Assembly: GCF_000385565.1 (NCBI RefSeq)
Contig: NC_021169.1
Location: 372,001-436,000 of the forward strand
Length of the DNA stretch: 64,000 nucleotides
Direction: 5' to 3'
DNA from: Archaeoglobus sulfaticallidus PM70-1
GTDB lineage: Archaea > Halobacteriota > Archaeoglobi > Archaeoglobales > Archaeoglobaceae
The notes below the pieces were generated by a model. That model saw only the letters and a list, made by a program, of their open reading frames with translations. It was not told where the DNA came from and did not search any database. Positions 1-64,000 of this stretch are shown here, in pieces. How positions within the stretch are numbered: position 1 is the first letter of the stretch; the number at the start of each line of letters is the position of its first letter. A program made the translations under genes and the position numbers.

Positions 1-2
1 TC

Positions 3-374
3 TGCCACATGTTCACATACAAGATCGTGGAGAACATGGATAAGGATGTGGAGAAGAAGCTGAGAAATCTGCTCTACAAGCTCAACGAAATCGTTTGCCT
101 GTATGAAGAGATGATCGATGACATGCTGGAATGGATCGCGAGGTCGCTCAGCAAAAAGGAGATCGGGGGGATACTTGAAAAGGTTGACAAAATTGAAAAA
201 ACAGAGCATGAGTGTGATAAAGTGCAAATAGCTCTGCACAAGAAGCTTTTCAACAGCGATATGGAGTTTCTTGACATAATTCTGCTCAGGAACATAGTGA
301 TACACCTCGGAGAGATAGCCAACAGCACGGCAAGAGCCTCAGATTCGTTGAGGACGATGGTTCTCGGAAGATAG
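3..374 (+). CDS. DUF47/PhoU-like protein, C-terminal part (cut by window start)
   Basis: The reading frame is open to the left edge, so the start lies outside the window; about 124 C-terminal codons are visible. The protein is helical and charged, with the pattern of the DUF47 (PhoU-related) family: an acidic/basic segment ending KIEKTEHECDKVQ, then an ILLRNIVIHLGEIANSTARASDSLRTM helix split over two helical turns typical of the family's last helices. DUF47 proteins are usually about 210 residues and often accompany PiT-type phosphate permeases, where they are thought to regulate uptake. Whether a permease lies upstream cannot be seen. Assignment is by motif recognition only. Confidence 0.75.
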   Translation, partial: CHMFTYKIVENMDKDVEKKLRNLLYKLNEIVCLYEEMIDDMLEWIARSLSKKEIGGILEKVDKIEKTEHECDKVQIALHKKLFNSDMEFLDIILLRNIVIHLGEIANSTARASDSLRTMVLGR

Positions 375-412
375 TTAAATGATTTTGAATTTTTTATCGT
401 TATAATAAAAAG

Positions 413-450
413 TTTTATAACTCTTTATTTTTTGGATTTGAACGGGGAGG
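413..450 (+). promoter_or_regulatory. Promoter and ribosome binding site of icd
   Basis: A TATA-like TTTTATAA (413-420) follows an AT-rich stretch. A strong purine-rich Shine-Dalgarno, GGGGAGG (444-450), lies 7 nt before the ATG at 458. Unlike many leading genes in this window, icd therefore probably has a short leader with a ribosome binding site. Confidence 0.55.
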
Positions 451-457
451 AATCTAT

Positions 458-1693
458 ATGGAGTACGAGAAAGTTAAGCCACCAGAACAGGGAGAAAAAA
501 TTGAGTACGAGGACGGAAAGCTCAAGGTTCCAGATAATCCGATTATACCTTATTTCGAGGGAGATGGAATTGGAAAGGATGTTGTTCCCGCAGCTATAAT
601 GGTTCTGGATGAAGCTGCGAAACTTTATGGCAAAGAAATTTCATGGTTTAAGGTTTATGCTGGAGAGGATGCTTACAGGCTTTACGGGAAGTACCTGCCG
701 GATGATACGATAAATGCGATAAGGGAGTTCAGGGTTGCTTTGAAAGGACCGCTGACAACTCCCGTGGGCGGAGGATTCAGGAGCCTGAATGTAACGATAA
801 GACAGATGCTCGACCTGTATGCGAATGTAAGGCCAATCTACTATCTGAACGGCGTTCCAAGTCCGATAAGACATCCTGAGAAGGTTGATATGGTCATCTT
901 CAGGGAGAACACGGAGGATGTCTATTCCGGTGTGGAGTGGCCTAGAGGAAGTGAGGGAGCACTCAAGGTTATAAAATTTCTGGCTGATGAGCTTGGAGTG
1001 AATATAAGGGAGGATTCTGGAATAGGAATAAAGCCGATAAGTGAGTTCGCAACCAAAAGGCTCGTGAGGATGGCGATACAGTATGCAATAGACAACAATA
1101 GAGAGAGCGTTACCTTGGTTCATAAGGGAAATATAATGAAGTACACCGAGGGAGCCTTCAGGGACTGGGGCTATGAGGTGGCAAGAGAGGAATTTGGGGA
1201 TGTAACGATAACAGAAACAGAGCTGTGGGAGAATTATGGCGGTGAGGCTAAGGGCAAGATCGTGATAAAAGACAGAATAGCGGACAACATGTTCCAGCAA
1301 ATCCTTACAAGAACAGACGAGTACGATGTGCTTGCGATGCCGAATCTCAATGGAGATTACATGAGCGATGCAGCCGCTGCGATGGTTGGAGGACTTGGCA
1401 TAGCTCCGGGATCCAACATAGGTGATGGAATCGGTGTTTTTGAGCCAATACATGGATCCGCTCCGAAGTATGCGGGACAGAACAAAGTTAATCCAACTGC
1501 TGAAATCCTCACAGGAGCTTTGATGTTCGAGTACCTCGGATGGAAGGAAGCGAGTGAGATGATCAAAAAGGCTGTGGAAAAAACTATTCAGAGCGGTATC
1601 GTGACTTACGACATTCACAGGCACATTGGAGGCAACCTCGTTGGAACGAGGGAATTCGCTGCGGAGGTTGTGAAGAACCTTCAGAACCTTTAA
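458..1693 (+). CDS. icd: Isocitrate dehydrogenase, NADP-dependent
   Basis: Oxidatively decarboxylates isocitrate to 2-oxoglutarate in the cytoplasm, supplying 2-oxoglutarate and NADPH. The 411-residue length matches archaeal and bacterial type I enzymes. Visible motifs are the substrate loop [12 protein letters not shown] (Ser109, Asn111, Arg115), Arg125 in [14 protein letters not shown] (Arg149) and [17 protein letters not shown]. Residues that select NADP over NAD in the E. coli enzyme are kept: Lys337-Tyr338 in [10 protein letters not shown], and Tyr384 and Arg388 in TYDIHR. The NADP assignment is therefore well supported. The start has a good ribosome binding site. The gene appears monocistronic. 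Confidence 0.97.
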
Positions 1694-2133
1694 ATTCTTA
1701 TTTTGGTTTTTGTTTGCTTGCTGAGTTTTGTTTTATCTACCGCTTCACGCGCTATCTATTATAAGATTCATAAACTTGACTTTTGAAAGAGCTGAAAGAA
1801 AGATATGGGATGGAATGAGGACAATCTGAACATCCTCGCTGAGTCTGGAAGCAATGGGCATTCTTCGAATTGGAAGTAGAGGACATCTAAACTGAAGAGC
1901 TTGGGGATTAAAAAGAAGGTTTGTCTCTTGAGTAATTCATGAAAGACATTAAGAACAGTTCGGAGTTTATTGAAAGGGGCTCACACATCTGGAAAGAGAT
2001 GGCTGGCATGAGGAGTAGCTTATATGAACTCCTCTGGCAAGGAGAAGAGTCCTGAGATAAAACCGACGATTCTTGAAAAAATAACTAAAGCATGAGGGAA
2101 TTTTTTAATCACGGAAATCCATTACAGTCCAAA
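1694..2133. other. Gene-free stretch, possibly decayed coding sequence
   Basis: No intact gene is visible in these 440 bases. The base composition is closer to coding DNA than to the AT-rich spacers elsewhere, and short frames can be read, for example around 1939-2060 on the plus strand (KDIKNSSEFIERGSH, then a frame ending in LYELLWQGEES). These are broken by stops and frameshifts. A relic of a lost gene, possibly a transposase, is a guess that translated searches would have to test. Confidence 0.3.
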
Positions 2134-2910
2134 TCACAGAACCCTGTAACCCTCCACATCCAGAGCCACACGGCTGAAACCAAACTCCCTGAGAATGCTT
2201 GCTATCTCCTTTCTTATCTCAAATGCTCTGCTCACCTCATCCTCAGCAACCTGTAGCCTGACATCATCTCCATTGAATGTCTGGTAAACTCTAACCCTGA
2301 CAACCCTGAATCCCAGCTCCAGCAACCTGTCCTCGGCTCTTTCGATCCTGCTGAGCAGATCCTTGGTTATCTGGTGGTTGAACTGAACTCTCGTAGCCGT
2401 GCATGAGGCTGGAGGCTTATCCCAGTTTGGAAGCTTTAACTGTTTTGCAAGCTCCCTGACCTGCTCTTTGGTGTAGTTCTTTAAGGGACTTATGACGCCC
2501 AAATCCTTTATAGCCTTTATCCCCGGTCTGTAGTCGGAGAAATCGCTTGCGTTGCTGCCGTCCAGTATCTTAGCCTTCGGGAACTCGACCATGGTTCGGT
2601 AGATCATGGCCTTCTTGCAGTAGTAACACCTCTCTGGTGGATTCTGCATGAATCCGGGTATTTTAAGCTGTGAAAGCTCCAGAATTCTGTGGTTCAGGCC
2701 AAGCTTTTCTGCAAGCATCTTTGCGTACTCTATCTCCCTTTCTGGAATGGCTTCCCCCTTTATCGTCACCGCAACGCTGTCCTCATCAACCATCTTGCAT
2801 ATGTACGCAACCAAGGTTGAATCAGCCCCTCCACTGAATGCAACAACCTTTTTTCCCTCTAAGCTTGCAATCTCCTCCCTGATTTTTGCTATCTCTTTTT
2901 CCGGATTCAT
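2134..2910 (-). CDS. larE: LarE-like ATP-dependent sulfur transferase (nickel-pincer cofactor)
   Basis: A PP-loop ATPase of the LarE family, which adenylates the pyridinium dicarboxylate intermediate and adds sulfur during synthesis of the nickel-pincer nucleotide. The PP-loop AFSGGADSTL is at residues 24-33, followed by PPERCYYCK (Cys95, Cys98), the LDGSNASDFSDYRPG block (116-130) and KPPASCTATR (Cys170). LarE proteins with only the last cysteine sacrifice it. Those with a CxxC plus this third cysteine, as in Thermotoga, bind an iron-sulfur cluster instead, and this protein has the three-cysteine set. Last gene of the purC-car-larB-purP operon, 25 nt after purP. No larA or larC is in the window. 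Confidence 0.82.
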   Translation of the reverse strand: MNPEKEIAKIREEIASLEGKKVVAFSGGADSTLVAYICKMVDEDSVAVTIKGEAIPEREIEYAKMLAEKLGLNHRILELSQLKIPGFMQNPPERCYYCKKAMIYRTMVEFPKAKILDGSNASDFSDYRPGIKAIKDLGVISPLKNYTKEQVRELAKQLKLPNWDKPPASCTATRVQFNHQITKDLLSRIERAEDRLLELGFRVVRVRVYQTFNGDDVRLQVAEDEVSRAFEIRKEIASILREFGFSRVALDVEGYRVL

Positions 2911-2935
2911 CTTAGACCTCTCAGGACCTTAACCA

Positions 2936-4036
2936 CTAAAATATCAGCTCCTCAAGCATATCTTGCTCTAAAGCAAGCTTTATCTCTCTAGCTATTCTCT
3001 TGCCCATGTACATGTTCTCTCCGAACAGTATGTAGGAATATGGAGATGCTGGAATTCCAACATTGGTTCCAGCAACGATTCTTGCTGATATCTCGAAAAC
3101 GATCATCTCAGCGTTCTCGTTGAACACAGCCTCCAAGCAGAAAGGCCCAACCATCCCAGGATAGGCTATCTCCTTTGAAACCTCAACCACAGCCTCTCCA
3201 GCCCTAAGAACCTGAGAGAGCAGGCTCTCCCTCAGCACAACGGGATAGTTTCCTACAACCGTATATGTTGGTGAAAATTCCATTTTCATCTGAATCTCAG
3301 CCGGAATTCTTCCAAGTCCATCCACATTTGACTCGTATCTCCTATCGACTGCTATAAGCTCCACCCTGCTGAAAACTGGAGAGTAAAAGTAAGAGAAATA
3401 GACATTCGCTCCAACTATGTACTCCTGAATGAAAACCTCTTTCAGATCTTTCTCCTCTATCAAACCCTGCTTAAGCATCTGTTCGGATTTCTGGAGGAAA
3501 TCATCATATCCTGTGGCAAGAAAGTATCCCTTGCCGCCTTTCGCTCCCGGAAACTTGACTATACACAAACCATCGATATCCTCCGGCCTTTCAATTATCC
3601 TCGGAGTCCTCAATCCGGCAGAACTCAGGGCAGAGTTCAGCCATCTGTCCTGCATCTCCCTCACGGTCTCCCAGTACATAAGCTCCCTGTTGCCGAATAT
3701 CGGAAGCTTGAGCTCATCCAGTTTCCCTATGTATGCGTTGAATGATCCATGAGGGATCAGAATTCCGTTCATGTCTGCAATCTCTCTTTGCAGGTCTTTT
3801 CTGAGTAAATCTGAATAATCATCTATTTCAATTATCTCATCAGCAACACCAAAGCTTTCGTAAATTATCCTTTCCTTCTCTCTGCAAATGCATACGGTTC
3901 TGAAACCCTCCTCCTTAGCTCCTTTAAGTATGTTCAGGGCTGAATGGCTGCCGAGGGTTGCTATTGCTATCTTCTCGTGATCATACGAGTTCAAAACATC
4001 CAGTATTTCTTTCCTTAACCTATCAAGCTCTTTCAT
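2936..4036 (-). CDS. purP: FAICAR synthetase PurP (formate-AICAR ligase)
   Basis: ATP-grasp enzyme that formylates AICAR with free formate and ATP, replacing the formyltransferase half of PurH in archaeal purine synthesis. Length (366 residues) and motifs fit PurP: an N-terminal [16 protein letters not shown] segment, [11 protein letters not shown] around residues 168-178 (ATP-binding loop), the [16 protein letters not shown] block, and [12 protein letters not shown] near the C-terminus. The start overlaps the stop of larB by 4 nt (ATGA), so translation is probably coupled. Its location with purC fits a purine role. A PurP paralogue of uncertain role cannot be excluded because archaea often carry several. 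Confidence 0.87.
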
Positions 4037-4797
4037 GATTTCAACCTTTTACGAATTGTTCTGCTTATAAGATAAGCGAAAACACCCGCTCCAAAACCGT
4101 TATCTATATTGACAACCGCAACTCCGGAGGAACAGCTCTGGAGCATTGAGAAGAGAGCGGTTAAACCGCCTAAACTAACACCATATCCAATCGAGGTTGG
4201 AACAGCAATTACAGGAACATCAACAAGTCCTGCAACAACCGATGGCAGAGCACCCTCCATACCTGCTACCACTATAACGGAATCAACACTATCGCTGTTT
4301 ATCTCTTTGATGGGTTTTATCAGCCTGTGTATTCCAGCAACTCCGGCATCGTAGTACTTCTTAACCTCCAGCCCGAGAAACTCGCATGTCTTGACAGCCT
4401 CCTCAGCAACAGGAATGTCAGATGTTCCGGCGGAGATGATGGCGACCTTTCCTATAACCTCCCTCTTCTCTCCGACAATAACAGTTCCTGATCTCTCAGA
4501 GATGTCAAGCTTGCGGTCTCTGAACTCCTTCTTTATCTCCTCAATCTGCTCCTTGCTTGCTCTCGTAACCAGAACACCCTTCAGGTGTTTGAGGGCGTTT
4601 TTTATTATCTTCACGACCTCTTCAGGGCTTTTCCCTTCAGCATAGATTGCTTCAGGCTTTCCGGCCCTCTCTATTCTGAGGTGATCGAGCTTGGCGAAAT
4701 CCTCTATCTGCTCGTAGAAGAATCTGTTAAGTTCATCCATAAAATCTGGCTTGCCTTTTGCGATCTCAAGGATTCTCCTGAATTCTTTGATGTCCAT
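4033..4797 (-). CDS. larB: LarB, pyridinium-3,5-biscarboxylate mononucleotide synthase
   Basis: LarB carboxylates and hydrolyses nicotinate adenine dinucleotide in the first step of nickel-pincer cofactor synthesis. The 254-residue protein has the LarB layout: a helical N-terminal third, then a PurE-like Rossmann domain with ISAGTSDIPVAEEA (about 121-134), VIVVAGMEGALPSVVAG and VPTSIGYGVSLGG, and the C-terminal NIDNGFGAG. Such genes are often annotated as a PurE-like NCAIR mutase. I take the ATG at 4797, overlapping the carB stop (TGATG); an adjacent GTG at 4800 is also possible. It lies between carB and purP in one operon and shares that operon with larE. Confidence 0.85.
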   Translation of the reverse strand: MDIKEFRRILEIAKGKPDFMDELNRFFYEQIEDFAKLDHLRIERAGKPEAIYAEGKSPEEVVKIIKNALKHLKGVLVTRASKEQIEEIKKEFRDRKLDISERSGTVIVGEKREVIGKVAIISAGTSDIPVAEEAVKTCEFLGLEVKKYYDAGVAGIHRLIKPIKEINSDSVDSVIVVAGMEGALPSVVAGLVDVPVIAVPTSIGYGVSLGGLTALFSMLQSCSSGVAVVNIDNGFGAGVFAYLISRTIRKRLKS

Positions 4798-7700
4798 CAC
4801 ATTCCCTCTCTTATCTCCTCGTGGTATTCCTGAATCGATTTAACGATAACTTCCTCAAAGCCTTTCCTCTTTATGGACTCTATCGCCCTGACAACGGCCT
4901 TGGCACCGCTTATCGTGGTTATGTATGGAATGTTGTGATCGACTGCAGCCCTTCTGATCAGAAATCCCTCAGTCTTGCCCCTCTTTCCTGAAGGAGTGTT
5001 GATTATGAAGTCGATCTTCCTGTTTATGATCGCATCGATGACATTTGGTCTGCCCTCACTGACCTTCAGCACAACCTCGGCATCAACACCGTTGTCTCTC
5101 AGATAGGTGGCAGTTCCGGATGTTGCGAGGATCCTGAATCCCATCTCCTTCAGTTTTCTCGCAACCTCAAGGATCTTGGCTCTGTCAGCCTCCTTAACGC
5201 TTATGAAAACCGTCCCCTCGGTTGGCAGCCTCATACCTGCTGCAAGCTCGGCCTTGTAGTAAGCAAGCCCGAAGTCGTAGTCTATGCCCATAACCTCTCC
5301 AGTAGCTTTCATTTCAGGTCCGAGTATTGGATCAACTCCTGGCAGTTTATTGAATGGGAACACTGCCTCCTTCACAGCAACATGTTTTGGAGTAACTTCC
5401 TTAACTCCAAGCTCCCTGAGCTTCTTGCCTGTCATGAGCTTTGCCGCTATTTTCGCAAGCGGAATTCCTGTGGCTTTGCTGACAAAGGGAACTGTCCTAC
5501 TCGCTCTCGGGTTGACTTCAAGCACATAAACCTTATCTTTTATCGCGTACTGTATGTTCAGCAGGCCAATCACGTTTAGAGCCAGGGCTATTTTCCTCGT
5601 GTAGTCTTTGATCGTCTCTATATGCTCATTAGTGAGGGATATTGGTGGTAAAACGCAAGCGGAGTCACCGCTGTGGATTCCAGCCTCCTCGACATGCTCC
5701 ATTATGCCCCCAATCAGCACATCCTCGCCATCGCAGAGGGCATCAACCTCAACCTCGATCGCATCCTCTAGGAATTTGTCTATCAGCACGGGCTTGTCCT
5801 CGCTGACATCGAAAGCCTCGGCAACATAGTTCTCGAAGCTCTGCTCGTCATAGACGATGACCATTGCTCTGCCTCCAAGCACATACGATGGCCTGACGAG
5901 AACAGGGAAGCCTATCTTTTTGACGATCTCCCTCGCCTCTTCAAGGCTGAACGCAATTCCGTTGGGAGGTTGAGGAATACCTAGTCTCTCTATGAGGTCT
6001 GAAAACCTCTCTCTATCTTCAGCAATATCTATGGAGTCCGGAGATGTTCCGAGAATCCTGACACCAGCCTTCTCAAGATTTTTTGTGATGTTGAGTGGTG
6101 TCTGCCCGCCGAACTGGACGATGATACCTTCAGCTCCCTCATTTTCGTATATGTTCAAAACATCCTCGAAGGTTATTGGCTCGAAATAAAGTCTGTCAGA
6201 GGTATCGTAATCTGTTGAAACTGTCTCAGGATTGCAGTTTACCATTATGGTTTCATAACCATCTTCTTTGAGGCTGAAAACACCGTGAACGCAGGTATAA
6301 TCGAACTCTATTCCCTGTCCTATCCTGTTAGGGCCTGAACCAAGGATCATGATCTTCTTTTTGTTGCTCGGTATGGCCTCATTCTCATCCTCATATGTTG
6401 AGTAGTAGTATGGAGTTTTAGCCTCGAACTCTGCAGCACAAGTATCGACCATCTTGTAAACTGCATTGATTCCAAGCTCTTTCCTTCTCTTTCTCACTTC
6501 CATCTCCGTTGTTTTGAAGATGTACGCGAGCTGCACATCTGAGAAGCCAAATCTCTTCGCTTTCAGCAGGTATTTCCTCGGCAAATCCTCTATCGTGTAC
6601 TTCTTCGAGAGTTCTTTAAGCTCATTTTCAAGGTCGAGTATGTTCTTTATCTTGGTTATGAACCATGGGTCAATTTTCGTCAGCCTTGAAATCTCTTCAA
6701 CGCTCAGACCCTTCAGGAGGGCATATCTTATGTAAAATATCCTGCTTGGGTGAGGAGAGGCGAGCCTCTTCAGTATGTGATCCATGCTCGGATCCTTGTC
6801 CCTACCATCACATCCGATTCCGTATCTCCTAATCTCAAGGCTCCGCAGGGCCTTCTGCAGAGCCTCCTCAAAAGTTCTTCCGATTGCCATGACCTCTCCA
6901 ACGCTCTTCATCTGGCTGCCCAAGGTTGGATCGGCTGTTGGGAACTTGTCAAAAGCGAATCTCGGGATTTTGACGACAACATAGTCTATTGTGGGCTCGA
7001 AGCTGGCTGGCGTCTCCTTCGTTATATCGTTCGGTATCTCATCGAGCGTATATCCAATAGCAAGCTTTGCGGCAATCTTGGCTATCGGAAATCCGGTTGC
7101 CTTCGAAGCCAGAGCAGATGATCGGCTAACTCTCGGATTCATCTCTATCGCAACAACCCTGCCGTTGTCAGGATTCACAGCGAACTGGATGTTGCTGCCT
7201 CCGGTCTCAACTCCAATCTCCCTTATGATCTTGATTGCCGAGTCCCTGAGATACTGATACTCGACATCCGTGAGAGTTTGGGCAGGAGCAACCGTTATGC
7301 TGTCTCCCGTGTGGACTCCCATCGGATCGAAGTTCTCGATTGAGCATATTATCACGACATTGTCGGCCAGATCCCTCATGACCTCCAACTCGTACTCTTT
7401 CCATCCAATAACTCCTTCTTCAATTAGGATCTGGTTGATCATCGACATCTCAAGGCCTCTCTCAGCGATATCCTTCAGCTCCTCTCTGTTGAAAGCTATC
7501 CCTCCGCCAGTTCCACCAAGCGTGAAAGCAGGTCTTATAACAACCGGATATCCAATTTCCTCTGCTATCGACAGCGCCTCATCAACACTGTTTGCCGTGT
7601 CGCTTTTGGGAACCTCAAGCCCAATCTTCTCCATGGACTTCTTGAACAGCTCTCTGTCCTCAGCCTTTTTTATAGCAGAAAGCTTCGCTCCTATCAGCTC

Positions 7701-8039
7701 TATGCCGTACCTGTCGAGCACACCAAGCTCCCCAAGCTGAACGGCAACATTCAGTGCTGTCTGTCCTCCGAGTGTTGGAAGAATGGCATCCGGAACCTCC
7801 CTTTCGATAATCTTGGCAACAAAATCAGCGGTTATGGGCTCGATATAGGTTTTATCTGCCATCTCCGGATCGGTCATTATCGTTGCTGGATTCGAGTTCA
7901 CGAGCACGACCTCATAGCCTTCTTCCTTCAGAGCCTTGCAGGCCTGACTTCCGGAATAGTCGAACTCTGCAGCCTGACCTATTATAATTGGTCCTGAACC
8001 GATAACCATTATTTTTCTCAAATCCTCTCTTTTAGGCAT
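4797..8039 (-). CDS. carB: Carbamoyl-phosphate synthase large subunit
   Basis: Makes carbamoyl phosphate from bicarbonate, ammonia and two ATP for pyrimidine and arginine synthesis, acting with CarA. About 1,080 residues with the duplicated architecture: first carboxyphosphate half with [19 protein letters not shown] at the N-terminus, second half with [18 protein letters not shown] near residue 560, and a C-terminal methylglyoxal-synthase-fold allosteric domain from about 930 ([16 protein letters not shown]). Full length, with no sign of splitting as in some archaea. I choose the ATG at 8039, preceded by GAGAGGGAGAG, rather than a TTG 15 nt upstream. It starts 11 nt after carA ends. Confidence 0.97.
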
Positions 8040-8050
8040 CGCTCTCCCTC

Positions 8051-9139
8051 TCAATACTCCTTTAAAAGCCTGTGGAAGTTGTCAAAGAAAAAGTATGTGT
8101 CATGTGGCCCGGGACCAGCTTCGGGATGGTACTGTACCGTGATGAGTGGATATTCCTTATGCCTCATGCCCTCTACGGTCATATCGTTTAAGTTGAGCTG
8201 GGTAACTTCCAAGCCAGTCCCATCAAGGCTTTTCTCATCCACAGCAAAACCGTGATTCTGACTTGAGATGAAAACCCTCCCGGTCTCATAATCCTTAACG
8301 GGCTGGTTGGCACCTCTGTGGCCAAACTTGAGCTTGAAGGTTTTGGCTCCCAGAGCTAAGGCCACAAGCTGATTGCCGAGGCATATACCCGCCATCGGAA
8401 ATTCTCCTGCGAGCTTTCTTATCGTCTCAATCGTTGGCTTAACCCTCATTGGATCTCCCGGACCATTGGAGATGAAAACACCATCGGGATTAAGCTCCTT
8501 AATCTTCTCGGCAGGATAATTGTATGGAACCACGGTCAGGTTAATCCCGCGCTTTACAAGCTGTCTTATTATGCTGTTCTTTATGCCACAATCAACCAGA
8601 ACGACCTCCAGCTTACCATCAGCCTCAATCCTTTTTGGCTCTTTGACGCATACCCTGTCAACCAAATCTACTTCGGTTATAGATGGCTGTTCAACAGCCC
8701 TTTTGAGCATCTGATCCTTATCGTAATCTCCAACTGCGAGAACAGCCTTCATCGCTCCATATACTCTCGTCTTTCTCGTTAAAGCCCTTGTGTCAACACC
8801 CTCAAGCCCCGGAATGCTGTACTCCTTTAGAAAATCATCAAGGCTTTTTCTGCACCTCCAATTGCTGGGAACTCTGCAGAGTTCTCTTATCACAAAGCCC
8901 TCAACCTTTATGCCATCGCTCTCAAAGTCCTCCTCGCAGACACCGTAGTTGCCTATCAGCGGATATGTCATCATCAAAATCTGCCCGGCGTAGCTTGGAT
9001 CTGTAAGGGCTTCAACATAACCGGTCATGCTGGTGTTGAAAACGAGCTCACCCTCAACATAGCCTTCAGCTCCAAAACCATAACCTTCGATGAAGGTTCC
9101 ATCTTCGAGTGCAAGGGCACCCTTCATTTCATCACTCAT
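8051..9139 (-). CDS. carA: Carbamoyl-phosphate synthase small (glutaminase) subunit
   Basis: The glutamine amidotransferase subunit that supplies ammonia to CarB. The 362-residue protein has the CarA-specific N-terminal domain ([38 protein letters not shown] with key residues in the same order as characterised CarA) and a class I amidotransferase domain. The nucleophile Cys lies in [16 protein letters not shown] and the catalytic His/Glu in [10 protein letters not shown]. It lies 9 nt after purC and just before carB, so is co-transcribed. The ATG at 9139 is preceded by AGGGTGATT; a second in-frame ATG 12 nt downstream is possible. Confidence 0.97.
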
Positions 9140-9148
9140 CGAATCACC

Positions 9149-10162
9149 CTAAGTGGACTCCTTTATCTCCTTTAGCTCTTTCACAACCTCTTTCAGGCTT
9201 GGACAATCGAATATCTTTCTGCCAATGACCTCGTTTGCGATGGCCTTGTACATGTTCGATACCGCAACCCTGAGATTTTCGGGCAGGTTGGGCGGTCTTC
9301 CCATAACCTTTCTCCAGTTCTCGGTTCCCTTTGTAACTCTCAGCCTCTTGTACCAGTATGTTTTTCTGTAATGCCTTCTCAGTATCTCCTTACTCAGCTC
9401 GAAACCATCGTAGCTGAACCTGCACTCATCAGGTGTACCGACAGCATCAACGAGAACTATGCTGCCCTTCTCATCAACAGCAAACTCAACCTTTCCATCC
9501 TCATTCTCGATGCCTATCTCGACCATTCTCCTGGTGATAATATCATTTATCTTCATCGTTAAATCTATCAGCTTCTCAAGGTTCTCTCCAAGTCCGGAAA
9601 TCTCTTTGGCTTCCTGAACTGAGAGGTATCGATCTTCATCTTCAAGTTTGGTGCTGAAGTCGATTATTGGTCGCTCTAACTTCATGCCCGGAACGGGCTT
9701 CTCCTTCAAGCCGAGATCCTCAAGCTTTAACTCTCCTCTCTCAAGTCTCCTGAACACACTCGAACCCTCAGGAAGTTTGTTTCTGTAGATAACCTCAAGC
9801 GGGATCAGATAGTTCTTCAAACCCTCCTTAAAGGCTGAGTAGTCGTATCCATTGTTCTTATGAGGTTTTATAACTCTGAAGAGCTTGACTTTCATCTCAT
9901 TTACTGGCTTTTCAATCTCGTCTATTCTCTTTACCTTCTCTCCGTCAAGCAGTCCTAAATAATGCGTCTCGATCCCCTCTTCTTCAAGCCTCTCGAAGAA
10001 GTAGGCTGAGATCAGGCAGAGAGATGCACCTTTTCCATCGATTTTGTCGGGCATCTCTCCATAATCGAAAACTGAGTATCTATCTGAAAAAGTGAAGACT
10101 CCAACTCCAGCTTTTTCACCGTCTGGATGCTCTATAACCCTTAAATCTTTCACACTGCCCAT
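9149..10162 (-). CDS. purC: SAICAR synthetase (archaeal PurC)
   Basis: Condenses CAIR with aspartate (ATP-dependent) to SAICAR in purine biosynthesis. The frame is open upstream to an ATG at 10204, but I choose the internal ATG at 10162. PurC proteins begin with a sequence like MGSVKDL, and a TATA-like box (10185-10193) inside the longer frame is centred 27 nt before it, giving a leaderless mRNA. The protein is then 337 residues. Visible are the glycine-poor ATP-binding start SVKDLRVI, FSDRYSVFDYGEMPDKIDGKG split across two strands, EVIYRNKLPEGSS, and the C-terminal DAVGTPDECRF with substrate-binding Asp/Glu. First gene of a six-gene operon. Confidence 0.92.
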   Translation of the reverse strand: MGSVKDLRVIEHPDGEKAGVGVFTFSDRYSVFDYGEMPDKIDGKGASLCLISAYFFERLEEEGIETHYLGLLDGEKVKRIDEIEKPVNEMKVKLFRVIKPHKNNGYDYSAFKEGLKNYLIPLEVIYRNKLPEGSSVFRRLERGELKLEDLGLKEKPVPGMKLERPIIDFSTKLEDEDRYLSVQEAKEISGLGENLEKLIDLTMKINDIITRRMVEIGIENEDGKVEFAVDEKGSIVLVDAVGTPDECRFSYDGFELSKEILRRHYRKTYWYKRLRVTKGTENWRKVMGRPPNLPENLRVAVSNMYKAIANEVIGRKIFDCPSLKEVVKELKEIKEST

Positions 10163-10184
10163 CCAGATTGATTGCTGTGAATTG

Positions 10185-10193
10185 TTTAATAAA
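10185..10193 (-). promoter_or_regulatory. TATA box of the purC-carAB-larB-purP-larE operon
   Basis: On the minus strand this reads TTTATTAAA. Its centre is 27 nt before the proposed purC ATG (10162), the spacing expected for a leaderless archaeal transcript. It falls inside the longer purC reading frame, which argues against that longer start. Confidence 0.5.
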
Positions 10194-10213
10194 TGTTTTT
10201 CCATTATCGGTGG

Positions 10214-10241
10214 GTTTTATGTTTACCAGTTTTATGTTTAC
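10214..10241 (-). promoter_or_regulatory. Tandem 13-bp repeat upstream of the purC promoter
   Basis: GTTTTATGTTTAC occurs exactly twice, at 10214-10226 and 10229-10241, 15 bp apart, about 20-50 bp upstream of the purC TATA box. The position and spacing suit an activator or repressor site for the nucleotide operon. Function is inferred from placement only. Confidence 0.35.
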
Positions 10242-10336
10242 TGTTCTTTAGCTGATCTGATTGGCTACTGGCTACCCATTTCTTAAAAATTTCTGGAATT
10301 TTCTGGAATTCGAGATAAAAATTTAAAAAGAAAAGT

Positions 10337-11356
10337 CTATAGCTTCCTCGCAACGATCATCTTCACATCATCTTTCATCTTGAAAACATTCAGTATTTCA
10401 AAGCCGGTATCCTCTAAAGCGTTTATATATCCCTCAAGGCTCAGATCTCCTTCAAATGTATAGGCCTTCAGACCCTTCTCTATTCCGAAGTTCCACAGAT
10501 TCCAGTGCAGATCTGCGAGATCTATGTCGGACTCGGGAAAACACTGCCGGTTTATGTAAATTCCTCCATTCTTCAAGCATCTCCATATCTTTGGAATCAG
10601 TTCAGCCCTTTTCCCTCCTGGATTGTAGGATGAGAACACGATGTCGTAATCCTCTCCGAGCTCATCCGTGAAGAAGTTTCCGGGTATAACATCAACCCTT
10701 CTGGCATTGTACTTCCTTATGTACTTCTTTGTCTCCTCTACAACATCTGGCAGATCGAAAACATAAGCTTTCAGATTCTCATTCAGCATTGTAAACGCTA
10801 TTGAATAAAGCCCATGCCCTCCTCCGAGATCTAGGAGCTTTCTTGCCTTTCTGAAGAAATTTAGTGAAGAGATGAGTTTAACAGTGCTCTGCAACTCACC
10901 GAGCAATGAGTTCTGTGCTAATGAGTGTATGATTCTCTGGGAAAAGAAGTTCTCGATGTTGAATCTTGTCTGCTCACCTTTCAGGGCTTTGGGTAAGTTG
11001 AGCCATATCAGCGAACTCTCCATGGCATTCCTGACATAGTACAGCTGGGAGTATGGAGAATCTGTCAGGAACTTATCGGCCATCTCGCTGTTCACATATC
11101 TGTCGCCATCTTTCCTCAACAACCCGAGCTTAACAAGGTTCTCAAGAAACAGGAAGAGGATCTTGTTGTTGAATCCTGTCTTCGATTCAATTTCGTGCAG
11201 GGTTTTTGGTTCTTTAAGCATGTCGAATATTCCTACATCGACGGCACTTTTGAACAGGAAGAACTTCCTGAACCCATTCAGAATGTCCTCAAAGAAAGGC
11301 TCAAATTCTTCAGGAGGTTCCATAAAAAGCTCGTTAAAGCGATATACGGCTTCCAT
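10337..11356 (-). CDS. SAM-dependent methyltransferase, O-methyltransferase (family 2) type
   Basis: The 339-residue protein has the layout of the plant/bacterial O-methyltransferase family 2: an N-terminal winged-helix dimerisation domain (about 30-100; VDVGIFDMLKEPKTLHEIES, LENLVKLGLLRKDGDRY), then a Rossmann SAM domain with LLDLGGGHG (175-182), AYVFDLPDVVEETKKY and VIPGNFFTDELGEDYDIV. The substrate is unknown. The usual catalytic His region (HWNLWNFG) has a His but cannot be assigned by eye. It follows the broken ABC-ATPase gene by 1 nt on the same strand, so it belonged to the former ABC transporter/FmdE operon. A role with that transporter's metal or corrinoid ligand is speculation. Confidence 0.75.
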   Translation of the reverse strand: MEAVYRFNELFMEPPEEFEPFFEDILNGFRKFFLFKSAVDVGIFDMLKEPKTLHEIESKTGFNNKILFLFLENLVKLGLLRKDGDRYVNSEMADKFLTDSPYSQLYYVRNAMESSLIWLNLPKALKGEQTRFNIENFFSQRIIHSLAQNSLLGELQSTVKLISSLNFFRKARKLLDLGGGHGLYSIAFTMLNENLKAYVFDLPDVVEETKKYIRKYNARRVDVIPGNFFTDELGEDYDIVFSSYNPGGKRAELIPKIWRCLKNGGIYINRQCFPESDIDLADLHWNLWNFGIEKGLKAYTFEGDLSLEGYINALEDTGFEILNVFKMKDDVKMIVARKL

Positions 11357-11357
11357 T

Positions 11358-11723
11358 CTAACACCTCACAGGAACTATCAACCTCTTTCCATCTTTTTCA
11401 AAAACGGAAACAGAGATCCCATAAACCTGCCTTATATTCTTCTCATTCAGAACCTCGCTCCCACCATTTGCGACAATCCTCCCATTTTTGACCATGATTA
11501 TTCTGTCAGCGTATATGGAAGCGAGGTTGAGATCATGCATGGTCAGAATTGCCGAAATTTTTCTCTCCTCAGCAATCCTTCTGAGAATATCCATAAGCTC
11601 GATCTGGTTTTTGAGATCGAGGTTGTTTGTCGGCTCGTCGAGCAGGAGAATCTTCGGCTCCTGAGCTAAAGCTCTTGCTATAACAACTTTCTGCAGCTCT
11701 CCTCCACTCAACTCATTAATTTT
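11358..11723 (-). pseudogene. ABC transporter ATPase, C-terminal remnant (siderophore/cobalamin type)
   Basis: Only the second half of an ATPase is left: KINELSGGELQKVVIARAL (signature), PKILLLDEPTNNLDLKNQ (Walker B and D-loop), LTMHDLNLAS (H-loop) and IIMVKNGRIVANGG. The best matches by eye are FepC/BtuD-type importer ATPases of iron-siderophore, haem or cobalamin systems. The N-terminal 120-130 residues, including the Walker A lysine, are missing, so it cannot bind ATP normally. The frame is interrupted at its 5' end exactly where a signal-peptide sequence of another gene begins (11726-11776). No permease or complete binding protein is nearby. I interpret it as the 3' end left by a multi-gene deletion. 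Confidence 0.8.
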
Positions 11724-11776
11724 CAGCCAAGCATTACAACCGAGAGAATGAGCAAAACAAGCAATAACCTCTTCAT
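11723..11776 (-). pseudogene. Lipoprotein signal-peptide remnant of a lost ABC substrate-binding protein
   Basis: Starting at an ATG that overlaps the fmdE stop by 4 nt (ATGA), the frame reads MKRLLLVLLILSVVMLG and then TGA. This is a textbook lipoprotein signal peptide: positive N-terminus, hydrophobic core and a lipobox ending Leu-Gly where the next codon should be Cys (TGC/TGT) but reads TGA. Immediately after, in another frame, the sequence becomes the ABC-ATPase signature region. The most direct reading is a deletion joining codon 18 of a substrate-binding lipoprotein gene to the middle of the ATPase gene, losing the binding protein body, the permease and the Walker A half. A functional 17-residue peptide is unlikely. 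Confidence 0.65.
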
Positions 11777-12459
11777 TTCATCACCTCAAATGGGTTGAAA
11801 TGTTCAATACCCCTTCCAACAACGCTGTGAACATGATCCAGGCAGGCGAGGCAGAAAACCTTCCCATCCCTGTCTTTCCTTGTTTTTGTCTCCATTACAA
11901 GCTCTCCACAGACTGAACACCTCAGACTGTTGAAAATTGGAGCCCTCTCTATTGGTTTCACATTAACTTCCTTAATCCAGAAATCCTCCTCAGGAACTCC
12001 AGCAAGCTCTCTCCCGATATCCTCCCACAGTTGTCTGAATTCCTCTAGCTCTTTTTCGTCTCCCTCTCTTCTGACGATGACCCTATCAAACAGCTCCAGT
12101 ACATCTTTTGGGAAGTACTTGCTCCTGATGTTTTCAGCATCAACATAAACCCTGATACCCTTCCACTCTCCTCTTTTAACAACAGTAACGGCATTCTTTC
12201 CAATATCAGCGTAGATCAGGCTGTTGTTCCCGAATGTGCAGCCGGTAGCTATCTGAACACCATCAGCAAAACAGTTGTTACATTCAACAATAGCCAGTAT
12301 TTCCTCTCCAACGCTCTCTTTATATTCGGCTCTATCTATTCCAAGCTTATTTAGAGCTATAACTGATGCTTTAATCCCGAGAACCAGAAATGGACAGATA
12401 TGGCCGTGAAATTGCTTTGCAGTTTCTATGAGTCTGTATACATCATCATCTTTTCCCAT
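11773..12459 (-). CDS. FmdE family protein with C-terminal zinc finger
   Basis: The 228-residue protein belongs to the FmdE/Tra5 family, named after a protein co-purified with molybdenum formylmethanofuran dehydrogenase; its function is not established. The N-terminal domain contains QFHGHICPFLVLGIKAS (His18, His20, Cys22), ECNNCFADGVQIATGCTFGN and a second conserved block. About residues 178-215 form a treble-clef-like zinc finger with CSVC and CLAC pairs. FmdE-like genes often neighbour ABC transporters for iron or corrinoids in archaea, and here the downstream transporter is destroyed. A TATA-like TTTTTTAATA about 25 nt before the ATG suggests a leaderless transcript, divergent from the polyferredoxin. 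Confidence 0.82.
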   Translation of the reverse strand: MGKDDDVYRLIETAKQFHGHICPFLVLGIKASVIALNKLGIDRAEYKESVGEEILAIVECNNCFADGVQIATGCTFGNNSLIYADIGKNAVTVVKRGEWKGIRVYVDAENIRSKYFPKDVLELFDRVIVRREGDEKELEEFRQLWEDIGRELAGVPEEDFWIKEVNVKPIERAPIFNSLRCSVCGELVMETKTRKDRDGKVFCLACLDHVHSVVGRGIEHFNPFEVMK

Positions 12460-12681
12460 ACCCTAAGTTGAATTTGGTATTAAAAAAGTTTTATGTTTTG
12501 CTACGGAGTCATAAAATTACCATGATTTAGTATCAAAATTGGTGTTGCATTTGTGCTTGATGTAATATTTCTAATTTGGTTTACACAATCGATGAAAAAG
12601 GGTAGTCAATTAACATTAATTTTAATTACAGTATTTATTAAACCCTCGCTGGTTGTGAATCATTTATAATTACCGGATTAA

Positions 12682-12690
12682 ATTTTTAAA
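12682..12690 (+). promoter_or_regulatory. TATA box of the polyferredoxin gene
   Basis: ATTTTTAAA is centred 27-28 nt before the ATG at 12714, so the transcript is probably leaderless. The 254-bp divergent spacer (12460-12713) also carries the fmdE promoter near 12478-12488. It is AT-rich and I see no other gene in it. Confidence 0.45.
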
Positions 12691-12713
12691 TTGCATAACT
12701 GCACGGTTGCGTA

Positions 12714-13844
12714 ATGGTGCAAACTGAACTTCTCAACAGGAAATCAAATTCAGAGCTATACTTCAGTGGCGAACTCTGCAGGGGGTGTCAGATATGCACA
12801 TCTGTTTGCCCAAGAAACGCGATATCTGTTTTCAGGGATGATGGGGGATTTACTGCGGAAGTAGGCGATAACTGCAACCTCTGCGGAACATGCTCTGATT
12901 TCTGCCCGTATGGGGCTCTGGCAGTTAAGCGAGATGGAAAGAAGGGAATCTTTACGGAAATCCTTAAAAAAGAGCTTGAATTCGAGAAGGTAAGTGTAGA
13001 TGACAGCAAATGCACCTACTGTGGGTTGTGCATGCAGAACTGCCCACATGATGCCATATCGGTTAAGAGAAAGCTGAACATCGGGAAGATAAGGGGAGGA
13101 AAGATCGAAATCAGGGATGGATGTATCAACTGCAGGTTGTGCGTGATGTTCTGCCCGACGAAGGCAATTTCTGTATCTGACAGGCCTGAAATTAATGAGG
13201 ATAGGTGCATATACTGTGAGATCTGCTCTGCTGTTTGCCCGAAGGATGTTATCTCTGTACACTGCGATTCATGCAGACTCCAGGCAAGTAATGTTCTTGA
13301 AGGGCGTGTTGAGGTTGATGAAAGCAGATGTGCGACATGCGGGATCTGTGCAGAGGTTTGTCCAGAGAATGCGATAAGGGTTAACAGGCTGTTCAAGGGT
13401 AGACAGCACTTCAAGGCTGAGAAATGCTACGGGCTTGACTGCTCAATCTGCAAAGAGATATGCCCGAATCTGGCCATTCAGTACAGATACACACCTGAAA
13501 AAGAGGTTATCTTCCTTGATAGATGCAACTTCTGTGGTGTCTGTGAGAACTCCTGTCCTGCTGGAGCCATAGAGATCGAGAGAGAACTGAGCGATGATGT
13601 AAATCTGCTTGAGATTCATCTGAATGGAAAGAAGGTAAACAAGAAATCTGTTATAGCTGTTAACGATAACTGCTTTGGTTGCGGGATATGCAGTTCTCTA
13701 TGCCCGTTAATCAAGGGAGGATTGACGATTGACCTCGCTCACGGGAAGGCTGTGGTTGTAGATTCATCAGCCTGCACGGCGTGTGGAGTATGCTCATCCA
13801 ACTGCCCTGCGGGAGCAATAACAATAAGGGAGGTAAAAACTTGA
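12714..13844 (+). CDS. Polyferredoxin with ten [4Fe-4S] motifs
   Basis: The 376-residue protein is almost entirely ferredoxin motifs. I count ten CxxCxxCxxxCP-type sets: CRGCQICTSVCP, CNLCGTCSDFCP, CTYCGLCMQNCP, CINCRLCVMFCP, CIYCEICSAVCP, CATCGICAEVCP, a variant with a four-residue first gap (CYGLDCSICKEICP), CNFCGVCENSCP, CFGCGICSSLCP and CTACGVCSSNCP. Clusters bind in pairs, so up to ten [4Fe-4S] clusters are expected. Such proteins (FwdF, MvhB) act as electron wires next to formylmethanofuran dehydrogenase or hydrogenase/heterodisulfide reductase. No partner oxidoreductase is adjacent, so the partner is unknown; the divergent FmdE neighbour makes the formylmethanofuran system a reasonable guess. 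Monocistronic, cytoplasmic. Confidence 0.9.
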   Translation: MVQTELLNRKSNSELYFSGELCRGCQICTSVCPRNAISVFRDDGGFTAEVGDNCNLCGTCSDFCPYGALAVKRDGKKGIFTEILKKELEFEKVSVDDSKCTYCGLCMQNCPHDAISVKRKLNIGKIRGGKIEIRDGCINCRLCVMFCPTKAISVSDRPEINEDRCIYCEICSAVCPKDVISVHCDSCRLQASNVLEGRVEVDESRCATCGICAEVCPENAIRVNRLFKGRQHFKAEKCYGLDCSICKEICPNLAIQYRYTPEKEVIFLDRCNFCGVCENSCPAGAIEIERELSDDVNLLEIHLNGKKVNKKSVIAVNDNCFGCGICSSLCPLIKGGLTIDLAHGKAVVVDSSACTACGVCSSNCPAGAITIREVKT

Positions 13845-13851
13845 ATTTTTT

Positions 13852-13932
13852 CTAGTTTTCGAATTCCTCAACCATTTCAGGTTTTTTCTTTTTCAGAACT
13901 TCCATGGCTGTTAGCCATATTGCCGCGTTCAT
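13852..13932 (-). CDS. Possible 26-residue small protein
   Basis: An ATG-to-TAG frame of 26 codons, starting MNAAIWLTAMEVLKKKKPE and ending EEFEN, reads as a short amphipathic helix with a lysine run. A TATA-like TTTATTTGA lies about 28 nt upstream, the spacing seen for leaderless genes here. It sits alone between the convergent polyferredoxin gene and fno. It is too short to assign and could be chance or the tail of a lost gene. Confidence 0.25.
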   Translation of the reverse strand: MNAAIWLTAMEVLKKKKPEMVEEFEN

Positions 13933-13998
13933 CAAATGAACTTAATATAGAATCAAATAAATTTGTCAATGGCTCCAAAGGAAATGATTATGAAAATA

Positions 13999-14652
13999 TC
14001 ATGAAAACTTAACACCCAATCCTTTCTTCTTGTTTCTGAGCATGATGTTGATCAGGAGTGGAGTTATACCCTCCACGAATGAGGATATGGATAAAGGCCC
14101 AGCATCAAATGCTTCAAGCCCGTCTATTGAGTTTATGATCTCAATTACCTTCTTCTTCGCATCATCGTCGTCTCCACAAACAGCAACGCTCCAGTCGAAC
14201 TTTGAATTCAGATCTGCAAACCTCTCTGCCGGGACATTGTTGAACGCGCAGATAACAGTGCTGTCCTTAAGGATTGAAGCGAGCTTCTGTGCTGCAGACC
14301 CCTCGGGAAGTTTGGAAATTCTCATGACATCTCCATCCTTTTCCATTGGCACGAGCGGTGAGATCACAATCTTACCTTTAAGCTTGCCCCTCAGCTTTTC
14401 AGCGGTTGAGAAAGCGTGCCTCCATGGGATGGCGAAAATGGCTATCTCGCACTCTTCAGCGGCATCCTCATTGGCCAGCCCCCTGACTCTTGCGGAACTG
14501 ATTTTATGGAGTACGCTGTTGTACTCCTCAGCAACCCTCTTCGCCTTTTCAAGCCCTCTGGATCCAATTATAACATCGTAGCCGTTCATGGCCAAGCGAA
14601 TGGCCAAACCTCTTCCTAAATGCCCAGTACCTCCTATCAGGGCTATCTTCAT
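13999..14652 (-). CDS. fno: F420H2:NADP+ oxidoreductase
   Basis: Transfers hydride between reduced coenzyme F420 and NADP+, linking the C1/F420 pathway to NADPH. The 217 residues match the A. fulgidus enzyme (about 212). The N-terminal Rossmann motif is IGGTGHLGRGLA (6-17), followed by the NADP-binding loop IIGSRGLEKAKR, in which Ser-Arg would contact the 2'-phosphate, then AIFAIPWRHA, VISPLVPMEKDGD and DAGPLSISSFVEG, which in the family lies at the F420 site. It has its own position between the polyferredoxin and malic enzyme. Context is consistent with supplying NADPH alongside icd and malic enzyme. Confidence 0.93.
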   Translation of the reverse strand: MKIALIGGTGHLGRGLAIRLAMNGYDVIIGSRGLEKAKRVAEEYNSVLHKISSARVRGLANEDAAEECEIAIFAIPWRHAFSTAEKLRGKLKGKIVISPLVPMEKDGDVMRISKLPEGSAAQKLASILKDSTVICAFNNVPAERFADLNSKFDWSVAVCGDDDDAKKKVIEIINSIDGLEAFDAGPLSISSFVEGITPLLINIMLRNKKKGLGVKFS

Positions 14653-14693
14653 TGAACCACCGATATGGTTTTGGTTGGCTTTGGTCTCTCAAA

Positions 14694-16079
14694 TTATTCT
14701 ATCACGGACAGGTTGAGTTCAACCCCGTTCGGGGGCTTACTAATGAAACCCTTTTCCATCAACATTTTTATTTTTTCTTCGGTTGTGAGTATTATGTCTT
14801 TTGCTCTTTCATAAACATCTTCTTTCGAAAGCTTCAGCCTTGCAACTCCCTGCTCGATAGCCTTCATTGCTGTGGCTGTGGCAACTTCTGGAAAGACATC
14901 TGGCTCTGACATTTTTGGTATCACATAATCTTCGCTCAAACCCTTTCTCTCCGCATAAGCCACAAGGGCTTTTGCAGCCTCGATTGCCATCTCATCGGTT
15001 ATCGTTCTCGCCCTGACTTCCAGAACACCCCTGAAAACTGCTGGGAACACCAAGGAATTGTTCACCTGATTCGGAAAGTCACTTCTACCAGTCCCGACTA
15101 TCCTCGCTCCAGCTTCCTTAGCCTCCCACGGCCACATCTCTGGTATTGGATTCGCCTCAAGGAAAACGATGGCATCATCATTCATCTTCTCGACCCATTC
15201 CTTCCTGATAACTCCTGGGCCCGGTTTGCTCGCTGCAATCAGCACATCCGTCCCCTCAATTGCCTCTGCCATCCCTCCCTCTCTGCCCTCGCCGTTCGTT
15301 TCGAGGCAGTATCTCCACTTGTATGGATCTTTATCTTTCCCGGCCTCGATATCCTTTCTGTTTGGATGCAGAATTCCCTTGCTGTCAACTATGAATATCT
15401 TCTTTGGATCCGCTCCAGCCTTTATCAGAAGCCTCACGGCTGCGACATTTGCGGCTCCAACACCTATTACTGATATGTAAACTTCTGAAAGTTTCTTACC
15501 AACAACCTTCAAGGCTCCAAGTGTTGCTGCGAGAGTTGCTGTGGCTGTACCCTGCTGATCATCATGCCATACCGGGATGTCAAGCTCCTCTCTGAGCCTG
15601 TCGAGGATGTAAAAGCACTTTGGCTTGGATATATCCTCCAGGTTGATACCTCCAAATGTTGGAGAGATAGCCTTGACTACCTCGATAAACCTGTCAGGAT
15701 CCTTTTCATCCAGAACAATAGGAATCGCATCAACCCCACCCAGATACTTGAACAGCAATGCCTTTCCCTCCATAACTGGAAGGGCAGCTTTAGGTCCAAT
15801 ATCTCCGAGACCGAGAACTCTTGTGCCATCTGTGACGATTGCAACAGTATTCCATTTGTTCGTGTAATCGTACACCTTCTCAGGATCCTCTGCTATTTCC
15901 AAGCAAGGTTTCGCAACTCCGGGAGTATACCACACACTGAAATCTCCTAGGTCTCTGATAGCACATTTCGGAACAATCTCTATTTTACCTCTGTAGTGTT
16001 TATGCCATGAGCTTGAGATTTTTTCAGGAAGTTTAGCTTTTTCCAGCAATTCTTCGACTGTAACCTTCATATCTTCCAC
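14694..16079 (-). CDS. NAD(P)-dependent malic enzyme
   Basis: Oxidatively decarboxylates malate to pyruvate. The 461-residue protein lacks the phosphotransacetylase-like C-terminal domain of MaeB, so it is the short type. Visible motifs: FSVWYTPGVAKPCLEIAEDP (about 46-65), GLGDIGPKAALPVMEGKALL, the metal/substrate segment GGINLEDISKPKCF, PVWHDDQQGTATATLAA, and the Rossmann motif VIGVGAANVAA. After the dinucleotide loop the acidic IVDSKG leaves NAD versus NADP undecided. It is transcribed toward fno with a 41-nt gap, so they might be co-transcribed, giving NADPH/F420H2 exchange. Confidence 0.93.
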   Translation of the reverse strand: MEDMKVTVEELLEKAKLPEKISSSWHKHYRGKIEIVPKCAIRDLGDFSVWYTPGVAKPCLEIAEDPEKVYDYTNKWNTVAIVTDGTRVLGLGDIGPKAALPVMEGKALLFKYLGGVDAIPIVLDEKDPDRFIEVVKAISPTFGGINLEDISKPKCFYILDRLREELDIPVWHDDQQGTATATLAATLGALKVVGKKLSEVYISVIGVGAANVAAVRLLIKAGADPKKIFIVDSKGILHPNRKDIEAGKDKDPYKWRYCLETNGEGREGGMAEAIEGTDVLIAASKPGPGVIRKEWVEKMNDDAIVFLEANPIPEMWPWEAKEAGARIVGTGRSDFPNQVNNSLVFPAVFRGVLEVRARTITDEMAIEAAKALVAYAERKGLSEDYVIPKMSEPDVFPEVATATAMKAIEQGVARLKLSKEDVYERAKDIILTTEEKIKMLMEKGFISKPPNGVELNLSVIE

Positions 16080-16197
16080 CTATTTACAATGTTTTATTAT
16101 TAACTAAATAACGCTTTCCCGAATTTTTTAATAAAGTATCGAAAATTGTACGCGTTATGCATAAACTTTATTAACTATATATCTCAGGAAAACTCTA

Positions 16198-16752
16198 ATG
16201 AGCAAAAAGTACACGAGAGTTTCGGTAGCTCTTGACAAAAAGACGGAAGAGATGCTCAATATACTCGTCCGAAAAAAGAACACAACTGTTTCTGAAATTA
16301 TAAGAAGAGCCATAAATACATATTTCGAACTTGAGAATGCGACAACAAGAATTACACCGGATGTGACAAAGATATACACGGACTTTCTCTCCGATGGAGA
16401 GCACTGTATTGTCGATATAGAGCACTGGACTGCGATGTGGGAGGAGTTGAACAGGAACTCATCGGAAGAATTCTGGGAAATTATGGAGAGGATAGGCTAT
16501 GAGCATGGGATACAGTATCTGAACAAGGGCATGACCGATGTTTATGATATCTTAAGATACATGGAGGTTGGCAACTGGTTCAGACTCAAGATAGACGGAG
16601 AGGGATGCTACACGCTCGTTTTATCCACGCACACATCTCAAAAGTTCCTCAAAGTCTTTCTCGAGAATCTCTTTAAAGCTCAGAATAATCCGGTTGAGAT
16701 CTATGAAGGATATGGAAAATTGAGAATCGTTAAAGTTAGAAAGAAGGATTAA
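16198..16752 (+). CDS. RHH (CopG-type) regulator with uncharacterised C-terminal domain
   Basis: Residues 5-45 form a ribbon-helix-helix DNA-binding unit (TRVSVALDKKTEEMLNILV, then TTVSEIIRRAINTYF). About 130 residues follow with a pattern I do not recognise: IEHWTAMWEELN, EEFW, LNKGMTD, ILRYMEVGNWFRLKI, TLVLSTHTSQKFLKVFLENL. The same domain order and motifs are in the protein at 27040-27570, so they are paralogues of one regulator family whose second domain probably senses a ligand or oligomerises. A TATA-like TTTATTAAC about 26 nt before the ATG indicates a leaderless transcript. Its 3' end overlaps hisH (convergent) by 4 nt. Target genes are unknown. Confidence 0.75.
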   Translation: MSKKYTRVSVALDKKTEEMLNILVRKKNTTVSEIIRRAINTYFELENATTRITPDVTKIYTDFLSDGEHCIVDIEHWTAMWEELNRNSSEEFWEIMERIGYEHGIQYLNKGMTDVYDILRYMEVGNWFRLKIDGEGCYTLVLSTHTSQKFLKVFLENLFKAQNNPVEIYEGYGKLRIVKVRKKD

Positions 16753-17342
16753 GCCCTGCAGATCCTGTAGAAGTTCTCGAGGAGCTTAATTCCGTCATCT
16801 CCACTCTTTTCCGGATGGAACTGTACACCATAGTAATTGTCCTTGCTTACTGCTGAGGCAAAGGAAATGCCGTAATCTGTTTCTGTTAAAATGAAGCTTT
16901 TTTCAGTTTCAAGGAAGTAGGAATGGACGAAATAGAAGAATGTTCCACTCTCTATTCCATGCAGTAGTTCATTATCCTTAACGATCTCGATCTGATTCCA
17001 CCCCATGTGCGGGATCTTTCCAACATCATCCTGGAATTTCCTAACGACTCCGGGAATTATGTTCAGACATTCAACCTCTCCGCCTTCATAGCTAAGGGTT
17101 GCGAACAACTGCATTCCAAGGCAGATTCCCAGCACAGGTACATCCGTGCTTTTTATGAATTCCTTCAATTCTTTTAGTTTCTCCATTGCCGGCCTAACAG
17201 CACCCACACCGGGCAGAACGATTCCAGAAGAGTTCTTCAGATCTTCCAAATCTCTTGTTATCTTCGTTTTTGCCCCGACCATCTCAAGGGCTTTTTTTAT
17301 ACTCTTTAGATTCCCTACACCATAATCAACAATCGAGATCAC
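16749..17342 (-). CDS. hisH: Imidazole glycerol phosphate synthase, glutaminase subunit HisH
   Basis: Releases ammonia from glutamine for HisF in histidine biosynthesis. The 197-residue class I amidotransferase has VDYGVGNLKSIKKALE at the N-terminus, GIVLPGVGAV, the nucleophile Cys in VLGICLGMQLFA, and the His/Glu pair in YGVQFHPEKSG. It stands alone here; no other his gene is in the window, so the pathway genes are scattered. Converges with the upstream RHH regulator, overlapping by 4 nt. Confidence 0.95.
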   Translation of the reverse strand: MISIVDYGVGNLKSIKKALEMVGAKTKITRDLEDLKNSSGIVLPGVGAVRPAMEKLKELKEFIKSTDVPVLGICLGMQLFATLSYEGGEVECLNIIPGVVRKFQDDVGKIPHMGWNQIEIVKDNELLHGIESGTFFYFVHSYFLETEKSFILTETDYGISFASAVSKDNYYGVQFHPEKSGDDGIKLLENFYRICRA

Positions 17343-17538
17343 TTTAGAGAAGAGATTTCGGAGACTTAAAAAAATTTCGGGAAGGTGCTGGGACTATTAT
17401 GAAATAACTTTAGCCAACAGAACCAGCGTAAGCTAAGGCAACACACCAGAACAACCAAAGTGGATCAAAGGCAATACCCGTAACAAATAGCAGTTCTACA
17501 ACAAAAATCAAAAATATTGTTGCGATAAAGCTATTCAG

Positions 17539-18264
17539 ATGGTCATGGATGTCTGCCTCGTTGAACTGAAAACCCCGGAAAACATAGGCTTTGTAGCGAG
17601 GGTTATGAAAAATTTCGGCTTCAAGAATCTGGTGCTGTACAACTGCAACGTCTCCGATGAGTCATACATCACCGCAAGCCACGCGAAAGATGTGCTTGAG
17701 AATGCTCTGATTGTGGAAAACTTGGAGGATTATCTATCGGAAAAGAGCCTCGTTGTTGGAACCACTGGAATAACAACTTTAAGCGATGAAACATATCTAA
17801 GAAAACCGGTTTTCTATCCGGATGAGCTATCAGAGCATTTGAAGGGTAAGGCACCATCAATATCGATTCTTTTTGGCAGGGAGGACTATGGGCTTTACAA
17901 TGAGGAGATAAAGCTGTGTGATGTGCTGGTTTCAGTTCCAACCAGCCCGGAATACCCGGTCATGAATGTGAGTCATGCTGTGGCCGTGCTTCTTTATGAG
18001 CTAAGGGGAGAAGCTTATAAGATCGAGGAGAAATGCTATGTTAAAAATGCCGAGATAGACAGGCTTATATCATACTTCGAAGATTTACTCAATGTTGTGA
18101 GGTATCCGAAGCACAGAATACCGAGAACGCTGCTGATGCTGAAGAGAGTGAATTCAAGGGCTTTGATGACCAAAAACGAATATACAACCTACCTGGGTGT
18201 TGTGAGGAAGATTAAAGAATACATTGAAAAATTGGGAAGATTCGATGGAAATGAGAAGCGATAG
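17539..18264 (+). CDS. TrmJ-like SPOUT RNA methyltransferase
   Basis: SpoU/TrmH-fold enzyme expected to 2'-O-methylate RNA, most likely tRNA position 32 as in archaeal TrmJ. 241 residues with the family's motifs: CLVELKTPENIGFVARVMKN (motif 1, with Asn/Arg), ISILFGREDYGLYNEE (motif 2) and VMNVSHAVAVLLYEL (motif 3, knot and SAM site). The C-terminal helical extension of about 70 residues is typical of TrmJ. A TATA-like AAAAATATTG about 26 nt before the ATG suggests a leaderless start; a second ATG lies two codons in. The 196-bp spacer in front holds nothing else that I can identify. Overlaps the next gene, so is likely co-transcribed with it. Confidence 0.85.
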   Translation: MVMDVCLVELKTPENIGFVARVMKNFGFKNLVLYNCNVSDESYITASHAKDVLENALIVENLEDYLSEKSLVVGTTGITTLSDETYLRKPVFYPDELSEHLKGKAPSISILFGREDYGLYNEEIKLCDVLVSVPTSPEYPVMNVSHAVAVLLYELRGEAYKIEEKCYVKNAEIDRLISYFEDLLNVVRYPKHRIPRTLLMLKRVNSRALMTKNEYTTYLGVVRKIKEYIEKLGRFDGNEKR

Positions 18265-19261
18265 GATCAAGCCGGACAAATGGATTTTGATGCTCTTTAT
18301 CGGGATAGTCGCAACCCTCTCACTGATGGTGTACTTCTTCTCCCCCTTGCTAGATGGAATACTGATGGGAGTAGCTTTCTCTTATGTTGCGAAGCCGATC
18401 AAAAAGAAGCTGGACACTAAAATGAACAAAAACGTATCATCCCTCATAGCAACCCTGATTATTCTCGTCCCTGTTTCAATTCTGCTCTTTTATGGAATAT
18501 TTCAGGGAATAATGCAGGCTGCGAACATCATAACCCACCAGAAAGAATTTCAGGATCAGATAATAGACATCCTCAAGGACTCTGGCCTGAGCGAGTACTA
18601 TATAAAGCAGATCGAGTCCTTCATACCGAATATACTTTCCTTCATTTCCAAGAACATTTTGCAAATGAGCGCGATAGACCTCACTTTCAAGATAATCTCA
18701 TTTGTCATGAACTTCTTCATCTCGATGGTCGTTTGCTTTTATGCCCTTGCTGATGGAGACACCTTCATCAAAAAATCCCTGAGAATAATCCCGGATGAGT
18801 ACAGAACCAAGTTCGGCAACTTCATAGAGGAAGTTGACAACGTTTTTCTGGGCTTGTGGTTTGGGAATTTCGCTGTTGCCGTTTTGATAGGTATAGCAAG
18901 CATACCTTTCTTCCTGGCATTCAACATTCCATACACTGCCCTCCTATCTGGCTTGATTTTCCTCGCAGCTTTGATACCGGTTTTCGCTGAGTGGATGGTT
19001 TTAATTCCGGTTACGATCTACATAGCCCTGCAGAGCGTGCATGCTGCGATATGGTTCATTGTTCTGGGTGCGATCTTTCTTTACATACTTCCGGAGCTCA
19101 TTCTCAGGCCATACCTTTTGTCATACACATCAAGAATTCATCCTCTGATAATCCTCCTGTCTTTCATTGGGGGAGGTATGGTTGCTGGAGTAACGGGTTT
19201 CTTCTTAGCCCCGATGATAGCCGGTTTGGTTACAGCAATATACAACATCTACACGAGATAG
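18245..19261 (+). CDS. AI-2E family (PerM/TqsA-like) membrane protein
   Basis: The 338-residue integral membrane protein has the AI-2E transporter family layout: two N-terminal helices (WILMLFIGIVATLSLMVYFF and a short re-entrant SPLLDGILMGVAFSYVAKP), a third near 50-75, a long soluble loop (85-140), then four to five helices ending in FIGGGMVAGVTGFFLAPMI. Bacterial members export autoinducer-2 or act as Na+/H+ antiporters; archaeal substrates are unknown. I use the ATG at 18245, preceded by GGGAAG and overlapping the TrmJ-like gene by 20 nt; a TTG at 18224 is less likely. Confidence 0.82.
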   Translation: MEMRSDRIKPDKWILMLFIGIVATLSLMVYFFSPLLDGILMGVAFSYVAKPIKKKLDTKMNKNVSSLIATLIILVPVSILLFYGIFQGIMQAANIITHQKEFQDQIIDILKDSGLSEYYIKQIESFIPNILSFISKNILQMSAIDLTFKIISFVMNFFISMVVCFYALADGDTFIKKSLRIIPDEYRTKFGNFIEEVDNVFLGLWFGNFAVAVLIGIASIPFFLAFNIPYTALLSGLIFLAALIPVFAEWMVLIPVTIYIALQSVHAAIWFIVLGAIFLYILPELILRPYLLSYTSRIHPLIILLSFIGGGMVAGVTGFFLAPMIAGLVTAIYNIYTR

Positions 19262-19290
19262 CTTTTTCATCTCACTTTTTCTTACTTTAC

Positions 19291-19403
19291 CCAGACCTCT
19301 TGCCCTGTTCAATGGATATCAGCCTTTTCTTGCCGAGGTCATGCATTGCGTGCGACTTCCATAACTTCATTCAACCTTCTTTCAAGCCTTTTATAACCTT
19401 CAC
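19291..19403 (-). pseudogene. Decayed PhoU fragment downstream of pstB
   Basis: Read on the minus strand just after the pstB stop, the sequence gives VKVIKG then GYKRLERRLNEVMEVARNA and HDLGKKRLISIEQGK in shifting frames. Joined across the frameshifts, these resemble the N-terminal first helices of PhoU (a helix with L..L...V..M.E.A..A..DL). The position fits: phoU normally follows pstB in pstSCAB-phoU operons. No intact frame longer than about 20 codons remains. The homology is judged by eye and is short. Confidence 0.4.
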
Positions 19404-19408
19404 CCTAC

Positions 19409-20161
19409 TTAACCAATTCTTCCAGTTAGATACCTCTCCGTTAGTTTTTCTCTTGGATTCTCAAAGATCTGTTCAACCTCTCCGACTTCTATGAGCTCTC
19501 CCATATACAAGAAGGCGACATAATCGGACACTCTTGCAGCCTGTGAAGGAGAATGTGTTACAATAACAATCGTATAATCTCTTTTCAGTTCGTATATCAA
19601 ATCCTCGATTTTTTCTGTAGCTACTGGATCGAGATTGGCTGTAGGTTCATCCATTAAGATTACTTCAGGTTTTAAAGCCAAGGCTCTTGCAATACACAAT
19701 CTCTGCTGTTGCCCACCGCTTAGAGATGTTGCAGGAGCTTCTAACCTATCTTTGACCTCATCCCAAAGTGCAGATTTTTTCAAAGCCCACTTAACTCGCT
19801 CCATGATTTCTTTCTTAGACTTTAAAACCCTGTTTAGCCTCAATCCTATTGCAACATTGTCGAAAACGCTCAGGTGAGGAAAAGGGTTTACTTGCTGAAA
19901 AACCATACCTATTCTCTTTCTTACCTCAACTGGATTCATTTCAAAGATACTCTTACCATAAAGCCTGATATCTCCTTTTACCCTTGCAGATTCATTCAAC
20001 TCGAGCAGTCTGTTTAATGCCCTTAGAAAGGTAGATTTTCCACACCCACTTGGGCCCATTATCGCAAATACCCTTTTCTCAGGAATCTTGAGATTTATTT
20101 CCTTTATCACATGGCTACTCCTGTAATAGATGTGAAGATTTTCGGTAACTATTGCGTTCAT
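19409..20161 (-). CDS. pstB: Phosphate ABC transporter ATPase PstB
   Basis: ATPase energising high-affinity phosphate import through PstC and PstA. 250 residues with Walker [18 protein letters not shown] (33-49), the PstB-type Q-loop [19 protein letters not shown], signature [17 protein letters not shown], Walker [18 protein letters not shown] and H-loop [13 protein letters not shown]. Overlaps the pstA stop by 4 nt (ATGA), so the two are translationally coupled. Last intact gene of the pstSCAB operon. Confidence 0.96.
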
Positions 20162-21030
20162 AGCTTAACCTCCTTAATCTTCAACCTTATCGGGATGAAG
20201 ATCCCAAGGAAGATTAACATGAGCACTAAGGCAGCCCCCCATGCGATCTGGTGGTAATTTTCGTAGGGTTGCTGGATTAGATTGTAGATTAGCAGTGGAA
20301 TCGCTCCAACAGGTTTATCCAAACCAGCAAAGTATATCCTGCTCGAGCCCCCAGCGGAGAACAGCAGAGGAGCGGTCTCTCCAGCAACCTTTGCCATTCC
20401 GATCAGAACTCCTGTTAGGATACCCTTTCTTGCCATCTTCATCAGTATATGAAAGACAACCTTGAATCTCGACAGTCCTAGGCTAAATCCGGCCTCTCTG
20501 TAGGTGAACGGAATTTCTTTCAAAGCTTCCTCAGTTGAGATAGCAACATACGGCATCATGACGATTGCAAGGGCAAAAGCTCCAGCTAATGCTGAGTAAG
20601 ATCCCATTGGAATCACAACAACCTGCATCACAAAAACACCAACAAGTATCGTCGGAAACTCAAGCATGATCTGTAAGAGGGTTTTTGTCAGCCTGCCAAG
20701 AATGCTGTTGGGATATTCGGCAGAGTATATTCCTGCAAGAATTGCTATGGGCAAACCTATTAGCGATGAGAGGAATACGAGGACGAAGGTTCCAGCTATT
20801 GCGGGGCCTATCCCACCGAGCCCATCGTTTGGTGCGGGTAGTGAACCCAGAAGAAACTCTATGCTCAGAGCAGGAATGCCCCTCACGATTACGCTGTAGA
20901 TTATGTGGAAAAGAGGTATTATTGCTGCAGCGGTGAACACGGCTATGCTGATGAGGAAAATCTTCTCTTTGATGATTCTGATTGTTAGGCTGTTTGTTAG
21001 ACTGTTTGTTGCATTTTTTGGGCTATCCAT
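20158..21030 (-). CDS. pstA: Phosphate ABC transporter permease PstA
   Basis: Membrane subunit of the phosphate importer, 290 residues with six predicted helices (first at about 25-50, [20 protein letters not shown]). The periplasmic-to-cytoplasmic EAA-type loop is [30 protein letters not shown], in which the EAGFSLGLS segment contacts PstB. Overlaps pstC by 8 nt and pstB by 4 nt. Confidence 0.95.
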
Positions 21031-21925
21031 GCTTCCACCTCTTCAGCATATACATTCCGAGTATGTTGACTGCTAGGCCTATCAAGAAAAGCGATAAACC
21101 TGCAGAAAACAGCGCACTCGTCATATACCTGTAAATGAACGCATTTCCGAACTGATTTGCTATCAGAGATGATATCGTGTATCCGGGAGCGAAAAGGCTC
21201 GGATGTATGTTGAATGTGTTTCCAACCACCAGACTAACAGCCACGGTCTCCCCAATAGCCCTTCCGAAAGCGAGGATGATTCCAGCCACAATTGCTGGCT
21301 TGATGTATCCGAGCAGAATCTTTGTAGCTTCATACCTCGTGGCTCCGAGGCTGAATGCAGCTTCCCTGTATGTGAATGGTACCATTCTGTATGCCTCCCT
21401 TATGATTGAGGACGCGAAGGGTGTGACCATAATTCCAAGCAGTATTCCCGCTGACAGATAGCTGTATCCCGACAGTGGCTCGAAGGAGAAAAGAGGTATG
21501 AATGACAACAGTCTGTACAGCGGATACATTATGAAGTCCCTGAGAAATGGAATGAGTATAAAAGCCCCCCATATTCCGTATATCACTGTTGGCATCCCGG
21601 CCATGATATCGTTCATTATAATGAGCCACTCTTTGAGCCTCTCTGGAGCGTAATCTATAACGAAGACAGCGAAGGATATGGAGAGTGGAAGTGAGAAGAT
21701 GACGGCGAGGATTGATGTGTAAAGGCTTCCATATATTGCTGATAGGACACCGTACCTTTCTTTCTCTGGATCCTCTGAAGCTACCCACTGATTTGTTGTG
21801 TAGATGCTCAGTCCCTGTCTGTGGAAGACCTCTACTGAGTTTATGATATATACTGATAGCATCAGCACAAATATTCCGAAAATTATGGCTGTAAAGGGTA
21901 GCAAGCCCAGCTTGAACCTCTCCAT
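21023..21925 (-). CDS. pstC: Phosphate ABC transporter permease PstC
   Basis: The second membrane subunit, 300 residues. The first helix is LLPFTAIIFGIFVLMLSVYI; a conserved block ITIMNDIMAGMPTVIYGIWG follows (as IIMNDIMAGMPTVIYG), and the coupling loop reads EAYRMVPFTYREAAFSLGATRYEA. It starts 14 nt after pstS ends and overlaps pstA. With PstA it forms the translocation pore. Confidence 0.95.
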   Translation of the reverse strand: MERFKLGLLPFTAIIFGIFVLMLSVYIINSVEVFHRQGLSIYTTNQWVASEDPEKERYGVLSAIYGSLYTSILAVIFSLPLSISFAVFVIDYAPERLKEWLIIMNDIMAGMPTVIYGIWGAFILIPFLRDFIMYPLYRLLSFIPLFSFEPLSGYSYLSAGILLGIMVTPFASSIIREAYRMVPFTYREAAFSLGATRYEATKILLGYIKPAIVAGIILAFGRAIGETVAVSLVVGNTFNIHPSLFAPGYTISSLIANQFGNAFIYRYMTSALFSAGLSLFLIGLAVNILGMYMLKRWKHG

Positions 21926-21939
21926 ATGCTCCCAAAAAT

Positions 21940-22986
21940 TTAAGTTAAATTTAGCTCTTCGAGCAACCTTTCAGCAAGCTCGTTCGGCAAACCAACATAT
22001 CCGGTGACGATGTTCTCGTCTTTCTGCCCGTCGGTGAGAATCCACTTTACGAAATCCTTGATAGCCCTCTCTTTCGCTTTGTCGATGTAGCTGTCCCATA
22101 TTATCATGTGGCTGAACGCAACTATGGGGTAAGATTTCTCGCCATCTGCATTGAGCATAGCTCTGAGGTTTTCTTTGTAGCCCTCTCTTACAGAGGGTAT
22201 GCTGTAGCTAACTCTCGAAACTGCAGATTTTATCGTCTCTTCTGAGGCTGTAACGAACTTTCCAGCCTTGTTTTTCAGTGCAACTGTTTTGAGATTCTCT
22301 TTGTAAACATACGCAAGCTCAGTGTATCCTATGGAGTACCTGTTGTTCTTGATTGCTGTAACGACTCCCTGATTGCCCTTTCCACCTATTCCTCTACCAG
22401 TTTCATCAACGGGCCACTCTACAGTCTTTCCGGAACCCACCTTCTCAGCCCAGTCATCGCTTGAAAGGCTCAGGTACTCTGTGAAAACTGATGTCGTTCC
22501 GCTGCTGTCACTCCTATGCACGACAATGATCCTCTCGTGTGGCAGGTTTGCTGATGGATTCAGGGACACTATCCTTTCATCGTCCCAGTACTCTATCCTG
22601 CCCATGAATATGTCTGCAACAACATCTCCCGTTAGCTTCAGCTCGTCAACTCCCGGAATGTTGTGCACAACCACAACCGCACCGACGATTATCGGAAACT
22701 GAAGTGGTTGACCCTTGCTCTCAAGCTCCCTCCATAAGCTCTCTTTTAGAGGTGGGTCACTGCATGCAAAGTCAACAAGCCCATTTTTGAAGTCGTTCTG
22801 ACCTCCACCACTCCCTTTTCCAGTATATTCGATTCTGACATTTTTGTATGAGTCAATCCATTTCTCGATCTGTGGCTGAGGAAAAGTTGCTCCACTCCCT
22901 ATTATGGTAACTTCATTGGTGCTTGTGCACCCGGCAATTGTGATTGATATCAGAACTAGGATAACTATTTTCTCGATTCTCCTCAT
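21940..22986 (-). CDS. pstS: Phosphate-binding lipoprotein PstS
   Basis: Extracytoplasmic phosphate receptor of the Pst importer. I choose the ATG at 22986 so that the protein begins MRRIEKIVILVLISITIAGC, a lipoprotein signal with lipobox IAGC; the frame extends 19 codons upstream without adding a plausible sequence. Phosphate-binding features of PstS are visible: IIGSGATFPQPQIEKW, GKGSGGGQNDFKNGLVDFACSD and VVHRSDSSGTTSVFTEYL. About 348 residues. First gene of pstSCAB, divergent from the AbrB-PhoU gene across a spacer with palindromic repeats. Confidence 0.94.
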   Translation of the reverse strand: MRRIEKIVILVLISITIAGCTSTNEVTIIGSGATFPQPQIEKWIDSYKNVRIEYTGKGSGGGQNDFKNGLVDFACSDPPLKESLWRELESKGQPLQFPIIVGAVVVVHNIPGVDELKLTGDVVADIFMGRIEYWDDERIVSLNPSANLPHERIIVVHRSDSSGTTSVFTEYLSLSSDDWAEKVGSGKTVEWPVDETGRGIGGKGNQGVVTAIKNNRYSIGYTELAYVYKENLKTVALKNKAGKFVTASEETIKSAVSRVSYSIPSVREGYKENLRAMLNADGEKSYPIVAFSHMIIWDSYIDKAKERAIKDFVKWILTDGQKDENIVTGYVGLPNELAERLLEELNLT

Positions 22987-23060
22987 GTCTATCCCCGAAA
23001 AGCCCTCATGAGTTGGATACATATCCATTGTCTCAATATTCAATATAAGATAGTCAAACT

Positions 23061-23106
23061 ATATATTGGCATATACTGGTTAGACAATATATACTGGTAT
23101 ATACCA
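23061..23106. promoter_or_regulatory. Probable operator between pstS and the AbrB-PhoU gene
   Basis: This spacer has ATATATTGGC (23061-23070), ATATACTGGT (23071-23080), ATATACTGGT again (23089-23098) and a perfect 12-bp palindrome TGGTATATACCA (23095-23106). The two identical copies are 18 bp apart, nearly two helical turns. They lie between divergent pstS and phoU-like genes, next to a TATA-like TTAAATATA (23113-23121) for the latter. A dimeric regulator, possibly the AbrB-PhoU protein itself, is a plausible ligand; binding is inferred. Confidence 0.55.
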
Positions 23107-23140
23107 AATTGATTAAATATAATCGGGTTGACGGAACATC

Positions 23141-24100
23141 ATGGTTGAGGTCAGGAAGATATTCTCAAGCGGTAAGAGCAGTTACCTCATCACGCTGCCG
23201 AAAGACTGGATAGTCTCCAATGGGCTGAAGGCTGGAGATCAGGTTTTCATGGATGTTGGTAGTGAGAGAATAGTAATATATCCAAAAGAGGCAGTAAGAG
23301 CAAGAAAGTATGCAAGCATAGATCTGAGAGAGGCGAACATGGACTCGCTGATAAGGCGGATAATCTCTTACTATGTTGCCGGGTACGACTCCATCTCTGT
23401 GAAGATATACAGCAACGAGCAGAGAAATGCGATATCCATAGCCTCTGAAATCCTTATAGGTGTTGAGATAATGGAAGATTTGGGAAGTGAAATACAGATT
23501 GAGGTTTTTCTCGATACGGAGAGGCTCAGGCCGATAGAGATAATAGACAGGATAACAAAGATCTGTCAAAGTATATTTTCGGATTTCTGCTTGGCATTTG
23601 AGAACTTCGATAAGTACATCTGCACCACCATAATAGCGAGAGAGAACGAGACAGATAAGCTACACTTTCTTGCTTTAAGGCTTCTAAAGCTTGCAGAAAA
23701 CTATTCTGATCTAAAGGAAAAGTTCCAGCTGGACGGTAAGACAATGGAATACAGGACTGTTGTGAGGGCTCTTGAGAGGATAGCTGACCACTCAGCAATA
23801 ATCGCTGAATCGCTTTTGTTACTTAAAAAACCCGTTCCAGAGATGTGTGAGATTGCCAACTTTGCCAGAGAGACGGTTCAGATGGCCATCTTCTCTCTCC
23901 ACAGAGAGGATGCGGAGCTTGCAGAGGAAACTCTCAGCATGGTATCCAAGTACATGGAAAAGGAGAAGAGCTACTATGAAAAAATTCTGGACATGGAGGT
24001 CAGAGAGGCTCTGCTCATGAAAACGATACTCGACAGTTTCTTCAGAATTCTCAACTACTCTGCTGACATCGCAGAAGTTGCGATAAATCTGAGTGCCTGA
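23141..24100 (+). CDS. PhoU-type phosphate regulator with N-terminal AbrB domain
   Basis: 319 residues. Positions 1-50 are a SpoVT/AbrB swapped-hairpin DNA-binding domain (VRKIFSSGKSSYLITLPKDW, GLKAGDQVFMDVG), followed by two PhoU helical bundles with the acidic metal-binding pattern around residues 200-215 (ERIADHSAIIAESLL) and 300-315 (NYSADIAEVA). In archaea such fusions are thought to control phosphate uptake genes directly, combining DNA binding with PhoU sensing. Divergent from pstSCAB over a 97-bp spacer carrying repeats. Since the operon's own phoU seems dead, this may be the only PhoU function nearby. Confidence 0.88.
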   Translation: MVEVRKIFSSGKSSYLITLPKDWIVSNGLKAGDQVFMDVGSERIVIYPKEAVRARKYASIDLREANMDSLIRRIISYYVAGYDSISVKIYSNEQRNAISIASEILIGVEIMEDLGSEIQIEVFLDTERLRPIEIIDRITKICQSIFSDFCLAFENFDKYICTTIIARENETDKLHFLALRLLKLAENYSDLKEKFQLDGKTMEYRTVVRALERIADHSAIIAESLLLLKKPVPEMCEIANFARETVQMAIFSLHREDAELAEETLSMVSKYMEKEKSYYEKILDMEVREALLMKTILDSFFRILNYSADIAEVAINLSA

Positions 24101-24143
24101 TTAGAGATTAGAAACCCTTAAATCTGAAAAATTCCTCCAACGA

Positions 24144-24854
24144 ATGGTGGGTGGTATGCTTCCAGATAAGTTCAAATGTGTTGTGACGAACTGGAATTAC
24201 ATGGACATTCTCTGCAGAAGAGTTGCAGAGCAGGTAAAAGAGGATGGATTCGAGCCAGAAATCATTGTCGCTCTAGCAAGAGGAGGATGGTTTGCCGGGA
24301 GGGTTTTGTGCGATCTTCTTGACCTCGATGACCTTACGAGCCTAAAAATCGAGCACTATGTTGGAACTGCAGCGAAAAGCGGAGAGGTCAAGATAAAGTA
24401 TCCTCTGCCCGATGGATCTGTAGAGGGCAAGAGGGTTCTGATCGTTGATGACATAGCCGATACTGGAGGGAGTTTGAAGACTGCAAAGGAACATGTCATG
24501 TCTCAGAACGCTGGGGAGATAAAAACGGCAACCTTACAGCTACTGTATACATCCAAGTTCATTCCTGATTACTTTGGCGAATACATGGAGGAGTGGGCAT
24601 GGGTGATCTTCCCGTGGAACTTCATTGAGGACATGACGGATATAATATCGCGGCTCATGAGGAAGGAGAAGAAGGACTTCTGGACTGAATGGGATATAAA
24701 GTGGGGTTTGTATAGCTACTACCAGATCGACCCGATACATCTGGAGATAGCACAGCCGAACAGATTTTTAGAGGTTATGAAGGAAATGGAGAGAAGAGGG
24801 ATTGTGAAGGCTGTTGAAGTTGAGGGTAAGTCAGGATGGAGGCTGGTTGAGTGA
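24144..24854 (+). CDS. Purine phosphoribosyltransferase (XGPRT/HPRT-like)
   Basis: Type I phosphoribosyltransferase with the PRPP loop VLIVDDIADTGGSL (about 99-112) and the PPi loop VALARGGWFAGR (47-58). An unusual C-terminal extension of about 80 residues (WAWVIFPWNFIEDMTDII, then a winged-helix-like EIAQPNRFLEVMKEMERRG) resembles the archaeal xanthine-guanine/hypoxanthine enzymes. It is expected to salvage a free purine base to the nucleotide. Its stop overlaps the GTG of the MTA/purine nucleoside phosphorylase gene by 4 nt, so base release and base salvage are coupled. The preferred base cannot be read from the sequence. Confidence 0.85.
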   Translation: MVGGMLPDKFKCVVTNWNYMDILCRRVAEQVKEDGFEPEIIVALARGGWFAGRVLCDLLDLDDLTSLKIEHYVGTAAKSGEVKIKYPLPDGSVEGKRVLIVDDIADTGGSLKTAKEHVMSQNAGEIKTATLQLLYTSKFIPDYFGEYMEEWAWVIFPWNFIEDMTDIISRLMRKEKKDFWTEWDIKWGLYSYYQIDPIHLEIAQPNRFLEVMKEMERRGIVKAVEVEGKSGWRLVE

Positions 24855-25699
24855 ATGCGGAGATCGGGATAATCGGAGGCACAGGCGTTTACGATCAGTC
24901 TGCGTTTGAGAACATAAAGGAGATATCTGTTGACACACCATTCGGAAAACCCTCTTCGGAGATAATTCTGGGTGAGTTTGAAGGCAAAAAGGTTGCATTC
25001 CTTCCAAGACACGGAAAGGGACATGTTTTCTCACCCACCAATGTTCCGTACCGGGCCAACATATATGCCATGAAAAAACTCGGTGTGCATACTATTCTCA
25101 GCATAGCAGCGGTAGGATCGCTGAAGGAAGAGATAGAACCGCTCGACATCGTGGTTCCGGATCAGATATACGATAGAACGAAGCACAGGATCAGCACATT
25201 CTTTGAGGACATCGTTGTTCACATAGGCTTCGCAAACCCGTTCTGTAAAAGGACATCCAGGCTAATCTGTGAGACTGCCAGAAAACTGAACTTCAAGGTC
25301 CACGAGGGTGGAACTTATGTCTGCATAGAGGGCCCTCAGTTCTCAACCAAGGCCGAGTCTCAGGTGTATCGAGCTTTAGGGTTCGACATAATCGGAATGA
25401 CAGCCCTTCCAGAGGCAAAGCTTGCGAGAGAGGCTGAAATCTGTTATGCTACAATAGCAACTGTAACGGACTACGATGTTTGGAAAGAGAGTGAAGTGGA
25501 TGTTGCAACAGTGCTCGAGTACATGGCGAAGAACGAGGAGAAGGTTAAAACCCTCCTGAGGGAGATAATACCGAAGATAGAAGGGGATGATAGCTGCGAA
25601 TGCAGAAACTCCCTCAGGTATGCGATTACGACCTCTCCAGATAAAATAAATGAGGAAGCGAAGGAAAAGCTGGGTATATTCATCGGAAGGTATCTGTAG
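24851..25699 (+). CDS. S-methyl-5'-thioadenosine (or thioinosine) phosphorylase
   Basis: Cleaves methylthioadenosine or methylthioinosine with phosphate to the base and methylthioribose-1-phosphate. About 282 residues, PNP/MTAP family: phosphate loop IGGTGVYDQS, the LPRHGKGHVFSPTNVPYRAN block, GTYVCIEGPQFSTKAESQVYR split across two strands, MTALPEAKLAREAEICYAT and the base-site TVTDYDVWKE. The Asp in TDYD fits a 6-aminopurine site as in MTAP, but some archaeal homologues use methylthioinosine, so substrate is open. GTG start overlapping the PRTase stop. Confidence 0.88.
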   Translation: MNAEIGIIGGTGVYDQSAFENIKEISVDTPFGKPSSEIILGEFEGKKVAFLPRHGKGHVFSPTNVPYRANIYAMKKLGVHTILSIAAVGSLKEEIEPLDIVVPDQIYDRTKHRISTFFEDIVVHIGFANPFCKRTSRLICETARKLNFKVHEGGTYVCIEGPQFSTKAESQVYRALGFDIIGMTALPEAKLAREAEICYATIATVTDYDVWKESEVDVATVLEYMAKNEEKVKTLLREIIPKIEGDDSCECRNSLRYAITTSPDKINEEAKEKLGIFIGRYL

Positions 25700-25711
25700 T
25701 ATTTGCAGCCC

Positions 25712-27007
25712 TCAGGTATCAAACTTGTATTCCATTCTTTCTTTCCAGTATCCAAGCTCTGACAACATTTTTTCCATTGTCAGCTTATCTATGCGATAGA
25801 CATTGATAACTCCCAGCAGATCTCCCTTCTCAATAGTGCCATCGATCAATGGCAGAAACACTGCATGGGTGATGTACTTCTCACTGTGGATGTCTGCGAT
25901 TCCGGGCTGAATAACACCCAGCAGTGTGCCCATATCGTTTTTCATGAGGTACATCGGGGTTATAATCGACCTCTCAGGGAGGATGAAGTCCCTTATCTTC
26001 ACAATCACGGGCTTTCCTTTTTTGACATATACTCTCTCATCCGCGACTATAATCCCCCATCTGCCAGTGTTCTTTCTTTTGTAGAACACGGGTGGGAAGT
26101 ATTTCATCTTCTTTTCTTTATCCCCCTCAATTCTGTCAGCATCCAGAAACTTGACTATTCCTTTGGTTATTCTCTTCTCCTTCATCCTTGGCTGGGAAAC
26201 AGGATGGGTGGCAACGAAGTATATCGATATTGTTCCGAGCAGCTCACTCTTCGATATTTTACCATCAGCAACTGGAATAAAGAGAACCTTGCTTAACACC
26301 CTGTCCTCTTCTATTCCGCGAAAGCTGCCTATCAAATCGATAACGCATCCGTCTATGTTGCTGATCAATCCATTCGGAACTGCAATGGTGTTGGATGGCA
26401 TCTCAACCTGCTTGATCTCCACCTCAACAACCTCTCCTTGCTTGATTTTCTTGCTCTCGTTGCTTATCAGGTATTCTATGTAGCCGTAGTTGCTCCTCCA
26501 GTAGCCGTGGGTGGATTTAATGGTTTGGAAAGACTTAATCTCACTATCTGTTCTGGTTTTTATCGTGAACTCGAACAACTCATCTCTGTATGGTGCTTCC
26601 GGAACCTCTATTGCTTTCAACCTCGTTATTATCCCGACCCCTATGAAGATTATCTTGATAGTTCCTATAAGATCTCCTTTCTCAACAACTCCATCATCAG
26701 AGGCTATAACAAGAGCCTCTCTGATCTCGGATTCACCTTTAGATTCATCTTTATGATCTCCTTTAACATCCAAAACCGTAACCACAGGATGTCTCACAAC
26801 GCCTATAGAGGAAATCATCGTATTTTTCGGGAGCTTTATCGGCTTTATTTTGATCAGAAACAGCTCGTTTTTTGAAACCTTAACCCTTTCATCAGCCACA
26901 AGAAAGCCCCATCTAACATACTCGGACATCTTGAAGCCGAATGGGGTAAACTCCCTAGCCTCTCTGAAAATTCCATCTTTTGTCAGAATTGGAATATTAA
27001 CTTCCAT
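25712..27007 (-). CDS. DUF22 protein with three domain copies
   Basis: A 431-residue soluble protein without signal peptide, built from three copies of one domain, about residues 30-130, 165-275 and 315-420. Each copy runs: an RWGFLVADERV-like strand, a KVSKNELFLIKIKPIKLP-like strand, a hydrophobic turn, a D/S-rich loop, then A(L/V)x(I/L)P/S-x-x-DGxxxKGDLLGxIxI. Compare DGVVEKGDLIGTIKI, DGKISKSELLGTISI and DGTIEKGDLLGVINV. I recognise this as DUF22, an archaeal family of unknown function occurring as one to three copies. The second copy has lost the VADE motif. It lies 32 nt after an RHH regulator on the same strand. Function unknown. Confidence 0.8.
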   Translation of the reverse strand: MEVNIPILTKDGIFREAREFTPFGFKMSEYVRWGFLVADERVKVSKNELFLIKIKPIKLPKNTMISSIGVVRHPVVTVLDVKGDHKDESKGESEIREALVIASDDGVVEKGDLIGTIKIIFIGVGIITRLKAIEVPEAPYRDELFEFTIKTRTDSEIKSFQTIKSTHGYWRSNYGYIEYLISNESKKIKQGEVVEVEIKQVEMPSNTIAVPNGLISNIDGCVIDLIGSFRGIEEDRVLSKVLFIPVADGKISKSELLGTISIYFVATHPVSQPRMKEKRITKGIVKFLDADRIEGDKEKKMKYFPPVFYKRKNTGRWGIIVADERVYVKKGKPVIVKIRDFILPERSIITPMYLMKNDMGTLLGVIQPGIADIHSEKYITHAVFLPLIDGTIEKGDLLGVINVYRIDKLTMEKMLSELGYWKERMEYKFDT

Positions 27008-27039
27008 TGTAAATTGTTAAATAATAAAGTATTAAGCTT

Positions 27040-27570
27040 TTACATCTCGGTGATCAGGATCTTCCTCAGTCCCTCCACTATCTTTACCTTGTAGCCGAGC
27101 TTTTCGAGCAAAGTCTGGAGGTAAATCTTCATGAACTTCTGTTCGTTCCTTGATGATAGCACGAGGGTTATGCTCTTATCTCCATTCATTTTCACCCTGA
27201 ACAGGTTCTCGTACTCCAAGAACCTGAGTATTTCCGGAAGTGTTTTAAATCCTTTGTTTCTTATCTGCCATGAGTGAGCTTCAGCAATACTCTTTACATT
27301 CTCCCAGAACCTATCAGAGGCTTTCTCATTCAATTCATCCAGCATCGCAATCCATAATTCTATATCGAGAATAATATACTCCCTACCATAGAGAAGATCA
27401 GAATAGATCTTTATGGAATCTGGATGAATATCCCTTAACATGTAATACTGGGTGATTGCCTGTCTTATTATCTCTGAAGCTGTCCTGTTTTCTTTCTCAA
27501 CAAGCTCCTCCAGTATTCCGTTAGTCTCCTCATCGATTGCTACTGATAGCCTTCTCAGTTTTCCGCTCAT
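27040..27570 (-). CDS. RHH (CopG-type) regulator, paralogue of 16198-16752
   Basis: 176 residues if started at the ATG at 27570, which matches the paralogue's N-terminus and has a TATA-like TTTTATTTAT centred about 26 nt upstream; the frame continues to an ATG at 27585. The RHH domain is at 5-45 (RLSVAIDEETNGILEELV, TASEIIRQAITQYY). The C-terminal domain shares with the paralogue DIELWIAMLDELN, RFWENV, RNKGFKTL, ILRFLEYENLFRVKM, TLVLSSRNEQKFMKIYL. It is probably co-transcribed with the DUF22 gene behind it, which would be its first candidate target. Confidence 0.75.
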   Translation of the reverse strand: MSGKLRRLSVAIDEETNGILEELVEKENRTASEIIRQAITQYYMLRDIHPDSIKIYSDLLYGREYIILDIELWIAMLDELNEKASDRFWENVKSIAEAHSWQIRNKGFKTLPEILRFLEYENLFRVKMNGDKSITLVLSSRNEQKFMKIYLQTLLEKLGYKVKIVEGLRKILITEM

Positions 27571-27785
27571 GAAAAATAGTATCATGCAGAATAAATAAAA
27601 CTTTTTGTTAAATAATATTTCAAAATGTTATTTTTTGTGTCTTAGCACTATTTTACACTACATTTTAGTTTAAATGAATACAATTTCGTAAGAATTAATA
27701 ACAGTTCAATCAACGCAATATTTTTAAATGATATGGAGTGAAGAAACTGGGTTATGTGGTCTCGGGTGCCTGGAACAGATCTTGA

Positions 27786-27989
27786 GGCGGCTATTTTGCA
27801 TTTGTCTTCAATATTGGTCTTCTGATCTATGAAATGGTACATGGAATAAATTCCCATATGCGATCCGGGCTATGGAAAGTAATCGTGGCTTTACTGAGTT
27901 TGTGGTATTCACAAATGCAGCAAAGGGAAGGAGTTATATCTAATTATGAAATCCCATTAGAATCTACTGGTCACAACACACAAATTTAA
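27786..27989 (+). pseudogene. Possible membrane-protein gene remnant
   Basis: After a stop at 27783-27785, 67 codons are open, beginning GGYFAFVFNIGLLIYEMVHG and continuing through a hydrophobic stretch (GLWKVIVALLSLWYS) to a polar tail and TAA. It reads like the C-terminus of a membrane protein, but there is no plausible start or ribosome binding site. The surrounding 480-bp gap (27586-28068) otherwise shows nothing coding. It could be the tail of a decayed gene or chance. Confidence 0.25.
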
Positions 27990-28068
27990 CAACCCATTTT
28001 AACAACTCTTATTTGAACAGAACCCTACAGGATAAAACTTAATAATATTATCCATTTTAGGACTTTCA

Positions 28069-28767
28069 ATGCCTAAGGAAGAGTGGAAGAAGTGGAGACA
28101 CATAACGAAACTTGATCCTGATAGAGAGAACAGTGACGAGATAATAAAGGCTGTTGCGGAAAGTGGCACCGATGCGGTGATGGTCTCCGGAACTGAGGGG
28201 GTTACGCTTGATAAAGCCAAGAGACTTTTCGATGCGATAAAGGACTACAACCTGCCAATCGTTGTGGAACCTTCTGACCCTCAAAATGTCGTGTATGAAG
28301 GCGATTACCTCTTCGTTCCAACAGTATTGAACTCACAGGATTCTGAGTGGATCACAGGAAAACACGCAAAATGGGTCAGCATGCACTTCAACGAGCTGGA
28401 GAGGTTCAAGAAGCTCCTCGACAGAGCCATCATCGAGGGATATATTGTTCTGAATCCGGATTCTGCGGTTGCCAAGGTTACAAGATCCATCTGCGATTTG
28501 AGTGCGGAGGAGGTTGCCAGTTATGCGATAGTTGGAGAGAGGATATATAATCTCCCCATAATATACATCGAATACAGCGGAACCTACGGAAACCCCGCAG
28601 TAGTGAAAAAGGCCTCCGAAGTGCTTGAGAAGGCTGTTCTCGTTTATGGAGGAGGTATAGATAGCAGGGAGAAGGCTATGGAGATGCTCAATTATGCAGA
28701 CATAATCATCGTCGGGAATGTCATCTACGAGAAGGGAATAGACCGATACCTCGAGACAGTTCCATGA
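28069..28767 (+). CDS. Geranylgeranylglyceryl phosphate synthase
   Basis: Forms the first ether bond of archaeal lipids from sn-glycerol-1-phosphate and geranylgeranyl diphosphate. The 232-residue TIM barrel of the PcrB/GGGPS family has [10 protein letters not shown] (12-21), [58 protein letters not shown] and the phosphate-binding [23 protein letters not shown]. These match group I euryarchaeal enzymes. A TATA-like CTTAATAATATTA about 25 nt before the ATG suggests a leaderless start. Overlaps the next lipid gene by 4 nt. Confidence 0.95.
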
Positions 28768-29615
28768 GCAAATTGAAGGCCATCTGGGAGTTGCTGAGGC
28801 TCGAGCACGGGTTCATGTATGCCTTTGGTGTAGTCATAGGTATGGTTGTGGTTGCCCGGCTCAGCTTCAATCCCATGCACATGTTCTTTGGTGTGCTGAC
28901 CGCGATCTTCCTTCAGGCTTCAGCATTTGCCCTGAACGATTATTTCGATTACGAGGTAGATCTTGCCAACAAGAGGATTGATCGGCCACTTGTGAGAGGT
29001 GAGCTTTCGAGAAAAACGGCTTTAATCCTGTCCATCATCCTGTTTCCCATTGGAATTTTTTTCGCCTATCTTATAAACCTTCAGGCGTTCATTCTGGCGC
29101 TGATAATATCCATTCTTGGCCTTCTGTATGATTTTAAGCTTAAGGAGTTTGGTGTTGCAGGAAACATATACATTGGCTTTACGATGTGTGCACCGTTCAT
29201 CTTTGGTGGAGTTATTGCTGGTGATATAGGATTGGTCACCGCTGTGCTCTCTCTGATGGCCTTCCTTTCTGGCGTAGCCAGAGAGATCATGAAGGGGATT
29301 GAAGATGTTGAAGGAGATTCACTGAGGGATGTAAAAACGGTAGCCAGAACAAAGGGAATAGATGTTGCCGGCAGAATTTCGGCTGCGCTCTTCCTGATCA
29401 GCGTTGTTATAAGTCCCATACCCTTTCTGTTCATCAACGAATTCTTCTTGGACTTAAAATATCTCATTCCCGTACTCTTCACGGACATAATCCTGATAAA
29501 GATAGCCCACAACCTGCTAAGAGGTGCAAGAAGAGAGGACATATCGAAGTACAGAAAGCAGAGCCTTTTGGCAATGGCTCTCGGATTGGTAGGGTTCCTG
29601 GTTGGGGCTTTCTGA
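28764..29615 (+). CDS. Digeranylgeranylglyceryl phosphate synthase (UbiA family)
   Basis: Membrane prenyltransferase adding the second geranylgeranyl chain to GGGP. 283 residues, about nine membrane helices, with the two Asp-rich UbiA motifs [18 protein letters not shown] (around 60-77) and [14 protein letters not shown] (around 186-199). Its overlap (ATGA) with the GGGP synthase gene makes the lipid assignment firm among the many UbiA proteins. The enzyme acts in the cytoplasmic membrane on the product of the preceding gene. Confidence 0.93.
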
Positions 29616-29654
29616 GACCGCAATAAATAAATCCTTTTTTGCCAACTGGTTTTC

Positions 29655-30197
29655 ATGATACTCGATGAATCCGAAATCAGAGATGAGCTGATCAGGCAGA
29701 TATCCCGGCAACTGATGATTACCGCAAGAACCGCGCCCAAAGCCAAGGGTGAAGACTCTCTCGAGATTCTGTATGTGGATGGTGAGGAGAAAGAAAGGAT
29801 TGCTGAGAAAATGGTGGAGATGAAGGACAGACACAAGGACTTTGTCCGGGATGCTGAAGGGGTTAAAAAAGCTCAGGCTGTTCTGCTCATAGGTGTTTTT
29901 GGAGACAGGGTTATTGGTCTGAACTGTGGAGCGTGCGGGCTTACATGTGATGAGATGAAGAAGGCTGAAAAGAAAGAGGGCAAGGATTACAGAGGGCCTA
30001 TGTGCGCATACAAGCTGATAGATCTTGGCATAGCTCTCGGTTCGGTTGCCAAACTTGCCTCCATTATGGGAGTGGACAATAGGATAATGTACAGGATTGG
30101 CACTGCTGCGAGAAAGCTTGGCTATGCTAAGGCGGATATTGTAATGGGAATTCCGCTAACATCTGCAGGAAAGAATCCGTTCTTCGATAGGAAATGA
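29655..30197 (+). CDS. DUF2148 ferredoxin-like protein
   Basis: 180 residues. A conserved block LNCGACGLTCDEM (about 95-107) plus a further cysteine in GPMCAYKLIDLGIALGS give the four cysteines of the DUF2148 family, usually described as containing a ferredoxin-like domain. The C-terminus has ADIVMGIPLTSAGKNPFFDR, the family's most conserved stretch. Function is not known. It starts 39 nt after the lipid genes and overlaps the next gene by 4 nt, so it is probably transcribed with the RNA methyltransferase. Confidence 0.82.
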   Translation: MILDESEIRDELIRQISRQLMITARTAPKAKGEDSLEILYVDGEEKERIAEKMVEMKDRHKDFVRDAEGVKKAQAVLLIGVFGDRVIGLNCGACGLTCDEMKKAEKKEGKDYRGPMCAYKLIDLGIALGSVAKLASIMGVDNRIMYRIGTAARKLGYAKADIVMGIPLTSAGKNPFFDRK

Positions 30198-31150
30198 TAC
30201 TCGACTTTCCATCCTCTCCTCTTTCCAGAAAGCTTGCGGAAAAATATGGATATGATGAATTTATAGTACGCAGATGGATCAACTTTTTTGGAGATGAGGC
30301 GGTAGAGATAATCGAGGCGATGGAAAAAGTACCGAAGTACATTCGCATCAACACGCTGAAAATTGAGGAGAATGAACTAATCGAAAGGCTTGAAAAGAGA
30401 GGATTCATCCTTGAAAAAACTGAAGTGGATTACTGCTACAAAGTTTTGAAAGAGGCGTACTCGATCGGAGCAACTCCGGAATACTTAATGGGCTACTACT
30501 ATGTTATGGACAAAAGCTCATGCATCCCACCTCTTGCCTTAGAGCCTGAAAAAACCGATGTCGTGATAGACTTCGCATCATCTCCGGGTGGAAAGACAAC
30601 ATTCATCGCGCAGCTAATGGAGAATAAGGGCGTCATCCTCGCCATAGAGGTTCAGAAGGAGAGAATCCCCGCACTTAAGGATAACATACACAGGATGGGT
30701 GTTATGAACACGGTAATAGTAAACGCCGACTCAACAAAAATCCATTCAGCAGGAATAAAAGCGGACAGGATATTGCTCGATGCTCCTTGTACTGGAGAGG
30801 GAATAATACACAAGGATCCAACAAGAAAGCACAGCAGGGGGGAAAAAGACATAGCATTCTGCTCAGGTCTTCAGTTCTCATTGCTGATTTCTGCAATCAA
30901 AACCCTGAGGAGGGGTGGAGTTCTTGTGTACTCTACTTGCTCGATGACTCCAGAGGAGAACGAGATCGTGGTAAGCAAGGTTCTGGACTACTTCGATGGC
31001 AGGGTTGAGTTAAGGCTCGAAACAATACCTTATGGAGATAAAGCTTTGATAATGGATGGTGTTAGGGATGAGCTAAAAAATGCAAGAAGGCTCTATCCGC
31101 ATAAACACCAATGTTCTGGATTTTTCGTTGCAAAAATCAGAAAGCTTTAA
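30194..31150 (+). CDS. RNA m5C methyltransferase (NSUN/RsmB family)
   Basis: 318 residues. The N-terminal substrate-binding region (1-100) is followed by a Rossmann SAM domain with DFASSPGGKTTFIAQ (126-140), AIEVQKERIPAL, then LLDAPCTGEG with the motif IV Cys199, and YSTCSMTPEENE with the motif VI catalytic Cys near 245. Both catalytic cysteines are present, so activity on tRNA or rRNA cytosine is expected. The target position (for example tRNA C48/C49 or C72) cannot be read. Overlaps the DUF2148 gene by 4 nt. Confidence 0.92.
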   Translation: MILDFPSSPLSRKLAEKYGYDEFIVRRWINFFGDEAVEIIEAMEKVPKYIRINTLKIEENELIERLEKRGFILEKTEVDYCYKVLKEAYSIGATPEYLMGYYYVMDKSSCIPPLALEPEKTDVVIDFASSPGGKTTFIAQLMENKGVILAIEVQKERIPALKDNIHRMGVMNTVIVNADSTKIHSAGIKADRILLDAPCTGEGIIHKDPTRKHSRGEKDIAFCSGLQFSLLISAIKTLRRGGVLVYSTCSMTPEENEIVVSKVLDYFDGRVELRLETIPYGDKALIMDGVRDELKNARRLYPHKHQCSGFFVAKIRKL

Positions 31151-31471
31151 TTCTCTTGATCTTTTTTGCTGTGTGAATGTATCGCCCTTAATAGCAGATC
31201 AACTGTAGATGGTGGAGAGCTTATTGAGAATGGTTGCAGAAAAGACTCTAGAATATAAGCAAGCCATTGCTGGGCAGGGATGAGTTATTTGGAGATGGTC
31301 AATCAGGCATTTCAGAACTGGATGGATTACTGGAATGCTAAATTGAAAAGGGTATAGTTTGAGAAGTTAGTTCACTCAGGAGCAAATAAGTTGATTCAAA
31401 TTCAAATAAACAAGTAAACCTTAAATTATATGCCAAAGTATTCAGTATTCGCTACCTGCAGGTGAAGATCA
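31151..31471. other. Gene-free stretch with a possible coding relic
   Basis: No intact gene in 321 bases. On the plus strand, 31280-31357 reads MSYLEMVNQAFQNWMDYW followed by AKLKRV and TAG; beyond the stop the frame continues FEKLVHSG. The aromatic-rich helix looks like real protein, and a second frame upstream gives LLRMVAEKTLEYKQAIAG, consistent with a frameshifted relic. A probable promoter for the next gene (TTAAATTATA, about 31422-31431) and its AGGTGA ribosome binding site (31460-31465) occupy the right end. Confidence 0.3.
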
Positions 31472-32029
31472 ATGGATGCAGACTCTGAATTTAAAAATAT
31501 TATAAACCATGTGAAGAAAAAAGTCGATCTAACACCATTACAGCTAAAGATACTCTACAAGATCTCGGAACATGGAGAAGTGAATATGGAGGTCATATCA
31601 AAAGAACTCGGGGTGCCAAAATCAACAGTGTACTACAACTACAAGAAGCTCGAGGATTCTGGGTTGATAAGGAAGATAATGGTTGATTTGAACGATGAAC
31701 TGCTTGGTCTGGACATAACTGCAATCTCTTTTGTTCGTGGGAAATATGCTGGAGCGACTGGCAAGGAGATAGGGGAAAAAATCTCTGCAATACCTGGTGT
31801 TGTGGCAGTTTACTATATACTCGGAGATATAGACTATATAGTGATATCCAAAGCCCTGAACAGGGAGGATCTCAAAAGGATTATAGACTCGATAGCGAAC
31901 ATAGAAGGGGTGGAGCGAACCTCCACACAGTACGTTTTAAATGTTATCAAGGAGGAGCGGGATCTACTGAAATGCTATCCTTTTGAGGTTTCAGAAGTGT
32001 TGTTTTCGAAGTCTGAGAGGGTTTCCTGA
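31472..32029 (+). CDS. Lrp/AsnC-type transcriptional regulator
   Basis: 185 residues. A winged-helix domain (20-75: LTPLQLKILYKISEHGEVNM, VISKELGVPKSTVYYNYKKL) is followed by an Lrp-type RAM/ACT-like domain (85-155) with GKEIGEKISAIPGVVAVYYILGDIDY split over two elements and LKRIIDSIANIEGVERTST. The N-terminal extension and C-terminal tail are longer than in minimal Lrp proteins (about 150). Target genes unknown. It has its own promoter and ribosome binding site and converges with the DUF1616 gene. Confidence 0.85.
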   Translation: MDADSEFKNIINHVKKKVDLTPLQLKILYKISEHGEVNMEVISKELGVPKSTVYYNYKKLEDSGLIRKIMVDLNDELLGLDITAISFVRGKYAGATGKEIGEKISAIPGVVAVYYILGDIDYIVISKALNREDLKRIIDSIANIEGVERTSTQYVLNVIKEERDLLKCYPFEVSEVLFSKSERVS

Positions 32030-32101
32030 TTTTTCTGATTTTTATCGTGTAAGATGTCAGTGAATGATTTGAGTCAGGTGTCCAGCGATCGCAATGCATC
32101 T

Positions 32102-33082
32102 TCAAATCTTACTTACATCGATGTTCAGATTGAGGCTAAGAATTTTACCATCTATCGCATCCAGAATTCTCTTTTCAGCCTCAGTTCCAGCGAAATCTTT
32201 CATCCTCTCCGGCTTTGATGGGAGGGGTGGAGCTACATCCTTGAAGAGCAGGAACCACATCTTGTACTTTCCAGCTTTGCTTATCGAGAATGTGTACTTT
32301 TTCTCCCACTGTGGAGTCCAGTTGCCCTCGATGTTGATGTTGGTATGGTTCAGGGTTACATTGAACCTGTCGAAGAAGTACATGTGGTGTATCAGGGTTG
32401 TGTTGTTGTAGTATGCTGCATTGACGAGCCATATCTCCACAGTATAGTTTACAGTCCTGTACTCGTGGTTTGCAATGCCGATTATTATGGTCGCGTTCTG
32501 ACCAACCCTCAGCTTGGTTGGATAATCTGCAGCTTTTCCCTTCTCTCCCAGTATGTAGAACTCGGTGAACTTCTCTCCCTGCTTTGGGGTTACTATTATG
32601 TATATCAGGGCAGCTATGGATGTTATAATGGCTATCAGGAGAATGACCGTTAAGATCCTGTCAAGCCTGCTCATTTCCTCCCAACCAAGCGAGCTAAAAT
32701 CGATTCTTGGAATGAATGGATCTCTTGCAATACTTCTTCTATAAATCGATAATAAAGAGAAGGTTATGTTGAAGGTTGCGAGGCTGAGCAGGATCGGTGT
32801 GAGCCTTATCCCGAAGGGTGTGTAGTTCAACGCCAGGCCTATAAGTGGAGTTATTGCGATGCTGAGACCGAATGAGAGGGCAACTCTTTCTATGGAATCC
32901 AGGTCCTTCTTTTCAGGAAATAAGAAGGTTATTAAAGAGTATCCGGGGAAGAACAGTATGAAGGGGAGCCCGATAACCTTTCTCAAAAAGCTGTCCGGGA
33001 ACAGATAGATTATCAGGATAAGTATGATCGAGAATGATGAAAGCAATATCAGATCCCAGGACTTGGACAACCTTTTACCCAT
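32102..33082 (-). CDS. DUF1616 membrane protein
   Basis: 326 residues if started at the ATG at 33082. The open frame runs 88 codons further but that part overlaps the divergent carbonic-anhydrase-like gene, whereas a TATA-like TTTATTTAT (near 33105-33115) sits about 27 nt before this ATG. Five membrane helices (about 8-30, 33-53, 66-88, 95-115, 150-172) are followed by an extracytoplasmic domain of about 155 residues with several N-x-S/T sites (YNNTT, NVTLNHT, NWTPQW). The conserved central GLPFILFFPGYSL block identifies DUF1616, an archaeal family without known function, probably cell-envelope related. Confidence 0.8.
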   Translation of the reverse strand: MGKRLSKSWDLILLSSFSIILILIIYLFPDSFLRKVIGLPFILFFPGYSLITFLFPEKKDLDSIERVALSFGLSIAITPLIGLALNYTPFGIRLTPILLSLATFNITFSLLSIYRRSIARDPFIPRIDFSSLGWEEMSRLDRILTVILLIAIITSIAALIYIIVTPKQGEKFTEFYILGEKGKAADYPTKLRVGQNATIIIGIANHEYRTVNYTVEIWLVNAAYYNNTTLIHHMYFFDRFNVTLNHTNINIEGNWTPQWEKKYTFSISKAGKYKMWFLLFKDVAPPLPSKPERMKDFAGTEAEKRILDAIDGKILSLNLNIDVSKI

Positions 33083-33170
33083 ACGCTGAAAACTCTTGGA
33101 CTCATAAATAAATTTAACTGAATAAAACCCAATCAGAAAAATTTTTCTCCTGATTAATAACTCAAAAATC

Positions 33171-33692
33171 ATGGCATACATACTCGAGATAAACTCTAAG
33201 AGGCCGATTATAAAGGATGGAGTTTTCATTGCTGAGAATGCAACCATAGCTGGGGATGTTGAGATAGGCAGGGAATCAAGCGTGTGGTACAATGCTGTTC
33301 TTAGAGGAGATCTTGAGAGGATAGTTGTTGGTGAGAAGACTAACATTCAGGACAACGCTGTTGTGCATGTGGATAAGGGGTTTCCTACAGAGATCGGGGA
33401 TAGGGTTACAATTGGCCACTCAGCGGTCATTCATGGATGCATAATTGAAAGCGATGTTGTGATTGGGTTGAACTCTGCAATCCTCAATGGTGCGAAAATA
33501 TCCGAGAACAGTATTGTCGCTGCTGGAGCGGTGGTGACGGGAAAGAAGTACCCTCCAAACTCACTGCTGATGGGAATTCCGGCCAAGGTTGTCAGGGAAG
33601 TCACAGAAGATGAAGTTAAGAGTCTGATAGAGAGAAGCTGGAAAGAATACAGGGAGCTTGCAGAATTACATATTGCCTCGAAGAGAAGTTGA
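33171..33692 (+). CDS. Gamma-type carbonic anhydrase-like protein
   Basis: 173-residue left-handed beta-helix of hexapeptide repeats. The three zinc/iron ligands of gamma-carbonic anhydrase are present: His66 (AVVHVD), His83 and His88 (GHSAVIHGC), along with Arg45 and Asp47 (RGDLER) and Gln60. It lacks the acidic loop of the Methanosarcina Cam enzyme, so it is of the CamH/YrdA subclass, whose members are not always active on CO2. Trimer, cytoplasmic. Divergent from the DUF1616 gene. Confidence 0.9.
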   Translation: MAYILEINSKRPIIKDGVFIAENATIAGDVEIGRESSVWYNAVLRGDLERIVVGEKTNIQDNAVVHVDKGFPTEIGDRVTIGHSAVIHGCIIESDVVIGLNSAILNGAKISENSIVAAGAVVTGKKYPPNSLLMGIPAKVVREVTEDEVKSLIERSWKEYRELAELHIASKRS

Positions 33693-33786
33693 GGTTTGGG
33701 CTATTGATACTCCAATTCGGCTCATAATCCAATCCGACATAATCCAACGGCATAACCTATAACTACAATTCAAACAACTTTTTTCG

Positions 33787-34422
33787 ATGTTGAGGATTGT
33801 GCCAGATAAGCCATTGATCGAGATCAGGGGGAGAGAACGCTGGATAGTTCTGGCAGATCTACATCTTGGTTTGGTTCACTTTGACAGGAAAGTGATTGAA
33901 AACGCTGTCAGAGCGGCTGAGGGCTATGATGGGGTAATCCTGCTTGGAGACGTGAAGCACGACATTGGCCTGAGGTTGAGGGAGTTGAAGGAAGTCGAGA
34001 ACCTGAAAGATAATCTGCTCAATCTTGGCATTGATGAAGGCAACATCGTGCTGGTTAAGGGAAATCACGATGGAGGAATTGATGAGGTTATCAAGACTGA
34101 GGGCTTTTTCATTTCAAAGGATACGGGCTTTTTCCATGGACACAGGAAGCCTCCAGAAGAGGTGCTGGAGTCGAGAAACATCGTGTTCGCTCACATACAT
34201 CCGGCTGTTTTTATTCAGGATGTCGTTGGCGGGTTCAAAAGGAGGGTCTGGCTTTCCGGAAAGTGGGGTGATAGAAATGTTACGGTTATGCCCGCCTTCA
34301 ACGATCTGTGCTCATCACTCGCAGTAAATCTTGAAAAGAAAATCATTCAGCAGTACAAACTCTCAAATTTCGATGTCTTTTTGCTTGACGGGACTAAACT
34401 TGGAAGGATAGAGAACATCTGA
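33787..34422 (+). CDS. Metallophosphoesterase (calcineurin-like)
   Basis: 211 residues with the full set of metal-binding motifs in order: LADLHLG (about 22-28), LLGDVKHD (52-59), VKGNHDGG (89-96), FHGHRKP (112-118) and FAHIHP (133-138). It belongs to the archaeal UPF/COG1407-like group, sometimes annotated as ICC-like phosphoesterases; substrate unknown. Converges with the ACT-domain gene, 3 nt between the stops. Confidence 0.88.
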   Translation: MLRIVPDKPLIEIRGRERWIVLADLHLGLVHFDRKVIENAVRAAEGYDGVILLGDVKHDIGLRLRELKEVENLKDNLLNLGIDEGNIVLVKGNHDGGIDEVIKTEGFFISKDTGFFHGHRKPPEEVLESRNIVFAHIHPAVFIQDVVGGFKRRVWLSGKWGDRNVTVMPAFNDLCSSLAVNLEKKIIQQYKLSNFDVFLLDGTKLGRIENI

Positions 34423-34425
34423 TGA

Positions 34426-34800
34426 CTATTTTTCCATAATCTCGAACCCTAAACCTTTCAGAACTCTCAAAGCTCTGTCTAAGTCCTTTTCCCTGATAAG
34501 TATGCTGTCTGTTGAGTACGAAGATATCACAAAGATGCTTATATTTTCATCTGCCATGGCTGTTGAGATCTTGGCTATGAAACCGACCACATCGAAGGGT
34601 AGAATGAGGTCGAAGGTTATGAGCCTGAAGTCTCTTTCAGCTTCAGCATAGCCTATCTTTTCAAGCTCACTCTCCCTGAGGACCACGGTAATTTCACCTC
34701 TGTCTCTGATTATGGCAAAGAACTCACCATCGAGATTAACACTGTCAATCCTGTCAGCTTTGACCACAGCGAATTTGTCTTTGTAGAGGATAGCTTTCAT
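34426..34800 (-). CDS. ACT-domain protein (CASTOR-type)
   Basis: 124 residues from the ATG at 34800; the frame extends 17 codons upstream but would then overlap gatE. Two ACT-like halves: VKADRIDSVNLDGEFFAIIRD, with a small acidic insert, and the well-formed second ACT unit FDVVGFIAKISTAMADENISIF (about 73-94), SYSTDSILIREKDLDRALRVL. Stand-alone ACT proteins of this type probably sense an amino acid; partner unknown. Promoter is shared with divergent gatE. Confidence 0.78.
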   Translation of the reverse strand: MKAILYKDKFAVVKADRIDSVNLDGEFFAIIRDRGEITVVLRESELEKIGYAEAERDFRLITFDLILPFDVVGFIAKISTAMADENISIFVISSYSTDSILIREKDLDRALRVLKGLGFEIMEK

Positions 34801-34816
34801 AACTATATTACACCAC

Positions 34817-34829
34817 AAATATTTTAATT
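34817..34829. promoter_or_regulatory. Shared TATA region of divergent gatE and ACT-protein genes
   Basis: AAATATTTTAATT lies 24-27 nt from both start codons (34850 on plus, 34800 on minus). Since the start codons are only 49 bp apart, both transcripts must use this one AT-rich segment, and both would be leaderless. Two polymerases could not occupy it at once. Confidence 0.45.
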
Positions 34830-34849
34830 GCTTTCGTTGAACTAAGCTC

Positions 34850-36712
34850 ATGTCAATTGATTACGATAAACTTGGATTGAAAGTTGGTATCGAGATCCAT
34901 CAACAGCTTGATACTGAAAGAAAACTATTCTGCAACTGTCCAACCTTTCATAGGGATGTTGAAGATTCAAATTTTGAATTCTTCAGGTATTTGCGAGCCA
35001 AGAAAAGCGAAATGGGTGAAGAAGATAGAGCAGCTAAAGAAGAAGTTTTGAGGAGTAAGAAGTTCATCTACAAGTTTTACGACACCACATGTTTAGTTGA
35101 GGCTGATGAGGAGCCGCCCACCGAGATTAACAGAGAGGCTTTGAAAATAGCGATTCAGGTTGCGAAGATGCTGAACATGGATGTTGTGGATGAGATTCAT
35201 GTGATGAGGAAGATAGTGATTGACGGCAGCAACACAACAGGTTTTCAGAGGACCGCTCTTGTTGCTTTAAACGGCCACCTGGATATAGGCGACAAAAGGA
35301 TTGGAGTATCCACACTCTGCGTTGAGGAGGAAGCCTGCAGAAAGGTTGAAGAGGGGGAGGGTTATGTTGTTTACTCCCTCGATAGGCTTGGCATTCCTCT
35401 AATAGAGATCGGGACAGATCCTGACATAACAAACCCTGATGAGGCGATGGAAACTGCAAGAAAGCTTGGAATGATCCTGAGATCGACCGGGAAAGTCAAG
35501 AGAGGTCTGGGAACGATAAGGCAGGATGTGAACATAAGCATCAAAGATGGTGCGAGGGTTGAGATAAAAGGTGTTCAGGAACTCGATATTCTGGCAAAAA
35601 TCGTTGAATATGAGGTGATAAGGCAGATAAATCTGCTCAAGATCAGAGATGAGCTGAAATCGAGGAATGCAGAGGTTGTTCACGAGGTTTATGATGTGAG
35701 GGAGGTATTTAAGGATACAAAATCGAAGATACTCAGGAAGGCAGGGTTCATTGGAGCGATCGTTTTGAGGAAGTTTGCGGGCATAGTAGGCAGAGAGATC
35801 CAGCCGAACAGAAGGCTTGGGACAGAGTTCTCTGATATTGCTAAAACATTCGGATTGGGAGGGATATTTCATACAGACGAGCTACCGGCGTATGGTATCA
35901 GCAAAGAGGAGGTTGAAAAGCTTAGAGAGTATCTGAATGCTGGTGAGGAGGATGCTGTAATCCTGGCTGGAGGTAGCAGAGACAGGGTTATAAAAGCTTT
36001 GGAGAGGATATGTGAGAGGGCTGAAGCCTGTCTGCATGGCATTCCGGAGGAGACAAGAAAGGCCAATGAAGACGGAACAACCTCCTACCTGAGACCTTTA
36101 CCTGGTTCAGCCAGAATGTATCCGGAGACGGATGTATCTTCGGTTGTTGTTGATGAAGAACTGCTGGATGTTGAGATCCCGGAGCTTATTGAGGAGAGAG
36201 CTAGGAGATATAGAGAAATGGGACTGTCAGAAGATTTAGCCAGCATCATCGCTGACTCTCCTTACTACGATGTCTTTGAAGAATATTCAAAGCATCTGGC
36301 TCCCGCTTTGGTGGCGAGAGTTTTGCACCTAACCCCATCAGAGCTGAAAAAGGATGGCTTTGATGTATCTAGGCTTGAGAGGATGCACTTCGTTGTAACA
36401 CTTGATCTACTAAAGGATGGAAAGATTGCAAAGGAGGGCGTTTACGAGGTGCTGAAAATATTCTGTTCCAATCCATCTGCGAGTGAGGAAGAAATAATCG
36501 AGATGGTTGGTGGAACTGAAGATCTGGAAAAAGACCTCGAATCCTTTATATCCAGTTTGATAACCGAGAAGTCAGATTTCATTAGAGAAAGAGGAATTAA
36601 TGCCTTCAAACCACTCATGGGCCTGGTTATGAAGGAGTTTCGAGGTAAAATTGATGGAAAGGTAATTGCCGACAAGCTTAAAGCAAAAATTGAGGAGTTT
36701 CTGGGGGGTTAA
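34850..36712 (+). CDS. gatE: Glu-tRNA(Gln) amidotransferase subunit E
   Basis: Archaeal subunit that, with GatD, converts Glu-tRNA(Gln) to Gln-tRNA(Gln). 620 residues, the usual length. GatB-type kinase core with KVGIEIHQQLDTERKLFCNC (11-30), VRKI/IDGSNTTGFQRT, TLCVEEEACR, IPLIEIGTDPDITNPDEAM, VKRGLGTIRQDVNIS and GVQELDILAK. An AspRS-like GAD insertion (about 275-405), specific for GatE, is followed by YPETDVSSV and the C-terminal YqeY-like domain. GatD is not in the window. Followed 4 nt later by an unrecognised gene. Confidence 0.96.
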   Translation: MSIDYDKLGLKVGIEIHQQLDTERKLFCNCPTFHRDVEDSNFEFFRYLRAKKSEMGEEDRAAKEEVLRSKKFIYKFYDTTCLVEADEEPPTEINREALKIAIQVAKMLNMDVVDEIHVMRKIVIDGSNTTGFQRTALVALNGHLDIGDKRIGVSTLCVEEEACRKVEEGEGYVVYSLDRLGIPLIEIGTDPDITNPDEAMETARKLGMILRSTGKVKRGLGTIRQDVNISIKDGARVEIKGVQELDILAKIVEYEVIRQINLLKIRDELKSRNAEVVHEVYDVREVFKDTKSKILRKAGFIGAIVLRKFAGIVGREIQPNRRLGTEFSDIAKTFGLGGIFHTDELPAYGISKEEVEKLREYLNAGEEDAVILAGGSRDRVIKALERICERAEACLHGIPEETRKANEDGTTSYLRPLPGSARMYPETDVSSVVVDEELLDVEIPELIEERARRYREMGLSEDLASIIADSPYYDVFEEYSKHLAPALVARVLHLTPSELKKDGFDVSRLERMHFVVTLDLLKDGKIAKEGVYEVLKIFCSNPSASEEEIIEMVGGTEDLEKDLESFISSLITEKSDFIRERGINAFKPLMGLVMKEFRGKIDGKVIADKLKAKIEEFLGG

Positions 36713-36716
36713 ACTT

Positions 36717-37577
36717 ATGAAAGTCAAGATTGGAAGTTTTAGCAAGCATGATGGAAACGAGATTGCTGAGGAACTGAAAAAAATGGGTTTGAATGTGGAA
36801 GTTAAAAGATATATCGAGGTTACCTATGAAGAACTAACCTTTCTTGAAGGAAATTTAAGCAAATTAAAGGAGATGAACCTCCCTGAGGTGAGTAAGTGGG
36901 AGGAATACATCAATGCTGCGAAGGAAATCATCGAACAGGGCATTGAAGAGGGTATGATGATTAAGGAGTTTAAAGATAAGTTCATGGAAAGGTTTCTTCC
37001 AGAAGGGGGAAAGGATATCTCCGAGATAATTAAGCTGAAAATTGAAGCGGGAGAAAGTGTGGATGAGGAGGAGATAAAAAAGGCTCTCGATTTTTCCATA
37101 AAAAAAGCTCTTTTGAGTTATCCAATTGAGAAAATACTCGAGCTGGTTGAGGTTCAGAATGATGAGGATAAGATCGAGAAAAGAATTCCGGATGACCCGT
37201 ATCTGAGTATCCCTGTTATGGATTTTGAAGGTGATTTACCAGAAGGTGTTGAGGTTTCGAGCAGGATTGAAGCGATGGTTGATGAGATGGTTGATATCTA
37301 CACCAATGTTGCTGATATCCTGAACCTGGATGAAAGGGTTGAGGAACTCGACATGGATACTGCCACTTCTCTAATGGCAATGTATTCTCTGCTGGTTAGA
37401 GTTCTCGAGGAGGCGAAAGAAAAAAAGAGCATAGAGAAGTTCATTTCAGAGAACATGGAAATGGAAGTAGAGGATATGCATATCCTGGTCACAAAAGAAG
37501 CTTTTGCAGAGATTCTCAGAGATCTCGAGAAGGCAAAACTTCTGAAAATCAAAAAGGGCAAGGTGATATTAAGATAG
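36717..37577 (+). CDS. Uncharacterised protein in a gatE operon
   Basis: 286 residues from the ATG at 36717, with GGGGGG just before the gatE stop serving as ribosome binding site. I do not recognise a family. The N-terminal 45 residues (KVKIGSFSKHDGNEIAEELK, VEVKRYIEVTYEELTFLEG) look like a small alpha/beta unit of the kind found in proteins that handle conflicting-sign charges; the rest is acidic and helical (many E/D, EAKEKKSIEKF), ending in a winged-helix-like LRDLEKAKLLKIKKGKVILR. No signal peptide or membrane helix. Tight coupling to gatE suggests a link with translation, but nothing shows it directly. Confidence 0.6.
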   Translation: MKVKIGSFSKHDGNEIAEELKKMGLNVEVKRYIEVTYEELTFLEGNLSKLKEMNLPEVSKWEEYINAAKEIIEQGIEEGMMIKEFKDKFMERFLPEGGKDISEIIKLKIEAGESVDEEEIKKALDFSIKKALLSYPIEKILELVEVQNDEDKIEKRIPDDPYLSIPVMDFEGDLPEGVEVSSRIEAMVDEMVDIYTNVADILNLDERVEELDMDTATSLMAMYSLLVRVLEEAKEKKSIEKFISENMEMEVEDMHILVTKEAFAEILRDLEKAKLLKIKKGKVILR

Positions 37578-37583
37578 TTCCTT

Positions 37584-38348
37584 TCATACCCACCTGCACA
37601 GCCTTTTTTCAATGATCTCGAGAACTATGTACATTGAGAAGCCCAGCAATGCCATGGAGATTATTCCTGCGTAGAGACTTTTATAATCTGCCCGGCTCCA
37701 GGCGTCCATTATGACATAACCCAGCCCGGTTGTTGTTGCGAAAGACTCAGCAAAGAACAGAACGGCTATAGCTGTTCCAACGCTGATTCTCATCGCCGTG
37801 AGTATTCTGGGCAATGAAGCTGGAAATACGACATGCCTGTAAACATCCCAGTCGCTCGCTCCGAGCGATTTGAGGGAGAGAATGTAGTACTCACTGATGT
37901 TTCTTGCAGAATCTCTTGTGGTTACGAGTATCTGGAAGAAGAGTATCATCGCAATCAGGAAGATCTTCGATGCATCACCTATGCCAAAAAGGAGTATTAT
38001 CAGTGGCAGGAGGACTATGTGCGGTATTGGGTAAAGCAAGAAAATGAATGGGGATATGATCCTGTCAGCACTGTCTTTGAAGCACATGAGTCCAAGAGGG
38101 ATGGAAATTGATAAAGCCAGAATTATCGAGTAAACAACCCTGAACAGGCTGACGGCAACATGCTTCGAGAGTTCGGGCAGTTTAATCAGAAAGTAAATAA
38201 CAACCTCAAATGGCTGTGGCAGGGCTGGTGATGAGACTATGTAGCTGGTTAAACTCCAGACTGTGATGATGGTCAGGGCTGATAGGAAGTATCCTTTAAA
38301 TTCGGCTATCAGTCTTCTATTCCCACTATCTCCCTTATCTCCCGACAT
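37584..38348 (-). CDS. ABC transporter permease, NitT/TauT (SsuC-like) type
   Basis: 254 residues, six membrane helices, with the family's coupling loop ISEYYILSLKSLGASDWDVY (about 150-169) and the preceding PIPHIVLLPLIILLFGIG. Such permeases import nitrate, sulfonates, taurine or thiamine precursors; substrate not deducible. Its ATG overlaps the ATPase gene's end by 40 nt, so a later start is possible. With the next two genes it makes a complete importer. Confidence 0.88.
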   Translation of the reverse strand: MSGDKGDSGNRRLIAEFKGYFLSALTIITVWSLTSYIVSSPALPQPFEVVIYFLIKLPELSKHVAVSLFRVVYSIILALSISIPLGLMCFKDSADRIISPFIFLLYPIPHIVLLPLIILLFGIGDASKIFLIAMILFFQILVTTRDSARNISEYYILSLKSLGASDWDVYRHVVFPASLPRILTAMRISVGTAIAVLFFAESFATTTGLGYVIMDAWSRADYKSLYAGIISMALLGFSMYIVLEIIEKRLCRWV

Positions 38349-39046
38349 TTTTCGAAGAACCCCTCTTCATATCTGTATTCCACTCTTCCAGCACCCTCAT
38401 TCTTCACAATCCTTTTAACCCTTCCAGGCCTTTCCGTGAGAACGACTATCTTTTTTCCAAGCAGCACAGCTTCTTCTATGTTGTGTGTTACAAGAAGAAT
38501 GGTCGCAGAGGTTTCCTGCCATATCTTGATCAGAAAATTCTGGAGTCTCTCTCTTGAAAGGGCATCGAGCGATGAGAAAGGCTCATCCATCAGCAGTATC
38601 GAGGGCTTCATTGCAAGCGCTCTCGCGAACGCAACCCTCTGCCTCATACCTCCAGACAGGTGTTTGGGATAGCTGTTTTCAAACCCTTCAAGCCCGAGTT
38701 TTCTGATCAAAAATTTCACTCTGTTATCTATCTCGTCTTTCGGGTATTTCTGGATCTTCAGGCCTATTGCGATGTTCTCTCTAACAGTCTTCCACGGAAA
38801 AAGACCGTAGTCTTGCAGGATTAAGGCCACATCCTTTCTGACTGAGTTAACGATCTTTCCATCTATCAGCACTTCTCCACCTGTCGGTTCAAGCAGTCCG
38901 GAAAAAATTAAAAGGAGTGTTGATTTTCCGCAACCAGAAGGCCCGATTATCGAGCAAATTTCTCCTTTCTCCACTTCAAAGCTTATGCTTTCTATGGCTT
39001 TAACTCCGTTCTCGTAGATCTTTGAGATGTTCCTGGCTTCAATCAT
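38309..39046 (-). CDS. ABC transporter ATPase, NitT/TauT (SsuB-like) type
   Basis: 245 residues from the ATG at 39046 (MIEARNISKIYENG); the longer frame overlaps the binding-protein gene and is unlikely. Walker [21 protein letters not shown]-loop ILQDYGLFPWKTVRENIAIG, the signature KHLSGGMRQRVAFARALA, Walker B ILLMDEPFSSLDALSRERL and H-loop VTHNIEEAVLLG are all present. The LFPWKTV Q-loop is typical of this subfamily. Lies between the binding protein and permease genes. Confidence 0.93.
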   Translation of the reverse strand: MIEARNISKIYENGVKAIESISFEVEKGEICSIIGPSGCGKSTLLLIFSGLLEPTGGEVLIDGKIVNSVRKDVALILQDYGLFPWKTVRENIAIGLKIQKYPKDEIDNRVKFLIRKLGLEGFENSYPKHLSGGMRQRVAFARALAMKPSILLMDEPFSSLDALSRERLQNFLIKIWQETSATILLVTHNIEEAVLLGKKIVVLTERPGRVKRIVKNEGAGRVEYRYEEGFFEKCREIREIVGIED

Positions 39047-39068
39047 GTTTGCGGCAGATCTGATGAAT

Positions 39069-39983
39069 TCAATCAACCCATTCAACAACGTTCTCGTAAG
39101 GGACCTCTTTTGCAAGACCCTTTTCCATGGCCCATTCGAGGTATCGGTCATAGAACTCCTTCGGGAACTTCTGGGATTTTGGATACAGGGGCATGTTGTA
39201 CTTCTCTGCTATGTCCTGGGGGACTCTCGCGATTTCTATGAACTTGCTTCTGTATTTTGAGGGGTTCGAATTTATCTGCTCTACAGCCTCATCGTAAGCC
39301 TTGAGGAACCTTTTTACTGTGTCTGTATCAACATCACCCTTCATAACGATAACAGTCTGTGAGATGCTCTTGTCGAAATCTGCATCAGATATGGTCCTCT
39401 TGGCTCCTTTGGATTCCGCAAAACTCGCGAGTGGCTCGGGCAGAACAGCAGCATCCACCTTATTATCGAGCAGTGCCTGCATTCTGAGCGGTATTTTCTT
39501 TATTTCTATCTTCTCGATGGGGATATCTCTGAGCATCATGTCCGTGACGAATTCTATGATCGTGTTTTTGGATATTGCCACCTGTTTACCGGCGAGATCT
39601 TCAGGTTTCTCGATTTGGGAGTTTGGCGAGGCTAATACGGCAAATACGCCCTCTGATGGAGTTTTTCCAAGGCATAGCGATACGATTTTAACATCCACAC
39701 CGCTGTTCTTCAGCAGTATCACATCGAGCGGGTCTGTGATCATACCATCTATGCTTGCGGAAGTGAAAGCCGAGTCCCTCTCCAGCGCGCTCTGAAAGGT
39801 CACCACTTCAACATCCAAACCGTATTTTTCGAATATTTTCTCCTCATCAGCAACGACAATCGGCAGGGAGTCTTCAATTGGCAGGATTCCGATCTTCAAT
39901 GTCTTTTTCTCCTGAGTGCATCCTGATAGGGCTGTTAGGGTTATAAGAACTATGGCTAATACGCAAAGTGTCAGCTTCTTCAT
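39069..39983 (-). CDS. ABC transporter substrate-binding lipoprotein (NMT1/SsuA-like)
   Basis: 304 residues from the ATG at 39983, giving the lipoprotein signal MKKLTLCVLAIVLITLTALS before lipobox GC. The mature protein has the NMT1/SsuA layout: LKIGILPIEDSLPIVVADEE, EKYGLDVEVVTFQSALERDS, DLAGKQVAISKNTIIEFVTDMM spread over two strands, and ALLDNKVDAAVLPEPLAS. Candidate ligands include sulfonates, nitrate or a thiamine pyrimidine; none can be chosen from sequence alone. First gene of the three-gene importer. Confidence 0.88.
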   Translation of the reverse strand: MKKLTLCVLAIVLITLTALSGCTQEKKTLKIGILPIEDSLPIVVADEEKIFEKYGLDVEVVTFQSALERDSAFTSASIDGMITDPLDVILLKNSGVDVKIVSLCLGKTPSEGVFAVLASPNSQIEKPEDLAGKQVAISKNTIIEFVTDMMLRDIPIEKIEIKKIPLRMQALLDNKVDAAVLPEPLASFAESKGAKRTISDADFDKSISQTVIVMKGDVDTDTVKRFLKAYDEAVEQINSNPSKYRSKFIEIARVPQDIAEKYNMPLYPKSQKFPKEFYDRYLEWAMEKGLAKEVPYENVVEWVD

Positions 39984-40337
39984 GGGTTGAACTTGAATGT
40001 TAAACAGAAAGATTTTTCGATATTCTGGATGGCATGTTCTGGTATCCTTGAAGTTCATTAATTCTGATATGAGATTATATATGAAATTTATAAAATGTAC
40101 CTAACAAAATCTTAGGTGTTTTGAGTAGCATACAAAATTTTTTTGGAGTTTATTCTTGAGATTAAAGAGTATTAGCTGTAAAAAAGTGAATGTGGTGCAT
40201 AAAATTCATAAAAAAGCTCGATCATGGACTCAGTGATGTTTATAAATGGGTTGCAGCTTTGATGGTTGCAGAAGCTTAAATACTGAAGCAGGCTGGAAGA
40301 TTTATATTTGGGGAAAAATAAGGGAAGATTACTGGTG

Positions 40338-40490
40338 GTTAAAATCAGACTATGGCAGGATTGAAAGTAGCAAACAACATGATAGCGAACTCTTCTGTTT
40401 TGCTGGTTGAAATCAAGCTATGGTAGAATTGAAAGAGCAACAGATGAGAAATATTCAATCAGTTATGTTGAAATCATGGTATATCGAAAG
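40338..40490 (+). CRISPR. Degenerate CRISPR relic: two full repeats and one truncated
   Basis: Two 30-nt repeats occur at 40338-40367 and 40406-40435, identical at 25 of 30 positions, both beginning GTT(A/G)AAATCA and ending ATTGAAAG, separated by a 38-nt spacer. A third copy at 40467-40490 (24 nt; begins GTTGAAATCA, ends CGAAAG) has lost about six bases; its spacer is 31 nt. As I recall, the A. fulgidus repeat begins GTTGAAATCAGAC and ends GGATTGAAAG, and the first copy here shares all but one of those bases. Mismatched repeats and the shortened third unit mark a dead array. No cas gene is in the window. The rest of the 776-bp gap (39984-40759) shows no gene. Confidence 0.6.
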
Positions 40491-40728
40491 TCCATCGAGT
40501 GCCCCATCATAAAAACTAGTTCAAATCACTTTACTTGGATAAAACCGATAAAGGTGACTACCCGAGGATTTTAGTTGAATTAAGAGTAGGAATTAAAAAT
40601 ACTGAGCAAATCTAGTGTTGTTATGTCTAAAAAGAAGTACTTCGACTTACTCCCCACACATTAAGATTTGATCTCTAAAACTATTAGAATTGAATAGATT
40701 ATCGAATCCCAAATCCCAATGCCGACAG

Positions 40729-40737
40729 TTATAAAAA
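40729..40737 (+). promoter_or_regulatory. TATA box of the EF-Tu-domain-like gene
   Basis: GTTATAAAA is centred about 27 nt before the ATG at 40760, again the leaderless spacing. Confidence 0.45.
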
Positions 40738-40759
40738 TGTTGATGTTCACAAGTATTTC

Positions 40760-41002
40760 ATGGAAGAAGCTGGTAGGGTCACACACTACTTTTCGAAAGC
40801 GGGTGTTGCCGCAGTAGTTTTAACAAAAAAGTTGAAAGTTGGGGATAGAATAAAGATAAAAGGGAATACAACTGATTTTGAGCAGATAGTCGAGTCAATA
40901 GAGATAAACCACAAGAAAGTTGACTCTGCACTCCCGGGTGATCTGGTAGGTATAAAGGTAAAGGATAGAGTCAGGAAGAAAGATATAGTTTATCTGCTTT
41001 AG
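40760..41002 (+). CDS. Small translation-factor-like protein (EF-Tu domain 2 fold)
   Basis: 80 residues, resembling the second beta-barrel of EF-Tu/IF2 GTPases on its own: VTHYFSKAGVAAVVLTKKLKVGDRIKIKG, split as VLTKKLKVGDRIKIKGNTTD, then IVESIEINHKKVDSALPGD, GIKVKDRVRKKDIVYLL. The pattern x-G-V-A-x-x-x-L-x3-L-x-V-G-D-x-I-x-I-x-G and A-x-P-G-D-x-V-G-I-K is diagnostic. Such small proteins are widespread in archaea, often near U32 peptidases; function unknown. Its last 32 nt overlap the convergent coiled-coil gene. Confidence 0.8.
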   Translation: MEEAGRVTHYFSKAGVAAVVLTKKLKVGDRIKIKGNTTDFEQIVESIEINHKKVDSALPGDLVGIKVKDRVRKKDIVYLL

Positions 41003-42095
41003 CATCGAACACGAGCTCAACTTCTGCGTCATATAACTTTTTAGCCATCTCAGACAGCTCTGTTTTAAGCTTCTTAAGCTCATTCTCTTTCTCTTCAATC
41101 TGCTTTCTCAGAGACCTTACCTCCTTATCAATTGTATTCGATGATTTCGAAGCCATTATGGACTTCAGATTCTTGATCCTGGACTGAACATCTGTAAGCT
41201 CTCTTTTCAAATTGTCAACTTCCTCGATCATTTTGTCCGCATCAGAAACCATGGACAGGTTTTTCAGGATCAGATCCCGCTGGGAATCTTTAACCCTCAC
41301 CTCACCCTTCATAATGGCTGTAGATGTTTTAGATGCCAGTTCTGTGAAATCACTATCGGCGAGACAGCGGTAGGACTTGAAGTCAACTCTTCTCCCTGTT
41401 GAATGGGCATAAAGCTTGATTGGCTTTTTGATAACACCCAGAATGTACTCAAGTTTGCTTTCAATCTGGTTTACTTTATCCATTAGCTCTTTCTCTTTAG
41501 AATACAGCCTTTCAAGCTCGGCAACATCTATTTCGCTCTCATTTTTCTCAATTCTCTCGATCTCATTGAGCTTCTCTCTCAGTCTATCGATTTCATCAAT
41601 CAGCCTTTCAAATTGAGTGATTTTTTCCAGCATGTTTATGCTCAGCAGGTATCTACTATCGTTTCTCAGAGCCTCATACTGCTTTATTATCTCGGTTATC
41701 CTTTTAATTGCATTATTCAGCCCTTCAAGTTCCGGAGGTTTCACGGCAAAGAGTAGCCTGAAGTTCTTGGCAATCGCAATCACAAGCCTCTCTGTGCTTT
41801 TGCTAACGCTGTTGAAATACTCTGTGTTATCTTTATCTTTGAAAACCCACTGCTTCTTCATCGTGGCAACGAAGTTCTTCGCAACGCCCTGAAGCTTTGG
41901 ATGGAGAAATTCAATCGGGAAGGATTCAAGTTCGAGGATAAAATCGGAAACGGCATCTCTCAAATCTGAAATCCTTGAGTTAATAAATCTCTCTATCTCT
42001 ATCTCCTGATCTCTTTTAATGTTCTTAAGAGCTTCTTTTAGCTCTGGTATTGTTAAACGCTCCCTCTTTTTCTTTTTGAAGAGACTGAATCTCAT
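40971..42095 (-). CDS. Coiled-coil protein of unknown function
   Basis: 374 residues from the ATG at 42095, which overlaps the stop of the DUF166 gene (ATGA); a longer frame reaches 42197 but lies over that gene. It starts MRFSLFKKKKRERLTIPELKE and contains two long predicted coiled coils: about 145-205 (NMLEKITQFERLIDEIDRLREK onward) and about 275-350 (ADKMIEEVDNLKRELTDVQ, then VRSLRKQIEEKENELKKLKT). No membrane helix, no recognised domain. Context is the PrmC-DUF166 operon. The 3' end overlaps the convergent 80-residue gene by 32 nt. Confidence 0.65.
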   Translation of the reverse strand: MRFSLFKKKKRERLTIPELKEALKNIKRDQEIEIERFINSRISDLRDAVSDFILELESFPIEFLHPKLQGVAKNFVATMKKQWVFKDKDNTEYFNSVSKSTERLVIAIAKNFRLLFAVKPPELEGLNNAIKRITEIIKQYEALRNDSRYLLSINMLEKITQFERLIDEIDRLREKLNEIERIEKNESEIDVAELERLYSKEKELMDKVNQIESKLEYILGVIKKPIKLYAHSTGRRVDFKSYRCLADSDFTELASKTSTAIMKGEVRVKDSQRDLILKNLSMVSDADKMIEEVDNLKRELTDVQSRIKNLKSIMASKSSNTIDKEVRSLRKQIEEKENELKKLKTELSEMAKKLYDAEVELVFDAKADKLYLSS

Positions 42096-42745
42096 TCTGT
42101 CCTCTCCCTGGCTCGCTGTATTGCTTTCTCCACAGCCCTCTTGTGTACTCTCGCAGCCTTGTGTATTCCGCCCTCTATTCCTCTCGTCGCGTAACACGGG
42201 AATATCTGCGTGTAGTAGCCAGCTTTTGAAGGAGCCTCATTCACATCGAGTCCCTTTATCTTTTCGGCAACGAAGTAGGTTGCCCCGCAGAAGGCACTTC
42301 TTTTAACCTCAACCTCAGCTACCCTGTCACCCTCGAGCTTAACCTCTACCTCAGGCTTTCCGAAGTGCTTGAAGAATTCTCGATATCTCTTGTCATCAAT
42401 CTCTGGAGTTGCACAGCATATCTCTTCCCAGACAACCTTAATGCCCCTCTTCTCACCCTCTTTCTTGAGCTGGACATAAGAGCCAGCTTTAGCTCCTCCA
42501 GAAAATATCACGAGCTTGTTGCTGAGCTTTTTCAGAAGCTCAAGGTTTATGTCCGGGTGGCCAGCATATGACACGAACATATCCGCCTCGAGAAACTCCT
42601 CCGGGAGATTCAGGTACTCGGATGGATTCTCGATGAGTTCTGGCAGATCTTCCGGAATTTTGAATACAACCACATCGAAGAACTTTTTCATCAGCTCAAC
42701 ATCCTTCTCTCTCGCTCTACTCCTCAGAATAACTCCTACCTTCAT
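42092..42745 (-). CDS. DUF166 family protein
   Basis: 217 residues. Starts KVGVILRSRAREKDVELMKK and includes ADMFVSYAGHPDINLELLK, VIFSGGAKAGSY, a Cys pair in EEICCATPEID, then RSAFCGATYFVAEKIKG and QIFPCYATRGIEGGIHKAA. The spread conserved cysteines suggest a bound metal or iron-sulfur centre. I recognise the pattern as DUF166, an archaeal family found mainly in methanogens and Archaeoglobales; some databases call it thymidylate-synthase-like without evidence. It lies 11 nt after the PrmC-like gene. Confidence 0.65.
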   Translation of the reverse strand: MKVGVILRSRAREKDVELMKKFFDVVVFKIPEDLPELIENPSEYLNLPEEFLEADMFVSYAGHPDINLELLKKLSNKLVIFSGGAKAGSYVQLKKEGEKRGIKVVWEEICCATPEIDDKRYREFFKHFGKPEVEVKLEGDRVAEVEVKRSAFCGATYFVAEKIKGLDVNEAPSKAGYYTQIFPCYATRGIEGGIHKAARVHKRAVEKAIQRARERTE

Positions 42746-42756
42746 CTTAACCCTCT

Positions 42757-43308
42757 TTAACTCTCTTTAAATATTCTGACAGCGTACAGCATCTCGAAAA
42801 AGAGCTTTTTGGTGCTGATAACCTCAAAGCTAAAGCCACTTTTATCTAGTATTTCATAAACATCAGGCGTGTTGTATGATGAGAATGTCATCACAGCCCT
42901 TCCACCATCAACCAGTGCATCATCAAGCTGACTGAGGAATCTTCTCATAACATCAACACCTTTCTCACCACCATGTAACGCTAAATCCAACCAGTCTCCC
43001 GTTAGCTCTTTTTCATCGAGTTCGACATATGGGGGATTGAAGAGTATCAGTGTGAACTTCTTTTTGAAGCAGGTCAGCAAATCTCCTCTGACTGCGTTGA
43101 GTCCTTGGTTGTGGGCAACCCTAACCGCATAAGGCGAGATATCGCTTGCAACCAAAAATTTGCACCTGTCTTTCACATTCTTGGCGACATAGCCACTTCC
43201 AGTTCCAACCTCCAAAACTATGTCGTCTTTCTTTACCTCTTTAAGGGCAGCCTCAAGCAGGAGTTCGGTATCCTCAAGTACAGGGTAAACTTTCGAGTAA
43301 TCATCCAT
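42757..43308 (-). CDS. HemK/PrmC-type protein glutamine methyltransferase
   Basis: 183-residue class I methyltransferase without the bacterial N-terminal helical domain, as in archaeal/eukaryotic Mtq2. SAM motif VLEVGTGSGYVAKNV (32-46), ASDISPYAVRVA, and the catalytic NPPY in LILFNPPYVELDE (about 91-103), which binds the glutamine side chain of release factor aRF1. The Mtq2 partner Trm112 is not visible here. Overlaps ksgA by 8 nt; the order DUF655-ksgA-HemK is widely conserved in archaea. Confidence 0.88.
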   Translation of the reverse strand: MDDYSKVYPVLEDTELLLEAALKEVKKDDIVLEVGTGSGYVAKNVKDRCKFLVASDISPYAVRVAHNQGLNAVRGDLLTCFKKKFTLILFNPPYVELDEKELTGDWLDLALHGGEKGVDVMRRFLSQLDDALVDGGRAVMTFSSYNTPDVYEILDKSGFSFEVISTKKLFFEMLYAVRIFKES

Positions 43309-44071
43309 TTTCGCTCACCATATCGGCGATTCTGGCATAAACCTCTGGAGGGATGTGGTCAGGGCGTAAATCCAGATATTCCTCAAATTCATCAATAACA
43401 CTCTCTGCATCATATTTTTTCAGCCACTCCTTTAAAACTTTTCCAAAGAGCTTTCTTTTCATTGAAAATGAGGTTCTGAGGAGGTCGTTGAATACATCAA
43501 CATCCTTAACCTCTATCTCTGGTTTTGGTATGAGCTTAACCACCGCTGAATCAACCTTTGGAATCGGCCTGAAAGCTGTTCTGGGAACCTTGAATAGAAT
43601 CTTAACTCTGCAGTATGCTTTAACAGCCACGCTGATTCTTCCATAGCTTTTTTCTCCTTCTCTGGCCGTTAATCTCTCAGCAAATTCCTGTTGGTAGGTT
43701 ATTATGGCCAGATCGAACTTGCTTTCGAGCAGCTTGAAAGTCAGAGGGGTTGAGATGCTGTACGGGATGTTGGAGATGAACTTGTCGAATCTGGGGAAGT
43801 TGATCCTGAGAGCATCGCCATGGATGAGCCTGAACTTTCCCTCTCGGATCTCATCATAAAACTTTGACCTGAGGTATCTGACAAATCTTGCATCCTTCTC
43901 GATACCGATAACCTTTCCTGAATTCCTCAGTAAAAGCTCTGTGAGGTTTCCTGTACCGCATCCAACCTCAAGAACAGTCTCGTCTTCCTTAAGCTCGGAG
44001 AGCTGTATGATTCTGTAAAGGATGCTTTTGCTCACGAGGAGGTGCTGGTCTCTCGATTTGAAAAGCTTCAT
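43301..44071 (-). CDS. ksgA: 16S rRNA dimethyladenosine transferase KsgA/Dim1
   Basis: Dimethylates the two adjacent adenosines in the 3' terminal helix of 16S rRNA. 256 residues with SKSILYRIIQLSELKEDET, SAM motif VLEVGCGTGNLTELLL (34-49), VIGIEKDARFVRYLR, GDALRINFPRFD and the catalytic FISNIPYSISTPLTFKLL (about 103-120), then the C-terminal helical domain with STVVK-like DSAVVKLIPKPE. Starts 7 nt after DUF655 and overlaps the HemK-type gene. Confidence 0.95.
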   Translation of the reverse strand: MKLFKSRDQHLLVSKSILYRIIQLSELKEDETVLEVGCGTGNLTELLLRNSGKVIGIEKDARFVRYLRSKFYDEIREGKFRLIHGDALRINFPRFDKFISNIPYSISTPLTFKLLESKFDLAIITYQQEFAERLTAREGEKSYGRISVAVKAYCRVKILFKVPRTAFRPIPKVDSAVVKLIPKPEIEVKDVDVFNDLLRTSFSMKRKLFGKVLKEWLKKYDAESVIDEFEEYLDLRPDHIPPEVYARIADMVSENG

Positions 44072-44078
44072 GAGGGTT

Positions 44079-44714
44079 TCATGAGGTGAAAATCTTGTAT
44101 TTTGTCTTTGGATTCTTTATCTCGTATATTATCCTGTTCGTTATAAGCTTCTCCGGATGCTGAAGGCCTTTAACCCTCTCTGCGAGATCCTTGAAGTCCT
44201 TGAAAGGCTGCTTTTTCCTCTCATCGATGATGGCCCACATGGTCTTCTTTCCAACGCCCGGCAGCAGTTCAAGCTGGTGGAGTTTTGTTGTTATCGGCTC
44301 TGCCTTGTTGAAGAAGTCAACGAACCTTTGCTCATGTTCTTTCACTATATATTCGATAACATATGGAAGCTCGGATTTTGCAGCAGTTGTTAAATCTTCA
44401 TACCTCAACCTTCTCTTGATCTTGTTGACAATATCTCTTTCTCCCTTCCCGATAAAAACGCGGTCCATTACGAGAGGACTCTTATCCTTCTTTATGCTAA
44501 CCTCGAGTAATGTGAAGCTCTTTTCGCCCACTATCTGGGCTAAGGGTTCCCTCTTGTGAATGGGCCTCTTATCCTCGGGATGTCCGTAGGGCATGAAATC
44601 GATAATGTAAGCATAATCTTCCATTTTGGTTTTATCAATTTCCTTTCTACCTCTACTTCGATCAGAAAACCTTGATCTCTGATCAGATCTCCTGTTGAAC
44701 TTTTCGGAATCCAT
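44079..44714 (-). CDS. DUF655 RNA-binding protein with HhH motif
   Basis: 211 residues. A basic N-terminus with R/S/D runs (1-30), an OB-like domain EDYAYIIDFMPYGHPEDKRP to about 130, and a helix-hairpin-helix near 150-165 (LELLPGVGKKTMWAIIDERK). This is the archaeal DUF655 family, normally encoded in the order rpl21e-rpoF-DUF655-ksgA-HemK and probably involved in ribosome or RNA polymerase functions. Here the two upstream genes are absent and a permease gene lies there instead, in a repeat-rich spacer. Confidence 0.88.
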   Translation of the reverse strand: MDSEKFNRRSDQRSRFSDRSRGRKEIDKTKMEDYAYIIDFMPYGHPEDKRPIHKREPLAQIVGEKSFTLLEVSIKKDKSPLVMDRVFIGKGERDIVNKIKRRLRYEDLTTAAKSELPYVIEYIVKEHEQRFVDFFNKAEPITTKLHQLELLPGVGKKTMWAIIDERKKQPFKDFKDLAERVKGLQHPEKLITNRIIYEIKNPKTKYKIFTS

Positions 44715-44786
44715 GGTTACCCCTCTTTTGATTTGAGATAAATAGTAAAATAAAACTATTTAATTTTTTTCAAGCTTCAGACTGTT

Positions 44787-44837
44787 TGTGTTTTCCCGAA
44801 ATTATTTCCACTTTGACAAACCCTGATGTGAGACTTG
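44787..44837 (+). repeat. Diverged copy of a ~50-bp intergenic repeat
   Basis: Aligned by eye, this segment matches 46270-46320 at about 36 of 51 positions, including CACTTTG(A/G)CAAACC. A third version lies at about 47249-47302. The three copies sit in the spacers on either side of the permease gene and beyond the toxin-antitoxin genes. Confidence 0.4.
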
Positions 44838-44934
44838 ACGAAAAAGCCATTGGCTGTATAAATAGAACCAGATCGCAGAATTAGAGTATAACACTGGGAA
44901 AAACTTCTGGTGGAGGGATGCTGTGGTTGCGTAT

Positions 44935-46206
44935 TCATAATCGGCTTGTTTTGCGGTTAGCATACAAATTGAGGTATGTAATTGCAAGTACTGCAACCAG
45001 CACCGGGTAAATCACGCTTTCTCCAACAAATAACAGGGTTGCAAAGCAGATAACGAACGAAATCATCGGATACACTCTCTTCTCAAGCAATATTATGCCA
45101 GCAATCGAGCCAATCAGGTAGAGGGTTATGAAAATGCTGTTGGAGAGCAGGAGCAAAGTTTCGACGGAAATGCTGAACAGATACATGGCAATTAACGTGA
45201 AAACCATGGATGCTGCCACGGCAATCAGAGCATTCTGTGGAGCGTGCTTCCTGTTCAGATTTCCAAAGACCTCTGGCAGATATCCACTTCTCGATAAGGC
45301 ATACAGCAGCCTTGAGGGCGATGCAACATAAACGTTTGCAGAAGCGAAGCAAGTCATAAATCCGATCAACGCAACAAATAGCTTTCCGTTAATGCCAAGG
45401 GATCTGTTCGCTATTTCGACAAGGGAGGTCATTCCCCTCAGGCTGTCACCATATGTATGTGTACCAACAACCACAAAGGAGACGAGCAAATACATTATTC
45501 CAACAACTCCAAGGGCCATCAGAATGCTTAGGGGAAAATCCCTCTCGGGGTTTTTGAACTCCTCTGACAGATGGGTTACAGCCTCCCATCCAACGTAGCA
45601 CCAGAATATCAGTGCCATTGCTCTTCCAATCGGATAGATGTCGAGTTCGAACTTCAGGTTATCTGGATTTACGAGATGAAATGCTGTGAGAACAACAAAA
45701 AGCAGCAGAATAACTATGGAGATCGTTATCATTGTCTGGATATTTCCGGTGAATCTGACACCTCTCAGATTTATGAGGAACATTGTAAGGAGCATGAGTA
45801 TTGCGAGAGCAACAACCCCAGGAAAATCAAGTCCAAGAATGCTGCCCAGATAGGATGCGCCGGTGAGCAGAACAATTGGGGGTCCAATGGGTACGACGGC
45901 CAGAAAGAGAAATCCAGTAATCATTTCTGCATCAAGTGTGATGCTCCCAACAGTCCTTTTTCCAAATGCCTGTTTCGAGAATTCTGAGATTCCACCCGCA
46001 GATGGAAATTTTGAGGCTAGGTAGCCGAAGGTTAGGGCAATTGGCACAGCAAGCAAAGTCATAACTACCCATGCTATTAAGGATGCCGCACCAGCCACAT
46101 TTGCGGCCATGGATGGCAATATCAGGACTCCTGAGCCCAGTATAACTCCTATGAAAATACCGACAGCCTGAAAGAGAGATACTTCCTTTTTAAGCCTTCT
46201 TGTCAT
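44935..46206 (-). CDS. APC family amino-acid permease
   Basis: 423 residues, about twelve membrane helices. The N-terminus LKKEVSLFQAVGIFIGVILG then SGVLILPSMAANVAG is the APC-family first-helix substrate motif; CYVGWEAVTHLSEEFKNPERDFP (about 200-222) is the conserved sixth-helix/loop region. It imports or exchanges amino acids or amines across the cytoplasmic membrane; the substrate is not deducible. Upstream lies sequence that is partly duplicated at 47146-47330, including the first 18 codons of a related gene. Confidence 0.9.
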   Translation of the reverse strand: MTRRLKKEVSLFQAVGIFIGVILGSGVLILPSMAANVAGAASLIAWVVMTLLAVPIALTFGYLASKFPSAGGISEFSKQAFGKRTVGSITLDAEMITGFLFLAVVPIGPPIVLLTGASYLGSILGLDFPGVVALAILMLLTMFLINLRGVRFTGNIQTMITISIVILLLFVVLTAFHLVNPDNLKFELDIYPIGRAMALIFWCYVGWEAVTHLSEEFKNPERDFPLSILMALGVVGIMYLLVSFVVVGTHTYGDSLRGMTSLVEIANRSLGINGKLFVALIGFMTCFASANVYVASPSRLLYALSRSGYLPEVFGNLNRKHAPQNALIAVAASMVFTLIAMYLFSISVETLLLLSNSIFITLYLIGSIAGIILLEKRVYPMISFVICFATLLFVGESVIYPVLVAVLAITYLNLYANRKTSRL

Positions 46207-46350
46207 TATGCCTCACTGTGTCAGTGCCAATTTGATGTGTTAATTAAATTTTTCCAATTATGTGAATGGGTGTGTTCCTTGAGTTATTTTCACTTTGGCA
46301 AACCTCGGTATGATGGTTGTATGGCAAGGGATAAAAGATCGGTCTGTAGG
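46150..46350 (+). repeat. Copy A of a ~190-bp duplicated segment (permease 5' end and spacer)
   Basis: This segment covers the 5' end of the permease gene and its upstream spacer. It recurs at 47146-47330 with diverged identity: a 26-bp exact block (46169-46194 = 47168-47193), TTTGATGTGTTAATT, TTTTTCCAATT, GATGGTTGTATGGCAAG and AGATCGGTC are shared in the same order. Copies are 999 bp apart and enclose the toxin-antitoxin genes. Confidence 0.7.
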
Positions 46351-46411
46351 GAAGAGAAGTAAATGTTTTCTAAGAGTAAGAGAGTATTTGTATAACAAAG
46401 TAGGTGTTTGA

Positions 46412-46849
46412 ATGAGGGTATATATGGACGTTTGCTGCTTTAACAGACCATTTGATGATCAAACTCAAGATAGAATCAGGATTGAATCCGAGGCAGTACT
46501 GGCAATTTTAAACCGATGCATGGATGACTGGATACTTGTAGGGAGTGAAGTAGCAGATTACGAGATATCAAAAATTCCGGATGAAGAAAGGAGGAGGAAA
46601 GTGGAAATTCTTGCATCGATTTCAAAGGAGAAAGTCATCGTTGATGATAATATTGTCAAACGAGCTTTAGAGCTTGAAAAGATTGGATTGAAACCTGTAG
46701 ATGCTCTACACGTGGCATGTGCGGAGAAATCTGCGGATGTTATGCTCACGACAGATGATGAGATAGTGAAAAAAGTTGAGGCTAACAAAGATATTATTAA
46801 AGTTAGGGTTGAAAATCCTGTAAGATGGTTGATGGAGGTGCTGGAATGA
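46412..46849 (+). CDS. PIN-domain toxin (VapC-like ribonuclease)
   Basis: 145 residues of the PIN fold with acidic metal-binding residues Asp6 (MDVCCFNRPFDDQ), Glu46, Asp97 (GLKPVDALHVACAE) and Asp115 (MLTTDDEIVK). The N-terminal DVCCFNRPFDDQTQDR signature belongs to a PIN subgroup commonly paired with a small downstream antitoxin. RNA cleavage is expected from the family. Toxin and antitoxin overlap by 4 nt (ATGA), toxin first, the reverse of most vapBC pairs. The pair lies between two copies of a duplicated segment, suggesting it arrived or moved as a unit. Promoter-like TATTTGTATAAC lies just upstream. Confidence 0.85.
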   Translation: MRVYMDVCCFNRPFDDQTQDRIRIESEAVLAILNRCMDDWILVGSEVADYEISKIPDEERRRKVEILASISKEKVIVDDNIVKRALELEKIGLKPVDALHVACAEKSADVMLTTDDEIVKKVEANKDIIKVRVENPVRWLMEVLE

Positions 46850-47043
46850 ATGAAGCTAAAACCCTTAACGAAATACGCAAAATTGGTATTACTGCTCTTG
46901 CAAAAGCTTTAGGGCCAATTGGAATGGTCAGGTTCATCCAGAGCTTTGATTTGGGTAGTGGAGATTATACCAAAGAGCGTTCGCAGTGGTTAGATCAGAG
47001 TATAGACGAGATTGTAGATGAAATCAAAAGAAGGCGTAAGTGA
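46846..47043 (+). CDS. Putative antitoxin paired with PIN toxin
   Basis: 65 residues from the ATG overlapping the toxin stop. Sequence starts MNEAKTLNEIRKIGITALAK and ends with a basic DEIVDEIKRRRK. The motif ALAKALGPIGMVRFIQSFD plus GDYTKERSQWLD recurs in small genes beside PIN proteins of this subgroup, as far as I recall; it does not resemble RHH, AbrB or Phd antitoxins. Antitoxin function is inferred from gene order and overlap. Confidence 0.7.
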   Translation: MNEAKTLNEIRKIGITALAKALGPIGMVRFIQSFDLGSGDYTKERSQWLDQSIDEIVDEIKRRRK

Positions 47044-47145
47044 ACTATTCCTACTTGCAACTTTACCACTCAACACAAAAATTTAAAAATTAGATCAGTT
47101 AATGCAATAAGTCGGTGATTGGAGTAAAAATACGGTTGTAACAGA

Positions 47146-47199
47146 TCCTATGAAGATGCCGACGGCATGAAAGAGAGATACTTCCTTTTTAAGTCCCAT
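47146..47199 (-). pseudogene. Broken 5' end of a second APC permease gene
   Basis: From an ATG at 47199 the minus strand reads MGLKKEVSLFHAVGIFIG, which matches the start of the intact permease (MTRRLKKEVSLFQAVGIFIG) and then runs into unrelated sequence and a stop. Upstream spacer similarity continues on the other side. The remainder of the gene is gone, apparently replaced by the toxin-antitoxin side. Confidence 0.7.
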
Positions 47200-47330
47200 T
47201 GTGAGTCACCGTGTCAGGTTTGATGTGTTAATTTTTCCAATTGTGAACGGGTGCATTTTCCACAACATTTCAAGTATGGTGAACCTCAGTAGGATGGTTG
47301 TATGGCAAGATCGGTCCGGAAGGAGAGAAA
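47146..47330 (+). repeat. Copy B of the ~190-bp duplicated segment
   Basis: The partner of 46150-46350 in the same orientation. Exact shared blocks include 47168-47193 and TATGGCAAGATCGGTC-type sequence near 47301-47316. It ends about 45 nt before the Obg-type GTPase gene stops. With copy A it bounds 46351-47145, which holds only the toxin-antitoxin genes. Confidence 0.7.
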
Positions 47331-47374
47331 AAAAGAGATTCTCGAGTTTACCTGCCAAGCCAGGTTGAAGCACC

Positions 47375-48541
47375 TCAAGCCGATGAAACAATCTTTATCA
47401 CATCGTTGTGCTTCAACTCATAATCGTCTGCCACCCTCATCTTCTTCTTTGCATCAATCGCATGGATGAAGTTCTTGCCTATATCTGTGTGAATCAGGTA
47501 TGCCAGCTCTCTGGCAGTGGTTCCCTTCTTAACAAGCATAGCATCCGGCAGAACATTTCCCTTTGAATCCGTGAATTTGTTCTCGTCCTCCACAGGATAG
47601 ACGACTATGTAGTCCAGCAAATCGAACACTATCCTGTTCAGGCATTCCTGCACACCAGTACCATTGTTCTTTTTCAGAAAGCTTCTCATTATCTCAAGAG
47701 CCTTTTTTTGCTTCTCATTCAGCTCCTTAATAATTTCAAAATCCATATCTCCGGGATAGTACCTGATATATCCATTCTTGCTCGCAGTTCTCAACGCAAG
47801 CTCTATCTCTGCTGATGTGGGGATAACTATTTCTTCCAGATTTTTCAGCCTGTTGATAAGCTCCTCTGGAGCCTTGTCAGCTTTGTTTGCGGATATTATC
47901 ATCCTCATTCTCTTTTTCCTCAATTCAAAAGCGAAAGTCATGATGTCCTCATCGCTGAAATGCCAGACCTCTTTACCAATAACTTTGAGCGCCTCCTTGA
48001 CCTGAATCTCCTTGAATCCGAGTCCTGCAAGCTGCTCGGTTATCAGCTTGTAGGCATGTAGTTTTTCCATGCTTATCCTTCTCGCAAGCCTGTCCCAGTT
48101 CCTCTTGAGGATGTTGAAGATCCACATGTCCAGCTCGTGATACAGAAACCTGACATCTTCTACTGGATCCCTCTCACCGATACCAACCTCGTTTCCTTCA
48201 GCGTCGGTTGAGCCTGAGGCATCCACAACATGAATTATCCCTTCGCTCTGTCTCAAATTGTCCAGGAATTCGTTTCCCAGACCTCTCCCTTTATGAGCTT
48301 CAGGAACGAGTCCGGCAACATCTATCAGCTTTATCGGGATGTACCTCCTCCCTTCAAAACAGTTCCCACAATCGAGGTTTAACTCTCTGCAAACGCAATC
48401 AACCCTCACATGTGCAACTCCTACATTCGGCTCTATGGTCGTGAAGGGGTAATTTGCTATCTCCACATCAGCCATTGTGGCAGATTTGAAAAATGTTGAT
48501 TTGCCCGCATTGGGCTTTCCGGCTATTCCTATTTCTATCAT
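47375..48541 (-). CDS. Obg/YchF-like GTPase with TGS domain
   Basis: 388 residues from the ATG at 48541 (MIEIGIAGKPNAGKSTFF), with GGTGAT in front; an ATG three codons earlier is less likely. G1 GKPNAGKST, G3 LIDVAGLVPEAHKGRGLG and G4 SANKAD are visible. The NKAD motif fits GTP, in contrast to bacterial YchF (ATPase, NxxE). A zinc-like Cys cluster CVCRELNLDCGNC occurs at about 53-65, and the C-terminal 70 residues form a TGS domain (VLPDAMLVKKGTTARELAYLIH). It probably acts at the ribosome. Upstream neighbour on the same strand is DUF2095. Confidence 0.92.
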   Translation of the reverse strand: MIEIGIAGKPNAGKSTFFKSATMADVEIANYPFTTIEPNVGVAHVRVDCVCRELNLDCGNCFEGRRYIPIKLIDVAGLVPEAHKGRGLGNEFLDNLRQSEGIIHVVDASGSTDAEGNEVGIGERDPVEDVRFLYHELDMWIFNILKRNWDRLARRISMEKLHAYKLITEQLAGLGFKEIQVKEALKVIGKEVWHFSDEDIMTFAFELRKKRMRMIISANKADKAPEELINRLKNLEEIVIPTSAEIELALRTASKNGYIRYYPGDMDFEIIKELNEKQKKALEIMRSFLKKNNGTGVQECLNRIVFDLLDYIVVYPVEDENKFTDSKGNVLPDAMLVKKGTTARELAYLIHTDIGKNFIHAIDAKKKMRVADDYELKHNDVIKIVSSA

Positions 48542-48550
48542 CAAAATCAC

Positions 48551-48853
48551 CTATCTGAGATTCAAACCTCTCCTCTCATAATCTCCACGCTTTCTCGTTC
48601 CAAAAAGATCTCTCAACTCCTTGATGTTGTTTTTCAACTCTTCCGCATCCTCTTCCTTTATCTCTCCTATCTTCAGGAAGAAGTCTATGATCTCCATAGC
48701 CTCCTCATCGTTCTCGCATCTTTCTATGTGATCCATGATGGTTGGAAGCTTTCTCTTTCTAACTAAAGACCCAACTGATTCTGAACTCGAAAGCTCATCG
48801 CTCAGCTTCGGAAACATCTTTTTGAACTTCTCATTATCAATGTTAAGCATCAT
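48551..48853 (-). CDS. DUF2095 family small protein
   Basis: About 100 residues from ATG 48853 (or the adjacent ATG at 48850), preceded by AAGGGGTG; the frame is open 15 codons further but overlaps the bactofilin-like gene. Helical and acidic: NIDNEKFKKMFPKLSDEL, TIMDHIERCENDEEAMEI, IIDFFLKIGEIKEEDAEEL, basic tail. I recognise the FKKMFP...L.DEL start as DUF2095, an archaeal family of unknown function. Lies between the bactofilin-like gene and the GTPase gene. Confidence 0.6.
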   Translation of the reverse strand: MMLNIDNEKFKKMFPKLSDELSSSESVGSLVRKRKLPTIMDHIERCENDEEAMEIIDFFLKIGEIKEEDAEELKNNIKELRDLFGTRKRGDYERRGLNLR

Positions 48854-49727
48854 CTGCACCCCTTGATACACTCTCAGGACTTTCAGCATCTTCATCACTT
48901 TTCAGCCAGTCAAATTCTGGCAGTTCAATCTTTCCTTTAATCCATACGCCTTTCCTTCCTGTAATCGATTCATCAATCCTGCATTTTTCCTCCATATAAA
49001 CCTTATCTCCTTTAACATACCCGTAAACCTCGGTTTCGTTGATCAGATAGATTCTCTTCCCCTCCACCGCACCATGAACCCTGCAGGAACTCAGAACTAT
49101 GTCTTTAGCCCTTATGCTCCCAAATATCTCGCATCTGTCAGCCTTAACATTCTTTGCCTTTATGTTACCGAGGATTCTGCTGCTCTCAGCAATCAAATCC
49201 GTTCCGGTTTCGAGAACCTCCAGATTCACTTTGCTGTTTTCTGAGATAATGAGTGGAGACTCAATTTTTTCCACGATTTCAAAGAGTTTTTCAGCCTCCT
49301 CCAGCCTTCCCAGCCTCAAAAGCTCAAGAATGTAAAGGAATATGAAGATGAGAACTGGCAGAGGATTCTGTATGGTTATCAATCCCCTTGCCTCGAATCC
49401 TTTCCCTATCCTCACATTTCTGCCTATCTCCAGATCTCCAAAAACTGTGAGCTTTCCATCGATTGAAGCGAACTCCCCGATGTACGCATCACCATTGCAG
49501 TAAACATCTCCACCTATCGAGCACCAGGAATCTATTCTAACCTCTTCTCCCTGAATGCTCCCTTCGATGCTGGCCCTCTCGCCTACAATTATTTTTTTGC
49601 CGATTATACCATAGCCGAGTTTTGAGCCGGCCCCAACTATCGCATCGTTCTCAACAACTATGTTCCTTTCCTCAAACCTCGTATTCGGGGGTATGACGAA
49701 CTTTTTCAGCTCGCTGAAGTCCTCCAT
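48843..49727 (-). CDS. Bactofilin-like polymer-forming protein with hydrophobic insert
   Basis: 294 residues from ATG 49727 (GTG at 49739 possible). Two beta-helix halves made of short repeats (IIVGERASIEGSIQGEEVRI, DAYIGEFASIDGKLTVFGD; later ILGNIKAKNVKADRCEIFGS, GAVEGKRIYLINETEVYGYV) are split by a hydrophobic helix PLPVLIFIFLYILELLRLG near 125-145 and an amphipathic helix. Bactofilins form filaments at membranes; the inserted helix may anchor it. This halved architecture is known in archaeal polymer-forming proteins. Function unproven. Follows apgM closely. Confidence 0.72.
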   Translation of the reverse strand: MEDFSELKKFVIPPNTRFEERNIVVENDAIVGAGSKLGYGIIGKKIIVGERASIEGSIQGEEVRIDSWCSIGGDVYCNGDAYIGEFASIDGKLTVFGDLEIGRNVRIGKGFEARGLITIQNPLPVLIFIFLYILELLRLGRLEEAEKLFEIVEKIESPLIISENSKVNLEVLETGTDLIAESSRILGNIKAKNVKADRCEIFGSIRAKDIVLSSCRVHGAVEGKRIYLINETEVYGYVKGDKVYMEEKCRIDESITGRKGVWIKGKIELPEFDWLKSDEDAESPESVSRGADDA

Positions 49728-49731
49728 CCTT

Positions 49732-50970
49732 TCACGCACCGAACTTTGATGTGTTGTTTGTCAGATCGAGAACGATGTTGAATAAATCTATACCCCTTAT
49801 TCTGCATAAACCGCCTCTGTATGCGACAAGCTCTGAGAACCTGTCAACCTCATCCGTTCTAACTCCTTCATGGACAACGATAACTGGAACCGGATCGGCT
49901 GTATGATCCTTCACATTGATAGGGGTTGAGTGATCCGCTGTAATCACAAGGCAGATCTCTGTGAAATCGAGTTCCCTGAGAACGGCTATCTCCTGATCGA
50001 TTTTTTCTATGAAGCTCTTCTTTCCTTCAAAGTCTCCGTCATGGCCAAGTTCATCGGTTGCCTTGATGTGCACTAAAACAAAATCGTGGGTGTTCAGAGC
50101 CTCGAGAGCTGCATTGAACTTGTTTTTCAGGTTTGTGTGCTTGTTTCCTGTAACACCTTCAACCTCAAGCACATCAGCACCGATGATCTTCCCTATTCCT
50201 TTGATGAGGGTGGTTCCTGCAATAAACGCGAGCTTCAGCCCGAATCTCTCCTCAAAGCTCTCTACCTTTTTAACCATTCCTCCTCCTCTCAGCAAAATCG
50301 CATTTCCCTTTAGAAGACCATTCTTCTCTCTTTCAAGGTTTACCGGATGGTTTTCGAGTATTCTGTGAGCTTCCTCCATAAATTTGTTGATAATCCTTGC
50401 AGTTTTCTCAGCATTCTCATCCAATGCTTTGCACATTTTTACCTTGCTGCCGATCTTCTTTGGATCCGTATCGGTTACCCTGTCCGAAAGTCCTTCTCCT
50501 CTGAAAACAACTGCCGCTCTATGACCGGTACCTCTTCTTACCATAACCTTAACACCGAACTCGCTTAAGTCTATTTTGTTAAGTGCTTTTACAAGCTCGT
50601 CGGTTTCGTCTATTCTCCCAGCCCTTCTATCCACAACAACCTTGTCGAAAATGCTTCCCTCCCCCTCTACTGTCCCGAAATTAGCCCTGAATGCAACATC
50701 TCCCTCTTTAAGCTCTATTCCAGAGCCTGCAGCCTCTATGGGCCCTCTTCCGGAATAGCATTCGTGCGGGTTGTAGCCAAGTAAAGCAAGATGGGCTGTG
50801 TCACTTCCCGGTCTAACTCCGGGAGCTATCGTGTCCATTATCCCGTTTATACCAATCTTTGCGAAATAATCGAGATTTGGAGTTCTGGCACTGTCGAGCG
50901 GGGTTTTGTTATCGATCAGCCTGTCGGATATACCATCTATGACAATAAAGAGGATTTTTTTCAGACTCAT
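49732..50970 (-). CDS. apgM: Cofactor-independent phosphoglycerate mutase, archaeal type
   Basis: Interconverts 3- and 2-phosphoglycerate in central carbon metabolism. 412 residues from the ATG at 50970; a TATA-like ATTTAAAAA about 25 nt upstream supports this start over a frame open to 51021. Alkaline-phosphatase fold: metal/Ser site FIVIDGISDRLIDNKTPLD, PGVRPGSDTAHLALLGY (nucleophile Ser), RANFGTVEG, HIKATDELGHDGDFEGK and ITADHSTP. This is the archaeal ApgM group, distinct from bacterial iPGM. Confidence 0.93.
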   Translation of the reverse strand: MSLKKILFIVIDGISDRLIDNKTPLDSARTPNLDYFAKIGINGIMDTIAPGVRPGSDTAHLALLGYNPHECYSGRGPIEAAGSGIELKEGDVAFRANFGTVEGEGSIFDKVVVDRRAGRIDETDELVKALNKIDLSEFGVKVMVRRGTGHRAAVVFRGEGLSDRVTDTDPKKIGSKVKMCKALDENAEKTARIINKFMEEAHRILENHPVNLEREKNGLLKGNAILLRGGGMVKKVESFEERFGLKLAFIAGTTLIKGIGKIIGADVLEVEGVTGNKHTNLKNKFNAALEALNTHDFVLVHIKATDELGHDGDFEGKKSFIEKIDQEIAVLRELDFTEICLVITADHSTPINVKDHTADPVPVIVVHEGVRTDEVDRFSELVAYRGGLCRIRGIDLFNIVLDLTNNTSKFGA

Positions 50971-51026
50971 CAAAGAACTTTGGCATCTAATTTTTAAATA
51001 TTGTGCTGTAGCAATAGCCAAACAGG

Positions 51027-51569
51027 CTAATCAACGAACTCCTCAAACTCATTCAGCAAAGCCAAATGCCTATCAAGAACCTCCTTTTCGTCCCTGAACT
51101 TCTGTTTGATGTGTCTGATGTACTCCTCTTTCCTCAGAATTCTGTCTCCAGCAACAAGGTTATCTGCAAGAGCGACGAGCTTTTCCTCAAGGGTTTCCGG
51201 GATGTAATCCCTCTCTGGTAGACCGAATTTTTTAGCCTCTTTTGCCGTCAATCCGGCACCTATGTGCCTCTCCACTATCTTGATTATCCTGTCATCAAAC
51301 CCATCTTTCCTTAAGATCTCAGCTCCAAGCACCGCATGATCCATTCCATGGCTTAGACTTCTTCCAACATCATGTAACATGGCTCCGGCTATTATCAGCT
51401 TTCTCTGCTCATCTGACAGCTTCATCCTGTTTGCTATCCTTAAGGCTGAATCGAGAACTGTGAAAGTATGATTTAAAACATCATTTGAAACTCCTTTCTC
51501 TTTCAAATACTCTGAGAGTGCTTTGATCAGCTCATCCTCTTCGAGCTCCAGAATCTCTATGTCATGCAT
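51027..51569 (-). CDS. HD-domain phosphohydrolase-like protein
   Basis: About 180 residues. HD motif HDVGRSLSHGMDHAVLGAEIL (about 85-105) with N-terminal His in NHTFTVLDSALRIA, then VERHIGAG and LVALADNLVAG. These are the metal ligands of the HD superfamily; the family seen in archaea is known only by number (TIGR00295) and its substrate is unknown. I take the ATG at 51569, whose TATA-like AAAATTTAAT lies about 25 nt upstream; an ATG three codons earlier is possible. Transcribed toward apgM with its own promoter. Confidence 0.8.
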   Translation of the reverse strand: MHDIEILELEEDELIKALSEYLKEKGVSNDVLNHTFTVLDSALRIANRMKLSDEQRKLIIAGAMLHDVGRSLSHGMDHAVLGAEILRKDGFDDRIIKIVERHIGAGLTAKEAKKFGLPERDYIPETLEEKLVALADNLVAGDRILRKEEYIRHIKQKFRDEKEVLDRHLALLNEFEEFVD

Positions 51570-51635
51570 AGCGGACATGAATTTTCGTAAAATTTAATGT
51601 TTTTGATGGCGGTGGTAAAAGATAAAATACGATAA

Positions 51636-52682
<1,047 letters not shown>

Positions 52683-52683
52683 T

Positions 52684-52697
52684 CTTTTTATTTTTAT
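52684..52697 (+). terminator. T-rich terminator after mer
   Basis: CTTTTTATTTTTAT immediately follows the mer stop codon, which overlaps it by a base or two. Runs of T are the usual archaeal transcription termination signal. No hairpin is evident. Confidence 0.4.
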
Positions 52698-52759
52698 CCT
52701 TAAGCATTGTAACTAACTCAATCCAAAAATTTTTTGAATTCCGGATTTAATTTCTGCCA

Positions 52760-54178
52760 ATGGACAGAAAGATTTTGGCAGTGCTTGCGATTCTGCTGAT
52801 TACGAGGCTGGTCATGCTGGATGCAAGACCAATCGATCATGATGAGAGCATTCATGCTTTTCTGTCCTTTGATCTGCTGAAGCAAGGAAGATACAGCTAT
52901 GATCCAGCTTATCATGGGCCATTTCTGTACTTCTCAACCGCGTCCATCTTCATGATCTTTGGAGACAGCAACTTCACATCAAGGCTCGTTCCCGTCATCT
53001 TCAGCATTATCGGAGCCTTGGTCTCGATGAAGTTTAGGCGATGGATTGGTGGTGGAGCCTACATTCTCACTTTCTTTATGATATTCTCCACATCAATCCT
53101 CTACTACTCCAGATACCTCAGAAACGACATGATCGTTCTACCCTCCTTTCTCCTGATCATCTACTCCTATTTCAGGTATCTGGAAGTTGATGGTCTGAAG
53201 AAGGATGCTTTCGCGTATCTGGCTGTTCTTTTTGCCACAATAATGCTATGTTCAAAGGAGAACTCGTACATATACCTCTTCATACTGACGAGCTTCATCT
53301 TCCTGTATGGAATTTACACTCAGGGCTCTGGCTACATAAGGGAGAAGCTCATTAACTGGAATCTGCAAAAAATCAGGATTCTTATCATTTCATCAGTCAT
53401 ATTCATTGCAATATTTTCCACGCTGTACACGGCAGGCTTCTCAGACATGGACGGGCTGAGGAGGGCGACCATCGGAGCGGTGGAGCACTGGGTGAAGATG
53501 CATGAGATAAACGATCACGCAAAACAATGGTGGTACTATTGGCTGCTGCTGGTAAAATATGAATTCCTGCCGTTTGCGCTGGCGATAATCGCGACTCCAA
53601 ACTTCGTTAAGAAACTGAGAAAAAATGACATCTCCAGACTGGAGCTTTTCTCGGCCTACTGGGTGGTCACCACCCTCACAATATACCAGATACTATCTCA
53701 TAAAGTTCCTTGGCTCCTCGTGCATTTAGTAGCCCCGTTAGCCTTTTTCTCATCCATTCTGCTGAAGGACGATGTAATCGCCTGGAGGAAAAGGGCTTTC
53801 AGGTTCGCCTTGCTGTTTGTGGCAGTAATCTATCTGGCCTTCTCCCTGCATATAAACTACATAGACTACAACGATGCCAAGCATGAAGAACTCATATACA
53901 TCCAGATCCAGCCCTCTGCTGTACATCTCGCAAACAGAATACTTGAGCTGCATAATAGCGGCATGAAGGGAATAATCTTCGAGCCAGAAAACGATTACTG
54001 GCCACTGCCGTGGTATCTGAGGTACATAGACATACCCTACACCTCCAGCCCAGTGAACTTCAGGGATTACGACTTCATAGTCACATCTGAGCGTAACACG
54101 GCTCGATTCAACTGCACTGCAGAGAGATATGAGTTAAGGCCATACTACTACATGGTTCTGCTTGAAAACTGTCGTTGA
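52760..54178 (+). CDS. Membrane glycosyltransferase (GT-C/ArnT-PMT-like, TIGR03663 type)
   Basis: 472 residues with about eleven to twelve membrane helices. The first extracytoplasmic loop has LDARPIDHDESIHAFLSFDL with the HDE acidic catalytic motif of GT-C enzymes, followed by YDPAYHGPFLYF. Such proteins transfer sugars from polyprenyl carriers; the TIGR03663 group has no known substrate. The C-terminal soluble domain (390-472) is short. Stands alone with a T-run before it. The next gene, a penicillin acylase homologue, starts 55 nt later on the same strand. Confidence 0.8.
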   Translation: MDRKILAVLAILLITRLVMLDARPIDHDESIHAFLSFDLLKQGRYSYDPAYHGPFLYFSTASIFMIFGDSNFTSRLVPVIFSIIGALVSMKFRRWIGGGAYILTFFMIFSTSILYYSRYLRNDMIVLPSFLLIIYSYFRYLEVDGLKKDAFAYLAVLFATIMLCSKENSYIYLFILTSFIFLYGIYTQGSGYIREKLINWNLQKIRILIISSVIFIAIFSTLYTAGFSDMDGLRRATIGAVEHWVKMHEINDHAKQWWYYWLLLVKYEFLPFALAIIATPNFVKKLRKNDISRLELFSAYWVVTTLTIYQILSHKVPWLLVHLVAPLAFFSSILLKDDVIAWRKRAFRFALLFVAVIYLAFSLHINYIDYNDAKHEELIYIQIQPSAVHLANRILELHNSGMKGIIFEPENDYWPLPWYLRYIDIPYTSSPVNFRDYDFIVTSERNTARFNCTAERYELRPYYYMVLLENCR

Positions 54179-54233
54179 GTAAATTAAACGATAAATCATA
54201 AATTTTAAATATTATTCGGTTTATTTAAATATT

Positions 54234-56534
54234 ATGCGGAAGATAGCCGGAATAATCCTGCTAATAGCTCTTCTGGCAGTTGTTTTCAAAATGTACAGCT
54301 ACATAGAACTGTTCGCCCCGCTGAGCGGGAAAGCCTGGGTAACTGATGAGCTTGAAACCCCTTATGGTCTGGCAAAGATAACTCGGGTAACTGATGAGCA
54401 TATTAATGAGCTTGAAACCCCTTATGGTCTGGCAAAGATAACTTACGATGAGTATGGTGTCCCTCACATCTATGCGAAAAATGAGAAGGCACTGTACTAT
54501 GCGGTTGGTTATGTTCAGGCTAAGGACAGACTCTTCCAGATGGATCTGCACAGAAGGCTGATGAAAGGAACTCTTTCGGAAGTTTTTGGAGAAAGCCTTG
54601 TAGACTCGGACATTTTCCACATCAAGCTCGACTTTTACGGAGCTGCGAAGGCGACATGGGAGGAGATAAACAAAACCCCATTTGGGGATCTCATTGAGGC
54701 ATACTGTGATGGTGTTAACGCTTACATGACATCAAACCTCCCGCTCGAGTTCAGACTCCTTAACTACAGGCCAGAACCATGGAAGCCTGAAGATGTTTTT
54801 CTCATCGATAAGGAAATATCCTGGGAGCTAACCGGGAACTTCTGGGATCTGAAGAGGGCTTTAATAGCTGAAAAACTCCCTTCAGCTCTGGAACTCTATC
54901 CAGAGTATCTGAACCACACATCACCGATTATCAGGACGAACCTCGTTGATAAAGAACTCCTTGACTGGCTGAAGCCTTTCGAGAAGAAAGGTGATGTTGG
55001 ATCGAATAACTGGGTAATCTCCGGAAAGTATACAGCCAATGGAAAGCCGATTCTTGCCAACGATCCTCACCTCTCGCTTACGGTCCCACCAGTATGGTAT
55101 GAAATGCACATAAAGACGGACGAGATAAATGTCAGGGGTGTGACCTTCCCGGGAATTCCGGTAATAATAATTGGCATGAATGATCATGTCGCGTGGGGAG
55201 TAACCAATGTCGGTGCGGATGTGATTGATTTCTACTACTATGTCACTAAAGGCGACAAATACCTGTACAAGGGAGAATGGAAGAATTTTGAGATTGAAGA
55301 GAAAAAGATGAGGGTTAAAACAGCAAACGGATATGAGGAGAGAACGGTTCTGGTTAAGAAGACCGTTCATGGACCTGTAATCGAGAAGAATGGGAAAGAG
55401 TTCGCCATAGCTTGGACAGGTTTCGCTGCAACAAACGAGTTCTATGCGATTTACAAGTACAACCATGCCAGAAACATGTCTGACTTTATTGAGGGTCTGA
55501 AGTACTTCGATGTTCCTGCTCAGAATCTGGTGTATATTGACGCTGACGGGAATATAATGTACTATCCAGCCGGAAAGTTCCCGATCAGAGACACTGGAAA
55601 CATAATCTTCAACGGCTCTGCTGGTGAGGGAGAGTGGAAGGGATTCAAGCCATACGGAAAATCGACATGGGAGGGATTCATACCCTTCGAAGAGATACCC
55701 CACCTGATAAACCCGGATTATGTGGCTACAGCCAATCAGCGGGTTGTTTTTGACTATCAGTACTATCTTGGAGACAGCGGATACTTCGCAGACCCGTATA
55801 GGGGAATGAGGATATACGAGATGATAGATGATGCTGTGAAAGCAGGAAAGAAGATTGATATGGAGTATGTCATGAAGATGCAGAGGGACACATACTCCAA
55901 GCCGGCAGAGTTCCTGATAAAGCAGATTAAAGAGCTAAAGCCGAAATTCTCCGAGAAGGCGAAGATGTATGCTGATGAGCTGATGAACTGGGATTACAGG
56001 ATGGATAAAAACTCGAGACAGGCTCTTATATTCGCGATATGGCTCAAGCACTACATCAACGAGACCTTTGGGGATGAGTTCTACTCTGCAGGGCTTGACA
56101 GCGACTACTATCCGAAGCTATGGGTTCTGCAGAACCTCGATGACAACAGCAAGTGGTTCGACGACATAAGGACGAGCAAGGTTGAAAACAAGGCAGATAT
56201 AATGGCGAGGGCGATGGACAAGGCTGTGGAGGAGATTGAGAAGAACAACTACAGAGTTTATGGAGACTACAACAGGCTGAAAATGAATCATCCCTTCAAC
56301 CTGGACTTCCTCAACTATCCGAATCTGCCAATGAATGGATCTGAATATACTGTCTTCAACTTCAGGGTCAATGACAAGCCGTTTCAGGTTGGAAGTAGCT
56401 GGAGGATGGTTGTTAGCTTTGATAAAGCATACTGCGTGATTCCGGGAGGAAACTCTGGAAATTATTTCTCAAAGAACTACGACGATCAGCTTGAGATGTG
56501 GGTCAATGGAGAATATAAGGAAATGGTGAGGTGA
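54234..56534 (+). CDS. Penicillin-acylase family Ntn hydrolase with duplicated N-terminal segment
   Basis: 766 residues. An N-terminal helix (IAGIILLIALLAVVFKMYSY) anchors or exports it. After it comes an A-chain starting near YGLAKITYDEYGVPHIYAKN, then a linker and the B-chain beginning at Ser257 in GSNNWVISGKYTANGKPI, the autocatalytically exposed nucleophile, followed by NDPHLSLTVPPVWYEMHI and NVTNVGADVIDFYY. Family members cleave amide bonds of penicillins or N-acyl homoserine lactones, but archaeal substrates are unknown. Residues about 36-68 contain a tandem in-frame duplication (see the repeat at 54337-54443). The active-site region is intact. Confidence 0.88.
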   Translation: MRKIAGIILLIALLAVVFKMYSYIELFAPLSGKAWVTDELETPYGLAKITRVTDEHINELETPYGLAKITYDEYGVPHIYAKNEKALYYAVGYVQAKDRLFQMDLHRRLMKGTLSEVFGESLVDSDIFHIKLDFYGAAKATWEEINKTPFGDLIEAYCDGVNAYMTSNLPLEFRLLNYRPEPWKPEDVFLIDKEISWELTGNFWDLKRALIAEKLPSALELYPEYLNHTSPIIRTNLVDKELLDWLKPFEKKGDVGSNNWVISGKYTANGKPILANDPHLSLTVPPVWYEMHIKTDEINVRGVTFPGIPVIIIGMNDHVAWGVTNVGADVIDFYYYVTKGDKYLYKGEWKNFEIEEKKMRVKTANGYEERTVLVKKTVHGPVIEKNGKEFAIAWTGFAATNEFYAIYKYNHARNMSDFIEGLKYFDVPAQNLVYIDADGNIMYYPAGKFPIRDTGNIIFNGSAGEGEWKGFKPYGKSTWEGFIPFEEIPHLINPDYVATANQRVVFDYQYYLGDSGYFADPYRGMRIYEMIDDAVKAGKKIDMEYVMKMQRDTYSKPAEFLIKQIKELKPKFSEKAKMYADELMNWDYRMDKNSRQALIFAIWLKHYINETFGDEFYSAGLDSDYYPKLWVLQNLDDNSKWFDDIRTSKVENKADIMARAMDKAVEEIEKNNYRVYGDYNRLKMNHPFNLDFLNYPNLPMNGSEYTVFNFRVNDKPFQVGSSWRMVVSFDKAYCVIPGGNSGNYFSKNYDDQLEMWVNGEYKEMVR
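54337..54443 (+). repeat. In-frame tandem duplication inside the acylase gene
   Basis: GGGTAACTGATGAG occurs at 54337-54350 and 54385-54398, and the 33 bases 54351-54383 recur exactly at 54411-54443. The second unit carries a 12-bp insert (54399-54410). Offsets of 48 and 60 bp keep the frame, so the protein reads ELETPYGLAKIT twice. Perfect identity suggests it is recent. Confidence 0.85.
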
Positions 56535-56538
56535 TTGT

Positions 56539-56826
56539 ATGCGGAAGCTGTTGATCGGGATGGCTGTATCCCTTGCAATAACTTACTTCCACTGGATCGG
56601 CCTGATCATAGGTGGCTTAATTTGCGGGATATTTGGGAGCACGAAGAAGGCCTTTGCTTCAGCCATAGCATTCAGTATCATCGTTTCAGTAGCTTTCATA
56701 GTAAAGATGTCCATGATCTCGCTTGAGAAGTTCTTTGCGATGGGAATGATAGCGTATCTTAGTTTTATAATAGCATTTCTGCTCCCCCTACTGTCTTCTT
56801 CGGTTGTGCTGCTGAAATCCAGCTAA
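56539..56826 (+). CDS. Small membrane protein of unknown function
   Basis: 95 residues with a GAGGTGA ribosome binding site and an ATG 4 nt after the acylase stop. Three hydrophobic helices: about 3-32 (IGMAVSLAITYFHWIGLIIG), 40-60 and 65-90 (FFAMGMIAYLSFIIAFLLPL). GGLICGIFGSTKKAFASA lies between the first two. It is probably co-translated with the acylase. No family recognised. Confidence 0.6.
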   Translation: MRKLLIGMAVSLAITYFHWIGLIIGGLICGIFGSTKKAFASAIAFSIIVSVAFIVKMSMISLEKFFAMGMIAYLSFIIAFLLPLLSSSVVLLKSS

Positions 56827-56882
56827 ATGTTAGATAAAAATAAAATTTTAATTTTTTATATTAGTTTCATTATGTATCGAAT

Positions 56883-58529
56883 TCAGTCCACAAAGGCAGC
56901 ACCTTCATCTGCGGAACCAACGAGCTTTGCGTATTTGGCGAGATAACCCTTGAGCTCTCTTTCCGGAGGCTTCCACTTCTCCCTTCTGTCAGCCAACTCA
57001 TCCTCGCTAACTTTCAGCTCTATCTTTCTCTCCGGAATATTTATGAGTATTCTGTCTCCATCCTCCACGAGGGCTATGCTGCCTCCAACCATGGCTTCTG
57101 GTGAGACATGGCCGATACATGGCCCTCTCGTGGCACCGCTGAATCTGCCGTCTGTTATCAGGGCGACCCTCTTGTAGCCCATGCCTGAGATGGCCGCAGT
57201 TGGCAGAAGCATCTCCGGCATTCCCGGAGCACCCTTTGGTCCCATGTACCTGATAACGACAACATCGCCCTCCTCAATCTCTCCGTTGAGGATTGCCTTT
57301 AAGGCAAGCTGTTCAGAGTTGAAACATTTGGCATTTCCTTCAAAAACCATCATATCCTCGCTAACAGCTGCTGATTTTATAACAGCACCCTTCTCCGCAA
57401 GATTTCCTTTGAGAATAGCTATTCCTCCCTGCTCATGTATCGGATTACTGAGATCTCTTATTATATTTCCACCTCTCGATATTGCTTTTTCTGCGATATC
57501 GTAGATCTTCATTCCGCTAACGGTCATCTCGTTGTTGAAAAGCTCCTTAGCTTTTTTGATCAACATCGGCACTCCACCACTTTCATCCAGATCTGCGATC
57601 GTGTAGTTGCTTGCGGGATCTATGGCAACTATGTGCGGAGTTTTTCTACCAATCTCATCGAACAGATCCAGCGGGAGCTTTATTCCAGCCTCCTTTGCTA
57701 TAGCCGGAAGGTGCAGAACTGTGTTCGTTGAACCACCTATCAGCATATCCATCGTTATCGCATTCTCGAAGGACTTCTCAGTTACATATTCTCTTGGATT
57801 TATCTCCTGCTTAACAAGCTCAACAACCCTCTTACCGCTCTGCTTCGCGATCCTGAGCTTTCTTGATGAACCGCATGGAGAGGTAGCACAGTATGGCAGG
57901 CTCATCCCGAGCGTTTCCGTCATTATCTGCATTGTGTTTGCGGTGTACAGTCCCTGACAGCTACCGCAGTATGGGGCGCAGAAGTCTTCATACAGCTTGA
58001 GTTCCTCTTCACTGATCTTTCCGCCCTTATACATTCCGGCAGCCTCAAAAGCTGTAGAAATAGTCACATTCCTCCCGTCAATCCTCTCGGGATTCATCGG
58101 GCCTCCGGTCACAACAACAGCTGGTATGTTCAGCCTGAGAACAGCCATGAGCATTCCTGGGATTATCTTATCGCATGAACCAACAACCACCAACCCGTCA
58201 AACCTGTGAGCCTCAACCATCGCCTCTATGCTGTCAGCAATCAGTTCTCTCGACGGGAGAGCAAATTTCATGCCATCATGACCCATTGCAATTCCATCGC
58301 AAATCCCTATGACTCCAAACTCAAAGGGAACCCCTCCTGCAGCGTAAATTCCCTCCTTAACTGCCTGAGTTATCTTATCCAGAGACATATGGCCTGGAAC
58401 GATTGTGTTATATGCGTTGGCAACACCAATAAACGGCTTATCCATTTCATCATCGGTTACTCCCAAAGCCTTTAGAAGAGCCCTGTGTGCGGTTCTTTCA
58501 ATCCCAATTTTAACTTCGTCACTTCTCAT
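56883..58529 (-). CDS. ilvD: Dihydroxy-acid dehydratase
   Basis: Dehydrates dihydroxy acids to 2-oxo acids in branched-chain amino-acid synthesis. 548 residues, IlvD/Edd family. Iron-sulfur cysteines are in [23 protein letters not shown] and [16 protein letters not shown]; further motifs are [28 protein letters not shown] and [19 protein letters not shown]. Stands alone; no other ilv gene is in the window. A TATA-like GGTTAAATAATA lies about 26 nt before the ATG. Confidence 0.96.
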
Positions 58530-58651
58530 CGCTTTTTAAATAAGTAGGGTATTATTTAACCTTAATGTTCTTAATGTTATGTAAAATAGGGGGAAGGGGG
58601 ATTCGATAGGAATTTCTTAACGATTGTATATTAACTTTTCGGTTTTTATCA

Positions 58652-59356
58652 TTATCTTTCGTTTTTAATTTTCTTCTTCAGCGACTCAAGCAATGGATTG
58701 AGCATCTCCTTGGCGAACATCGCAATCACCGGACTCTCGCTGACAATCGCCAGCACATTCTCTCCCTTGAACATGAAAATCGTTTTTATATCATCGAACA
58801 CGAGCATACCATTGCAGTAGTCTTTGTGTTCCTCCATAAGCTCTTTTCTTGTGAACTCGTAGGCTTCAGCATTTCTGACCGTACTGGCGTTGAATGACAT
58901 GAGCACGAGCTTGCATCTTGCCATCTCGAGGATGGCTTTAACATCATCGTGAATATACGACAGCATTCCATAGATGCTCTCCTTTGCACTCTCTGTGAAC
59001 TCTTTCAGTTTCTCCAGAACCAGATCTCCTCTATATACCCTGACCTCTTCGATTTTAGCAGATTCAAACTTCGGAAGCTCTTTTTTGATGAATTCAAGAT
59101 CCTGATTGACTCTTTCTGAAATTATCTTTATTATCTCATCGCTCTGCAGAGCCTTGAACTTTCTCGGCTTTCCATAAGCCTCCACAAATCCCTTCGATAC
59201 GAGCGAATCCATCACATCGTAAACGGATGTTCTCGGTATCCCGCTTATTAGCGAGATCTCCTTTGCTGACATCTCTCCCTGCGAGAGCAGGGCTGTCAGG
59301 GCTCTGGCTTCATAGTCGCTGAAACCGAATGCCTTCAGCTTGTTTACGAGCTTCAT
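58652..59356 (-). CDS. TrmB-type transcriptional regulator
   Basis: 234 residues from the ATG at 59356, supported by a TATA box centred 27 nt upstream; the frame is open to 59515 but that part overlaps the S-layer gene. N-terminal winged helix (MKLVNKLKAFGFSDYEARAL, MSAKEISLISGIPRTSVYDV, VSKGFVEAYGKPRKF) and a coiled-coil/C-terminal sensor domain from about 90 similar to the TrmB effector part (RGDLVLEKLKEFTESAKESI). TrmB regulators respond to sugars or other ligands in archaea. Divergent position makes control of the adjacent S-layer/RND genes likely. Confidence 0.85.
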   Translation of the reverse strand: MKLVNKLKAFGFSDYEARALTALLSQGEMSAKEISLISGIPRTSVYDVMDSLVSKGFVEAYGKPRKFKALQSDEIIKIISERVNQDLEFIKKELPKFESAKIEEVRVYRGDLVLEKLKEFTESAKESIYGMLSYIHDDVKAILEMARCKLVLMSFNASTVRNAEAYEFTRKELMEEHKDYCNGMLVFDDIKTIFMFKGENVLAIVSESPVIAMFAKEMLNPLLESLKKKIKNER

Positions 59357-59378
59357 CACAGTAATGTTGTGGGTAACT

Positions 59379-59387
59379 TTTATATAA
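59379..59387. promoter_or_regulatory. Shared divergent TATA box (TrmB / S-layer gene)
   Basis: TTTATATAA reads as a TATA box on both strands. It is centred 27 nt from the TrmB start (59356, minus), giving a leaderless transcript, and 38 nt from the S-layer protein start (59421, plus), leaving a short leader with an AGGTGGTG ribosome binding site (59411-59418). A regulator bound here could control both genes. Confidence 0.5.
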
Positions 59388-59420
59388 CTTTTCGTAGGTG
59401 CAGCAACTACAGGTGGTGTC

Positions 59421-61289
59421 ATGAAGGGGATTTTGAGGTTTGGCATGGTTATGTTTATTCTGCTGTTGCTCATGCAAACGAGCTCTGCTCTGATGTATGA
59501 GGAAAAGCCGAACATTAAAGTGTCGGTTGCCGGATCGAACTACTTTTCAAAGGGTGAAGAGAAGTACATCATGCTCACAGTATTCAATGGGGCCAAAAAG
59601 GTGAAAATAGACTACTTCAACGACATCGAGTCGATGTTCTTTGATGACGGTTCGATGCTCTTCATAGCATACAATGTCACCGCCGAGCTTGAGGGATGTG
59701 ATGGGATTGTTGTTGAGACCCCTCCACAAAAAATCCCGGCTTTGAAACCGATGACTCCACTGAACCTTCAGTATTTACTCAAGGTTGATGAGGGCATCAA
59801 GCCCGGAGAGTACAATCTGAAGCTCAAGGTTACATTCGAAAGAATCAGTGATCTCTCATACTTCAACATTCTTGGAGTTGAGATGGTCCCGAGCCAGTTC
59901 ACGAACACGATGACCGATGAGTACAGCATCGTTACGAAAAATCCAACGGACACGAATGTTACCCTGACGAACACGACCGTGTATCAGTATAAGAAGCTCA
60001 TAGGGAACTATAAACTGCTGTACGAGCAGGAAACTCAGGAGATACCCATCAAAATCTATGTAAAAGAGGACGATGTGAAGCTTGAAGTTGTTGAGGTTAA
60101 GGGAGAAGACCTCATAGGTGGTGGAAAGGGGAAGATCGAGATAAAGGTCAGGAATTCCGGGGAAAAGACTGCCAGAAATGCATATCTTGTTCTTGAAGCA
60201 CCATCCGGGTTTGAACCGTCAGCGCTGAGCATGACATCGATGTCATCTATGCCATCTTCGATGACACCTATGGCAGGAATGCCCAGCGGGCTGCAGATGG
60301 GATTGCCCAGCGGGATGCCAACGGGTATGTCTATGGCCATGCCATCAGCGCCATCTTCATCGCTGCCATCAACACAGGCAGCTTACTTCGTTGGAGAGCT
60401 AAAGCCGAATGAAACGACTGAAGCAACATTTTACATAAAAATCAATGTGAAGGATGGAGGAAGATATCCGCTGAAGGTTAGGGCAGTGTATGTTGATGCG
60501 AATGGGGATGTAAAAGAAACTGAAGCCGTTCCATTTGGAATAGATGTGCAGGCATCTCCAGTGATTGAGATAAAGGATGTTAAGAGCAACATCTATGTTA
60601 ATGCCAAGGGAGAGCTCAGGGTTACATTCACAACCTCTGCAAATCTATCGGATGCTAGCGTGCTCATCTCAGCAAATCCACCGCTCTCAGTTCTCAGCTC
60701 TGAGTACTACATAGGGAACATTGAGAAAGGAAAGGAATATACTGCGATATTCAAGCTCAAAGCTTCCGGAGAGTCCAAGCCAGTCAGGTATCCTGTGAAG
60801 CTTTACATCAAGTACAGAGCCTTAAACGAGTATGCTGAGACAGATGAGGTCAGCGTGGGGGTTAAGGTAAATCCAAAGCTCTCCTTTGAGGTGCTTGGAA
60901 CACCATCAATTCAGGCAGGGACTGAGAAGGTGGTCACATTCAAGATCGTAAACACTGGAGATTTCGAGATAAAAGATGCCAATGCTAGGATAACCATAGT
61001 TGATCCTTTCACATCAACAGACGACACGTCCTTCATAGGAGATCTGAAACCGAATGAGAGCAAGGAAGTCAGGTTTAAGATAAAGGTTGACTCAGATGCA
61101 ACCCCCAAGATCTACGCTCTGAATCTGGAGGTTAAGTACAAGGATCTGGAGGGGGAGTGGGTTACAAGCGAACCTGCTAAGGCACTGATCGATGTTAAAC
61201 CATCGAAACCACCGTACATGCTCTATGGTGTATTCGTTCTTGTAGCATTGGTGGCGATTGGAGCGTATGTCAGATCGAGAAAGAAGTAA
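59421..61289 (+). CDS. Secreted S-layer-type (COG1361-like) protein with Met-rich linker
   Basis: 622 residues. Signal peptide MKGILRFGMVMFILLLLMQT then SALM; C-terminal membrane anchor YMLYGVFVLVALVAIGAYV followed by RSRKK, so the body is outside the cell. Immunoglobulin-like/CARDB-like beta repeats with the motif FxIVNTGDxxxKDAxxxI and FIGDLKPNESKEVRFKIKVD (repeated with YFVGELKPNETTEATFYIKI) are separated by a linker at about residues 268-318 holding eleven methionines in about 50 residues among Ser, Pro and Gly. The gene runs into an RND exporter 10 nt later; such pairs are common in archaea and suggest an accessory component. Function is inferred. Confidence 0.8.
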   Translation: MKGILRFGMVMFILLLLMQTSSALMYEEKPNIKVSVAGSNYFSKGEEKYIMLTVFNGAKKVKIDYFNDIESMFFDDGSMLFIAYNVTAELEGCDGIVVETPPQKIPALKPMTPLNLQYLLKVDEGIKPGEYNLKLKVTFERISDLSYFNILGVEMVPSQFTNTMTDEYSIVTKNPTDTNVTLTNTTVYQYKKLIGNYKLLYEQETQEIPIKIYVKEDDVKLEVVEVKGEDLIGGGKGKIEIKVRNSGEKTARNAYLVLEAPSGFEPSALSMTSMSSMPSSMTPMAGMPSGLQMGLPSGMPTGMSMAMPSAPSSSLPSTQAAYFVGELKPNETTEATFYIKINVKDGGRYPLKVRAVYVDANGDVKETEAVPFGIDVQASPVIEIKDVKSNIYVNAKGELRVTFTTSANLSDASVLISANPPLSVLSSEYYIGNIEKGKEYTAIFKLKASGESKPVRYPVKLYIKYRALNEYAETDEVSVGVKVNPKLSFEVLGTPSIQAGTEKVVTFKIVNTGDFEIKDANARITIVDPFTSTDDTSFIGDLKPNESKEVRFKIKVDSDATPKIYALNLEVKYKDLEGEWVTSEPAKALIDVKPSKPPYMLYGVFVLVALVAIGAYVRSRKK

Positions 61290-61299
61290 GGAAGAGAGC

Positions 61300-63552
61300 A
61301 TGTTTCAGGAATTTCTGGAGAATGTTGCGAGGTTCGTAGCCAGAAAGCCTGGACTGGTAGTTTCAGTAGTCTCCCTTTTAATTATTTTATCCGCCATCTC
61401 AGCACAGAATGTAAAGCTCACATCGGGCACAGAATCGATGTTCAACAAGGACAATGTCGTTTACAAGCAGTACGAGCTATATCAGAAAGACTTCGGCACT
61501 GGAACGCAGAACATCTTCATCATTGTAAAGGGTGATGAAGTTGTAAGCACGGATGTTTACAGGTACATGCTCGATCTCCAACGAAGCCTGGAGTACATCG
61601 ATGGTGTGAGTGGGACTCTCTCACCAGCGTCGATAATCGTTGAAATTGTAGGGTATCTGCCACCTGATGAAGCCCAGCTTATGCAATTGACTGAGAGGTA
61701 TGCCAGGGATCTGGCTCCAGAAAAAACGATGACTCTGATATTCGTTCATTTGGCTACAAACGATAAGGAGAAGCAGAACGAGATATCCAAGGAAGTTGAG
61801 AGGGTAGTTGAGACCTCTCACCCACCAGCGGGCTTGAGGGTGGAGGTTACTGGAATACCGGCACTAAATGTCCAGATACAGGAGGAGATCAAAAAGAGCT
61901 TTGGAGTCACAATGGCTGTATCTACCGTACTGATGGTGCTGATTCTGTTTCTTACTTTCAGTGGTGTCGTCAGGAGAAAGTACACTGCACTGATGCCTCT
62001 TATGATCTCAGTGGTATCGGTTCAGACTGTCTATGGGCTAATGCCAATACTCGGCATACCTCTGTCTGAACACACCAATGGTGCTTTACCGATGCTCATC
62101 GGACTTGCAATAGAATATGGTGCCCAGCTCCAGAACAGGTATGAGGAGGAGCGGAAGGAAGGCAGGGATAAGGATGAGTCCATAGTCATATCAATAACGA
62201 GAACAGGCGTTGCGATTGTTATGGCTCTGATCACAACAGTAATAGGCTTCATGTCAATGCTTGCTCCTGGCATACCATCCATGGCACAGTTCGGGATAAT
62301 AGCCTCTCTGGGCTTGATCATGGCATACATATTCACGCTCACATTCCTTCCAGCGATTCTTAAACTAATAGACAGAGAGAAGACTGAGGTTAGGGCTGTT
62401 GAGAAAGAAAAAGGTATTCTGGAGAGATCTCTTGCGATGATTTCATCGCTCACAGCCACAAGACCAGTGGGAATACTGGTTTTTGCATTTGCTATCGTCG
62501 TATTCGGTCTCTACGCTTCCTCCTACATACAGCTTGAGACGAACTACAACAAATATGTCCCTCAGGATCTTCCAGCAATGCAGAGGTTCAATGAGCTTGA
62601 AAGGGTTGTCGGAGGTCAGGCGATATACACCCTCGTGCTGAATACAGATGAAGTCAGTGCTAAGACGCTTGAGGATGTGGATGAACTCTCACAGTACATA
62701 GTTTCGAGAGAAGATCTCGTTTACGATTATAGTTCAGTGACAAAAGTAATTAAAGAAGTGAGAGCGGCTTACGGCAGAGATGGGATTCCAGAAAGCGATG
62801 CAGAACTCTCATATATACTGGATTCTCTCCCGCAATCGGAACTTAAACAGTACATTTCCGGGAATTTGATAGCTGTTCATTTCTACACCAACGCAGACTC
62901 TCAGGATGAGTATGAAAGGTTATATGAGTCCATAAAGAGAGATGTTCAGTACTTTGGCTGGTCTGGTGGATATTATGTAACAGGCAGTCCGGTAATCTAC
63001 GCTGAGATGGGTAACATAATGATCAACGGCCAGACAACCATGACTTTAACAGCCTATGCCCTCATTGTGATCCTGCTTCTCGTCGTTTACAGATCGATCA
63101 GGAAGGCTGTGGTTCCACTTATCGCAATTACAACAGTAATCGGAGTTATGAACACAATAATGTATCTGACTGGCACAAAACATACGATGATATCTATAGC
63201 TTTGAACTCGATCACACTTGGTCTGGGAATAGACTTCTCAATTCATGTTCTCGAGAGATACTTTGAGGAGAGGCAGAGTTATTCGCCAATCGAGTCAGTA
63301 AGAAGAACCATAGAGAGAACAGGCAAGGCTATTACCACTTCTGCACTAACTATGGCTGGAGGCTTCGGCTCTCTGATGTTCTCGTCATTCCCGATAATGC
63401 AGAGCTTTGGCTTCATAGCGTTGATAGCGATAGTGTTTAGTTTGATTTCCGCATTAACAGTGGTTCCAGCGTTTCTAATGGTTACCGAAAAGATAAAGGT
63501 CGGTTCGAATCTCGCTGAAATAAAGAATTTTGCATCTAACTCTGAAACTTAA
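61300..63552 (+). CDS. RND superfamily exporter (MMPL/HAE3-like)
   Basis: About 750 residues from the ATG at 61300 (MFQEFLENVARF), with AAGGAAGAG upstream; the frame continues to a TTG at 61258 overlapping the previous gene. Duplicated half-transporter architecture: a helix, an extracytoplasmic domain (about 45-200), five helices including GLAIEYGAQLQNRYEEERKE near 270, then a second soluble domain (about 400-570) and five helices with LGLGIDFSIHVLERYFEER near 650. Archaeal members may move lipids or hopanoid-like molecules. Probably co-transcribed with the S-layer protein. Confidence 0.9.
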   Translation: MFQEFLENVARFVARKPGLVVSVVSLLIILSAISAQNVKLTSGTESMFNKDNVVYKQYELYQKDFGTGTQNIFIIVKGDEVVSTDVYRYMLDLQRSLEYIDGVSGTLSPASIIVEIVGYLPPDEAQLMQLTERYARDLAPEKTMTLIFVHLATNDKEKQNEISKEVERVVETSHPPAGLRVEVTGIPALNVQIQEEIKKSFGVTMAVSTVLMVLILFLTFSGVVRRKYTALMPLMISVVSVQTVYGLMPILGIPLSEHTNGALPMLIGLAIEYGAQLQNRYEEERKEGRDKDESIVISITRTGVAIVMALITTVIGFMSMLAPGIPSMAQFGIIASLGLIMAYIFTLTFLPAILKLIDREKTEVRAVEKEKGILERSLAMISSLTATRPVGILVFAFAIVVFGLYASSYIQLETNYNKYVPQDLPAMQRFNELERVVGGQAIYTLVLNTDEVSAKTLEDVDELSQYIVSREDLVYDYSSVTKVIKEVRAAYGRDGIPESDAELSYILDSLPQSELKQYISGNLIAVHFYTNADSQDEYERLYESIKRDVQYFGWSGGYYVTGSPVIYAEMGNIMINGQTTMTLTAYALIVILLLVVYRSIRKAVVPLIAITTVIGVMNTIMYLTGTKHTMISIALNSITLGLGIDFSIHVLERYFEERQSYSPIESVRRTIERTGKAITTSALTMAGGFGSLMFSSFPIMQSFGFIALIAIVFSLISALTVVPAFLMVTEKIKVGSNLAEIKNFASNSET

Positions 63553-63688
63553 CTTTCCTATTTTTTGAGATATTCGAGCACATCATAATGTATTATAGAA
63601 ATCTTTATTTAGTTCAAAAATCTCGTTTTCGATATCATTAAATAAAGAAATTTCCAATTGTGTGGTAAATATATTACGGAGTGATAAA

Positions 63689-64000
63689 ATGGCTCTGGAG
63701 GGTAAAATAATCCACACACAGTTCAATGAGTACCAGCATGCAAGGGAGGAATTAATTGAAGAAATAAATAAAATAAAGAAATCTGGATTTGAGGTGGATT
63801 TCATTCTTCTGTTTTTCACAAAAGGAACGATGAATGATTATTTGAGATACAACGAGATTTTCAAGAAAAATTTTCCCGATGCTCAGATGCTTGGTTGCGT
63901 AATTGAAGGATATATGGTTGAGGAGGAGGTCTGGACGATTGGACTGGTGGCAATGCTTGCGAATTTTGATGGTAAGGTTCAGGTTTTCTGGGAAAGTGGT
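63689..64000 (+). CDS. FIST-domain protein, N-terminal part (cut by window end)
   Basis: 104 codons are visible and the frame is open to the last base. It starts MALEGKIIHTQFNEYQHARE and shows the FIST_N pattern: FILLFFTKGTMNDYLRYNEI, FPDAQMLGCVIEGYMVEEEV, ANFDGKVQVFW. FIST proteins are predicted sensors of small ligands. GGAGTGA (63679-63685) is the ribosome binding site. No partner is visible in the window. Confidence 0.75.
   Translation, partial: MALEGKIIHTQFNEYQHAREELIEEINKIKKSGFEVDFILLFFTKGTMNDYLRYNEIFKKNFPDAQMLGCVIEGYMVEEEVWTIGLVAMLANFDGKVQVFWESG

Follow-up and report, generated by a model that had tools for sequence, protein, structure and literature searches.

We analysed a window of 64,000 nucleotides (C1:372001-436000) from Archaeoglobus sulfaticallidus PM70-1 and searched the whole genome of this heat-loving archaeon, which consists of one contig of 2,076,931 bp. 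The features described here lie between a DUF655 gene and a gene for a YGR210-like GTPase. On the minus strand, an intact gene (44935-46206) encodes an APC-superfamily amino-acid permease of 423 aa (Pfam PF13520, E 8.9e-43), which is assigned to the L-methionine/branched-chain transporter family (NCBIfam NF008245, 329 bits versus a cut-off of 284). Its codons 1-20 and upstream spacer form repeat copy A (46143-46361, minus strand), which is significant alone to about 46345. Two plus-strand genes come next, one for a PIN-domain toxin of 145 aa (46412-46849; Pfam PF01850, E 6e-7, above the gathering score) and one for a 65-aa partner, a putative antitoxin (46846-47043), which overlaps the toxin stop by 4 nt. 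Repeat copy B (47139-47333, minus strand) consists of upstream spacer and 18 codons of an apparent second-permease relic, truncated after codon 18. Last, between the 3′ end of the permease gene and DUF655 lies feature C (44787-44865, plus strand), the truncated left end of an ISA0963-type (IS481-like) insertion sequence. The DNA between A and B measures approximately 760 bp and is nearly all toxin-antitoxin (TA) pair. No other gene lies between the copies, in agreement with an earlier note on this DNA, which had found only the PIN toxin and its antitoxin there.

Copies A and B aligned with a gapped local score of 141, compared with a maximum of 27 among 300 Markov shuffles, and matched at 74% over 184 columns in blastn (E 5.2e-26, genome-wide). 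A third copy of the repeat was not found in the genome by blastn. The ungapped core (46147-46203 and 47146-47202) covers 57 bp at 86% identity with a start spacing of 999. Solid homology extends over approximately 46143-46345 and 47139-47313; a loose alignment carries it on to 46361-46377, but the similarity past 46345 is not significant by itself. In both copies, the repeat spans permease codon 18-20, the start codon and then approximately 140 bp of upstream spacer. The spacer is far richer in indels than the coding part, with 8 gap events, and the spacing of 999 is true of the coding core alone, indels shifting the remainder of the repeat. The earlier description of a segment of about 190 bp that occurs twice in the same orientation, 999 bp apart, thus stands for the repeat, whereas the distance fits only the coding core. 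The repeats have no evident function today.

On the minus strand, copy B encodes MGLKKEVSLFHAVGIFIG and then departs from permease sequence, in keeping with the earlier claim that it breaks off after 18 permease residues; the 18 codons are in frame and include a start codon. Copies A and B share 15 of 16 aligned residues, and three of the four nucleotide differences over these 16 codons are silent. The single amino-acid change, from Q to H, arose on the B side, since Q is found in both permease orthologues that we identified in other genomes (G009 and G020). B and the two orthologues have the N-terminus M-x-L-[KR]-K at the same length, and A carries a derived two-codon insertion near its N-terminus. 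Because B has the N-terminal length of the orthologues and the insertion in A is derived, B was not copied recently from A in its present form. Judged from these residues, B is the relic of a genuine permease gene, and its line split from that of A before the insertion in A arose. Substitution rates in the coding and spacer parts of the A/B alignment did not differ significantly (Fisher p = 1), which gives no support to the idea that copy B was under selection for a time.

Some spacer blocks, CTTGCCATACAACCATC among them, are well preserved between A and B, which would suit a promoter or regulatory motif common to two otherwise unrelated regions. However, A and B also have in-frame coding sequence in common, and their spacer is present neither upstream of the orthologues nor elsewhere in the genome. 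These observations rule out a mere promoter motif, and we give almost no credence to the reading that A and B share nothing else. The earlier note had named, as the case against its own reading, relatives with the same arrangement but no second permease, the similarity then being only a shared promoter motif. Half of this came true, in that relatives lack a tandem permease; the motif half fails on the in-frame coding homology.

Among 394 genomes of the phylum, sampled at one genome per species, a permease orthologue (E below 1e-75) was found in only two further genomes, G009 and G020; the five remaining genomes of the genus lack it. Outside Archaeoglobales, one scan of genome contigs returned only 33%-identical Alicyclobacillus proteins. 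In G009 and G020, the permease gene is single-copy and lies beside a phosphoesterase-like gene, and this TA pair is not adjacent to it. The comparison with relatives that had been proposed earlier thus gave two answers: a tandem APC locus occurs in none of the 57 genomes of the order or the 394 of the phylum, and a stand-alone permease gene does exist in G009 and G020, located elsewhere. Neither an intact tandem state nor a state without the TA pair is preserved in any genome searched.

The proposal that the repeats be dated by alignment could be carried through over the 48 coding bases that can be polarised. A and B differ at 4/48 positions, A and the orthologues at 13/48 and 17/48, and the two orthologues from each other at 10/48, which makes the A/B split the younger one. 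This dating, by 48 bases, places the A/B split after the separation from the G009 and G020 lineages; over the same bases, it probably also postdates the separation of these two orthologue-bearing species from each other.

We then considered the genes enclosed by the repeats. The toxin has the acidic active-site residues of PIN/VapC-like toxins of type II TA systems, D6, D97 and D115, all invariant in 4 homologues; a search of the PIN profile against solved structures gave no match at E 0.001. Its partner matched no Pfam, NCBIfam or PADLOC family and no curated antitoxin family, and the antitoxin and TA labels therefore rest on the conserved gene pairing. The closest homologues, at 75% identity for the PIN protein and 73% for the partner, form a toxin-first pair in G006, a genome of another genus, and homologous toxin-first pairs are found on three cyanobacterial plasmids, of Chroococcidiopsis, Nostoc and Planktothrix. 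From this pairing, the 65-aa partner is likely to be the antitoxin. We predict that the toxin acts as a PIN-type ribonuclease and is held in check by the downstream partner. In G006 (L086:5567-6637), the pair adjoins a gene for an archaeal phage integrase (PF16795). The start of this integrase gene resembles tRNA-gene sequence (GAGFEPAT), which suggests that the region is an integrated element; ARAGORN called no tRNA there. With a 75% homologue near an archaeal phage integrase and relatives on cyanobacterial plasmids, the TA pair is, by its distribution, a mobile PIN module. We found no relative of the pair on viral contigs.

A mobile module enclosed by two repeats could have entered by Campbell-type integration: the TA pair would have arrived with a diverged permease 5′ segment and recombined by a single crossover at the resident permease, so that the repeats differed from the outset. 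This would account for a TA pair lying exactly between the repeats and for a B that did not derive from present-day A, and the phage integrase near the closest TA pair agrees with it. We nevertheless consider it quite unlikely, given that relatives and viral contigs yielded neither a source replicon nor a permease-linked TA pair, and that a crossover is unfavourable at well under 90% identity across <200 bp. A broader proposal, that the TA pair and a permease 5′ segment spread as a unit that integrates by homology at permease genes and leaves A/B as scars, is a long shot; if it were true, homology would guide a TA module into a gene already resident in the chromosome.

Feature C offers another candidate for mobility at this locus. 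It matches an intact 963-bp ISA0963-type copy in G006 at 85.5% and a profile of 19 ISA0963-type ends with E 1.5e-10, starting exactly from model position 1, and it therefore has the left terminus of such an element. ISA0963-type elements are IS481-like and make 15-bp target duplications (PMC10045372); by eye, the intact 963-bp copies in G006 are flanked by target duplications of 14-15 bp. Unlike these, C stops after approximately 80 bp and lacks the transposase and the right end, which makes it a truncated remnant.

Within copy A, positions 46270-46304 are identical to C at 28/35 positions (80%) and lie within one base of the register of the IS terminus; in approximately 100 kb of this genome, the score of this 35-nt match is the joint best outside C and one clear IS copy. 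We considered whether C might be a further copy of the A/B repeat and rejected this, the similarity being limited to 35 nt. On another reading, the repeats are themselves IS ends: C, A and B would be three ISA0963-type ends in one orientation, and the permease and TA genes would be the cargo that they enclose. C is a definite end of this type and A has its 28/35 match near the terminus, but the 19-sequence profile detects neither A nor B, the likeness of A to C stops at the 35-nt core with blank flanks, B has no similarity to C, and the repeats run into permease coding sequence. We regard this reading as barely credible, and the link between A 46270-46304 and an IS end is an unproved lead.

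The surroundings of the locus differ from those in relatives. There, DUF655 follows rpl21e-rpb4 in a conserved rpl21e-rpb4-DUF655-ksgA cluster, and the YGR210-like GTPase gene closes another conserved cluster and adjoins other genes. (The names rpl21e, rpb4, ksgA and 'HisG-like' were assigned by reading translated sequences and are provisional.) In this genome, the first cluster is split, with rpb4 at C1:534262, approximately 118 kb off, and the gene found next after the GTPase gene in sister species is located at C1:1692481. As the neighbourhoods of both DUF655 and the GTPase gene have been split, we conclude that all of 44715-47374 is an insert specific to this lineage, placed at the junction of a rearrangement. 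The native sequence upstream of DUF655 matches the sister species up to approximately 44777, and the IS end starts ten bases on, at 44787. We infer that recombination between insertion sequences would be a natural cause of the junction. Neither the synteny breakpoint nor the neighbouring insertion-sequence remnant had been remarked in the earlier note.

What the data show is a pair of repeats, a gene relic, a lineage-restricted permease, a breakpoint, an insertion-sequence remnant and a TA pair with a scattered distribution. We propose, with a probability of roughly 0.6, that the permease was duplicated and that the acquisition of the TA pair cost the second copy its body, with B as the remaining scar. 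In the Archaeoglobus sulfaticallidus lineage, a tandem duplication in the same orientation would have taken in the permease gene together with its upstream region. The upstream copy would then have lost all sequence beyond codon 18, and the PIN TA module would have taken the place of the lost permease body, bracketed by the 5′ regions of A and B. These events would have been sited in a rearrangement junction with insertion-sequence debris, where changes of this kind are tolerated. That a whole gene was duplicated, that loss and TA entry coincided, and in which order the steps came is what we infer.

A blastn self-comparison found no trace between A and B of codons 19 onward of the second permease or of its 3′ flank. 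This would be expected if the locus had never held a complete second permease and the duplication had taken in just the permease 5′ end and spacer, either together with the TA pair or around it; A-TA could, for instance, have been duplicated in tandem and one of the two TA pairs then lost. The intervening 760 bp, nearly all TA pair, point the same way. Such a history requires an extra loss step, and the kept frame of B, its mainly silent changes and its ancestral N-terminal length mildly favour a former gene, although 16 codons are too few to weigh heavily. We therefore hold a partial duplication to be possible but unlikely. The earlier note was right in what it observed and partly right in how it read it. 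Its central idea, a duplicated permease of which the second copy persists only as a 5′ stub while the TA pair fills the gap, has the best support; its two scenarios, recombination around the pair and insertion of the pair into a duplicate, are indistinguishable from one genome.

In our proposed history of whole-gene duplication followed by TA acquisition, the locus has counterparts among known systems. With an ordinary tandem duplication followed by truncation it shares the direct repeats, the intact gene and the 5′ stub, but the gap here holds an acquired TA pair. In Archaeoglobus fulgidus, PIN-COG2880 pairs form clustered tandem duplicates (PMC2701414). Both cases concern PIN TA modules and local duplication in the same order of archaea; in A. 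fulgidus the TA genes themselves are duplicated, whereas here it is a flanking permease segment, and the partner protein has no DUF104/COG2880 match. The locus is an ordinary product of genome plasticity that keeps a clear record of duplication, decay and gene insertion, and it leaves general views unchanged. It would provide a small, well-polarised case of a TA module that came to stand alone in a chromosome, inserted at the junction of a rearrangement in place of a redundant duplicate. For annotators, it indicates that a 5′ gene stub beside a TA pair can be a scar and not a promoter element.

In classical vapBC operons the antitoxin gene comes first, whereas here the toxin gene does. Toxin-first PIN pairs with unnamed partners have been described in Synechocystis (slr1383-ssr2317 and sll1543-ssl2999; PMC4963859), and the present pair, likened to them by description, likewise consists of a PIN gene and then a small partner of no named family. 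The 65-aa partner family has the motif GDYTKER...WLD and is paired with PIN genes in archaea and on cyanobacterial plasmids. Remnants of this family occur in two sister species (L088:1306-1533 and L089:1201-1347), where the cognate PIN toxin is missing; they lie directly downstream of a different PIN-like gene, which is itself preceded by a small partner gene.
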